Below are positions 1 to 45,451 of a stretch of DNA of 45,451 nucleotides, piece after piece. Made by a program: the position numbers and the translations under genes. Positions within the stretch are counted from its first letter, which is position 1. Each line of letters begins with the position of its first letter. Source of the DNA: Acholeplasmatales bacterium (GTDB lineage: Bacteria; Bacillota_I; Bacilli_A; Acholeplasmatales; Acholeplasmataceae). The notes beneath the pieces were generated by a model. That model was not told where the DNA came from. It was given only the letters and a program-made list of their open reading frames with translations, and did no database searches. Location of the stretch: the NCBI GenBank assembly GCA_031284605.1, contig JAITXV010000020.1, positions 1 to 45,451 on the forward strand, given 5' to 3'.

Positions 1-315
1 CTTTTAGTATCAAATCTATCTAAAACTTGAATAAATGCAGTTTTATCTATAACATTACCAGGCAATACCTCATAATATAATGGTTCTTTAGATATAGTAT
101 CAAATACTCTTATTTCACAGACTTGGGTCTTAGTTGTCTTACGTGCGCTTCTTCCAAACTCTGCTATATTTGATAGTGATTGGTTTGTTATTTGAGTACC
201 ATCAAATATTAATACTTTATACTCTTTTTTTCTTGAAGCTAAAAACTCTTTATTAGTATTATCATATTTACCTAGTTTTTGAATAAAATCAAATACTGTA
301 TTTTTAGATATAGAG
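1..315 (-). pseudogene. IS4/IS1634-type transposase, downstream part (interrupted, also cut by window edge)
   Basis: Read on the minus strand, this stretch is open throughout and continues the reading frame that stops at 1811. It begins SISKNTVFDFIQKLG, then has VLIFDGTQITNQS with a candidate first DDE aspartate, then PLYYEVLPGNVIDKTAF, which resembles the GN-containing core of IS4/IS1634-type transposases. The rest of the catalytic domain lies beyond base 1. The gene was split by the IS1182-type element at 316-1810. Bases 309-315 (TATAGAG) are one copy of the target duplication. Removing the element and one copy restores the codons for DVSISKNTVF without a frameshift or stop. So the gene was intact when hit and the insertion is probably recent. 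The family assignment is from motif pattern only. Confidence 0.75.
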
Positions 316-1810
316 GGTGTCCGAAAACCCCTATTTTGCATAATTTTTGATGCTAATTAGTCTTGATAAATTATATAATATTGATAGGACATAAATTGTC
401 GTTTCATTTCTTTTTATTCCTATCCTTTTAAGTTTTTTGTTATTTGTATTGACCTTTGTAAATCCAAATGGAGATTCTGCTATATTTGCTCTCTTTGTGT
501 AACTGTCTATATTTTCTTGTGTATTTATTACAATTTCGAGTTCATCTTCTAGTTCTATTTTTTCTATATCTACTTGTATTACATGAGTATTTTGCATTGA
601 TTTACTACACTTTGGATCAACACATGTTTTGGAATCTCTGCATCTAAAAATTGAATAATTACCATTTTTGCTATTCATCAATTCAAGATTATTATTATTT
701 GGACAAGTGATTGTTCTATAGTCTTTTGACACTTTCCAGTCTGGATGTAAGTCTCTAAAGTTATTTCCTTTTTTTCTACTAACAAAAACTACCCCATCCT
801 TTTTGAACTGTTTAATTATTTCTACAGATAAGTAGCCTCTATCAGCTGTTAGCTTAGTAATTTTATATATCTCACTGAACTTTTCATAAGCTTTAATAAA
901 TGCACTTGAATCTGGATTTAGATTAGATAAATAATTAAATATAATTAAGCCATATTCACTCTCTTCAAATAATAGAACGTTATACCCAGCGATATATGAT
1001 TTATTCTTGTCTTGTATTATAACCGCTTCACTATCGTTTATTCCATATGAATCACGACTATATATTTTTAAGTTTTCTGTTCTTTTCAAGTTACGAATTA
1101 ATCTGTCCTTGGCATTAGTTATTTGCTCATCTGTTGATAGCGTGTTATTTAAGATATTTTGTTGTGACCTGTTAGAACGCTCAACATTATCCTTAGTTAT
1201 TATTTTATGCCTGTTATTGTTAGCTTCATATACTGTTCCATCACAGAATATTTCTTCTAACTTTAGTGATAGTTCCTTGCTAATTAAAGTGACAAACTGA
1301 TTAAATATTTCTTTAATATGTTCATCTAGTATGCTAATAAAGTCACTCATAGTACTTCTTTTTGGGTGTGAGAGTTCTCCATCATTAAGATAAGAAAATT
1401 CGGAACCATACACAAACATATTTTCTAGTTTCCTAAAAGATATATGATTATACACTGAATACAGGTATATTTTAAGAAGCCTACTAAATTTGAATCTTGG
1501 TCTGCCCCCTTTCACTTTATCTGATTTACAATGTTTTTCTAACATTGATAAGTCTAATTTATTAATATAGTGATTTATTATCATACACATATTTGATAAT
1601 TTTTTAGGATCAAAATCAGTAAACATATCGTATTTGTATCCTTTATCACTATAAAAAGGATATTTTGTGGTATCATTAATCATATGGTGAACTCCTTTAT
1701 TTTAACACTTAGTCATGTTAATTATAAATGATTTCACCTTTTTTATATGATTATTTGATAATATTGATATTTATGAAAGTGTCCACAAAGGGGGGTTTTC
1801 GGACACCCCC
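316..1810 (-). mobile_element. IS1182-family insertion sequence, apparently complete, nested in another transposase gene
   Basis: The 1495-bp element has one full-length transposase gene. The left end reads GGTGTCCGAAAACCCC and the right end is its inverted match (GGGGTTTTCGGACACC, followed by CCC at the outer edge). The flanks carry a 7-bp direct repeat, TATAGAG, at 309-315 and 1811-1817. The G at 315 can belong either to the repeat or to the element, so the boundary is uncertain by one base. The element sits inside the transposase gene described on both sides of it. The transposase stop codon lies on the edge of the left inverted repeat, leaving almost no non-coding DNA there. Confidence 0.9.
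331..1683 (-). CDS. IS1182-family DDE transposase
   Basis: This 450-aa protein should cut and rejoin the ends of the surrounding element. The N-terminal third matches the DUF772-type DNA-binding region of IS1182 transposases (GGRPRFKFSRLLKIYLYSVYN followed by YGSEFSYLNDGELSHPKRSTMSDF). The catalytic core shows FCDGTVYEANNN (first Asp), then TADRGYLSVEIIKQF (second Asp). The C-terminal ANIAESPFGFTKV carries the likely catalytic Glu. A zinc-like cluster (CRDSKTCVDPKCSKSMQ) sits between the second Asp and the Glu, as is common in this family. Length is normal and no frame break is visible, so it is likely functional. A good AAAGGAG ribosome site precedes the ATG. Confidence 0.9.
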   Translation of the reverse strand: MINDTTKYPFYSDKGYKYDMFTDFDPKKLSNMCMIINHYINKLDLSMLEKHCKSDKVKGGRPRFKFSRLLKIYLYSVYNHISFRKLENMFVYGSEFSYLNDGELSHPKRSTMSDFISILDEHIKEIFNQFVTLISKELSLKLEEIFCDGTVYEANNNRHKIITKDNVERSNRSQQNILNNTLSTDEQITNAKDRLIRNLKRTENLKIYSRDSYGINDSEAVIIQDKNKSYIAGYNVLLFEESEYGLIIFNYLSNLNPDSSAFIKAYEKFSEIYKITKLTADRGYLSVEIIKQFKKDGVVFVSRKKGNNFRDLHPDWKVSKDYRTITCPNNNNLELMNSKNGNYSIFRCRDSKTCVDPKCSKSMQNTHVIQVDIEKIELEDELEIVINTQENIDSYTKRANIAESPFGFTKVNTNNKKLKRIGIKRNETTIYVLSILYNLSRLISIKNYAK

Positions 1811-2242
1811 TATAGAGACATCTTTATATACTTCTGAAATATATGAGTTTTCATAGAAAAAATCTAGTTTATTAGATACATCATTATTTAACAATATTAA
1901 TAAGGAATATACATAAATCTTAGTTCCATCTATATCTCCATATTTATTTGTAAGTTCTTTATGTAAGTCTTTATTCAAACTATCAACAAACATAAAATCA
2001 CCATACCCCTTGATTTCAAGTTGATTATTAAGCAAGCGTGTTTGTCTTTCTTGATAAACATCTTTATTTAAGTTATCATCAAAAATAATCTTACCTACAT
2101 AAGGTAAGTTCTTTTTGATTGCTTTCTTTTTTTCTTTACTCCATACTGATACATAAGGATAAACATAATAGTTAGAGTTAAATAATCTTACATCAGTTTT
2201 AGCAGGTCTTTGAACATTTTTAATATCTTCTGGTATGAGCAT
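1811..2242 (-). pseudogene. IS4/IS1634-type transposase, N-terminal part (interrupted by IS1182 element)
   Basis: The frame starts at ATG 2242 (MLIPEDIKNVQRP), preceded by an AGGGGGA ribosome site. A longer upstream extension is open but lacks such a site. About 144 residues are readable before the inserted element. The segment YVSVWSKEKKKAIKKNLPYVGKI is the usual N-terminal signature of IS1634/IS4-like transposases (Trp/Tyr, then D/SKEKK, then a G-K-I strand). It ends in a likely DNA-binding helix, ISEVYKDVSI, that continues at 308 as SKNTVFDFI. The other half is at 1-315. A 202-aa protein at 4689 has the same layout, which suggests both share a DNA-binding module. Confidence 0.75.
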
Positions 2243-2259
2243 ACATCCCCCTTTCATAT

Positions 2260-2272
2260 AGTGTTTTACACT
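2260..2272 (-). promoter_or_regulatory. Short palindrome in the leader of the interrupted transposase
   Basis: AGTGT-TTT-ACACT is a perfect 5-bp inverted repeat just upstream of the GGGGG ribosome site of the broken transposase. A TATAAA-like box lies a few bases further upstream on the minus strand. The ISAs1 element has a related palindrome in the same position (4657-4673). It could be a repressor site or a transcript hairpin. Function is inferred only. Confidence 0.4.
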
Positions 2273-2310
2273 AATAATTTTATACCATATATTGATAAAA
2301 TATGTGAAAA

Positions 2311-2346
2311 AAATACTCATAATATGTAAAAACATTATGAGTATTT
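2311..2346. terminator. Strong hairpin upstream of the interrupted transposase
   Basis: There are 13-bp perfect arms (AAATACTCATAAT and its complement) around a 10-base loop. It lies outside the transposase promoter. Such hairpins near IS ends often block transcription or translation entering from neighbouring genes. It may also be part of the lost terminal region of this element. Confidence 0.5.
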
Positions 2347-2819
2347 AAAAGAAACTATGAAATATTGTATAAATTAGTTATTTTTATCAAAAAACATATA
2401 GTGTATTTGTTGGGAAATTAATATTAGATAGAGGAAAACAATTATTTTAAATAAATCTCAATATGATTGCTTAAATCAAAAATATTTAATTAAACATTTA
2501 AGTTTGTCGATATTTAATCTATAAGGACAGTAGTTTTATATCAACTAATATTATCTTTAGTTTTTAAACGTAGCAATAAAGACGTTTCAAAAATATTAAA
2601 TAGTTTAGGAGCATATATGGTAGGAATGGCAATGGTTAATATGTTAAAAAAATTAATATAGCAGATAATAATGCCAATTTAAGCCAAGATAGGGACTATG
2701 TAGCGATAATATATGACCAAGATGCTCACAAAACAATAATAGTGTTGAATTTAGAGACGGCATAGGGTTTGTACGTATACTCATACTTTACGGACAAAAT
2801 TTTTATCTTTTTTTATGTT
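2347..2819. other. Stretch without a recognisable gene
   Basis: No open frame of useful length and no clear promoter or terminator is visible. Short translated pieces on the plus strand (around 2560-2760) look like worn-out coding DNA but could not be tied to any family. It lies between IS remnants and is best read as decayed mobile DNA. Confidence 0.5.
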
Positions 2820-3850
2820 AACTTATTAAACAATCTAGTTGAATCATAACCATTTGCTAGTATTTTGATTGTTGTATTTGTTTCTTTATACCATCCCTTC
2901 TAATTTCTTTCATTCCAGATAACCTTTCATAAATCTGTTTGGAGATTTGCACTTATTCCCCCTTTATGTGAGTATATTTCAACGCAATTTTTACTCTTTA
3001 CTATTTCTTTTAAGTGAATTAGATTTTTACAATCTTTATATATTATATGAAAGCAATTGTTTTATGCCTATTTTTGAATAGCATTTGATTATAAAAGAAC
3101 ACTCAAATCAATCTTCTCTAACAAACTTAGTATCATAAGTTTGTTATTTTTCTATTTTTTAATATACTAGTATTGGGACACACAAGTCCCGTTTCATTTT
3201 CTATAAAACAAAAAGAAAGCTCATTTATTTCAATATTTGATTTTTTTTCTATTTTTTCGGTATAATCTCAATCCATTTTGAGTAAAATAAAGATAATAAA
3301 ACTTGCGCATCATATGCAACATCTAATATTTTTCTAATAGTACAGTAGTATAGTACTAAATGCATATATCACCCGGGGAATGTTAGTATCCGGTGTATCT
3401 GCTATTAAACCATATTTTCTTTCCTCACCAAGTTGAATATTGTTTCCAGTAATATATGAGTTATTTTTGTCTTTTACAGCAGCCTGCCATTATCTGTCTA
3501 ATCCCTTCAAATGCCATATTATTCCGTTTAGTTATTGTAATATTAATATTACATTTTGTAATAATTTCAAATCTATTATTATGCGCTTCAAATGTTTATC
3601 ATCACAAAATAGTTTAGACTTATCAACACCAATATCTTCTTCAATTAGATTGTTTATTTGCTCTAACGTTGTATTGATACGGATGTTTACAATCTTGAAA
3701 CTTTTCGCAGCCAGCTTTTTTAGTCAATATTTTGTCTTCGCATAATAAGTAAAGATATTCAGAAACATACGTCATTTTTTGATAAGTCTCTCTCAAAAAT
3801 AAGCGTCTTAATGTTGACATAAAATAAATTATTATGCTTCCTTTTTAGTT
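2820..3850 (-). pseudogene. Decayed IS1182-type transposase relic
   Basis: The minus strand holds scattered, frame-broken pieces in the same order as the intact transposase at 331-1683. Near 3700-3600 a stretch reads NNLIEEDIGVDKSKLFCDD, matching the segment before FCDGT. Near 3480-3390 it reads DKNNSYITGNNIQLGEERKYGLI, matching DKNKSYIAGYNVLLFEESEYGLI. Near 3195 it reads ETGLVCPNTSILKN, matching the ITCPNNNN segment. Near 2970-2850 it matches the C-terminal KLKRIGIKRNETTIY region. Many stops and frameshifts make it clearly dead. It is too divergent to be a recent copy of the neighbouring intact element. Confidence 0.75.
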
Positions 3851-4141
3851 AATTGAAGGTCTTTCTTGTTTACCATATTACATTTGATTAAAGTATTTAA
3901 AAATGAAAAATATAACTTATTAAACAAATATTTTAAAGATAATGACAGTGTTGATAAACAAGAAATTTATAAGTTTCAAAGAGACTATTATTGTAGTATA
4001 TTTCTTTGTAAAACTTGTGATTTTTTTTATAATTAGATATGATGCAAACTCCATAAATAATAATTAGATACTAATTTCGCAAGAATTATTGCCTTTTTTA
4101 TTTTTATATGATTATAGAAGAACACTAACTCTAAAGTATGG
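3851..4141. other. Stretch without a recognisable gene
   Basis: One plus-strand fragment (about 3880-4030) translates for some 45 residues, including NEKYNLLNKYFKDNDSVDK, but has no start, ribosome site or recognisable family. It is probably decayed mobile DNA. Confidence 0.4.
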
Positions 4142-4541
4142 TTTACGGACTAGATATATAGCAATTTAATATTAAATCTATATCATAATTTATAGATTCA
4201 CTAAGCTTTATATTCCCATATATTCTTATCTTATTTTGCTCATATATGCGTCTTGACAGAAGTTTGTTTTTCACCCCACTATAAAACAATATATTTTCAT
4301 CGTCAATAACGCTAGAATAGGTTGATTCATTCAATAAGCTTAATATTATACTTGACCTTGTCGGTATAAAAAGCACGTATATTTCATAAGCATTGTTATT
4401 GGTACATAAAATCCCCTTACCAGAAGCATCCACACCTCTATATAGTGTTATATTTATAATATTGTTATCGTCTACCCATCTGGTATTATAATCTTTAAAA
4501 ACAATTTTGTGGGCTAGACCAACACAACTTTGTAAAAAAAG
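4142..4541 (-). pseudogene. Small lipoprotein gene, C-terminal part (split by ISAs1 element)
   Basis: The reading frame, read leftward, runs through CVGLAHKIVFKDYN, then NIINITLYRGVDASGKG and on to a stop after NCYISSP. Its 5-prime end lies across the ISAs1 insertion at 6722-6776. Taking out the element and one copy of the 10-bp duplication joins the halves in frame across codons for ILFLQSC. The joined product would be a lipoprotein of roughly 150 residues. No family is recognised. The internal ATG at 4433 is not the native start. Confidence 0.65.
4532..4541. repeat. Target-site duplication of ISAs1 element, left copy
   Basis: GTAAAAAAAG directly abuts the left inverted repeat. The identical 10 bases abut the right inverted repeat at 6722-6731. 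Ten base pairs is within the range reported for ISAs1-family elements. Confidence 0.93.
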
Positions 4542-4648
4542 TAGGAGAAACGCATACTAAACTGCCAATATTGCTTAAAATATGTAGCAGTTATTCATTT
4601 TAAAGAAAATAAATATGCAAATTTCAACACTTCGTCTTTTTTATATGT

Positions 4649-4673
4649 TATAATACTATTACACAGTGTAATA
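4649..4673 (+). promoter_or_regulatory. Promoter -10 and palindromic operator-like site of the ISAs1 element
   Basis: TATAAT at 4649-4654 is followed by a perfect 17-bp palindrome at 4657-4673 (TATTACAC-A-GTGTAATA). A GGGGG ribosome site lies just after it, 5 bases from the ATG at 4689. The palindrome covers the likely transcription start, so it could be an autorepressor site, perhaps for the 202-aa passenger protein. That link is inference. Confidence 0.6.
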
Positions 4674-4688
4674 ATATAGGGGGTTGAT

Positions 4689-5297
4689 ATGGCTGTTTAT
4701 CCAGATTGGTTATTAAAATATAAAACTAAAGGGATATATGCAAATAAATTAAGTGAATCTTCTTACTCTTTATATAAAGCTCATTCAGAATGGGATAAAG
4801 ATAAGAAACGCAGTATAAGAATATGTGATGGATACTTAGGTATAGTTACACAAGACTTAGGATTAGTTAAAACTAGAAATAGAGAACTTCCAGATATTAT
4901 AACTTATGAGTTTGGTGAGTTTAAAGCTATATTAGATAAAACACATATAGATAAAGAATATTGTTCTAAGAATTTTTTGTATTACAAAAATGTCATACTG
5001 TGTGCTAGTTTATTAAATGTAGTATATAAAGAATATAATGAATACTTATTTTCAAATACTTATCTTTCACTAGTATATAAAAATGTAAACTTTAATAAAA
5101 TAGGTTCTCTAGTTAGTGCAGAAATTACAAGAATGACTGCTAAAGTTATTACTTTACTAAATAACTTTGAGTTTAGTAAATATAAGTTTATTCATTTAGT
5201 TAAAAGCAAAGATGTATTTAAAATAACTAATATAGATGAATACATTCTAAATATAGCACAAGTACAAGGAGTTGAATTAAAATATGAAAATAGCTAA
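4689..5297 (+). CDS. ISAs1 passenger protein resembling a detached transposase N-terminal domain
   Basis: The 202-aa product has no catalytic motif of its own. The segment LYKAHSEWDKDKKRSIRICDGYLGIV has the layout of N-terminal regions of IS1634/IS4-type transposases. The later stretch LFSNTYLSLVYKNVNFNKI aligns in position with YENSYISEVYKDVSISKNT in the broken transposase at 1811-2242. It therefore looks like a free-standing version of that DNA-binding module. Its last 14 bases overlap the start of the transposase gene, so translation is probably coupled. It could help the transposase bind the ends, or repress the promoter through the palindrome. Similarity was judged by eye. Confidence 0.7.
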   Translation: MAVYPDWLLKYKTKGIYANKLSESSYSLYKAHSEWDKDKKRSIRICDGYLGIVTQDLGLVKTRNRELPDIITYEFGEFKAILDKTHIDKEYCSKNFLYYKNVILCASLLNVVYKEYNEYLFSNTYLSLVYKNVNFNKIGSLVSAEITRMTAKVITLLNNFEFSKYKFIHLVKSKDVFKITNIDEYILNIAQVQGVELKYENS

Positions 5298-6594
5298 TAT
5301 ATTATTAAATTATCAAAAATATATATCTAAAATAGATTTAAGTGATGTGGTTGTTTCTTCTAAACTAAATAATAAATTTATAGTTAAGCTTATAGCTATT
5401 ATAGAAGACAATATAAATGACACTAGAAAATCATATTTAATCAAATATAAGTTAGAACATATAATAGTTCTAGCATTTTTAGCTATTTTATGTGGTGGAT
5501 GTGATGACTTTGTAGAAATAGAAGCATTTTGTAAAACTAAATATCCTTTTTTAAATAAACTATTATCACTTACTAATGGTGTTCCTTCACACGATACTTT
5601 TAGAAGGGTATTTATGATTATAGATTGTGATGCTTTTAATAAGATAACTTTGATATTTTTAAATAAATTATTAAAAAGATTACGTAAAGTACTTAAAGTG
5701 GATAATAATATTAAACATATCGCTGTAGATGGTAAAGTGTTAAGAGGAAGTTCAAGATTAAATAATACATCTAAAGAAATAAAACATACACAAAACTTAA
5801 ATGTATATGATGCAAGTGAAGGGATAGTACTTTCAACTACACCTATAGACAAAAAAACTAATGAGATACCAGTAGCCAAGCAAGTATTAAGTACTTTATC
5901 TTTGAAGAATACTGTGGTAAGTGCAGATGCACTTCACACACAAAAAGCTACTGTAGCTATAATTACTTCTAAAGGTGGAGACTATGTATTAGGTGTAAAA
6001 ACTAATCAAAGTAATTTTCACACAGCCATAATTGATAGTTTTACTCAAAACAAAAGTAAATTAAAAACTAAAATAACGGATGGAACTGCTCATAACAATT
6101 TAGAAAAAAGAACCTTTTATATTATGAATAAGAAATTAGTAAATGATAGTCAAACTAAGAAATGGAATAATCTAAAAAATATTATAATATATGAAAAAGA
6201 ATGTATTAATAAAGTAACATCTTTAAAAACTATAGAAGCTAGGTATTACATAAGCTCTTTAAAAGATTTAGATCTAATAGCAGAAGTAATTAGAGCCCAT
6301 TGGGAGATAGAAAACAATATGATCAGGTTTTTAGATATTTTATTTAAAGAAGATAGTATAAGTATAGTTAATTCTAAAAGTATTACTAATTTTTCAATAC
6401 TTAATAAAATGTGCTTAACACTTTTGAAATATGCAAAACCATTAGTGCATAACAATAAGTATTCACTTAAAACATTAAGAAAGTCCTTTACATGGGGAAT
6501 GGAAGAAGAACTAATCAACATATTATCATATATTGATGATTATAAGTTAATTAACTTAATAAAAGAAGAAATAGAAAAAGAAAAAAGAAAATAA
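5284..6594 (+). CDS. ISAs1-family DDE transposase
   Basis: The 436-aa protein opens with the DDE_Tnp_1_assoc domain typical of ISAs1/H-repeat proteins (LEHIIVLAFLAILCGGCDDFVEIE, then PSHDTFRRVF). The catalytic core shows HIAVDGKVLRGS (first Asp), VVSADALHTQKA (second Asp), and RAHWEIENNMIRFLDILFKED, the family's HW-IEN-LD-F-ED block with the catalytic Glu. Length and motif order are normal. The ATG lies inside the end of the upstream 202-aa gene, and the element's ends are intact, so the protein is probably active. Confidence 0.95.
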   Translation: MKIANILLNYQKYISKIDLSDVVVSSKLNNKFIVKLIAIIEDNINDTRKSYLIKYKLEHIIVLAFLAILCGGCDDFVEIEAFCKTKYPFLNKLLSLTNGVPSHDTFRRVFMIIDCDAFNKITLIFLNKLLKRLRKVLKVDNNIKHIAVDGKVLRGSSRLNNTSKEIKHTQNLNVYDASEGIVLSTTPIDKKTNEIPVAKQVLSTLSLKNTVVSADALHTQKATVAIITSKGGDYVLGVKTNQSNFHTAIIDSFTQNKSKLKTKITDGTAHNNLEKRTFYIMNKKLVNDSQTKKWNNLKNIIIYEKECINKVTSLKTIEARYYISSLKDLDLIAEVIRAHWEIENNMIRFLDILFKEDSISIVNSKSITNFSILNKMCLTLLKYAKPLVHNNKYSLKTLRKSFTWGMEEELINILSYIDDYKLINLIKEEIEKEKRK

Positions 6595-6622
6595 TGTGTG
6601 TACTCTGTGTAATAGGAACAGT

Positions 6623-6668
6623 AAAAAATAGACCAATTTTTTAAGTTATTTAAAGTTGGTCTATTTTT
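6623..6668 (+). terminator. Rho-independent-type terminator of the ISAs1 transposase operon
   Basis: AAAAATAGACCAA pairs with TTGGTCTATTTTT across a 19-base AT-rich loop, ending in a T run. It lies 28 bases after the transposase stop and inside the element, so it would stop readthrough into the right-hand neighbour. Confidence 0.8.
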
Positions 6669-6721
6669 ATTGTTAAAACTAATTGTTTTTGGCTATTTAC
6701 AGCGAGTATGCGTTTCTCCTA

Positions 6722-6731
6722 GTAAAAAAAG
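6722..6731. repeat. Target-site duplication of ISAs1 element, right copy
   Basis: GTAAAAAAAG is identical to 4532-4541 and directly abuts the right inverted repeat. Confidence 0.93.
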
Positions 6732-6776
6732 AATAGAACATATAATAAAGTTTATAATAAATATTTTCAAAGTTTT
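6722..6776 (-). pseudogene. Small lipoprotein gene, signal-peptide part (split by ISAs1 element)
   Basis: On the minus strand this reads KIFIINFIICSILF up to the duplication and resumes at 4541 as LQSCVGLAHK. Together they form a lipoprotein signal peptide with a basic start, a hydrophobic core and an LQSC lipobox. The probable start is TTG or a GTG further upstream. No ATG is in frame close by and no good ribosome site is visible. The gene faces away from htpG, so the two may share the spacer. The product is broken and its function is unknown. Confidence 0.6.
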
Positions 6777-6889
6777 TTGTTGGGTGATGGTTTTGAGTAC
6801 CACACTCTTTACTAATCTATATTTTATTATAACATTATTAAATTTATCAATTTCAAAAAAGATAAAAAAATATTTTTAATACATATTTC

Positions 6890-6918
6890 TTGACAAAGAA
6901 AAATAAATGTTGTATAAT
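6890..6918 (+). promoter_or_regulatory. Sigma-A-type promoter of htpG
   Basis: TTGACA at 6890-6895 and TATAAT at 6913-6918, with a 17-bp spacer, match the consensus exactly. The CIRCE operator begins 2 bases after the -10 box and would cover the transcription start. Confidence 0.92.
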
Positions 6919-6919
6919 A

Positions 6920-6946
6920 TTAGCAGTTATATATAAAGAGTGCTAA
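6920..6946. promoter_or_regulatory. CIRCE operator (HrcA site) upstream of htpG
   Basis: The layout is TTAGCAGTT, nine bases, GAGTGCTAA. The right half matches the CIRCE consensus exactly. The left half differs at two of nine positions (consensus TTAGCACTC), and the 9-bp spacing is standard. Placement over the start of transcription fits HrcA repression released by heat shock. hrcA itself is not in the window. Confidence 0.9.
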
Positions 6947-6959
6947 TGGAGGAAAAGAA

Positions 6960-8831
6960 ATGAAACAATTTAAAGCAGAATCAAAAAAAGTATTGGATTT
7001 AATGATTAATTCAATTTATACAAACAGAGAAATATTTTTAAGAGAACTATTATCTAACGCAAGTGATGCGGAAGATAAGCTATACTACAAGAGTTTAAAA
7101 GAAAATTTAGGATTAACTCAAGGTAGTTTTAACATTAAACTAGAAGTTAACAAAAAAGATAAGACTATTTCTATTACAGATAATGGAATAGGTATGACAA
7201 AAGATGAATTAGAAACATTTTTAGGGACTATAGCTAAAAGTGATTCAGAACAATTCAACGAAGAAATAAAAGATAAAGAAGTAAATGTAATAGGTAGATT
7301 TGGTGTTGGTTTTTATAGTGCATTTATGATAGCTAAAAAAATAAATGTAATATCTAAAAAATATGGTAGTGATGAAGCTTATATTTGGAGTTCTAGTGGT
7401 ATTGATGGTTATACTATTAAAGAATCTAAAAAAGATTCATATGGTACCCAAATTATCTTATATTTAAAAGATGACACAACCGAAGTTACATATAGTAATT
7501 ATCTTGAAGAATATGAAATAAGAAGTTTAGTTAAGAAATATAGTAACTATATTAAATATCCTATTAATATGGATATAGAAAAAGAAAAAGAAATAAAAAG
7601 TGATTTAGAAGTTGAAGAAGGTAAAGAAAAAGAACCTGTATATGAGAAGTTTATCGAAACTGAAACTCTTAACTCTATGACTCCTATATGGACTAAGAAG
7701 AAAAAAGATATTACAGATGAAGAATTTAATGAGTATTATAAGAGCGAGTTTCATCAATATGAAAATCCAATTTCTACAATATTTAGTAAAGTAGAAGGTA
7801 ATTTAGAATATACAGCCTTGCTATACATACCTTCTAAAGCTCCTTATAATTTATATTATAAGAACTTTGAAAAAGGATTAAAACTATATTCTAATAACAT
7901 ATTAATTATGGATAAATGCAAGGAGTTATTACCTGATTACTTCGCATTTACAGAAGGTATTGTATCATGTGATTTAGATTTAAATATTTCAAGAGAAACT
8001 GTTCAAACTAACTATGAATTAAAGAAAATAGCTCAGTCTATTGAAAAGAAAATTAAGAGTGAGTTAGAAACCCTATTAAAAGATAAAAGAAGTGAGTATG
8101 AAGAATTTTATAAGAATTGTGGTTTAAGATTCAAATATTCTATATATGAAAGTTATGGAAGTGCTGCAGCTAATTTACAAGATTTATTATTATATAAATC
8201 ACTAAAAGATGACAAGCTTATAACCCTAAAAGAATATAAAGAAAATATAAAAGAAAATCAAAAACAAATATATTATGTATCTAGTACAACTTCAGATAGT
8301 GCTAAAGCTATCCCACAAACAGGATATTTATTAGATAGTGGATATGATGTATTATTATTTAGCGATGATATTGATGAATTTGTAATTCAAATGTTAGGTA
8401 AAGTAGATGATTTAGAGTTTAAGAATATTACAACTGGAAGTTTAGGATTAGAAGAATTAAAAACTAATGATTCTGATAAAGAATTAGTTAATTATTTAAA
8501 AGAGCAGTTAAAAGGTAAAGTTGACAATGTTAAGTTATCTGGCGAACTTAAAAAATATCCAGTTGCTTTAACAAGTGATGGAAACTTGACTATTGAAATG
8601 GAAAAACTTATCAATAAGTTACCAAATAGTGAGAAAGTAAATGCTTCTAAAATATTAGAAATAAATTATAATCATTCAATTTATCAAAAACTATTAGAAC
8701 TATATGTAAATGATAAAGATAAATTAAATGAATACGCTTCTATATTACTTGATTTTTCTAAACTTATTGCAGGATTAGATATAGAAGATAAAGCCTCATT
8801 AGTTATTAAAGTTTCAGAGTTATTATCATAA
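6960..8831 (+). CDS. htpG: Molecular chaperone HtpG (bacterial Hsp90)
   Basis: HtpG is a cytoplasmic ATP-driven dimeric chaperone that remodels client proteins. The 623-aa product has the GHKL ATPase motifs at the N-terminus: RELLSNASDA with Glu29, Asn33 and Asp36, then ITDNGIGMT near 72-80, then GRFGVGFYS at 112-120. A middle domain follows, including ISRETVQ, with the usual C-terminal dimerisation region. Length is typical. The start has a strong GGAGG ribosome site. It is transcribed alone between a CIRCE-controlled promoter and a terminator. HrcA control of htpG is not the rule: in Bacillus subtilis htpG is not a CIRCE gene. Confidence 0.98.
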   Translation: MKQFKAESKKVLDLMINSIYTNREIFLRELLSNASDAEDKLYYKSLKENLGLTQGSFNIKLEVNKKDKTISITDNGIGMTKDELETFLGTIAKSDSEQFNEEIKDKEVNVIGRFGVGFYSAFMIAKKINVISKKYGSDEAYIWSSSGIDGYTIKESKKDSYGTQIILYLKDDTTEVTYSNYLEEYEIRSLVKKYSNYIKYPINMDIEKEKEIKSDLEVEEGKEKEPVYEKFIETETLNSMTPIWTKKKKDITDEEFNEYYKSEFHQYENPISTIFSKVEGNLEYTALLYIPSKAPYNLYYKNFEKGLKLYSNNILIMDKCKELLPDYFAFTEGIVSCDLDLNISRETVQTNYELKKIAQSIEKKIKSELETLLKDKRSEYEEFYKNCGLRFKYSIYESYGSAAANLQDLLLYKSLKDDKLITLKEYKENIKENQKQIYYVSSTTSDSAKAIPQTGYLLDSGYDVLLFSDDIDEFVIQMLGKVDDLEFKNITTGSLGLEELKTNDSDKELVNYLKEQLKGKVDNVKLSGELKKYPVALTSDGNLTIEMEKLINKLPNSEKVNASKILEINYNHSIYQKLLELYVNDKDKLNEYASILLDFSKLIAGLDIEDKASLVIKVSELLS

Positions 8832-8834
8832 AAG

Positions 8835-8860
8835 AAAAAAGCCCACAAAGGGCTTTTTTT
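8835..8860 (+). terminator. htpG terminator
   Basis: AAAAAAGCCC, loop ACAAA, GGGCTTTTTTT, starting 4 bases after the htpG stop. It is a textbook intrinsic terminator. Confidence 0.93.
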
Positions 8861-9011
8861 GTTTCTTATAACTAAAATAACTATAAGAAATGTATTTTGC
8901 ATTTTTATTGTGAAGTTTATAAAATTTACTAACAAAATGTAAAAGAAATAGTATATTTATTAATATATTAGTGTTAAGTACTTTAGAGTATATATTCTAT
9001 ATGGAGAAATT

Positions 9012-9497
9012 ATGTTTAAAAAATTAAATTTTGTAGCATTGTTGCTTATTTTGTTAGTACCATTTGTATCTTGTAATAAAAAAGAAGAAAATGTAAAAGG
9101 AAGAGAAAAGATTAATTTTTCTTCTGCATTTACCATGCAAAAATATTGAGTTCCAAGTATAGTATTTTCAGTTGGTGATAAAATATTGGAAGAAGATTTA
9201 ATAACTGATTCATATTTTGTAATTGTAATAGAAGTTTTAACATCAATCAAACCACTAGAGTGTACTCATTTTAGAGATGAACCTGCAAATCCTACTGCTG
9301 AATATGCCAATAGAATACTTTATGAGCATAGATTAGAACAGAAATTGTACTACACTTCTATAAATGACCAAGTGTTAAACGAAATAGATTTAAATAATCC
9401 AGAATTTGGAATTGATCATTACAGTAGCAGCTATTTTGCACCTTTTATTTTTATATACATAAAAAAAAGTTTCACTAAATGCACTGTTAATTTATAA
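9012..9497 (+). pseudogene. Lipoprotein gene interrupted by an in-frame TGA
   Basis: The frame starts MFKKLNFVALLLILLVPFVS followed by the lipobox Cys, a clear type II signal peptide, with a GGAG site upstream. After 45 codons comes TGA at 9147-9149. The same frame then stays open for 115 more codons (VPSIVFSVGDKILEEDL ... FAPFIFIYIKKS) to a TAA at 9495. Trp would fit at the TGA, and one base change from TGG explains it. Because other genes here use TGA as stop, this is probably a nonsense mutation, giving a 45-residue stub. No family is recognised. Confidence 0.7.
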
Positions 9498-9695
9498 ATT
9501 TTTAGAACTAGAGTGTATTAATATAATTCACATCCACGAAGAGAACGATACTAATACGGTATTTTTAGACTAAAAAATACGAAATATTACTTTGAACTAG
9601 AAACTGTTTATTTATGAAAACTATATTCAAATTCAAATAAGTATTATAAATGATTCTTTAGATATATTTTATCCAATAATTAGTTTTGTTATACG

Positions 9696-10226
9696 CTATT
9701 TTAGTTCTAGTAAATCATATATTGTTTTATGATTTTTAATAGTTTTATTATAGTATTTTAAAACATCAAGCAAAATGCCTATAGTGAAATAAGACTTAAT
9801 AAAATTGTAATTTTTCACAGATTTTACTTTAAGAATATTACTCACATATTCGCTTGGTTTCATGCTAGACTTATATTTTTGGAAATCTTTGTATTTGTTC
9901 TGAGCAATAATATATAATATCTCAATTTCTGGAGTTGTTTTAAATTCGACCACTTCTACAAGACTAAAGTATTTTTTGGATATTTTGAAATGTTCTTTTG
10001 TCGAATCATTTATGTAATAAATAATAATTTTCTTTTGTGAATATTTATTTAAATATTCATTTTCAAAATTGATATGATTCCTATAGTAAGATCCTAAAAT
10101 TGGATTTAACAAATCTATTACATCATTATAATCAAACGACAAAAGATTATTTTCTAAAAGTATTTCCATTATTGTTTTTTCTGCAGCTCCCTCACAAATG
10201 CATGCTTCTAACTTATTAGTCTTCAT
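9696..10226 (-). CDS. Small partner of the AAA ATPase, EGAAE-motif protein (Toprim- or RloB-like, uncertain)
   Basis: The 176-aa product begins with a beta strand and an acidic turn, ACICEGAAEKTIMEIL (Glu12, Glu16). A second strand ends in an Asp, IIIYYINDS (Asp74), followed by TTPEIEILYII (Glu100, Glu102). The spacing of a Glu after the first strand and an Asp after a later one recalls compact Toprim-like nucleases or the RloB family. That is a guess, because the full Toprim DxD is not evident. From memory it resembles a widespread uncharacterised Firmicutes family found beside AAA ATPases. Its start overlaps the end of the ATPase gene by 11 bp, so the two are translated together. Confidence 0.75.
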   Translation of the reverse strand: MKTNKLEACICEGAAEKTIMEILLENNLLSFDYNDVIDLLNPILGSYYRNHINFENEYLNKYSQKKIIIYYINDSTKEHFKISKKYFSLVEVVEFKTTPEIEILYIIAQNKYKDFQKYKSSMKPSEYVSNILKVKSVKNYNFIKSYFTIGILLDVLKYYNKTIKNHKTIYDLLELK

Positions 10227-11445
10227 TTATTTCTTCATCATTTGTGCTTATTGATTTTACTAACATATTAAATATTTCTCTATTCGGTGCAGTTGTTTCA
10301 CTAAGCATATTTTTTAAATATGAATCGCTTTTTTGTTTGTCATTTCTTTTTAACAATTTTGATAAGTTTGTTATTTTAGAATAACCATTAATTTGTTTTG
10401 AAGTTATATAAATTGAATCATTCCTTTTTATGCAATCTAATAATTCTGAGTAATGTGTTGTAAAAATCAGCGTTGCTCCAAGTTTATTGGTAACTTTAGA
10501 ACTAAAAAGTTTTATAATATCTACTGCTAATGCTTTGTGAATACCTTGTTCAATTTCGTCTATAATAAAATATCCTCCGTATTTTAAAATACTAACCACA
10601 GATTTAAATAGTCTAATCCATCTCACTGTTCCAGCAGAAAGTTTAGAATCTAAGTAAAATTCTTCAATTTCCTTTGCTTCCCTGCCTTTAAATTTTAAAT
10701 CGTAAGATATTATTTTGGAATTTTCGTTATTTTTTTTATTAAGATATTCAACGGAACTATCTAAATAATTTATTAAATTTGGTGGAATATTTCCAAGTCT
10801 TTTATTAAGATTTATTCCTAATTCATTTGTAACTGTAAAGATAGTTTTTGTTTTATAATAAAAATTAGTATATTTAAAAATACATTCGTCTGATTCAATG
10901 TTTAATTTATTAGAAATTACATCACTTTGATTGGATTTTATTTCGAACCTATTTATTATTTCATTTCTTGTAATTGTTGTAGAATTTTGGAAGTCAAACA
11001 GATGTTTTAATGATAACCCGCCATTATTTTTATATTTGATATAGTCATTTATTATTGATAGTTTTTGATTATTAGAATTTTTAATACTTGCACAGTACAT
11101 AAATATTTTCTTTTGTGTAAAAGAATATGCAATTATTTCAATTTCTATATTTTCTTTTAAAATATCCATAAAGCCATATGCATAACCATCAAAAACATCT
11201 AAATTAATGTTTCCTGTAGAAATAATCCCCGCAGCCCAAGCAAGCAACCTTGCTGCAGTTGTTTTCCCTGAAGAATTAGCGCCAGCTAGTGCTATTAAGT
11301 TGTTCGTATATACGCTACCAAATAAAAAACTAAGTTCGCCTTCTTCACCCCTTGCGTTTTGTTTATTTGTAAATTCTACTACAAATTCTCCATTTTCGAA
11401 ATTCTCAATTCCTTTGAATTTTACCGACAAAATTCTATTGCTCAT
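10216..11445 (-). CDS. ABC/SMC-like AAA family ATPase (AAA_15/AAA_21 type) of a two-gene cassette
   Basis: ATG at 11445 is chosen because AGAGGTA lies just upstream; this gives 409 aa, 14 fewer than the longest frame. Motifs in order: Walker A GANSSGKTT at 55-63, ABC-like signature LSAGTVRWIRL at 269-279, Walker B FIIDEIE at 293-299, and an H-loop TTH at 329-331. This is the single-gene ABC-ATPase fold seen in OLD, RloA, PARIS AriA and similar phage-defence ATPases. No nuclease domain is fused to it; the 176-aa downstream protein may supply the effector. A perfect palindrome covers its promoter. A defence role is inferred from architecture. Confidence 0.88.
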   Translation of the reverse strand: MSNRILSVKFKGIENFENGEFVVEFTNKQNARGEEGELSFLFGSVYTNNLIALAGANSSGKTTAARLLAWAAGIISTGNINLDVFDGYAYGFMDILKENIEIEIIAYSFTQKKIFMYCASIKNSNNQKLSIINDYIKYKNNGGLSLKHLFDFQNSTTITRNEIINRFEIKSNQSDVISNKLNIESDECIFKYTNFYYKTKTIFTVTNELGINLNKRLGNIPPNLINYLDSSVEYLNKKNNENSKIISYDLKFKGREAKEIEEFYLDSKLSAGTVRWIRLFKSVVSILKYGGYFIIDEIEQGIHKALAVDIIKLFSSKVTNKLGATLIFTTHYSELLDCIKRNDSIYITSKQINGYSKITNLSKLLKRNDKQKSDSYLKNMLSETTAPNREIFNMLVKSISTNDEEINED

Positions 11446-11480
11446 TTCATTACCTCTCATAAATATTATATCATAAAATA

Positions 11481-11509
11481 GAAACAAAACGTAAAAAACG
11501 TTTTGTTTC
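11481..11509. promoter_or_regulatory. Perfect palindrome at the promoter of the AAA cassette
   Basis: GAAACAAAACG, seven bases, CGTTTTGTTTC: perfect 11-bp arms. On the minus strand a TATAAT box follows about 10 bases downstream of the palindrome, so it overlaps the -35 region. This position fits a dimeric repressor site. It has no T run, so it is unlikely to be a terminator. No regulator gene lies next to it. Confidence 0.65.
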
Positions 11510-11619
11510 TTAAAATATCCTATTATTTTAATAATTTTAATTAAATAAACAATAGTATTCGTTTAAATAGTTTTTATTTGTTTAAATGATATACAAGTAT
11601 AGTTTTAGATATTGTAATA

Positions 11620-11656
11620 AAAAAACCTGTAACACATAATAGCTACAGGTTTTTTT
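11620..11656 (-). terminator. ppdK terminator (probably works both ways)
   Basis: AAAAAACCTGTA pairs with TACAGGTTTTTT over an 11-base loop, 13 bases past the ppdK stop, with T runs on both strands. Confidence 0.88.
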
Positions 11657-11668
11657 GTTTTTATTTAA

Positions 11669-14314
11669 TTAGTGTTTTCTAGCTTTTCTTGGAAATTTAA
11701 TTTGGGCATGTGCTGCTGCTAATCTAGCTACAGGAACTCTAAAAGGACTACAAGATACATAATCTAAACCAATTTTATGACAGAATTCAACACTTTGAGG
11801 ATCTCCTCCGTGTTCACCGCAAATACCACATTTTAAATTAGATCTAGTTTCTCTACCTAAACCAACAGCCATCTTCATAAGTTTACCAACACCTGCTTGG
11901 TCAACATTTTTAAATGGATCAAATTCAAATATTTTATTTTCATAATATGAATCTAAAAATTTACCTGCATCATCTCTTGAAAATCCAAAAGTCATTTGAG
12001 TTAAATCATTTGTACCAAAACTGAAGAATTCAGCTTCTTTAGCTATTTCATCAGCTAAAAGCGCTGCTCTAGGTATTTCTATCATAGTACCAATATGGTA
12101 TTCTAAAGATGCATTTTGTTCTTTTAATACTTCTTTAATAGTTTCAACTACTATATCTTTAACAAATTTTAATTCTTTTGTTTCACCAACTAATGGAATC
12201 ATTATTTCAGGTGCTACTTTAAATTCTTCTGTTTTATTTACATTTATAGCGGCTTCAATTACAGCTCTTGTTTGCATTCTAGCTATTTCAGGATAAGTTA
12301 CAGCTAATCTGCATCCTCTGTGACCCATCATAGGATTTTGTTCATGTAAACCATCTATAGTAGCTTTTAATTCTTCAAAAGGAATATTCATTTCTTTAGA
12401 TAAATCTAAAATATCAGCGTCACTATGAGGAACAAATTCATGCAAAGGTGGATCTAAATATCTAACAGTAACAGGATAACCTTTTAATTCTCTATATAGT
12501 GATTCAAAATCGCCTCTTTGCATAGGTAATAATTTAGCTAAAGCTGCTTCTCTATTTTCAACTGATTTAGAAACAATCATCTCTCTAATGGCTCTAATTC
12601 TATCACCTTCAAAAAACATATGTTCTGTTCTAACAAGACCAATACCTTCAGCACCAAATTCATAAGCTCTTTTAGCATCACGAGGAGTGTCTGCGTTAGC
12701 TCTAACTTTTAAGCTTCTATATTTATCAGCCCATTTCATTATTGTTTTGAAATCACCACTTATTTTAGCTGGAACTGTGCTTAATTGTTCACCGTATACT
12801 AAACCTGTAGTACCGTCTAAACTAATCCAATCACCTTCTTTTAATACTAAGTCATGGATTTTTAATTCACCTTTTTCTTCATCAACGTGGATTTCTTTAG
12901 CACCACATACACAGCATGTTCCAAGTTGTCTAGCTACTACTGCAGCGTGGCTTGTTCTTCCACCTGTTGCTGTTAATATACCACTAGCTACTATCATACC
13001 TTCAATATCTTCGGGGCTTGTTTCTTCTCTTACTAAAACTACAGGATAGTTTTTAGTTTTTAATTCTTTAGCTCTTTCAGCACTAAACACTAAATGACCG
13101 GTTGCTGCACCTGGGCTTGCGTTTAAGCCAGAAGCAATTGATTTAGATGTTTTTAATGATTTTGGATCGAAAGCTGGATGTAAAAGTTGGTCTATTTGAG
13201 ATGGTTCAACTTTTAGTAAAGCTTCTTTTTTAGTTAATAATCCTTCTTTATATAAATCAACAGCTATTTTAACACTAGCAGCTGCAGTTCTTTTACCATT
13301 ACGAGTTTGTAACATATAAAGTTTACCTTTTTCAATTGTAAATTCCATATCTTGCATATCTTTATAATGATTTTCTAGTAAGTGTACTACACTTACAAAT
13401 TCATCATATACAGCTTTGTTATCTTGTTCTAATTCACTTATTGATTTAGGTGTTCTAATACCTGCTACAACGTCTTCACCTTGTGCATTGAATAGATATT
13501 CACCATATAATCCTTTTTCACCTGTAGCAGGGTTTCTTGAGAAAGCTACACCTGTACCGCAGTCATCTCCCATATTACCAAATACCATAGATTGAACACT
13601 TACAGCAGTACCCCAACTATAAGGAATTCCTTCTCTCATTCTATAAACATTAGCTCTTGGATTATCCCAACTTCTAAATACAGCTTCAATAGCTTCAATT
13701 AATTGAGTATGAGGATCTTGTGGAAAATCTGTATTTTTTAATTCTTTGTATTTAGCTTTATATTCTTTTACTAATTCTTTTAAATCATCAGCAGTTAAAT
13801 CTTTATCAAATTCAACACCTTTTCTTGCTTTCATTGCTTTTAGAATATTTTCAAAATAACCTTTTCCTAAATTCATAACAACATCTGAAAACATTTGGAT
13901 AAATCTTCTATAACTATCATATGCAAATCTAGGATTATCTGTTAGTTTTGCTAAACCCTCAACAACAACATCGTTGATACCTAAATTTAAAATAGTATCC
14001 ATCATACCTGGCATAGATGCTCTAGCACCACTTCTAACTGATACTAATAATGGGTTTTTTGGATCTCCAAATTTTTTACCTATAACATTTTCTAATTCTG
14101 GTACAGCTGCGTCTATTTGACTAACTATATCATCTCCAATTCTTTTACCATCTTCGTAGTAACGAGTACAAGCCTCAGTAGTAACATTAAAAGCAGGTGG
14201 AACAGGTAAGCCTATATTACTCATCTCAGCTAAATTAGCACCCTTGCCACCAAGCAAGTTACGCATCGATGCATCGCCTTCTTTTTTAAACAATAAATAT
14301 ACATATTTACTCAT
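11669..14314 (-). CDS. ppdK: Pyruvate, phosphate dikinase
   Basis: The enzyme interconverts pyruvate, ATP and phosphate with phosphoenolpyruvate, AMP and PPi. The 881-aa length is typical. The N-terminal nucleotide-binding domain has LGGKGANLAEM. The swivelling domain carries GGRTSHAAVVARQLG with the phosphohistidine at His456. The C-terminal PEP-binding barrel ends with GICGEHGGDP, placing the catalytic Cys at about 832. It is transcribed alone. In organisms with a PPi-type phosphofructokinase, as here (15729), it usually runs in the glycolytic direction and consumes PPi. No pyruvate kinase gene is seen in the window. Confidence 0.98.
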   Translation of the reverse strand: MSKYVYLLFKKEGDASMRNLLGGKGANLAEMSNIGLPVPPAFNVTTEACTRYYEDGKRIGDDIVSQIDAAVPELENVIGKKFGDPKNPLLVSVRSGARASMPGMMDTILNLGINDVVVEGLAKLTDNPRFAYDSYRRFIQMFSDVVMNLGKGYFENILKAMKARKGVEFDKDLTADDLKELVKEYKAKYKELKNTDFPQDPHTQLIEAIEAVFRSWDNPRANVYRMREGIPYSWGTAVSVQSMVFGNMGDDCGTGVAFSRNPATGEKGLYGEYLFNAQGEDVVAGIRTPKSISELEQDNKAVYDEFVSVVHLLENHYKDMQDMEFTIEKGKLYMLQTRNGKRTAAASVKIAVDLYKEGLLTKKEALLKVEPSQIDQLLHPAFDPKSLKTSKSIASGLNASPGAATGHLVFSAERAKELKTKNYPVVLVREETSPEDIEGMIVASGILTATGGRTSHAAVVARQLGTCCVCGAKEIHVDEEKGELKIHDLVLKEGDWISLDGTTGLVYGEQLSTVPAKISGDFKTIMKWADKYRSLKVRANADTPRDAKRAYEFGAEGIGLVRTEHMFFEGDRIRAIREMIVSKSVENREAALAKLLPMQRGDFESLYRELKGYPVTVRYLDPPLHEFVPHSDADILDLSKEMNIPFEELKATIDGLHEQNPMMGHRGCRLAVTYPEIARMQTRAVIEAAINVNKTEEFKVAPEIMIPLVGETKELKFVKDIVVETIKEVLKEQNASLEYHIGTMIEIPRAALLADEIAKEAEFFSFGTNDLTQMTFGFSRDDAGKFLDSYYENKIFEFDPFKNVDQAGVGKLMKMAVGLGRETRSNLKCGICGEHGGDPQSVEFCHKIGLDYVSCSPFRVPVARLAAAHAQIKFPRKARKH

Positions 14315-14424
14315 TTTTATATCCCTTTCACATAATTTTTTTATTTTTACTACTCTATTATACCAAATTTATTAGTTTTTATGGGAAAAATAGTATATAT
14401 ATTAAATGGATAAGGAGTAAAGAT

Positions 14425-14774
14425 ATGAAATGCAAGATATGCAGTGAAGTTAATATGAAGGATACTAAATATAGCACCTTATGTGGTGTATTATTAGTTC
14501 AACCAAATATTAATAAATTTGTTAGTGAAGAATAGTCAAACAGTTATAGTTCTAAATGGGGAAAATAACTATAATTGGTTATAACTTAGAAAAATGGTCT
14601 TTAATATTTTGTTTACTAGTTGTTGTAGTATGCGATATTGTCATTTTAAGGAATAGAGCATCTATAAATAAAATTTTGGCTAAGAAAGGTTTTAAGTGCT
14701 TAATAATAGATACAACAATATTATATCTAGTTATATTAGGGAAAATACATACTTGCTATAAATTGACAAAATGA
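14425..14774 (+). pseudogene. Dead first copy of a zinc-ribbon/two-TM membrane protein
   Basis: A 36-codon frame (MKCKICSEVN ... STLCGVLLV) with a good AAGGAG site matches the N-terminal zinc ribbon of the next two genes. The first Cys of the second knuckle has become Ser. It stops at 14535. In another frame, 14556-14774 encodes IIGYNLEKWSLIFCLLVV and onward, matching the membrane part of the neighbours (GYEFGKWSLIFCW). The frames differ, so at least one indel separates the halves. It is a decayed tandem duplicate rather than two small genes. Confidence 0.8.
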
Positions 14775-14904
14775 TTGGCATTAGCTATAAAAATACATCA
14801 ACTTCTAATATTTTTTTTAATAATTTTCGCATTATTTATATAATATTATAAAAGAATTATAAAAAAATTGTATAATATAAGAAAAGAATAAAAGGAGTAT
14901 TGCA

Positions 14905-15306
14905 ATGTATTGTAAGAAATGTGGTGCAGAAAATAAAGACGACGCTAAATATTGCGTTGTATGTGGGGAAGTTTTAGTACCCGAAAGTAAAGAAAATGAA
15001 GTTGTTGTAGCAGGTAATCCAGGTGAACCTAAAAAAGTTTGGGAAGTTTTTGGAAGACTAGGATATGAATTTGGTAAATGGTCTTTAATATTTTGTTGGA
15101 CATTAATTTTTATAGAAATTTCTGTTGTAGGTATTATATTTTCAATTTTAGCTAAAAACAAATCAGTTAATAATAAAGAAAAAGCAGAAAAGGGATTAAA
15201 ATGGTCTATTATCGCTACTATTATTTCATTTGTTCTTACTATGATTATTTCAATAGTAGTAGGAGTAGTAGTTGGAATAAAATATGCAGAAGGTTTTGAA
15301 TACTAA
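14905..15306 (+). CDS. Zinc-ribbon membrane protein, copy 2
   Basis: The 133-aa protein has an N-terminal zinc ribbon with Cys3, Cys6, Cys17 and Cys20 (MYCKKCGAEN ... YCVVCGEVL), a short linker, then two hydrophobic segments at about 59-83 and 100-126. The layout matches many small Firmicutes zinc-ribbon membrane proteins with a DUF4190-like membrane part. Function is unknown. A TATAAT at 14871 and an AAGGAG site precede it. It is followed after 2 bases by a paralogue and preceded by a dead one. The stretch GYEFGKWSLIFCW is shared by all three copies. Confidence 0.85.
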   Translation: MYCKKCGAENKDDAKYCVVCGEVLVPESKENEVVVAGNPGEPKKVWEVFGRLGYEFGKWSLIFCWTLIFIEISVVGIIFSILAKNKSVNNKEKAEKGLKWSIIATIISFVLTMIISIVVGVVVGIKYAEGFEY

Positions 15307-15308
15307 GC

Positions 15309-15710
15309 ATGTATTGTAAACATTGTGGTACTAAAGTATTAGATGACGCTTTATTTTGTCCATCTTGTGGGAAAGTACTACAAGAAACAGTAAGCAAAGA
15401 ACAAAATGTAGTTTATTATGAAGATAAAAAGGTTCCTAAAGTATGGGAAGTATTTTCTAACATTGGATATAATTTTGGTAAATGGACTTTAATATTTTGC
15501 TGGGTACCAATATTAAATATATCTTTATTTTTATGTATAGCTATTTACGGATTAGTATTTTCTATATTAGGAACAACAAAAGCTAAAGTTAATAGACAAA
15601 AAGCTAAATCTGGAATAATATTTTCTAGCATTGCTATGGTAGCTATCTTATTTTTATATTTTTTGTATTTGTTATGTTTTGGTTCTTTATTAAATATTAG
15701 ATTTAGATAA
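15309..15710 (+). CDS. Zinc-ribbon membrane protein, copy 3
   Basis: Also 133 aa, with MYCKHCGTKV ... LFCPSCGKVL as the zinc ribbon, KVWEVFSNIGYNFGKWTLIFCW as the conserved join, and two membrane segments. It starts only 2 bases after the stop of copy 2 and has no clear ribosome site, so it probably depends on translation of copy 2. The PPi-phosphofructokinase gene follows after 18 bases and may share the transcript. Role unknown; it is clearly a tandem paralogue. Confidence 0.85.
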   Translation: MYCKHCGTKVLDDALFCPSCGKVLQETVSKEQNVVYYEDKKVPKVWEVFSNIGYNFGKWTLIFCWVPILNISLFLCIAIYGLVFSILGTTKAKVNRQKAKSGIIFSSIAMVAILFLYFLYLLCFGSLLNIRFR

Positions 15711-15728
15711 TTTGGAAAGAGGTTTTAT

Positions 15729-16955
15729 ATGAAAAATTTAAAAGGTGCCTTATTATTAGGCCAATCAGGTGGGCCTACTAGTGTTATTAATGCTAGCGCG
15801 GCTGGTGTTTTTTTAGAGGCTTTAAAACAAGAAAATGTAACAGATATTTTAGCTGCTGCACATGGAATAAAAGGTATTTTAAATGAAGACTTTATTGATA
15901 TTAGAAAAGAAGATATTAAAGAGTTAGAAAATTTAAAATATACACCATCTAGTGCTATAGGAAGTGTTAGATATAAGTTAAAAGATGAAAATGATTTTAA
16001 TAAACTTTTAGTTATTTTTAAAAAATATAATATTAGATTCTTTTTATATAATGGTGGAAATGATTCTATGGATACTTGTAATAAGATATCTAAATTTCTT
16101 AAAAAAAGTAATTATGATTGTAATGTTATAGGAGTTCCTAAAACTATTGATAATGATTTAGCTGTAATAGATCACTGCCCTGGATATGGTAGTGCTGCTA
16201 AATATATCGCTACATCAATGATGGAAATAGGTTTAGATGCTACTGTATATGATTCTAAAATGATTACAGTTTGTGAGATAATGGGTCGTCACGCTGGTTG
16301 GCTTACAGCTGCTAGTCAAATATCTAAAGAAAAAGGATATGGTCCTGATTTGATATATCTTCCTGAAATTGCATTTGATTTAGATAGTTTTTATAAGAAT
16401 GTAAAAGAGATATTAGATACTAAAGGTAAAGTTATTATAGCAGTAAGTGAAGGAATCCAAACTAAAGAAGGATTGTTTATTCCAGAGTTAGTTAATTCTT
16501 CATTATCTAAAGATGCATTTGGTCATGCTCAACTAGGTGGAACTGCAAGTGTTTTAGCTTCTTTATTAGCTAATAAATATGGTGTTAAAACTAGAGCTGT
16601 TGAGTTTTCTTTGTTACAAAGATGTGCTAGTCATTTAGCTAGTCAAACTGATATAGATGAAGCGTTTAATACAGGTAAAAGATGTGTTAAAGCTGCAACT
16701 GCTGGAGTTAGTGATAAATTAATAGGTATTGTTAGAACATCTAACAATCCATATAAAATTGTTTATAAAAAAATTGATTTAAAAGACGTAGCTAATGAAG
16801 AAAAGAAAATCCCATTAGAATGGATACTTGAAGATGGTAAAGGTCTTACGAATGAATATTTAGAATATGTTACTCCTTTAATTCAAGGAGAAACAAAACA
16901 AGTAAAACAAAATGGTTTGCCAGTATTTGCGAAACTAAAAAAGAACAAGTTTTAA
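15729..16955 (+). CDS. Diphosphate (PPi)-dependent 6-phosphofructokinase
   Basis: It phosphorylates fructose 6-phosphate using PPi instead of ATP, reversibly. The 408-aa protein has GQSGGPTSVIN at the N-terminus, NGGND at 108-112 and PKTIDNDL at 137-144, with MGRHAGW in the sugar-binding region. ATP-type enzymes have Gly at the two deciding positions (GGDG and PGTIDND). Here Asp (GGND) and Lys (PKTIDND) mark PPi use, as established for the PFK family. It has a GGAAAGAGG ribosome site and converges on the ATP-type pfkA. Confidence 0.94.
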   Translation: MKNLKGALLLGQSGGPTSVINASAAGVFLEALKQENVTDILAAAHGIKGILNEDFIDIRKEDIKELENLKYTPSSAIGSVRYKLKDENDFNKLLVIFKKYNIRFFLYNGGNDSMDTCNKISKFLKKSNYDCNVIGVPKTIDNDLAVIDHCPGYGSAAKYIATSMMEIGLDATVYDSKMITVCEIMGRHAGWLTAASQISKEKGYGPDLIYLPEIAFDLDSFYKNVKEILDTKGKVIIAVSEGIQTKEGLFIPELVNSSLSKDAFGHAQLGGTASVLASLLANKYGVKTRAVEFSLLQRCASHLASQTDIDEAFNTGKRCVKAATAGVSDKLIGIVRTSNNPYKIVYKKIDLKDVANEEKKIPLEWILEDGKGLTNEYLEYVTPLIQGETKQVKQNGLPVFAKLKKNKF

Positions 16956-16964
16956 TAATTTATA

Positions 16965-16996
16965 AAAAGACGCTAACAATTTTGTTAGTGTCTTTT
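16965..16996. terminator. Bidirectional terminator between the two phosphofructokinase genes
   Basis: AAAGACGCTAACA pairs with TGTTAGTGTCTTT (one G-T wobble) over a 4-base loop. A runs and T runs flank it, so it serves both convergent genes. Confidence 0.85.
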
Positions 16997-17006
16997 ATGT
17001 TTTATA

Positions 17007-17960
17007 CTATGATACTTGTTTTAATAAATCATATAGTTTAGATTTTTTACGTTTAGTAGTAAATATTTCTTCAAAACTATTATGAACTATTTTACCACTT
17101 CTTGTACCAACACCTACTCCGTGAATTCCTTCTTTAATTAAATCAACTGCGTATATTCCCATTTGGGTTCCTAAAAGTCTATCTTCACTAGATGGACTAC
17201 CACCTCTTTGGATATATCCTAATACAGTAGGTACTGCGTGAAATCCACTTTTTTCTGTTATTTCATGAGCGAAGTCTGTTAAGTTATCATACATTTTTTC
17301 AGTAGTAATGAATAATGCATAGTTTCTATCTTCATTTTTCATTTTTCTTAAACTTTCTATTACTTCTTCTTTTTTAAGTTTGTTTTCAGGGGTATTAATT
17401 AATTCAGCACCGCCACATACAGCTGCGTGAACAGCTAAATCTCCACAATTTCTACCCATTACTTCTAAAATAGCGCATCTTTTATGACTTGACGATGTGT
17501 CTCTTAATTTATCTACAGCATCATTAATAGTATTTAATGCAGTATGAAATCCTAATGTATAATCTGTCAAAGAAACATCGTTATCTATAGTACCTGGGAT
17601 TCCAATAGTATTTATACCTAACTTATCTAATTCCCAAGCACCGTGGTAAGTACCATCTCCCCCTATAGTTACTAAGTGAGTTATTCCAAAATCTTTTAAA
17701 TTGTTAGCAGCTTTTTGTTGAACAGATGCATTTAAAAATTCAGGAACTCTTGAAGTTCCTAATACAGTTCCACCCTTATTTAATAAACCAGAAACACTCC
17801 TATTAAATAATCTTTCAAAGTTATTTTCAAGGATACCTTTATAGCCTTCTTTATAGCCGTAAACTTCCATTCCATTTTTTATAGCACATCTTACTACAGC
17901 TCTAATTGCAACGTTCATTCCAGGTGCATCACCACCTGATGTAATTATACCAATTTTCAT
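17007..17960 (-). CDS. pfkA: ATP-dependent 6-phosphofructokinase
   Basis: This is the committed step of glycolysis. The 317-aa length is typical of bacterial PfkA. Motifs: ITSGGDAPGMNVAIR at 6-20, TIGGDGTYHGA at 98-107 and IPGTIDNDV at 121-129. Both deciding Gly residues for ATP are present, and MGRNCGDLA follows. It lies 70 bases downstream of dnaE on the same strand, an order often seen in Firmicutes (dnaE-pfkA-pyk). Here pyk is missing and a PPi-type PFK faces it instead. The ATG has a GGAGAAAG-type ribosome site. Confidence 0.97.
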   Translation of the reverse strand: MKIGIITSGGDAPGMNVAIRAVVRCAIKNGMEVYGYKEGYKGILENNFERLFNRSVSGLLNKGGTVLGTSRVPEFLNASVQQKAANNLKDFGITHLVTIGGDGTYHGAWELDKLGINTIGIPGTIDNDVSLTDYTLGFHTALNTINDAVDKLRDTSSSHKRCAILEVMGRNCGDLAVHAAVCGGAELINTPENKLKKEEVIESLRKMKNEDRNYALFITTEKMYDNLTDFAHEITEKSGFHAVPTVLGYIQRGGSPSSEDRLLGTQMGIYAVDLIKEGIHGVGVGTRSGKIVHNSFEEIFTTKRKKSKLYDLLKQVS

Positions 17961-18030
17961 ATCTTTCTCCTTCTAAAAACAAGTATTTATATAAATATTA
18001 TATCATTATTAAGAATATAAAACAAAAATA

Positions 18031-20979
18031 TTAAATATTAGTAATGTTTTGTAGTTCATAGCCCTCTTTCATATTTTTTTTGATATGGAATAAAGATATA
18101 TTTTTATTGTCTAATTTATCTTTTAAAGATATATAGGAAGTTGGAAATAACACTAAATCTAAATCATCTACGCTATCAGTAATAGTAACAAAAGCCATCT
18201 TCTCATTCTTTTTAGTATTTATTGTTCTCGTTTTTGTTATGTATCCTATAACTACACTACTACTTTTTTTAATACCTGTTTTTATATCATCTATCTTTTT
18301 TTGTTCCATAATAGTTTTATATTTATCTAATAAACTGTATTTATAATTAAAATTAATACTATCTTTTTCATATTGAGTTAGTTCTTCGCTAGTAAAATCT
18401 TCTTTTTCATTAGAGCCACTAAATTCTTCTATAAATTGTAAAAAGCCATTCATTGCGTTTTCTAATGAATTAATCATAGTTTTGTGATTATGAAATTGGA
18501 AATTATCTAAAGCGCATGAGTTTATTAAGTATTCATAGTTTTGTTTATTTAAAAATGTTGAAGTTCTTTGGTAAAAATTATTAAAAGAAATGAATTCACC
18601 ATTTAATCTTTCATCTATGATACTATTTGAAGATGCGTACGTTATTGATTTAATTAAAGTTAGAGGGAAGTAGATTATGTTATCTTTAATTGAGAACAAG
18701 GTTTCGCTCTTATTAATGTCAAAACCAAATACTTTATATCCATTACTTTTTATTTCTCTAATATAAGTTACTACTTTATTAGTATCACTAAAAAATTGGT
18801 TTAGTAAACATACCATAAAGTATTGGTAATAGTTAGCTTTTAAATATGCTAAGCGGTAAGCAGTTAAGGCGTAAGCAACACTATGAGATTTATTAAATCC
18901 ATATGACGCAAAGTCTTTGATTAAGTTAAAGACTTGGGAAGCTTCTTCTTTAGTTTTATGGTTTTCTATACTTTTAGTGATAAACTTTTTTTCTTCATTA
19001 GCGAAAGCTTCACTTTCTTTTTTAGAAATTGCTCTTCTTAATATATCAGCATCAGAAAGTGAGTACGATGCATAAGCACTAGCTATTTGCATAACTTGTT
19101 CTTGATATATAGGGATACCATAAGTTTCATTTAAAATAGGATCTAATACTTTTATTTTATTTTTACTGGTATTGGTTTTTTTGCCGTTTATGTAATCGTC
19201 GATGAATTCCATTGGCCCCGGTCTAAATAGCGCTAATACTGCTACTATATCGCTAAATTTAGTGGGTTCCATCTTTCTTAGTACATTTCTCATTCCAGGA
19301 CTTTCTAATTGGAAAATACCATCAGTTAAAGTGCTTGAAAGTAGTTCAAATGTTTTAGGGTCATCTAGGTTAATACAATTTATATCAAAGTTAGGTATTA
19401 AGTTAATTATATTGTCTAATAAGGTTATATTGCTTAATCCTAAAAAATCTATTTTTAGTAATCCTAGTTGTTCTAAAATGTGGGCTTCATTTTGAGTTTG
19501 AAAAGAAATGTTTCCTTCTAGCAATGGAATGGTTTTAGTTAAATCTTCATCTGATAATATAATTCCACTAGCGTGAGTTTGTACATGACGTGGTAAATTG
19601 ATTATTTTTTTGATTATATTTAGTACTATATTACTTTCGTTATCTTCGGGGTCTATATCGTTATCTATAATTCTTTTTTCAAGAAAAGATAATTTTATTT
19701 TATCTATGTTTAATACCTTACCTATATCTCTAATTGCTGCTTTTAGTCCAAATGTACTAAAAGCAGTTATTTGAGCTACGTGTTCTTTACCATATTTCAT
19801 TTTTACATATCTAATTACATCATCTCTTTTATAGTCTGAAAAGTCTATATCTATATCAGGCATTGTTTTTCTAGCTGGATTTAAAAATCTTTCAAAAAAT
19901 AAGTTATATTCTACAGGGTCTACTTCAGTTATGCCTATAGAGTAAGCTACTAAACTACCAACACTGCTTCCTCTTCCAGGACCAACACCTATATTATTTT
20001 TTTTAGCATATCTTATAAAGTCAAACACTATTAAGAAATAATCACTGAAATTCATTTTATTTATCATTTCTAGTTCATATTTTAAGCGATTTGTATATTT
20101 GGTTGCGAGTGTTTTATTAGAATTAGATAATCTTTTCTTTAATCCTAAGATAGATAAACTTTTTAAATATTCATGGCTACTTATATTATTTTCATTTTTA
20201 TATTTTGGTAGATTAAATTTAGGGACTTCATATTCAAAATCAATTGATTTAAAAAAGTCATCTAAATTACTAAATACATAGTTGTAGTCTTTGAACAGTT
20301 TGTCTAATTCATTTATTGTAAGTAAATGGTAATCACCATTTATATTTGCATTTTCATTTTCTATTTTAGAAAAAACTTCATATGCATATTTATCTTCTTT
20401 ATTTAGATACAGGCTTTGATGGATTGGTAATAGTTTTATTTTATTAATAAATGCATATTTTTCTAAGATTGGAACACATTTTGTAACAAAAACGAAATTA
20501 TCTAAAGATAATCCGATGTATAAATCTTTAAATGACTCTGTAAGTATTAATAGAGTCTTTTCAAATTCATTTAAGTCATTATTTAATAACGTTTTGTATA
20601 ATGATGAGTCATCTCCACTAGTAACAAATATTACGTTAGAAGATAATGATTTTACTTTACTAAAATCTATTACTTTTGATTGTCCGTTTGACAAATATGA
20701 AAGTTTTAATAAATTAGAAAATCCTAATTTATTTTTTGGATAGCATAAGAAACTAGTTTCGATATCATTTATTTTAGTTAGTATTCTTAATCCAAGTAGT
20801 GGTTTTATATTGTATTTCTTTGAAAGTGCGAAAAAATCAAATAATGCATAAAAGTTTCCAGTGTCAGTTAGCGATAAGAAATTATAATTATAACTAGCAG
20901 CCTTGGAAACTAAATCTTCTAGTCTTATTATCGAATTTAGTAGACTATATTCACTTTTTGTGTATAAATATCCTTTCAA
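18031..20979 (-). CDS. dnaE: DNA polymerase III alpha subunit, DnaE type
   Basis: Replicative polymerase of the DnaE (not PolC) class: no exonuclease domain is present. The 982 aa is somewhat short for the class. Key motifs: GVGPGRGSSVGSLVAY at 331-346 and PDIDIDFSDYKRD at 374-386 with catalytic Asp375 and Asp377. FRPGPMEFIDDYI, GIPIYQEQVMQIA and a C-terminal OB-fold region follow. The PHP domain has lost metal ligands: the usual HxH start reads YTKSEYSLL and TDHG reads TDTG. The start is TTG at 20979 with AGAGG about 10 bases upstream; an upstream ATG meets a stop after four codons. Confidence 0.96.
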   Translation of the reverse strand: MKGYLYTKSEYSLLNSIIRLEDLVSKAASYNYNFLSLTDTGNFYALFDFFALSKKYNIKPLLGLRILTKINDIETSFLCYPKNKLGFSNLLKLSYLSNGQSKVIDFSKVKSLSSNVIFVTSGDDSSLYKTLLNNDLNEFEKTLLILTESFKDLYIGLSLDNFVFVTKCVPILEKYAFINKIKLLPIHQSLYLNKEDKYAYEVFSKIENENANINGDYHLLTINELDKLFKDYNYVFSNLDDFFKSIDFEYEVPKFNLPKYKNENNISSHEYLKSLSILGLKKRLSNSNKTLATKYTNRLKYELEMINKMNFSDYFLIVFDFIRYAKKNNIGVGPGRGSSVGSLVAYSIGITEVDPVEYNLFFERFLNPARKTMPDIDIDFSDYKRDDVIRYVKMKYGKEHVAQITAFSTFGLKAAIRDIGKVLNIDKIKLSFLEKRIIDNDIDPEDNESNIVLNIIKKIINLPRHVQTHASGIILSDEDLTKTIPLLEGNISFQTQNEAHILEQLGLLKIDFLGLSNITLLDNIINLIPNFDINCINLDDPKTFELLSSTLTDGIFQLESPGMRNVLRKMEPTKFSDIVAVLALFRPGPMEFIDDYINGKKTNTSKNKIKVLDPILNETYGIPIYQEQVMQIASAYASYSLSDADILRRAISKKESEAFANEEKKFITKSIENHKTKEEASQVFNLIKDFASYGFNKSHSVAYALTAYRLAYLKANYYQYFMVCLLNQFFSDTNKVVTYIREIKSNGYKVFGFDINKSETLFSIKDNIIYFPLTLIKSITYASSNSIIDERLNGEFISFNNFYQRTSTFLNKQNYEYLINSCALDNFQFHNHKTMINSLENAMNGFLQFIEEFSGSNEKEDFTSEELTQYEKDSINFNYKYSLLDKYKTIMEQKKIDDIKTGIKKSSSVVIGYITKTRTINTKKNEKMAFVTITDSVDDLDLVLFPTSYISLKDKLDNKNISLFHIKKNMKEGYELQNITNI

Positions 20980-21001
20980 AATTAAATACCTCTCATATTT
21001 C

Positions 21002-21030
21002 TTGACAAATTAAGTAATAAGTGATAAAAT
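21002..21030 (+). promoter_or_regulatory. Promoter of tRNA-Gly
   Basis: TTGACA at 21002-21007, 17-bp spacer, TAAAAT at 21025-21030; the tRNA begins 25 bases later. Confidence 0.85.
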
Positions 21031-21031
21031 T

Positions 21032-21040
21032 ATTATACCA
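21032..21040 (-). promoter_or_regulatory. Extended -10 promoter of dnaE
   Basis: On the minus strand TGG-TATAAT forms an extended -10 box about 50 bases upstream of the dnaE TTG. It lies back-to-back with the tRNA-Gly promoter, and its -35 region would fall in the tRNA 5-prime end, where there is no consensus match. Confidence 0.55.
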
Positions 21041-21055
21041 TATATTTTTATATAT

Positions 21056-21130
21056 GCAGGCGTAGTATAACGGTTTTTATAAGTGCTTGCCAAGCATTAG
21101 ATGGGGGTTCGATTCCCCTCGCTTGCTCCA
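21056..21130 (+). tRNA. tRNA-Gly (anticodon GCC)
   Basis: The acceptor arms GCAGGCG and CGCTTGC pair with one G-T. The anticodon arm AGTGC-TTGCCAA-GCATT gives anticodon GCC. The T arm is GGGGG-TTCGATT-CCCCT, with one G-T pair, and CCA is encoded. It has its own consensus promoter and a downstream hairpin terminator, so it is a single-gene unit between dnaE and pepF. Confidence 0.95.
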
Positions 21131-21189
21131 AATGGGGTTTTGTGTCACTTTAGTGTAATATTAATAGTGATAAAATAAATTTTATAGAC

Positions 21190-21226
21190 AAATATAAAAG
21201 GAACCTAATTGGTTCCTTTTATATTT
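21190..21226. terminator. Terminator after tRNA-Gly
   Basis: AAATATAAAAGGAACC pairs with GGTTCCTTTTATATTT over a 5-base loop, followed by a T-rich run. It could also serve pepF coming from the other side. Confidence 0.8.
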
Positions 21227-21337
21227 ATGTTTTTTTATTTTTTAAAGGATACTATCTTTGTTAGTTAAATTTGGAAGATAAAACACACAAATATAAATTT
21301 AATAATATCACTAGATTTATGTCTTTATGATAATTTA

Positions 21338-23152
21338 CTAAATAGCACCATTAGATTTTAGTTCTTTTGTTAGTTTTATTATCTCTTCTACCATATCAGC
21401 TATATGATTAATAGTTTCAAGAAGCGGTTGTTCTGTAGATAGATCACAATTAACTAGTAATGCAAGTTCTCTAGGTGACAAAGTTCCACCCGCAGATAAT
21501 AGTTTAATCCACTGATCTATAGTTAGATCACCTTTTAATATTTTTTCGCTAGTGGCGGTAGCCACTGTTAATCCAGCACTGTAAGTATAAGAATATAAAC
21601 CCATGTAATAATGAGGTTGTCTCATCCATGTTAAGCCAGCATAAGAAGGTATGTATACATCTTCTCCCCAGAAGTCTCTTAATACTTTCAAATAAATATT
21701 ATTTAAAACATTAGCTGATAATGGTTCACCATTATCTACTTTTTTATATACTTCTCTTTGGTATGCTGCTTCTAATAAATGAGTTATAAAATTATGGTAA
21801 TATGTTCTAGAAATGCTAGAAGATAATACAAATCTTTTCATTCTACTGTCTTTTGCATCTTTATATAACTGATTTGCTAGTAAAATTTCGTTCATAGTTG
21901 AAGGAGCTTCAACCATATAACTAGATACATTTGTATCAAAAGAGTTTTGAGCATTTCCTGCATAATATTGGTGTCCTGCGTGTCCTAGTTCGTGAGCCAA
22001 TACATAGCATCCTTCTAATAGACCATTCCAATTTAGTAAGATAAAAGAGCCATTTCTATATAATGAAGAACAAAATCCACCTGTTGATTTACCAATAGTT
22101 TGTGGGAAATCAATCCATCTTTCTTTGAAAGCTCTCTTTATCATATTACGATAATCATTGCCAAGAATACCTAATCCATTTATAACTACATTACTTGCTT
22201 CTTTTATTGATATTTTAGGTTCAAATTCAGGATCAAGAGATAATTTTAGATCACAAAAGCTTACCTTATCAAGTTTATAAACTTCTTTTAATAAACTTAC
22301 ATACTTTCTCATAGGAGCACGTAGTTTATCAGTTATTACATCTATTTGTCTATCATACATCTCTTTAGTTACATCTTGTTCATATAATAAATAATCAAAT
22401 ACAGAAGAAAATCCATTTAGTTTACTTTGAGCTTTATCATTTAACACGCAAGTGTTATATATTTCACTAAATCCATTTTGATATTCTCCTAGTTTTTTGT
22501 AGAAATTACTAAACGCTTTTTCTCTTACTAGGTTATCTTCTATGTATTCATAATTATTTTCAAAGCTATTAAAAGATAAATCATAAGTTTTTTTGCCAAT
22601 CTTAAAGCTATCAAATTTTATGTCAGTTATTTTAAATGCATTGTAAATGTTGTAAGGTGAATATAGTATGTCGCTAAAAGAAGACAATGCAACTTCTACT
22701 TCATAAGAAGGTGAATGCAATTTGTTTTTTATTATCTTTTTTAGTGTTAAACTGTTATCTTTAGATAATGAGGCAGCTTTATTAAGTAATTCATTAGTTT
22801 GTAATTTTAATTCAGCATCTAAAAAAGATAAATGTGGGCTTAAACTGTTCATAACTAATCCAAATTTTCCTCTTCTTATTAAGTTCTTTTCATCAGTTGC
22901 GTCACTTTCAGCATATAAATTATATGAACTAACATAATTTATTGCTTCATATAATTTTCTAACATCATTTAACGCTTGATTTATTGTTTCTTCATTGTTA
23001 AGTTTATTTCTATACTTATTGTCTAATGCTTTTGCATCAGTAACTACTTTGTCTAATGCTAAGCAGTAATCTTCTTCAGTTTTAAATATTCTAGTCAAAT
23101 CCCAAGTATATTTAGGATTTACTTCACTTCTTTTTAAATTTTTCTTTTCCAT
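21338..23152 (-). CDS. pepF: Oligoendopeptidase F (M3B metallopeptidase)
   Basis: Cytoplasmic zinc peptidase that trims short peptides. At 604 aa, it has the family's usual length. The zinc-binding HExxH motif is HELGH at 387-391 within VLAHELGHAGHQYYAG, with the third-ligand region MVEAPSTMNEILL about 25 residues on. The substrate-binding end has GLYSYTYSAGLTVAT. It has no signal peptide, is flanked by its own spacer regions and is transcribed alone. The start ATG has a GGAG site. Confidence 0.97.
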   Translation of the reverse strand: MEKKNLKRSEVNPKYTWDLTRIFKTEEDYCLALDKVVTDAKALDNKYRNKLNNEETINQALNDVRKLYEAINYVSSYNLYAESDATDEKNLIRRGKFGLVMNSLSPHLSFLDAELKLQTNELLNKAASLSKDNSLTLKKIIKNKLHSPSYEVEVALSSFSDILYSPYNIYNAFKITDIKFDSFKIGKKTYDLSFNSFENNYEYIEDNLVREKAFSNFYKKLGEYQNGFSEIYNTCVLNDKAQSKLNGFSSVFDYLLYEQDVTKEMYDRQIDVITDKLRAPMRKYVSLLKEVYKLDKVSFCDLKLSLDPEFEPKISIKEASNVVINGLGILGNDYRNMIKRAFKERWIDFPQTIGKSTGGFCSSLYRNGSFILLNWNGLLEGCYVLAHELGHAGHQYYAGNAQNSFDTNVSSYMVEAPSTMNEILLANQLYKDAKDSRMKRFVLSSSISRTYYHNFITHLLEAAYQREVYKKVDNGEPLSANVLNNIYLKVLRDFWGEDVYIPSYAGLTWMRQPHYYMGLYSYTYSAGLTVATATSEKILKGDLTIDQWIKLLSAGGTLSPRELALLVNCDLSTEQPLLETINHIADMVEEIIKLTKELKSNGAI

Positions 23153-23466
23153 AATTACTCCTTTTATAACTCATACATTAATTGTAACAAAAATAAGAAA
23201 AAAACAATCTAATTATGCAATCTATAGGTTCCTTTTATATTAATATACCATATTTGTTTAGTATAAATATAAAATGGTACATTTAAAATTTCATTTTTAA
23301 CTTCCCTTGTTACTAAAAATGATAAAATATAAAAGTAATGTAGTAATACTATATAATTGTATTTATCAAAGAATTATTTACATTTCGTTAATATTAAAAA
23401 TAAAACTTAATTATTTAATTATGTTTTTATGTTTTAATAAACACAAATTTTTAAAAAGGAGCTTCT
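23153..23466. other. Intergenic region between divergent pepF and the giant repeat lipoprotein
   Basis: This holds the starts of two divergent genes. A TATAAT is present at about 23352 without a good -35, and an AAAAAGGAG ribosome site directly precedes the giant gene. No gene, RNA or repeat is visible otherwise. Confidence 0.5.
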
Positions 23467-26400
23467 ATGTTTAAAACTATTAAGTCAAAATTATTAATCA
23501 CCCTAGTTGTTATTTGTTTTTCTATTTTCACATTTTCTTCGTGTGTTACAAAATCTCTTAACTCGATATTTTATGAAACAAATGGCGGAATTGCCATATC
23601 AGGTTCATTATACGATGCTGGAGATGTGATAACATTACCTAATCCTTCTAAACAAGGGTATACTTTTAGTGGATGGTACTTAGATAAGAACCTAAGCACT
23701 AAAGTAAATTCTGTTACTATGGGAAATGAAGATATAACTGTATATGCCGCTTGGGTAGAAAATAAATTAACTGTTATATATCATTCATTAACTAGCGAAC
23801 TTGATTCTTCCCAAGAAATAAAATATACCGACACTTCTCATAATTTGAATAGTCCGTCATATTTAAATAACGGATATAATATGACATTTTGGACTCCTAA
23901 AGGAAGTACTGATATTTATTATAGAGGAAACGAAGATGTCTCAAGCTTAATATTAACCCCAAATAGTGTTTTAGAACTAAATCCATTTTGGGAACAAATA
24001 AATTACAATATAACTTTTCAAACTAATAGTTCATTTGTTATCGAAAATTTAACTTATAATATTGGTTCTCTTATTTACGTTCCATCTTCATACAAAGAAG
24101 GTTATACTTTTGTTCATTGGGAATTAATATCTTCAAGCGGAAATTGGAAAGAAAACCAAATAATAGCTGGCGGAGAAGAGTTGTTTGAATATTACGGAAA
24201 TGTTACTTTAAGTGCTGTTTATGATTGTGATGAATTTAGTATAACAATAATAGGTTTTGACTCAGTAGTTTCTAGCGATATAACTTATTATTCAAATTCT
24301 GATGCATTTATTCCTTCTATTACAAGAGATGGCTATAATTTGATAAATTATGAAGTAACTTTTGGTACTGGTACATGGCACATAGGACAAAGGGTTAACG
24401 CTGGAGATAATTTGTTTTCTAAATATGGTGACGCAACGCTAAGTGCTAATTGGGAAATTATTAATTATACCCTAACTATAAATACTAATACCTTTTTAGG
24501 AGAAATACTAATATCGTACAACGCCTCTTCTAGTGACCGCTTACCACTTTTAGAAAAAATAGGATACTATTTTGATGGTTATTTACCAAGGGAAGTTAGC
24601 GGAAACTGGGAAATTGACTGGCTATATGTTTATGGTTATAATTTATATAATAATTACGGAAATGTTTATCTGGAGGCATTATGGACACCAATATCTTATA
24701 AAATAGATTATTTAGAACTAAATGGTACGCTTATAGAAGATGCTATATACGAAATAACAGATATAATAGTTTTACCATCACTTACTAGAATTGGTTATAA
24801 TTTTATAGGTTGGAAAGTAATAGAAAGCACTGGAAACTGGAGAATAAATGATATATTTGTACCTCTAACACAAGTAAGTGGAAATTACGGAGACGTTAAT
24901 CTTGAAGCTGTATGGGATAGTATTAATTACAATATATCTTTTGACTCAGATGGTGCAGATTATATAGATACACTTTCTTTCACAGTAGAAAGTGACGCTA
25001 TCATAAGCGCCCCTTCTAAGTTAGGATATAATTTCTTATATTGGGAAGTTCTAAGTTCTAATGGTAATATAGAAATTTTAGAACACTTGTATTCACCATA
25101 TTTTTTATATGGAACTTATGGTGATATAAGTTTAAAAGCTATTTATGAAATTATTGACTACACAATTAATTATTATCTTGGAAGTGAACTTTTAACTAGT
25201 AATACTTATACAATAGAAGATAGTTTTTATCTTGAAGATATAACAATCCCTCACTATAATTTTTTATATTGGGAGTCTTTAGAAAATAGTGGAAGTTGGC
25301 TTAATAATGCTATATATAGTACTACACAATTAATAAGTGGATACACTGGAAGTGTTAATTTATATTTAAGAAATGAACCTATTAGTTATAATATTATTTT
25401 TGATACAGATTCTTTAGATAATGTAAGTGGCTTAGCATATACTATTGAAGATTATTTTTATTTACCACAGACATCTAAAATAGGATATTTATTTTTAGGA
25501 TGGTCTCCTAAAAATAATAATGAATTCTGGAGTGAAAGTATTTATAGCACTAACAATTTGTTAAGTCATGCGTACGGAAGCGTTGAGTTAATAGCAGTTT
25601 ATGAATTGATAGAGTATTATTATCTTATTTCTGATGACACAGGTTTTATTATATTCTTTGATACTTATACAATAGAAGATACTATCACACTAATAGAAGA
25701 TAGTATTATTGGATATAATTTTATAGAATACACTGTTACATTTTCTAGTGGTTCTTTAGTGTATGGAAATAGTTATATGGCGTATGAAACACTTAGTAAT
25801 ATCTGGGGAAATTTTGAACTAAGCGCAGTTTATCAAATTAAATCTTATTATTTAACTTTTGATGAGTCAAATGGAGAAGATATGATAGATGGAATTTATG
25901 AATATAATAGTGTTCTTCCTATTCCTAGTAAAGTTGGTTATAATTTTATAGGATGGAGTACGAGTATAGGAGATGAAAATAAGTTTTTCATATTACCAGA
26001 TATAGGTAATAATCCATCTTATGAAATTTATGCTAATTACGAAAAGAAACACTATAATTTAACAATTAATTATAACAATGAGACCGAATATACTGCTCTA
26101 ATTCAAGTAAATTACAACGATGCGTTACCTGTTTTAAATAATTTTTTATATTTAGGGTATGAATTTATTGGATATAATACTGATAATTTAAGTAATTATG
26201 GTTACTTATTGTGTGAAGATTATGGCTCTAATGGTGATTATCAAATTTATGCAATATGGAGTATAATTAATTATACCATCACTTATAATTACAATGGTGG
26301 AATAGTTAGCGGTAATGTCCCTACTACTTATACGGTTTTAGATGAATTTATGTTGCCTAATATTACTAAAAATGGATACCATTTAGAAAATGGTTGGTTT

Positions 26401-29400
26401 GTTAGTAATATAGGATCTACTAATACAATTTATTCACATACAACTGGTAATTTAGTAGTGACTGCTAATTGGATCATTAATACTTATACCATTACTTATT
26501 ACTTTTTAGGTGATGAGATTCACCAAAGTATAAGTGTATTAAACTTTAACGATGAACTTCCATTTAAAAATAAAGAAGGTTATACTTTCTTAGGATGGGC
26601 AACAAGTGCTGGTAATCCTTCTTATAGTGTTTTAGATTATGGAAACAGTAATTCTAGTGTAATACTTTATGCAACATTTAGTGATAAAACTTTTTATATT
26701 AATTACTATGTTGATGATACTCTAACAGATCTTAGTGCTGGTACTCTTTATTACGGTTCAACGCTTCCAAATATTACAAAATTAGGATATATATTTTTAG
26801 GATGGAACACTTTCGGAAATGATCAGAGTGGTTGTTTTATAGTAGTTCCAGATTTAGGAGCAGATGAAAGTACGCATGATTTATATGCTATATTTGAAAT
26901 AATAACTTATGAAATAACTTATACTAATTTATTAGGGACTATTACTACTAATCCTACTTCTTATAATGTAACTTCTAATATTACTTTAAGTATCCCTTCT
27001 TTATTAACAGGATATGATTTTAGTAATTGGAGTATTAATAACAACATAGTAACTACTATTAATGCGGGTTCTACAGGCGATATAAATATAAAAGCGTCTT
27101 GGAGTGCTAAATATTATTTACTTAATTTTAATACATTTAGTGGTAGTGCTGTTAACCAAAATACATTTACATATCATGATAATATTCCACTAACTTCTAA
27201 AACCGGATATAATTTTCTGGGATGGTGTTTAGATTCTTCATTAACTGGTACTTCCTATTTAGTAGTAGAACAATTTAGTGTTAGCAGTGGTACTTTAATA
27301 GAACTATATGCTAAGTATGAAATTAAGACATTTAATATAAATTTTGAACTTAATGGTGGTTCTAGTGGTTCTTTACCTAGTGGTCTTAGTTATGGTTCTA
27401 ATTTGCCTGTTCCTTCTAAAATAGGACACGATTTCTTGGGATGGTATACTAATCCTAGCTTTAACGGATATTCTGTATTAAATGTTCCTGATTTTGGGAA
27501 TGATACAGCTACTTATATGCTTTACGCTGCATGGGAAACTAAACTTATTATAATAACTTTTGATACTATGGGCGGAGATAATTTAGCAGTTAGTACTACA
27601 AGTATTAGGTATGGAAGTGCAATAGGCACTTTGCCATCTCCTGTAAAAGAAGGGTATTCTTTCTTAAATTGGTATTATTATATAGGTATGACCAAGACTC
27701 CAATTCAAAGCGGTAGTATAGTAAGTAATTCTTCTAATTTTACTATTTATGCTTCATGGAACCCTAACAATTATGCAGTTGCATATAATTCAAATGTACC
27801 TTCTTCTGCATCTGTAGCAGTTAGTGGTACTATGGAATTAAATGTTTATAATTACGGAGTGCAATTTAATCTTCTTCCTAACAAATTTGTTCTTTCAGGA
27901 TATAGGTTTTTAGGATGGTCACTTACCCAAAATGGACCAGTTAAATATAGCAATACAGAAGAAGTATCCTCTTTAACTAGCCAAGAATTAATATTTAATT
28001 TATATGCGAAGTGGGAAGCTTCTTCATATACTATTACTTTTATGGTATCTTCACAAGTTTTAACAACTAAAACTGTAACTATGGATCAAAGTTATGGAGC
28101 GTTGCCTGGATATGATAACGGAGGTTACCATTTAAATAATTGGGTAATATCTGGTAATACTGTTATTACTTCTAGTTCTAAATTTAATACCCCTAATTTT
28201 TTAACAGCTACAGCACAACTTTTAGCTAATACTTATTATGTTAATTTTAATACTCAAGGCGGTGTTATATTAAATAAAGCTTCTATTAATTATTTACAAT
28301 CATTTTCAACTATACTTTCAAATCCTACTAAATTAAACCATATTTTTAATAATTGGACTTTAAATGGTACAAGTACTGTTGTTAATGATAGTACTATATG
28401 TTCTAATTTTGGATTAAACGGAAGTGAAATAACTTTAAATGCTAATTTTTCAATTGTTTATACTATTGTATATGATTCTAATGAACCTAATACATCTAGT
28501 GGAAGCGTTAGTGGAGCTACTAGTGAATCTGTTCACACAGCTGGTATTTCTAGTAAATTAACTAAAAACGGATATTCTTTAGTTGGTTATAACTTCTTAG
28601 GATGGTCTTTAACTAATAAAGGAGCTAAAGTATTTAATGATAACGATACCATTTTAAATATTGCTGGATATCAAAACTTTGTAGTAATTATTTATGCTAA
28701 GTGGGAAGTTAGAAGTTTTAGTGTCACTTATGTGAATTATAGTGGTACTTCAAACACCGTAATAAATGTTACTTATGATTCTTTTTATAATTTGGCAGCT
28801 TTAACTAATCCTACTGCTAGAAATTATTATACATTTAGTGGATGGTACACTAGTGAAAATGGTGATGAATTAGTTGTAAATGCATTAAATAGGTGGACAT
28901 CTTTAACAAATTTAACTATATATGCACATTGGATACCTTTTTCTATTACAATAAAATATGCTCCAACTCTTTTACTTAATTCAGGTTACAATCTTTCATA
29001 TTATGGGACTATTGATAATATGACTTTTAATTATGAAAGCAGTCCTTATACTATAAATAAATATATGTTTGCATCAGCTATTAAAGTTGAGCCTAAAGTT
29101 GTATATGATGTATCAGGAAGAACTAGGGGATTTAATCTAACTGGTGGTGGTTTAAATAATTTTGGTACTTTTAAAGCGAATGTAAAAGAAGAAGATATGT
29201 ATACAGTAATAAAACCTAATGAATTCATAAGAGATTTTAATGGTTTATCAAATTCAAAAGTAACTATTGAATTAAAAGCAGTTTACTATGTAATTGAGCT
29301 AACATCTATTAATTATTATGGGTATCATAAAAATGATAATACTAACGCAGATGTAGATATGCTAAAAAAACAAATAGTCTATGCAAATAAAAGTATAGCA

Positions 29401-29415
29401 TTACAATATATATAA
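23467..29415 (+). CDS. Giant repetitive surface lipoprotein with about 24 Listeria-Bacteroides (InlB B-type) repeats
   Basis: The 1982-aa product starts with a lipoprotein signal peptide ending FTFSSC (lipid Cys at 26), so it should be tethered outside the cell membrane. The rest is a chain of about 24 repeats of some 70 residues. Each has a core like K-x-GY-x-F-x-GW (KQGYTFSGW, KIGYLFLGW, KEGYTFLGW, KTGYNFLGW), then a strand ending in LYAxW or LxAxW. This matches the Listeria-Bacteroides repeat family (Flg_new, beta-grasp). There is no LPxTG or S-layer anchor. Early repeats are more diverged than later ones. The C-terminal 130 residues are unique. The native end may lie further on (see 29416). 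Confidence 0.93.
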   Translation: MFKTIKSKLLITLVVICFSIFTFSSCVTKSLNSIFYETNGGIAISGSLYDAGDVITLPNPSKQGYTFSGWYLDKNLSTKVNSVTMGNEDITVYAAWVENKLTVIYHSLTSELDSSQEIKYTDTSHNLNSPSYLNNGYNMTFWTPKGSTDIYYRGNEDVSSLILTPNSVLELNPFWEQINYNITFQTNSSFVIENLTYNIGSLIYVPSSYKEGYTFVHWELISSSGNWKENQIIAGGEELFEYYGNVTLSAVYDCDEFSITIIGFDSVVSSDITYYSNSDAFIPSITRDGYNLINYEVTFGTGTWHIGQRVNAGDNLFSKYGDATLSANWEIINYTLTINTNTFLGEILISYNASSSDRLPLLEKIGYYFDGYLPREVSGNWEIDWLYVYGYNLYNNYGNVYLEALWTPISYKIDYLELNGTLIEDAIYEITDIIVLPSLTRIGYNFIGWKVIESTGNWRINDIFVPLTQVSGNYGDVNLEAVWDSINYNISFDSDGADYIDTLSFTVESDAIISAPSKLGYNFLYWEVLSSNGNIEILEHLYSPYFLYGTYGDISLKAIYEIIDYTINYYLGSELLTSNTYTIEDSFYLEDITIPHYNFLYWESLENSGSWLNNAIYSTTQLISGYTGSVNLYLRNEPISYNIIFDTDSLDNVSGLAYTIEDYFYLPQTSKIGYLFLGWSPKNNNEFWSESIYSTNNLLSHAYGSVELIAVYELIEYYYLISDDTGFIIFFDTYTIEDTITLIEDSIIGYNFIEYTVTFSSGSLVYGNSYMAYETLSNIWGNFELSAVYQIKSYYLTFDESNGEDMIDGIYEYNSVLPIPSKVGYNFIGWSTSIGDENKFFILPDIGNNPSYEIYANYEKKHYNLTINYNNETEYTALIQVNYNDALPVLNNFLYLGYEFIGYNTDNLSNYGYLLCEDYGSNGDYQIYAIWSIINYTITYNYNGGIVSGNVPTTYTVLDEFMLPNITKNGYHLENGWFVSNIGSTNTIYSHTTGNLVVTANWIINTYTITYYFLGDEIHQSISVLNFNDELPFKNKEGYTFLGWATSAGNPSYSVLDYGNSNSSVILYATFSDKTFYINYYVDDTLTDLSAGTLYYGSTLPNITKLGYIFLGWNTFGNDQSGCFIVVPDLGADESTHDLYAIFEIITYEITYTNLLGTITTNPTSYNVTSNITLSIPSLLTGYDFSNWSINNNIVTTINAGSTGDINIKASWSAKYYLLNFNTFSGSAVNQNTFTYHDNIPLTSKTGYNFLGWCLDSSLTGTSYLVVEQFSVSSGTLIELYAKYEIKTFNINFELNGGSSGSLPSGLSYGSNLPVPSKIGHDFLGWYTNPSFNGYSVLNVPDFGNDTATYMLYAAWETKLIIITFDTMGGDNLAVSTTSIRYGSAIGTLPSPVKEGYSFLNWYYYIGMTKTPIQSGSIVSNSSNFTIYASWNPNNYAVAYNSNVPSSASVAVSGTMELNVYNYGVQFNLLPNKFVLSGYRFLGWSLTQNGPVKYSNTEEVSSLTSQELIFNLYAKWEASSYTITFMVSSQVLTTKTVTMDQSYGALPGYDNGGYHLNNWVISGNTVITSSSKFNTPNFLTATAQLLANTYYVNFNTQGGVILNKASINYLQSFSTILSNPTKLNHIFNNWTLNGTSTVVNDSTICSNFGLNGSEITLNANFSIVYTIVYDSNEPNTSSGSVSGATSESVHTAGISSKLTKNGYSLVGYNFLGWSLTNKGAKVFNDNDTILNIAGYQNFVVIIYAKWEVRSFSVTYVNYSGTSNTVINVTYDSFYNLAALTNPTARNYYTFSGWYTSENGDELVVNALNRWTSLTNLTIYAHWIPFSITIKYAPTLLLNSGYNLSYYGTIDNMTFNYESSPYTINKYMFASAIKVEPKVVYDVSGRTRGFNLTGGGLNNFGTFKANVKEEDMYTVIKPNEFIRDFNGLSNSKVTIELKAVYYVIELTSINYYGYHKNDNTNADVDMLKKQIVYANKSIALQYI

Positions 29416-29530
29416 TTTTATTTATTTATGAGCTTTTAAATAAAAGTATGTATTTTAGTGGAGCGTGGTATAAAGATTCTGTTAAACTTTGAAATAATGA
29501 TTATAGTGCAGGAGATATAATAAATACAAG
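29416..29530 (+). pseudogene. Possible frameshifted tail of the giant repeat lipoprotein
   Basis: In a shifted frame, the DNA just after the giant gene stop reads ELLNKSMYFSGAWYKDSVKL, a TGA at 29491-29493, then NNDYSAGDIINTSY and TAA. FSGAWY with a following charged loop resembles the repeat cores, so the original protein may have continued here. Both a frameshift and a nonsense change would be needed, so this is a suggestion rather than a firm call. Confidence 0.45.
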
Positions 29531-29561
29531 TTATTAACAAACACATAAAAGGAGAAATATA

Positions 29562-29882
29562 ATGGGAACTAGCGAATCTTATATCAAATATGTTATATCA
29601 TGCTTAGATAAAAATATGGTTACTGAATATAAAAAAATGTTTGGCGAATACATGATTTATATCAATAGAAAGCCATTATTATTAGTTTGTGATAATACGG
29701 TATATGTTAAAATGATTCCACAATTAAGAGGTATTTTAGATGAAAACTCTATAGGATATCCATATAACGGTGCTAAGGAGCACTATATTTTAGATTTTGA
29801 AAATTCAGTTTTAACAAACGAAGTTATAAATATATTAGATATAAACATCCAACAAAAACTACGTAAAAACAAGCCTAAGTAG
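29562..29882 (+). CDS. TfoX N-terminal domain-like protein
   Basis: The 106-aa protein has the core of the TfoX-N family: YKKMFGEYMIYINRKPLLLVCDNTVYVKM, the family's R-K-MFG-y pattern followed by two strands and a YVK. In Firmicutes such stand-alone domains are not shown to regulate competence and their role is unclear. It has an AAAGGAG ribosome site 8 bases from the ATG and is transcribed with the same direction as its neighbours, but with wide spacers. Confidence 0.8.
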   Translation: MGTSESYIKYVISCLDKNMVTEYKKMFGEYMIYINRKPLLLVCDNTVYVKMIPQLRGILDENSIGYPYNGAKEHYILDFENSVLTNEVINILDINIQQKLRKNKPK

Positions 29883-30000
29883 TTAATAGTCATTTAGATT
29901 TTTATTTTAATATGGATGGGATTATATGGCATAAACAAGCATATGAGTAACAAATTTTTTGTAGCAATATTTAATTAATTATTGCATAATTTTAATATGG

Positions 30001-30006
30001 TATAAT
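30001..30006 (+). promoter_or_regulatory. Promoter -10 box of the Sel1/HEPN-like gene
   Basis: TATAAT, 29 bases before the ATG, with AAGGAG between them. No convincing -35 is seen at the right distance. Confidence 0.5.
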
Positions 30007-30035
30007 AGATTAAACGATATCTAAGGAGTAGCCAA

Positions 30036-31265
30036 ATGGATGAGAAAGAATATAAACAATTGCTTCAAACATTAGAAATATTAGAAAAAGATAATAAAAA
30101 ATCTGAAGCATTTGATGTATTAGTAAAACTTAATAGTTATCCATTGAAAACAGGAGATGTTATTTTTAAACTAGCGTATAAATACTATAAACCATATGAA
30201 GGTGCTCCACAAAGCTATTCAAAAGCTTATGAACTATTTATGGAAGCTTCTAAAAAAGATAATCCAGATGCATTATATTATTTATATCTTATGTATTATT
30301 CAGGAAACTATGCAAAACAAGATAAAGAAAAAGCTATTCAATATTTTATTGAAGCTTTGAGGCTAGGTCAAAAACAAGCTCTTAAAACTTTAGAAGAAGT
30401 TTCAAAAACCTTAAAGAAAGAACCAAGTGTAACAGAAATCCAAAATAATCAAAATGAGATAAAGGTGCTAAGTGAAAGTAATAATAAGCTTAATGAAACC
30501 AACAAAAGCTTAAAACTAGATATTAAAAACAAAGATAAAGAAATTATGGCTTTAAAATCCCAAAACGATAAATTGAAGAAAGAATATCTAATTCAAGGTA
30601 ATAGTGATGTTGGAGAACTCTTAAAATATAATGGTAATTTTTATAAAGAGATATTATATAAAAATATTCAAGCCAAACATACGATATTTTCACATTTAGT
30701 AAATAAAACTTTAGATGATACTAAAAGTATTGTGGAAAGTTTAAATAGACAAAAAACAGGATTTGAAAAAATAATATGTACATTTTATTATTACTATGAT
30801 CAATCCAAACTTAACCATAACGATGCTTTAGATATGGAATTTTCATTTTTATTAACTCCTTTAAACAAAGCTATTGAAATATTGTTTGGTTCATTTTTTA
30901 AAGCGATATTTCATAAGAGAAAATATAAAATTCCACCAAATGTATCTATAAAAACCAAAAAAGCACTTACTATTGAAACATTTATTGAAAAAACAACTGT
31001 AAGAGAAAAAATCATTGTGCTTAATAATTGGATTAAATTTGATAATGATAGTATATTTATAAACAATACTAAATCCCTTATTGGAGATTTTGTAAATAAA
31101 ATTAATAATTGGTATACAAAAAGAAATGAAGTCACTCACAGCATATCTATAATTGATTTTGAAACTACTAATAAATATATTGATCAAGCAATTATTATAT
31201 TATGTGAAATAGTAGATTTAGCTATATTTTTCAAATTAGATAAATGGTGGGAAGAAAACAATTAG
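30036..31265 (+). CDS. Sel1-repeat, coiled-coil protein with HEPN-like C-terminal motif
   Basis: The 409-aa cytoplasmic protein has three visible parts. Residues about 55-118 form Sel1-like (TPR-type) repeats (SKAYELFMEASKKDNPDALYY, then EKAIQYFIEALRLGQ). Residues about 132-186 are a coiled coil rich in Lys, Glu, Asn and Leu. Residues about 200-400 are helical and contain RNEVTH at 363-368, the RN-x3-H arrangement of HEPN-type RNases, in a helix (NKINNWYTKRNEVTHS) like those of known HEPN proteins. A repeat-plus-HEPN build is common in stress or phage-defence RNases. No antitoxin or partner gene is evident. Function is inferred and the HEPN call is by motif only. Confidence 0.7.
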   Translation: MDEKEYKQLLQTLEILEKDNKKSEAFDVLVKLNSYPLKTGDVIFKLAYKYYKPYEGAPQSYSKAYELFMEASKKDNPDALYYLYLMYYSGNYAKQDKEKAIQYFIEALRLGQKQALKTLEEVSKTLKKEPSVTEIQNNQNEIKVLSESNNKLNETNKSLKLDIKNKDKEIMALKSQNDKLKKEYLIQGNSDVGELLKYNGNFYKEILYKNIQAKHTIFSHLVNKTLDDTKSIVESLNRQKTGFEKIICTFYYYYDQSKLNHNDALDMEFSFLLTPLNKAIEILFGSFFKAIFHKRKYKIPPNVSIKTKKALTIETFIEKTTVREKIIVLNNWIKFDNDSIFINNTKSLIGDFVNKINNWYTKRNEVTHSISIIDFETTNKYIDQAIIILCEIVDLAIFFKLDKWWEENN

Positions 31266-31740
31266 ATCATTTCTTATTGTTATTAAAACAAGTGAAAGAA
31301 AACAAAACGAATACAACCTATTATAGGAATATTTAAGTGAAAATGGAAACTTAGTAATTAAGTTATCTTATGAAGACAATAAAAATATCATTAGTTTTGA
31401 TATAGATCATTCATTTTTAATATATAAAAAATAACCTATAAATTTAAGATATATTTTTAATAAAATCTCTCCAAATGAACGCTAGTTGTATTTAATAAAA
31501 TAGAAAGTGACAAGTAAAAATGTATTTTTTTTAAAACACTGCAATCACTAATACAGGTTAGTTAATTGGTGCAACTGCAGACCAAATTATAAAACAATAG
31601 TTTTAATTTGCGATAACGAATGTTATATTTGAAACTTTGTAAAAACAGAAAACTGAGTAAGACAAATAACGAAGATAATTGGGTTTTCAAAAAGATATAA
31701 AAAACTCAAAAACATTGATATATAGGTTTATTAAGCAAAA
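31266..31740. other. Stretch with only gene fragments
   Basis: One frame (about 31330-31434) reads EYLSENGNLVIKLSYEDNKNIISF to LIYKK and a TAA, with a stop just upstream and no start or ribosome site. It is probably the tail of a lost gene. Beyond it, to 31740, no open frame, RNA or repeat is recognised. Confidence 0.5.
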
Positions 31741-31747
31741 TATTAAT

Positions 31748-31789
31748 AATAATGCACTACTAAATTTAATTTTTTAGTAGTGCATTATT
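31748..31789. terminator. Terminator of the FAD-protein gene, probably bidirectional
   Basis: AATAATGCACTACTAAA pairs perfectly with TTTAGTAGTGCATTATT over an 8-base loop, directly after the minus-strand stop at 31795. Confidence 0.88.
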
Positions 31790-31794
31790 TATTT

Positions 31795-33333
31795 TTATTC
31801 GATTATTACTGCTACCTTTATTGCATCGGTTATAGCAGACATAATTCCTCCAGAATATCCAGATCCATCTCCAATACAATAAATATTTTTAATACTTGTA
31901 CATAAACCTTCTTTTCTTATTACAGTTACTGGTGCAGATGACCTAGTTTCAACACCACTTAATATAGAATCAGGATTTTTAAATCCTTTTATTTTTATTT
32001 CAAAATCATCTAATGCTTTTAACATAGTGTTTCTAATAAATGAAGGGTATATCTCATTTAAATTTTTAAAATAGTATCTTTTAACAGATGGTTTTATATT
32101 TCCTAAGGAACTGCTAACTTTATTGTCTATAAAATCTCCTAATCTTTGAACTGGTACACAGTAAGGATATTTTTCACTGTAAGATGCACTTTCAAACTGT
32201 TTTCTATAATAAAAGCCATCTAAAACATCATTCTTATAGTAATCACTTACATTTATATTAACTAACAATGCAGAATTAGAATTAACATTGTTTCTATCTT
32301 TATTGCTCATTCCATTTACTACAACTGTCTTTTCTTCATTCATAGTTGGTATTACAAAACCACCGGGACACATACAAAAAGTATACGCTGACCTGTCATT
32401 ACCGTGGTATGCTAGTTGATAATCAGATGCTCTTAATTCAAACTTCTCTTCATATCCTTTATACTGTACATTATCTATATCTTTTCTTAAATGTTCAATT
32501 CTAAATCCAAGCGAAAAGGCTTTTGGTTCCATTTCAATCCCTTTATTTTTCAATAAGCTATAATTTTTTACATCAGAAGTTCCTGTTCCTAAAATTAACT
32601 TGTCAAAAACTTTAGAATGTTTATTGTCTTTATTAGCCAATAAAACACTTATTTTATTATTTTCTAAAACATCAAAATCTATTAATTTAGTTTCAAACAA
32701 AATATTAACTCCATTCTCAAGCAAGTAGTTTCTTATATTTTTAACTATTTTCTTTAGATAGTCAGTACCAAGATGTGGCTTATTATCATATAATATATCT
32801 TCGCTTGCTCCAAATTTAAATAGTTCTTTTAGTACGAACTTAATATAACCATTTCTAACCCCAGTTCCTATTTTTCCATCCGAAAAAGTTCCTGCTCCAC
32901 CCTCTCCGTATAAAAAATTAGATTCAGGATCAAATATACCGTTTTCTAATAATTTGTTACAATCTATGTCCCTTTCTTCAACTTTCTTGCCTCTTTCAAT
33001 TAAAGTAACCTTAACTCCTCTATATAACATAACCAAACTAAAGAAAAGACCAGCGGGACCAGTGCCAACTACTAATATTTCTTCTTCTTTCTTTTTTAAA
33101 AAAGTTATGCTTTCTTCTTTGTATTCAAGCAGTAATTTATGAATTATTGGTTTATCTGAAGAAACAATTAAACTATATACATTACATCTTTCATGCTCTC
33201 TCATATCTAAAGCTTTTCTGTTAATTTGGATATCTTTTTCATCAAATATAAAATTAGTAAGTATTCTAATCCTTTTAGAGAAATTATTATTTTGACCTAG
33301 CGGTACCTTTACATTATTAATTAAATATTTCAT
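31795..33333 (-). CDS. FAD-dependent dehydrogenase family protein (COG2509 type)
   Basis: The 512-aa protein has an N-terminal extension of about 85 residues, then a dinucleotide-binding fold with VVGTGPAGLFFSL at 88-100 and LIERG at the end of the second strand. NFLYGEGGAGTFSDGKI is a hallmark of the COG2509 group, and a C-terminal CIGDGSGYSGGIMSAITDAIK completes the FAD site. Family members are conserved in Firmicutes but their substrate is unknown; they are sometimes annotated as NAD(FAD)-utilising dehydrogenases. It diverges from the HIT gene across a 105-bp spacer. Confidence 0.9.
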   Translation of the reverse strand: MKYLINNVKVPLGQNNNFSKRIRILTNFIFDEKDIQINRKALDMREHERCNVYSLIVSSDKPIIHKLLLEYKEESITFLKKKEEEILVVGTGPAGLFFSLVMLYRGVKVTLIERGKKVEERDIDCNKLLENGIFDPESNFLYGEGGAGTFSDGKIGTGVRNGYIKFVLKELFKFGASEDILYDNKPHLGTDYLKKIVKNIRNYLLENGVNILFETKLIDFDVLENNKISVLLANKDNKHSKVFDKLILGTGTSDVKNYSLLKNKGIEMEPKAFSLGFRIEHLRKDIDNVQYKGYEEKFELRASDYQLAYHGNDRSAYTFCMCPGGFVIPTMNEEKTVVVNGMSNKDRNNVNSNSALLVNINVSDYYKNDVLDGFYYRKQFESASYSEKYPYCVPVQRLGDFIDNKVSSSLGNIKPSVKRYYFKNLNEIYPSFIRNTMLKALDDFEIKIKGFKNPDSILSGVETRSSAPVTVIRKEGLCTSIKNIYCIGDGSGYSGGIMSAITDAIKVAVIIE

Positions 33334-33438
33334 ATATCTCCTATTTTTTTTAATTTATATCTATATTCTATCATTTTTTATGCATTATTCTTTATAAAAT
33401 ATTATAATATTAGTATACAAAAATTAGGAGATATATAA

Positions 33439-33849
33439 ATGAGTTCAATTTTTACTAAAATAATTAATAAAGAAATACAGGCAGCTATAATATATGAAGA
33501 TGATTTGGCAATTGCTTTTCTAGATATTAGCCAAGCTACAAAAGGTCACACCCTTGTAGTTCCTAAACAAGAAGCTAAAACTATACTAGAACTAGATCTA
33601 AAATATGCTAGTCATTTATTAGTAGTTGTTAAAAAAGTAACAAAGATAATAAAAGAAAGATTAAAACCAAGTGGTTTTAATCTTATTTCTAATAACGGGG
33701 AAATTGCAGGACAAAGTGTTCCACACTTTCATATTCATATTATTCCTAGATATACAAAAGACGATGTAAAAATAGAAACTACTAACAATAGTGCAAATGT
33801 TACTAAAACAAGTTTAGAAGTATTAAGGCTTCTTTTAAAAGAAGACTAA
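33439..33849 (+). CDS. HIT family protein (Hint-like nucleotide hydrolase)
   Basis: The 136-aa protein has the family layout: SIFTKIINKEIQAAIIYEDD at the start, a central GHTLVVPK strand, and the histidine triad VPHFHIHIIPRY at 94-105. Such proteins hydrolyse nucleoside phosphoramidates or adenylates. A TATAAT box and AGGAGA site precede it. Its last 4 bases overlap the end of serS, which is convergent, so no terminator separates them. Confidence 0.95.
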   Translation: MSSIFTKIINKEIQAAIIYEDDLAIAFLDISQATKGHTLVVPKQEAKTILELDLKYASHLLVVVKKVTKIIKERLKPSGFNLISNNGEIAGQSVPHFHIHIIPRYTKDDVKIETTNNSANVTKTSLEVLRLLLKED

Positions 33850-35117
33850 CTAATTAATTTTGTTTTCATATAAGGAATTAATACTTTTGGTACAGTAATA
33901 GTTCCATCTTCATTTTGATAGTTTTCTATTATAGCTATCATTGTTCTGCCAACAGCTAATCCACTACCATTTAAAGTATGCACATATTCAGTTTTTGAAT
34001 CTTTGGTTCTTTTAAATCTAATATTAGCTCTTCTTGCTTGGAAATCACCATCACTTGAAACGCTAGCTATTTCTCTATAAGTATTTTGAGAAGGAACCCA
34101 CACTTCAATATCATAAGTTCTTACAGCATTAAATCCTAAATCTCCTGTAGATAGTTCAACTATTCTATATGGTATATTTAGTAATTGTAGTACCTTTTCA
34201 CTATTTTTTAACATATTTTTTAAATCTTTTATACCATCTTCTGGTTTTGAAAACTTAATTAATTCAACTTTATGAAATTGGTGTTGTCTTAAAATTCCCT
34301 TAGTATCTCTACCTGCTGCACCAGCTTCACTTCTAAAAGCAGTAGTGTAGCCTACAAATTTAAGTGGTAATTTATCTCCGTCTAGGATTTCATCTCTAAA
34401 CATATTTATAGTAGGTACCTCTGCTGTTGGGTTTAAAAAGTAGTCTGTGCCTTCTAGATGAAACGCTTGATCTCTAAATTTAGGAAATTGACCTGTTGAA
34501 AACATACTTTTTTCATTAACTATATAAGGCGGAATAATTTCTGTATAACCATGTTTATAAGTGTGTAAATCCATCATAAATTGGATTAAACTTCTTTCTA
34601 ATCTTGCTCCTAATCCTTTATCGAACACAAAACGAGTTCCAGTAACTTTAGTTGCTCTTTCAAAATCTAGGATTCCTAATTTTTCACCTAAATCTGCATG
34701 ATCTTTAATAGGAAAATTAAACTTAGTTGGTTCTAAATAAGTTTTTACTACTTTATTAAAACTATCATCTAACCCAACAGGTACAGTTTTATCAGGTAAA
34801 TTAGGAGTAACAGACATTATTTCGAATATAGTTTTTTCTATTTCTTGTAATCTAACTTCATCTTTTAATTCATTATTACCAAGTTCTTCAATTTGTTTAA
34901 AAAGAGGTGTTGTATCAAGACCTTGTCTTTTATAATTTCCAATTTCTTTACTTAATTTGTTTTTAGTTGCTTTTACATTTTCAACTTCAACTAAAAGATT
35001 TTTTCTTTCAATAGACAATGGTTTTAATTGTTTTAAATAAGAATAATCGCCATTTCTTTGATTTAGTTTTTTAATAACTTGACTTAAATTTTCTACTACA
35101 TACTTTGTGTCTAACAT
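33846..35117 (-). CDS. serS: Seryl-tRNA synthetase
   Basis: Class II synthetase that charges tRNA-Ser. The 423 aa is the typical length. The N-terminal coiled-coil arm runs over about the first 100 residues. Motif 2 is FRSEAGAAGRDTKGILRQHQF and motif 3 is LNGSGLAVGRTMIAIIE. TAEVPTINMF is the serine-site TxE loop. It is controlled by the T-box leader upstream (35125-35355). The ATG has a AAGGAG site. It overlaps the HIT gene by 4 bp tail to tail. Confidence 0.98.
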   Translation of the reverse strand: MLDTKYVVENLSQVIKKLNQRNGDYSYLKQLKPLSIERKNLLVEVENVKATKNKLSKEIGNYKRQGLDTTPLFKQIEELGNNELKDEVRLQEIEKTIFEIMSVTPNLPDKTVPVGLDDSFNKVVKTYLEPTKFNFPIKDHADLGEKLGILDFERATKVTGTRFVFDKGLGARLERSLIQFMMDLHTYKHGYTEIIPPYIVNEKSMFSTGQFPKFRDQAFHLEGTDYFLNPTAEVPTINMFRDEILDGDKLPLKFVGYTTAFRSEAGAAGRDTKGILRQHQFHKVELIKFSKPEDGIKDLKNMLKNSEKVLQLLNIPYRIVELSTGDLGFNAVRTYDIEVWVPSQNTYREIASVSSDGDFQARRANIRFKRTKDSKTEYVHTLNGSGLAVGRTMIAIIENYQNEDGTITVPKVLIPYMKTKLIS

Positions 35118-35124
35118 AATAATA

Positions 35125-35355
35125 TCTCCTTTTTAATTAATAAAGTCCTTAAAGTAATTGTTATAAAACAATTGCTCTAAGGACGTTTTTATAATAATAA
35201 CGCGGTGCCACCTTAGTTCTATATAATTAAATATAGCGCTCATTTTTGAAATAATTTATTGTTTAGAGTAGATTTCATATACTTGATTATTAATTTTCAC
35301 CAGCCATTAACTCTCTAGAAAATCAAAATATATTACTTATCTCTATATTATTTCA
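35125..35355 (-). promoter_or_regulatory. T-box riboswitch leader of serS
   Basis: On the minus strand the T-box core AGGTGGCACCGCG is present near 35200-35213, able to bind the uncharged tRNA 3-prime end. It is followed by an intrinsic terminator (GTCCTTA and TAAGGAC arms with inner AATTGTT pairing, about 35143-35184) and a short T run. Upstream is a stem I region. The likely specifier is UCU (Ser) in GAAATCTACTCT near 35270. A TATAAT box on the minus strand at 35361-35366 marks the promoter. Uncharged tRNA-Ser should allow serS transcription. Confidence 0.93.
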
Positions 35356-35434
35356 TATCTATTATATTCTAAAACAATAAAAAATGCACAATATTAGACT
35401 ATTTTAGTATATAATATAGTAGCGTATAGTATGT

Positions 35435-35509
35435 GTTCTCGTAGTAAAATGGATATTACGATTCCCTCCTAAGGAATAATTGCAGGTTCGATTCCTACCG
35501 AGAACGCCA
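35435..35509 (+). tRNA. tRNA-Arg (anticodon CCT)
   Basis: The acceptor arms GTTCTCG and CGAGAAC pair perfectly. The anticodon arm is ATTCC-CTCCTAA-GGAAT with anticodon CCT, reading AGG. The T arm is GCAGG-TTCGATT-CCTAC with one mismatch or wobble, and CCA is encoded. It stands alone between the serS leader and the SDR gene. Confidence 0.93.
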
Positions 35510-35552
35510 ATTATATTAATAGTTAATAAAATATGTTAACAAAGGAGTACAT

Positions 35553-36587
35553 ATGAATAAAAACGCGAAAGTAAAAACACCTTACTCTTGGCACACAAAA
35601 GCTATCCAAATAGTTAAAAATATAGATTTAAGTGGTCATATAATAATTGTTACAGGAGCTACTAATGGTATTGGTTATGAAACAACTAGAGTATTAGCTA
35701 AAACAAATGCAATAGTTATAGCTGCTGTTAGAAATGTGGAACTAGGGTATAAAAGGTTTAAAAAATATAATAATGTTCATATTGAATACTTAGATTTGTC
35801 CAAAGACAGTGCTATTTTTGATTTTATCAATGTTGTTAAAACTAAATATGATCATATTGATGCATTAATAAATAATGCAGGAGTGATGGGCGTTCCATAT
35901 AAATTAGATATAAAAGGAGTAGAAACTCACTTTTTAACTAATCATATTGGACCTTTTGAACTAACTTTAGGATTATTAGATTTGCTTAACAAAGGAGTAA
36001 ATCCTAGAATTATTAATTTAGCTAGTGTAGCACACAAATGGTCAGATATAAATTATGATGATATTGGTTTTGTTAATACCAAATATGATTATAAAATAGC
36101 TTACGCACAAAGTAAAACTGCTTCTATTTTGTTTACTACTAAATTAAGCGAAGTATTAAAAGACACTAAGATAAAAAGTTATTCAGTACATCCTGGGATA
36201 GTTCCTTTTACAAATGTTTGGAATACAAGAATTTTGAAAAATTTCAAAAGAAGTATAAAAGTGATGGTTTTTATTTTGAATATTTTACAAATAACTTTTA
36301 TTTTAAATATGTTTTCCTTTTTTAATAGAAGCAATATTATTAAACACTATAAAACAAATAAACAAGGGGCTTCTACTACGCTGTGGTGTTTAACTAATAA
36401 AGAACTAGATAATTATAATGGTGCATACTGTGAGGACTGCAATATTTACCCAGTTATTGAACCTAATATAAAAAAAGCATACGGAGTGGCTCCTTATGCA
36501 ATTGATATGACAAGTGCTAATAAATTATGGGATTTATCAATAAGTTTGTCAAATCCAAATATAATTAAAAATGAGGTAATTAGATGA
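35553..36587 (+). CDS. Short-chain dehydrogenase/reductase, retinol-dehydrogenase-like
   Basis: The 344-aa protein has the classical SDR layout: cofactor motif TGATNGIG at 34-41, NNAG at 107-110, catalytic Ser158 in LASVAH and Tyr184/Lys188 in YAQSK. An SVHPG segment follows. An Arg in AAVRN after the second strand suggests NADP. A hydrophobic stretch near 240-260 could contact the membrane. Substrate is unknown. The gene ends ATGA, with its TGA overlapping the ATG of fhs. It is therefore transcribed with the folate genes, an odd neighbour for them. Confidence 0.9.
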   Translation: MNKNAKVKTPYSWHTKAIQIVKNIDLSGHIIIVTGATNGIGYETTRVLAKTNAIVIAAVRNVELGYKRFKKYNNVHIEYLDLSKDSAIFDFINVVKTKYDHIDALINNAGVMGVPYKLDIKGVETHFLTNHIGPFELTLGLLDLLNKGVNPRIINLASVAHKWSDINYDDIGFVNTKYDYKIAYAQSKTASILFTTKLSEVLKDTKIKSYSVHPGIVPFTNVWNTRILKNFKRSIKVMVFILNILQITFILNMFSFFNRSNIIKHYKTNKQGASTTLWCLTNKELDNYNGAYCEDCNIYPVIEPNIKKAYGVAPYAIDMTSANKLWDLSISLSNPNIIKNEVIR

Positions 36588-38179
36588 ATATAAAACAAAT
36601 ACTTAAAAAAATGAATATAAAACCAGCTTCTTATTTTTTATATGGAAATGACAAGGCTAAAATAAAATATAATATTATTGATAAACTACCTGCTAAAGAT
36701 TCTAAATTAATTCTAGTCACTGCTATAACTCCTACACCATATGGTGAAGGTAAAACAACAGTATCTATTGGATTAGCTGACGCTCTTAATTTACTTGATA
36801 AAAATGTGGTTTTAGCGTTAAGGGAACCTAGTATGGGTCCTGTTTTTGGGTTAAAAGGTGGTGCTGTAGGTGGTGGATTATCCTCATTAATACCTGCAAA
36901 CGATATTAATTTGCATTTTACTGGTGATTTACACGCTATTAGTGCTGCTCATAATACTTTATCTGCTTTAATAGATAATCACATATATTTTGGAAATAAA
37001 TTAGGAATTGGAGAGGTTGTTTTTCCAAGAACTCTTGATATAAACGATAGAGATTTAAGGAAAATAGAAACAGCTACTAGAGAAGATAGTTTTATTATTA
37101 CTGCAGCTAGTGAAATAATGGCTATCATGGCTCTAACAACTTCTATAAAAGATTTAAAAGCAAGGTTAGGTAGAATCTTAATTGGATATACTTTTAAAAA
37201 TAAACCAGTATATGCTGCAGATTTAAAATGTATAGATGCATTAACTATTATTTTAAAAGACGCTATTAATCCTAATGTAGTTCAAACGCTAGAAGGAACG
37301 CCTTGTTTAGTTCATATGGGACCTTTCGCGAATGTAGCGCACGGTTGTAATAGTGTATTAGCCACTAAATTAGCTTTAAAAATAGGAGATTATGTAGTTA
37401 CTGAAGCTGGATTTGGTTCAGATTTAGGTGCTGAAAAGTTTTTAGATTTGAAATGTCCTATATTAAAACAAACCCCTTCTTGTGTTGTAATAGTTGTTAC
37501 TATAAAAGCTTTGAAATCTCACGCAGGTGAAGCATCTTCATTAATAAACACATCAAATGTTTCTAGCGTGCAAAAAGGATTAGATAATTTAACTAAACAT
37601 ATTGAAAATATTATAAGATATAATTTGAATTATGTTATAGCTTTAAACAGGTTTAGTAGTGATTCACCATCTGAAATAGATTTCTTAATAAAATGGGCTA
37701 AAGACAATAATCATAATTTAGAGGTATCAGAAGGTTTTGTTAAAGGTGGGGAAGGATGTGTTAGTTTAGCTTCAAAAGTTCTTTTGTTATGTGAAACAAA
37801 GAAGGAATTTAATAAACTTTATAATTATGATGATTCTATTGAAAATAAAATTAATATAATAGCTAAGACTATTTACGGTGCTTCAAAAGTTAAGTTTAGT
37901 AAAAAAGCACTTTCGCAAATAGAATTATATAATAAGTATGGTTATTCATCTTTACCAATATGTATTGCTAAAACTCCATTATCTTTAAGTGGAGATGCGC
38001 ATCTTTTAAATAGACCATCTGATTTTGAGTTAGTAATTAGTGAATTGAAACCTTCCCTTGGTGCTGGATTTATAGTTGCACTAACTAAAGGAATAATGAC
38101 TATGCCTGGATTAAATGAAACCCCACTAGCTTTAAGCATGAAAATATCAAATGATGGTAAAAAAGTGAGTTTGAAATAG
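36584..38179 (+). CDS. fhs: Formate--tetrahydrofolate ligase
   Basis: Makes 10-formyl-tetrahydrofolate from formate, tetrahydrofolate and ATP. The ATP-binding motif is TPTPYGEGKTTVSIGL at 49-64, followed by REPSMGPVFGLKGGAVGGG, NLHFTGDLHAI, and later VVTEAGFGSDLGAEKF. All are typical. The 531 aa is about 20-25 residues shorter than usual, mostly at the N-terminus. The ATG overlaps the SDR stop (ATGA), and folD starts one base after its stop. Together fhs and folD link formate with 5,10-methylene-tetrahydrofolate for purine and thymidylate synthesis. Confidence 0.97.
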   Translation: MNIKQILKKMNIKPASYFLYGNDKAKIKYNIIDKLPAKDSKLILVTAITPTPYGEGKTTVSIGLADALNLLDKNVVLALREPSMGPVFGLKGGAVGGGLSSLIPANDINLHFTGDLHAISAAHNTLSALIDNHIYFGNKLGIGEVVFPRTLDINDRDLRKIETATREDSFIITAASEIMAIMALTTSIKDLKARLGRILIGYTFKNKPVYAADLKCIDALTIILKDAINPNVVQTLEGTPCLVHMGPFANVAHGCNSVLATKLALKIGDYVVTEAGFGSDLGAEKFLDLKCPILKQTPSCVVIVVTIKALKSHAGEASSLINTSNVSSVQKGLDNLTKHIENIIRYNLNYVIALNRFSSDSPSEIDFLIKWAKDNNHNLEVSEGFVKGGEGCVSLASKVLLLCETKKEFNKLYNYDDSIENKINIIAKTIYGASKVKFSKKALSQIELYNKYGYSSLPICIAKTPLSLSGDAHLLNRPSDFELVISELKPSLGAGFIVALTKGIMTMPGLNETPLALSMKISNDGKKVSLK

Positions 38180-38180
38180 T

Positions 38181-39026
38181 ATGAAAATAATGGATGGATT
38201 TTCATGTGCTAATGCACGTAATTTGGTATTAAAAGAAACTATAAGTGATTTTATTAAAAAAGGGTATAGGGAGCCTTGTCTTGCAATTTTGCAAGTTGGA
38301 GATAACGAGGCAAGTAATTCATATATTAAATCTAAGTTAAAAGCATCTTCTTTAGTTGGAATAAAAGCTTTGCATATAAAATATGAAAATAGTGTTAGTT
38401 ACGAGTTGTTATATGAAAAAATAAATGAATTGAATAACAATGGTAATATTGATGGAATTATTGTTCAATTACCACTACCACCACATTTAGATGAATTTAA
38501 ATTGTTATCTGCTATTAATTATGAAAAAGATGTTGATGGTTTTAATATTTATAATAATGGGTTGTTATTTCAAAAAAGAGAAGGTATAAGACCTGCTACC
38601 CCACAAGGTATTTTAAATATTTTGAGTGATTATAATATTAAAATTCAAGGTTCTAAAGTTGTAGTTATAGGAAGGTCTAATATAGTCGGGTTTCCTATTA
38701 GTAAAATGTTGCTTGATTTAAACGCTACAGTCACAGTTTGTCACTCAAAAACTAAAAATATTAAGCAATATACTAAATATGCTGATATTATTGTTGTAGC
38801 TATTGGGAAGCCTAAATTTTTAACTTCTGACATGGTGAAAAAAGGTTGTGTAGTAATAGATGTTGGTATAAATAGGGTTAATGATAAACTTATAGGTGAT
38901 GTCGATTATGAAAATGTAAGTTTGAAATGTTCATATATTACTCCTGTTCCTAAAGGAATTGGACCTATGACAGTGAATGCTTTGCTTGAAAATACATTCA
39001 CATTATATAAAAAACACAATATTTAG
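38181..39026 (+). CDS. folD: Bifunctional methylene-THF dehydrogenase/methenyl-THF cyclohydrolase
   Basis: The 281-aa protein converts 5,10-methylene-tetrahydrofolate to 10-formyl-tetrahydrofolate. Motifs are SNSYIKSKLKAS (catalytic Tyr and Lys), DGIIVQLPLPPHL, PATPQGIL, and the cofactor loop VVIGRSNIVGFP. The residue before the final Pro is usually Lys (GKP) and is Phe here. The C-terminus has TPVPKGIGPMT in place of the common TPVPGGVGPMT. The start is one base after fhs, so translation is coupled. Confidence 0.97.
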   Translation: MKIMDGFSCANARNLVLKETISDFIKKGYREPCLAILQVGDNEASNSYIKSKLKASSLVGIKALHIKYENSVSYELLYEKINELNNNGNIDGIIVQLPLPPHLDEFKLLSAINYEKDVDGFNIYNNGLLFQKREGIRPATPQGILNILSDYNIKIQGSKVVVIGRSNIVGFPISKMLLDLNATVTVCHSKTKNIKQYTKYADIIVVAIGKPKFLTSDMVKKGCVVIDVGINRVNDKLIGDVDYENVSLKCSYITPVPKGIGPMTVNALLENTFTLYKKHNI

Positions 39027-39055
39027 CATAATACAAGCATAATTATGAAAAAAAT

Positions 39056-39061
39056 AGTATA
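39056..39061 (+). promoter_or_regulatory. Promoter -10 box of ppa
   Basis: TATAAT, 32 bases before the ppa ATG, with AAAAGGA between them. The folD-ppa spacer has no clear terminator, so readthrough is possible. Confidence 0.5.
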
Positions 39062-39093
39062 ATTATTAAGTATGATTAAAGAAAAGGATTTTT

Positions 39094-39621
39094 ATGAATA
39101 TATTACACGATATTAACGAAAATAGAATAACACCTGAATGCTTTATTGCTGTAATAGAAATATCTAAAGGAAGCAAGAAGAAATACGAGCTAGATAAAGA
39201 GACCGGTCTAATAATTTTAGATAGGGTTTTATTTACTTCTACTCATTATCCTGCTAATTATGGTTTTATACCAAGAACACATGCAGGGGATAATGACCCT
39301 TTAGATGTGCTAGTTTTATGTCAAGAAGACATAGAACCAATGAGTTTAGTTAAATGTTACCCTATTGGAGTTATAAAAATGATTGATCAAAATGAGATAG
39401 ATGAAAAAATAATCGCTATTCCATTTGGAGATCCATCTTATAATCACTACAAGGATGTTAAAGATTTGCCAAAACATGTAGTAGAAGAAATGTCACATTT
39501 CTTTGAAGTATATAAACAACTTGAAGGTAAAAGAACTTATATTCAAACTACTCAAGATGTTGTTGAAGCAAAAAAAGTTATTAAGGGATGTATAGATAAA
39601 TATAAAGAAATACACAAATAA
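39094..39621 (+). CDS. ppa: Inorganic pyrophosphatase, soluble family I
   Basis: Splits PPi into two phosphates. The 175-aa protein has the family signature DNDPLDVLVL, with KKKYELDKETGLIILDRVL ahead of it, YPANYGFIP, and PFGDPSY near the metal site. It has no membrane segments. Finding a PPi-destroying enzyme near PPi-using PFK and PPDK is notable, as PPi hydrolysis would compete with them. It shares strand with yebC, 14 bases downstream. Confidence 0.97.
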   Translation: MNILHDINENRITPECFIAVIEISKGSKKKYELDKETGLIILDRVLFTSTHYPANYGFIPRTHAGDNDPLDVLVLCQEDIEPMSLVKCYPIGVIKMIDQNEIDEKIIAIPFGDPSYNHYKDVKDLPKHVVEEMSHFFEVYKQLEGKRTYIQTTQDVVEAKKVIKGCIDKYKEIHK

Positions 39622-39635
39622 AAGGAGAAAATAAA

Positions 39636-40367
39636 ATGGGAAGAGCACACGAAGTCAGAGCTGCCTCTATGGCAAAGACAGCCGCTGTCAAATCAAAATT
39701 ATATGCAAAATGGGCTAAAGAGATATATATGGCAGCTAAATCAGGGGTACCTGATCCAGATATGAATGCTGGGCTTAAAAGAATTATTGAAAGAGCAAAA
39801 AAAGAACAAGTAACTGCTGATGTTATTAAAAGGTCAATTGAAAAAGCAAGCGGAGTTAAAGGTGGAAATTTTTCAGAAATTCAGTATGAAGGAAGAGGAC
39901 CTGCTGGAACTAGCGTAATAGTTGATTGTTTAACTGATAATGTAAATAGAACAGTTGGTTCTGTAAGAACAGCTTTTACAAAATGCGGTGGAACTTTTGG
40001 TGCAGCAGTTGGATTTCAGTTTGAGCATAAAGCAGTTGTAAGCGTTGAAGGATTTAGTGAAGAAGAAGTATTAGAAGCATTAATTATGAATGATATAGAT
40101 GCAGACACACAAACCGAAGACAATATAGTAACTGTAACAGGTCAAGCAACTGATTATTCTAGAATCAAAGATGCTTTAACCACTTTAAAAGAAGATTTAG
40201 ATTTTGAAGATAGCGAAGTTACATATTTACCTACTACATATGTAGAATTAACAGATTCAGAAGATATTAGAAAATTTAAGAGATTTATCGGAATGTTAGA
40301 AGAAATAGAAGATGTTCAAGACTATTATCATAATGCACAATATGATGATTCTGAAGAAGAAGAATAA
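39636..40367 (+). CDS. yebC: YebC/PmpR family protein
   Basis: The 243-aa product starts MGRAHEVRAASMAKTAAVKS, the family's usual basic N-terminus, and continues with PDPDMNAGLKRIIERAKKEQV and YEGRGPAGTSVIVDCLTDNVNRT. The C-terminus is acidic (DDSEEEE). Family members have been described as DNA-binding regulators and, more recently, as translation factors that help ribosomes through proline-rich stretches. It follows ppa closely with an AAAGGAG site, so the two probably form a unit. Confidence 0.97.
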   Translation: MGRAHEVRAASMAKTAAVKSKLYAKWAKEIYMAAKSGVPDPDMNAGLKRIIERAKKEQVTADVIKRSIEKASGVKGGNFSEIQYEGRGPAGTSVIVDCLTDNVNRTVGSVRTAFTKCGGTFGAAVGFQFEHKAVVSVEGFSEEEVLEALIMNDIDADTQTEDNIVTVTGQATDYSRIKDALTTLKEDLDFEDSEVTYLPTTYVELTDSEDIRKFKRFIGMLEEIEDVQDYYHNAQYDDSEEEE

Positions 40368-40394
40368 AATTATATATATTTATAAAAATAATGA

Positions 40395-40455
40395 TATAAT
40401 AGAAAATGCCTCTATGATTACGCGTTTATAGTTTTCATGGCAAAGGAGAAAAAAG
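40395..40455 (+). promoter_or_regulatory. rpmE promoter -10 and possible structured leader
   Basis: TATAAT at 40395-40400 is followed by a short leader in which TGCC (about 40407) can pair with GGCA (about 40439), enclosing CTAT and ATAG. The AAAGGAG of rpmE sits at the 3-prime foot. This could be an L31-type autoregulatory leader, as predicted in other Firmicutes, but the stem is short and the assignment is tentative. Confidence 0.4.
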
Positions 40456-40677
40456 ATGAATAAAAAAGTACAACCTAAATATAATGTTATTAAAGTTAAA
40501 TGTTCAACATGCGGACACGAATTTGAATTTGGAACTACTGTTAAAGATATTAAAGTAGATACCTGTTCTAATTGTCATCCGTTTTATACTGGACATCAAA
40601 CATTTACCCAAGCAGCCGGTAGAGTTGAAAAGTTTAATAAAAAATACGGAATTGATTCAAATAAAAGACCTGAATAA
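40456..40677 (+). CDS. rpmE: Ribosomal protein bL31 (zinc-binding form)
   Basis: The 73-aa protein joins the two ribosomal subunits. It keeps the zinc ligands CSTCGH and [12 protein letters not shown], so it is the C+ (zinc) form rather than the zinc-free form used in zinc starvation. [16 protein letters not shown] is the conserved C-terminal part. The terminator overlaps its last codons. Confidence 0.97.
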
Positions 40678-40689
40678 AAAGGTCTTTTT
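40664..40689 (+). terminator. rpmE terminator
   Basis: AAAAGACC pairs with GGTCTTTT, with a long T run. The left arm lies inside the last codons of rpmE, so gene end and terminator overlap. Confidence 0.88.
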
Positions 40690-40738
40690 TATTGAACGAT
40701 AATAGTTCTTATTTTATACCTTATATTATTTTTTAATG

Positions 40739-40744
40739 TATAAT
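40739..40744 (+). promoter_or_regulatory. Promoter -10 box of tdk
   Basis: TATAAT, 28 bases before the tdk ATG, with AAAGGAG in between. No strong -35 is seen. Confidence 0.55.
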
Positions 40745-40772
40745 AGATAAAACATTAAAGGAGTTTTATAAA

Positions 40773-41351
40773 ATGGGTGACAAAGTTGGTTCTATTGAAG
40801 TTGTTTGCGGACCTATGTTTGCAGGTAAGACTGAGGAGTTAATTAGAAGAATAAGAAGATTGGTTTATGCAAAAAAGAGTTTTTTAGTATTTAAACCAGC
40901 TATTGATGATAGGTACTCAAAGAAAAGTGAATTAGTAAGTCACAATAAAACTACTTGTGATTCTATATTAATTAATAATTCTTTAGATATATTAAATTAT
41001 ATAAGTCCAACACTTGATGCAGTTATAATTGACGAAGCACAATTTTTTGATAATAACATTGTCAAGATTGCTGATAAACTTGCTGATAGCGGAATTAGAG
41101 TTATTATTGGAGGGTTAGATAGAGATTTTAAAGGGGAACCTTTTGGACCAATGCCTTTTTTATTAGCCATTGCAGAAAGTGTAACTAAACTGACTGCAAT
41201 TTGTGTGAAATCTGGAGAAGCAGCTACTAGAACTCAAAGAATAATTAATAATAAACCTGCTAACTATAACGACCCAATAATTTTAGTTGGTGCACAAGAG
41301 TCATATGAACCAAGAAGCAGGGCAGAGCATGAAGTTCCAGGAAAGAAATGA
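40773..41351 (+). CDS. tdk: Thymidine kinase
   Basis: Salvage enzyme that phosphorylates thymidine with ATP. The 192-aa protein has the P-loop CGPMFAGKT at 12-20, DEAQFF at 88-93 and GLDRDF at 114-119, followed by the lasso region NDPIILVGAQESYEP. The usual structural zinc site of four Cys or Cys/His (CxxC, then CRxC/H) reads CVKS at 144-147 and RSRAEH at 181-186, so only one of four ligands remains. The core is otherwise normal. It ends in TGA, inside which reading continues in another frame for tadA (23-bp overlap). Confidence 0.95.
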   Translation: MGDKVGSIEVVCGPMFAGKTEELIRRIRRLVYAKKSFLVFKPAIDDRYSKKSELVSHNKTTCDSILINNSLDILNYISPTLDAVIIDEAQFFDNNIVKIADKLADSGIRVIIGGLDRDFKGEPFGPMPFLLAIAESVTKLTAICVKSGEAATRTQRIINNKPANYNDPIILVGAQESYEPRSRAEHEVPGKK

Positions 41352-41769
41352 TTCATTTTATATGTCGCTAGCTTTGAATGAAGCTAAAAAAGCATATAAA
41401 AAAAACGAAGTTCCTGTCGGATGCGTTATAGTAAAAGATAACAAAGTAATTGCAGCGTCGCATAATAAAAAAGAAAAAAAGAATATTATTTTAGCACATG
41501 CGGAGATACTAGCAATTATTAAAGCATCAAAGAAATTGCATACTTGGCGATTAGAAAACTGTATTTTATATGTAACTTTAGAGCCATGTGCTATGTGTAT
41601 GGCAGCAATTTCACAATCTAGGGTGAAAAAAATCATTATTTCTTCTAAAAATAACAAAAAATTAGAAGAGTATGATATAATAGATAGCATAACTAAAGAC
41701 TATGGAATACTTGAGAGCGAATCTTCACAGCTATTAAAAACTTTTTTCCAATCTTTACGAGATAAGTAG
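41329..41769 (+). CDS. tadA: tRNA-specific adenosine deaminase
   Basis: Converts adenosine 34 to inosine in tRNA-Arg(ACG). The 147-aa protein starts at ATG 41329 (MKFQERNDSFYMSLAL). An earlier in-frame ATG at 41287 lies deep inside tdk and would add 14 residues not seen in the family. Zinc and catalytic motifs are LAHAEILAI (HAE 57-59) and EPCAMCMAAI (PCAMC 86-90). The gene overlaps tdk by 23 bp in another frame and lies directly before the SRP RNA, a neighbour order common in Firmicutes. Confidence 0.95.
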   Translation: MKFQERNDSFYMSLALNEAKKAYKKNEVPVGCVIVKDNKVIAASHNKKEKKNIILAHAEILAIIKASKKLHTWRLENCILYVTLEPCAMCMAAISQSRVKKIIISSKNNKKLEEYDIIDSITKDYGILESESSQLLKTFFQSLRDK

Positions 41770-41773
41770 TCTT

Positions 41774-41869
41774 GTTAACCATTGCCATTCAATATTCACA
41801 TATGAATCGGGTCAGGTCTTGAGTGAAGCAGCCATAAGTACAGCGAGTATGTGGATGGCAATGGTTAAT
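41774..41869 (+). ncRNA. ffs: Signal recognition particle RNA, small bacterial type
   Basis: A long hairpin of about 96 bases: GTTAACCATTGCCAT at the 5-prime foot pairs with ATGGCAATGGTTAAT at the 3-prime foot. The tip has the conserved Ffh-binding loop sequences GGTCAGGTC and GAAGCAGCC. The apical loop between them is TTGAGT where CGGAAG is usual. It has no Alu domain, unlike the about 270-base RNA of Bacillus. The position after tadA is common. No promoter box stands out, as it lies only 4 bases after the tadA stop. Confidence 0.93.
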
Positions 41870-41908
41870 GTGACTACTTATTAATAATAAAACAAAGGGG
41901 TAACAAAA

Positions 41909-42631
41909 ATGAGCAAGTATAATTATAAAATGTTTAAAAACGTAAAAACTGAACCAATATGTGTACAAGTATTGCCAGATGGCAATAATATTTATATTCA
42001 TGAGTTCAATGAAGAAGCTTCGTATAATACATATACAGCTAGAGGGATGTTTTATTCATGGGCATCCGATGGGAAAGATTATAGACTTTTCGTAGACAAA
42101 GATTATTATGTGGCACTTGCTGATTTGTTTACTTTAGAAGCTAATATCAGTTTTACTGATCATTTAAAAAGATTAATAAAATATAATCTAATTAATAAAA
42201 TAGTTACTTATAGTATGTTTGGACTAGTATTTGTGTATCTTATTGTAATGTTTATCATTAACTCAAGCACTAGCAATTCAATTCAAAGCAATTACTTATT
42301 ATTTCCAGTTATTGGTTGTTTAGTAGTGTCACTAGGAATGTCTTTTGCTTTTAGAACTCCTCAAAAGAAGAGTTTAGATAAGTATAGAAAAGAAATGCAA
42401 GACTTATTAGGCAGTGATGGAATTAATAATTTAATGAATTGTCAAACTGAATTTTCTAAAGCCTATTACGACAAAGCACATCCAGCAGTTATTGAAGAAG
42501 AGATTGTAGAAAATGATATAGTTGATATAGAAAAAACAGAAAGCAATCCAGAAGAAGCATCTCTGGACGAGAAGGAAAATAAGGATGCAAATGAAGAAAA
42601 AAATACTGAAGAAGAGGATGAAATAAAATAA
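41909..42631 (+). CDS. Unknown protein with two membrane segments and an acidic tail
   Basis: The 240-aa product is not recognised. About 95 soluble residues with aromatic-rich strands (YTARGMFYSWASDGKDYRLFVD) come first. Two hydrophobic segments follow at about 97-118 and 129-148, then a Lys-rich helix. The tail of about 50 residues is mostly Glu, Asp, Asn and Lys and probably disordered. It has an AAAGGGG ribosome site. Its stop is followed after one base by the transketolase gene, so they are cotranscribed. No catalytic motif is visible. Confidence 0.8.
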   Translation: MSKYNYKMFKNVKTEPICVQVLPDGNNIYIHEFNEEASYNTYTARGMFYSWASDGKDYRLFVDKDYYVALADLFTLEANISFTDHLKRLIKYNLINKIVTYSMFGLVFVYLIVMFIINSSTSNSIQSNYLLFPVIGCLVVSLGMSFAFRTPQKKSLDKYRKEMQDLLGSDGINNLMNCQTEFSKAYYDKAHPAVIEEEIVENDIVDIEKTESNPEEASLDEKENKDANEEKNTEEEDEIK

Positions 42632-42632
42632 T

Positions 42633-44606
42633 ATGGTTATGTCCGATGAACTAGCTTCAGCGAAAAATGTTGTAAATACAATATCATTATTAGGAATTGA
42701 TATGATAGAAAATGCTGCTAGTGGGCATCCTGGAATTGTGCTAAGCGCAGCACCAATGATGTACTCACTATATGCTAAAAATATGAATATATTTCCAAAA
42801 GATCCAAAATGGTTTAATAGGGATAGGTTTGTGCTTAGTGCAGGGCATGGATCAGCCCTTTTGTATTCTACTTTATATCTAGCTGGATATGATATAAAGA
42901 TAGAAGATTTAAAAGAATTCAGAAGATTAGGCAGTATTGCTGCCGGTCATCCTGAATATGGGTTAACTCCAGGGGTAGATGCAACAACCGGACCATTAGG
43001 TCAAGGTTTTGCTAATGCGGTAGGAATGGCTATTGCAGAAAGCCACTTAGCCGCTAGATTTAATAAGAGAAATTATAGTATAATTGATCACTATACTTAT
43101 GTAGTGTGTGGGGATGGAGACTTACAAGAAGGTATAACTTGGGAAAGTATAAGTTTAGCTGGTCATTTAGGATTAAGTAAACTAATAGTTTTATTTGATT
43201 CAAACGATGTTCAATTAGATACTTTGACTTCATCTACCACAAGCGATAACATAAAAGAAAAGATAGAAGCATGTAACTGGAATTATATAAAAGTAGGAGT
43301 TGGTACTAGTATACCTCTTATTTCAAACGCAATAGTAAAGGCTAAAGCATGTAGTAAGCCTACTTTAATTGAGATAAAAACAGTAATAGGAAGAGGAACT
43401 ACTAACGAAGGAACTACTAAGGTGCACGGAAGTCCATTAGGAGAAGCAGAGACAATTAAACTTAGAAAAAAACTAAGTTGGAAAAAGCCAGAGTTTGTAA
43501 TATCTAGTTCTATCTCTTCTTTCTTTAGACGCAAAATTATGGATAGATGTAGACCTAATTATGAAAACCATAAAGCATTAATGGAAAATTATAAGGAAAG
43601 GTTTCCAGAAGACTATGCACTATTACAGGAATTTTTAAGTAGTAAAAGAGATTTAAATATTAGTTCCGATATACTTAATTTAAATTTATCAAAAGAATTA
43701 AGTACAAGAAGTATAAGTGGGAAAATATTAAATGAATTAACTAAAAAATATAAGAATATGATTGGAGGAAGTGCTGATTTGTCTTCTAGTACTTTTGTTA
43801 AAGGTCCAGATGGTGATTTTTCTAGAGAAAATAGACTTGGTAGAAATATTAATTTTGGAATTAGGGAACACGCTATGGGAGCAATCGCAAATGGAATAGC
43901 ATTACATGGTGGATTGATTCCATTTATTAGCACATTCTTTACATTTTCTGATTATTTAAAACCAGCAATTAGACTTTCTGCTCTTATGAAATTACCTGTA
44001 ATGTATATTTTCACACACGATTCTATTGCAGTAGGAGAAGACGGACCAACTCACCAACCAATTGAACAACTAACTAGTTTAAGGTGCGTTCCTGATTTGA
44101 ATGTAATGAGACCTTGTTCTACTAATGAAGTAATTGGTGCGTACGATATTGCTTTGAAAAGCGACGTTCCTACGGCTCTTATATTAACTAGACAGCCTAT
44201 TCCAACACTTTTAAATGCATCAATGGATATTAGAAAAGGTGCGTATATAATAAAAGAAGAAGAAAATCCTAAGCAAAAACTAGACTTTATAATGTTATCT
44301 TGCGGTTCTGAAGTTGATTTATGTATTAAAACTGCTACAGATTTTAAAGAAAAGAACGTAAGAGTTGTTAGTATGCCTTCTATGTACTTATTTGAAAAAC
44401 TTTCACCATCACAGAAAAAAGCAATATTACCAGATAACGTACCTGTTATAGCTGTAGAGATGGGGTCTCCAATGTCTTGGTATAAATATGCAAAATATGT
44501 ATACGGCATTGAAAATTTTGGTTATAGTGGAAGAATAGATGAAGTAAAGAAAGAAGCAGGATTTACTTCTAGGCAGTTATGGGAATACGCAAAAGGATGT
44601 ACTTAA
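42633..44606 (+). CDS. tkt: Transketolase
   Basis: Thiamine-diphosphate enzyme moving two-carbon units in the pentose phosphate pathway. The 657-aa length is usual. Motifs: ENAASGHPG near 26-34, SAGHGSALLY near 69-78, the cofactor-binding GDGDLQEG at 160-167 with NDV at 191-193, and INFGIREHAMGA with the catalytic Glu. HDSIAVGEDGPTHQPIEQL completes the second half. ATG 42633 is used here; ATG 42639 is also possible (two residues shorter). mnmG starts 6 bases after the stop. Confidence 0.97.
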   Translation: MVMSDELASAKNVVNTISLLGIDMIENAASGHPGIVLSAAPMMYSLYAKNMNIFPKDPKWFNRDRFVLSAGHGSALLYSTLYLAGYDIKIEDLKEFRRLGSIAAGHPEYGLTPGVDATTGPLGQGFANAVGMAIAESHLAARFNKRNYSIIDHYTYVVCGDGDLQEGITWESISLAGHLGLSKLIVLFDSNDVQLDTLTSSTTSDNIKEKIEACNWNYIKVGVGTSIPLISNAIVKAKACSKPTLIEIKTVIGRGTTNEGTTKVHGSPLGEAETIKLRKKLSWKKPEFVISSSISSFFRRKIMDRCRPNYENHKALMENYKERFPEDYALLQEFLSSKRDLNISSDILNLNLSKELSTRSISGKILNELTKKYKNMIGGSADLSSSTFVKGPDGDFSRENRLGRNINFGIREHAMGAIANGIALHGGLIPFISTFFTFSDYLKPAIRLSALMKLPVMYIFTHDSIAVGEDGPTHQPIEQLTSLRCVPDLNVMRPCSTNEVIGAYDIALKSDVPTALILTRQPIPTLLNASMDIRKGAYIIKEEENPKQKLDFIMLSCGSEVDLCIKTATDFKEKNVRVVSMPSMYLFEKLSPSQKKAILPDNVPVIAVEMGSPMSWYKYAKYVYGIENFGYSGRIDEVKKEAGFTSRQLWEYAKGCT

Positions 44607-44612
44607 ATTACT

Positions 44613-45451
44613 ATGAGATACCACGTCATTATTGTAGGAGCAGGTCACGCTGGCTGTGAGGCAGCAGTATCACTTGCGAAAAGAAACATACAAACAGTTT
44701 TAATAACAGGAAATTTAAAAAATATGGCTTCTTTGCCATGCAACCCATCGATTGGCGGTCCAGCAAAAGGTATACTCGTAAGAGAAATCGATGCTTTAGG
44801 CGGCATTATGGGTACGATGGCTGATAAGTGCCAAATTCAAATAAAAATGTTGAATTCTGGAAACGGTGAAGCAGTTAGAGCGTTAAGGGCACAAATAGAT
44901 AAACAATATTACCCTAGGTTGATGAAAAGAAAACTAAAAAAATACAAATGTTTAACCTTACTTGAAGGTTTAGTAGATAAACTTACTATTGTCAATGGCG
45001 AAGTAAGAGGAGTAGTACTTGCAGATGGCACAAATATTGATTCTAAATATGTATTATTATCTACTGGAACGTATCTAAATAGTCGCTGTCTAACAGGAAA
45101 TGAAGAAAAAATATCTGGTCCAGACAATGAACCGACTACTTTTGGTTTATCTGAACAACTAAAAGAATTAGGATTTGAAGTCATAAGACTAAAGACAGGA
45201 ACTCCACCAAGAATTTTGACTAAATCTATAGATTTTAGTAAAGCAGAGATACAACCTGGAGATAAAAAAATAGATTATTTTAGTCATTATGCATGGAAAG
45301 GGTTTGGAAGAGGCAATTTGCCATGTTATTTAACAAGAACAAATGAACTAACACATCAGGTTATTCTTGAAAATTTGGATAAAAGCGCGATGTATGGTGG
45401 ATTAATAAACGGTAAAGGTCCTAGATATTGTCCATCGATAGAAGATAAAGT
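44613..45451 (+). CDS. mnmG: tRNA uridine-5-carboxymethylaminomethyl modification enzyme MnmG (partial)
   Basis: With MnmE, this FAD enzyme modifies the wobble uridine of several tRNAs. The frame opens MRYHVIIVGAGHAGCEAAVS (FAD-binding GAGHAGCEA at 9-17), followed by CNPSIGGPAKG and LNSGNGEAVRALRAQ. Further on are RLKTGTPPRI, LTHQVILENL and MYGGLINGKGPRYCPS, all hallmarks of the family. It is open for 279 codons to the window edge, so more than half the gene is missing. It follows tkt by 6 bases, probably in the same operon. Confidence 0.97.
   Translation, partial: MRYHVIIVGAGHAGCEAAVSLAKRNIQTVLITGNLKNMASLPCNPSIGGPAKGILVREIDALGGIMGTMADKCQIQIKMLNSGNGEAVRALRAQIDKQYYPRLMKRKLKKYKCLTLLEGLVDKLTIVNGEVRGVVLADGTNIDSKYVLLSTGTYLNSRCLTGNEEKISGPDNEPTTFGLSEQLKELGFEVIRLKTGTPPRILTKSIDFSKAEIQPGDKKIDYFSHYAWKGFGRGNLPCYLTRTNELTHQVILENLDKSAMYGGLINGKGPRYCPSIEDK

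Follow-up and report, generated by a model that had tools for sequence, protein, structure and literature searches.

The protein of 409 amino acids encoded at positions 30036-31265 of the window, that is, of the whole stretch of 45,451 nucleotides analysed here, is tentatively read as a solitary, oligomeric protein carrying a divergent HEPN-like RNase domain, with a probability of about 0.4. The helix order of its C-terminal region, a chance rate of 0.5-1% for its RNEVTH motif, the proline- and glycine-free setting of that motif near the C-terminus, published precedents for Sel1-HEPN proteins and the intactness of the gene lead us to this reading. Against it stand the lack of any family match, hhalign scores at shuffle level, the missing Ex3[KR] motif, structure models of low confidence and the lack of a homologue. 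The features on which the argument draws are as follows.

29998-30006, plus strand: TGGTATAAT, a possible extended -10 element of a promoter (direct reading of the sequence)
30023-30028, plus strand: ribosome-binding site AAGGAG, 7 bases 5' of the ATG, read from the sequence
30036-31265, plus strand: open reading frame of 409 amino acids with Sel1 repeats, a coiled coil and an all-helical C-terminal domain (translation, codon score)
30156-30380, plus strand: two Sel1 repeats, about residues 41-115 (Pfam, PDB phmmer and PHROG matches)
30435-30584, plus strand: coiled coil with an I/L/N core, about residues 134-183 (heptad count; one long modelled helix, 133-186)
30591-31262, plus strand: orphan all-helical C-terminal region with a HEPN-like layout, residues 186-409 (low-confidence models)
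31122-31139, plus strand: RNEVTH, residues 363-368, candidate Rx4H active-site motif (sequence; chance estimates)
31748-31789, no strand: hairpin of 17 bp flanked on either side by T runs, in the gap before the convergent gene 31795-33333

The open reading frame is a genuine, intact gene, with a ribosome-binding site, a possible extended -10 element and an in-frame codon signal. Its codon score is 0.319 in frame and does not exceed 0.09 in any of the other five frames, and it shares the codon use of the window's housekeeping genes solely in its own frame. The C-terminal part taken alone reaches 0.227 in frame and stays at or below 0.05 in the other frames. GC content by codon position is 0.35/0.23/0.14, and overall it is 23.8% for the gene against 27.5% for the window. 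The extended -10 element is a weak lead, since it was absent from the output of the two-hexamer promoter scan. The hairpin downstream is strong and is likely a bidirectional terminator shared with the convergent gene.

The original prediction had described a protein with Sel1 repeats, a coiled coil and an RNEVTH string in its C-terminal region, and all three are borne out. By sequence match the protein belongs to the Sel1 repeat proteins (PF08238); it contains only about two repeats. The Pfam Sel1 profile matches two stretches of the N-terminal part at 22.7 bits, under its gathering cut-off of 30.7 bits. A phmmer search of the PDB aligned residues 36-111 with the Sel1-repeat protein 1ouv (E=2.7e-9), several further Sel1 structures matched as well, and phrog_8741 matched the protein at 1.3e-8. 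In the best heptad register of residues 127-190, 10 of the 18 a/d positions are hydrophobic, compared with 3-6 in the other registers; Asn occupies several core positions of this coiled coil.

RNEVTH lies at residues 363-368 and agrees with the HEPN pattern of Rx4-6H with a polar residue after the arginine. Because arginine and histidine are scarce in the protein (five of each among the 409 residues), RN...H is a rare event in shuffled sequences, at 0.55% when the whole protein is shuffled and at 1.0% when the C-terminal part is; the looser pattern R.{4,6}H appears in 17-24%. Among 242 open reading frames (90,141 amino acids) RN...H was found five times, four of them in the 241 others, and RNEVTH is the only one of the five that lies within 60 residues of the C-terminus and is followed by a tail free of proline and glycine. 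A reader selects the best motif from a whole window, so this counts as moderate evidence.

The single-sequence structure model (mean pLDDT 46.5) contains a helix at 270-293, an insert with short helices, a helix at 340-368, a short loop and a last helix at 375-408, and the C-terminal part modelled alone (mean pLDDT 44.6) gave the same helix order. In these low-confidence predictions RNEVTH ends the penultimate helix, immediately before the short loop and the last helix. In canonical HEPN domains the motif stands at the end of helix 3, its arginine followed by a polar residue; an insert separates helix 3 from helix 2, and helix 4 comes next (PMC3710099). The modelled placement thus appears to agree with the canonical one, an agreement that is suggestive only because the models are of low confidence. 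Foldseek with the low-confidence model of the C-terminal part (pLDDT about 45) returned zero matches at E<=0.001, HEPN structures included, a comparison that carries no information at this model quality. The Ex3[KR] motif, which is common though not universal in the second helix of HEPN domains, is absent, the residues after E268 being FSFL and those after E281 ILFG.

Searches for relatives of the C-terminal domain gave no family match in Pfam, NCBIfam, PHROG, PADLOC or the PDB, and none of the known HEPN family profiles in Pfam, NCBIfam and PADLOC matched the 409-residue protein. No homologue was found in 160 genomes of the order, 395 of the class and 392 of the phylum, three samples that overlap. 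Seed-based scanning of contigs, both genomic and viral, which detects close relatives only, gave none either, nor did tblastn against phages and plasmids. Conservation of R363 and H368 therefore had no homologue for comparison in the order, class, phylum, viral, phage or plasmid sets. Sel1 proteins as such are common in the relatives; those on the plus strand that were read in frame consist of Sel1 repeats throughout and lack a HEPN-like tail.

Several weak matches to the C-terminal part were rejected. One locus reads as oligopeptidase F-like (L038), another as RmuC-like (L046), and many other genome matches contain stop codons. Of the loci fetched, L042 alone has an R[ND]...H close to the aligned part, in an unrelated setting. 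The single viral match (L091) has 'VNNWYTKRN' in common by chance, in an open reading frame without a histidine at the motif. In the PDB, phmmer with the C-terminal part aligned 44 residues with caspase-3 at E=0.14 or worse, which we regard as chance.

The surroundings offer little to connect the gene with defence, the role that had been proposed for it together with a location among gene fragments. Upstream lie a TfoX_N-like gene and a gene for a 1982-residue protein with Listeria-Bacteroides repeats. The latter protein (23467-29415, plus strand) has a lipoprotein-like N-terminus and 19 such repeats (Flg_new, E=6.6e-87), and is probably a surface protein. Downstream, a degraded stretch is followed by genes that read as an FAD-dependent dehydrogenase-like protein, a HIT-like protein and seryl-tRNA synthetase. 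The degraded stretch (31266-31794) has no plus-strand open reading frame of at least 60 amino acids. It contains one short protein-like remnant, EYLSENGNLVIKLSYEDNKNIISFDIDHSFLIYKK (31330-31430, plus strand); a duplicated TfoX-like fragment, suspected downstream, was unsupported by blastn. The claim of gene fragments finds partial support in this stretch. The neighbourhood consists of housekeeping and surface genes.

The TfoX-like and dehydrogenase genes are present in relatives that lack gene 30036-31265. Since the genes beside the TfoX-like homologue vary among the relatives examined, and none resembles the 409-residue protein, no conserved partner emerges. A HEPN-MNT type of antitoxin partner was looked for as a small plus-strand open reading frame overlapping or following the gene, and none was found. 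The gene adjoins no defence, antitoxin or mobile gene, and PADLOC does not recognise the C-terminal domain; its sole match to the protein is a weak one to DruC (E=0.0065, residues 85-237) that covers mostly the coiled coil. The proposal of a defence role thus finds no backing here, and to call the protein a phage-defence factor would be a guess.

The only defence-like locus seen in the window, at 9696-11487 (minus strand), is separated from the gene by about 18 kb with housekeeping genes in between, and is likely an AbiL/PARIS-type defence pair. It comprises an AAA_21 ATPase (10216-11487, minus strand; PADLOC AbiLi E=5e-36, AriA 3e-14) followed by a gene of 176 amino acids that opens with the Toprim-like sequence ACICEGAAEKTIMEILLENNLL. 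Near the left end of the window lie two DDE transposases, each of its own family (331-1683, minus strand, and 5284-6594, plus strand). In a genome of the same genus, the end of a contig (L050, 1-1142, minus strand) carries what reads as the start of a Cas9 gene.

How the protein might work can be outlined conditionally; its HEPN fold, dimerisation, RNase activity and regulation are all matters that we infer. The solitary, cytoplasmic protein would bind a partner through its two Sel1 repeats and form a dimer or higher oligomer through the coiled coil. The C-terminal helical domain would be a divergent HEPN domain, in which R363 and H368, placed where the penultimate helix ends, could build a metal-independent RNase site that spans the dimer. 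This activity would be restrained until the Sel1/coiled-coil part senses its partner. More speculatively, the C-terminal region may found a new, very rare Rx4H HEPN family. The protein would then be a single-gene effector, activated when its Sel1 repeats bind a phage or stress protein, and would do without an antitoxin because the Sel1/coiled-coil part gates the RNase; we consider this extended proposal improbable.

The main alternative, nearly as probable, is that the protein serves as a scaffold or adaptor built from Sel1 repeats and a coiled coil, with C-terminal helices that are not of the HEPN type, RNEVTH being a chance string in a helix rich in lysine and asparagine. Firm homology is limited to the Sel1 part, Sel1 proteins abound among the relatives, neither a HEPN profile nor a HEPN fold matched, and RN...H arises in about 1% of shuffles and four more times in 241 other reading frames. 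Against this alternative, the modelled position of the motif, its spacing, the polar residue after its arginine and the proline- and glycine-free helix predicted to follow it all fit the HEPN layout.

It is unlikely that the domain has a HEPN fold but has lost RNA cleavage and acts instead in dimerisation or in the binding of RNA or nucleotides. Motif-less or binding-only HEPN families are known (PMC3710099) and the acidic residue of Ex3[KR] is missing here, but the Rx4H motif is complete. That the gene is a lineage-specific orphan without a stable function, for example a recently acquired accessory gene in decay, is very unlikely: the failure to find a homologue in any collection searched, the degraded look of the 31266-31794 flank and the low GC content would suit such an origin, whereas the intact reading frame, the ribosome-binding site and a codon signal that extends through the C-terminal part do not.

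Should the protein prove to be an active HEPN RNase, a lineage with small genomes gains another effector that joins a repeat sensor to HEPN, a plan already published. If it does not, it counsels caution, as a six-residue HEPN signature occurs in about one or two open reading frames per hundred. Defence claims built on that signature need conservation or a fold first.

The original prediction had regarded the combination of domains as unrecognised, a view that the literature does not support: similar combinations of parts have been on record since 2013, and fusions of Sel1 to DUF4145-type HEPN domains, operons of AbiU2 with a Sel1-repeat gene and fusions of TPR repeats to LA2681 HEPN domains are all tabulated in PMC3710099. 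The same source lists several HEPN families in which the motif has been lost or the domain serves for binding. DUF4145 proteins (PF13643), including the Sel1-DUF4145 fusions of Firmicutes, likewise join Sel1 repeats to a C-terminal helical domain with R...N..H before the last helix; the DUF4145 relatives collected here carry Rx6H (R..GN..AH), in contrast to the Rx4H of the 409-residue protein. In hhalign, NEVTH was placed over their NNVAH and the last helices were matched as well, at a score within the shuffle range. HEPN_AbiU2 (PF18734) is also all-helical, with an RN...H-type motif and an association with Sel1, but its relatives here carry Rx5H (RNKIYAH, RNKLNAH), and AbiU2 and Sel1 are separate genes whereas the 409-residue protein is one chain. 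The hhalign score against the AbiU2 relatives was reached by 38 of 100 shuffles. Both hhalign results, against DUF4145 and against AbiU2, are negative but compatible with a HEPN domain, as comparing a single sequence with small alignments has little power. Neither the DUF4145 nor the AbiU2 Pfam profile matched in this genome. HEPN_LA2681 (PF18733) proteins likewise pair helical repeats with HEPN (PMC3710099), the repeats being TPR rather than Sel1; this profile had no match in this genome, and the class sample yielded no confident member for alignment. CoCoNuT systems are presented in PMC11090510 with coiled coils and predicted RNA targeting, and the text of that paper mentions HEPN often; they are McrBC-type multi-gene systems, and the gene described here has no adjoining McrB or McrC. 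With Sel1-HEPN and TPR-HEPN fusions already in the literature, the 409-residue protein, even if it is a HEPN protein, would be of a known kind.
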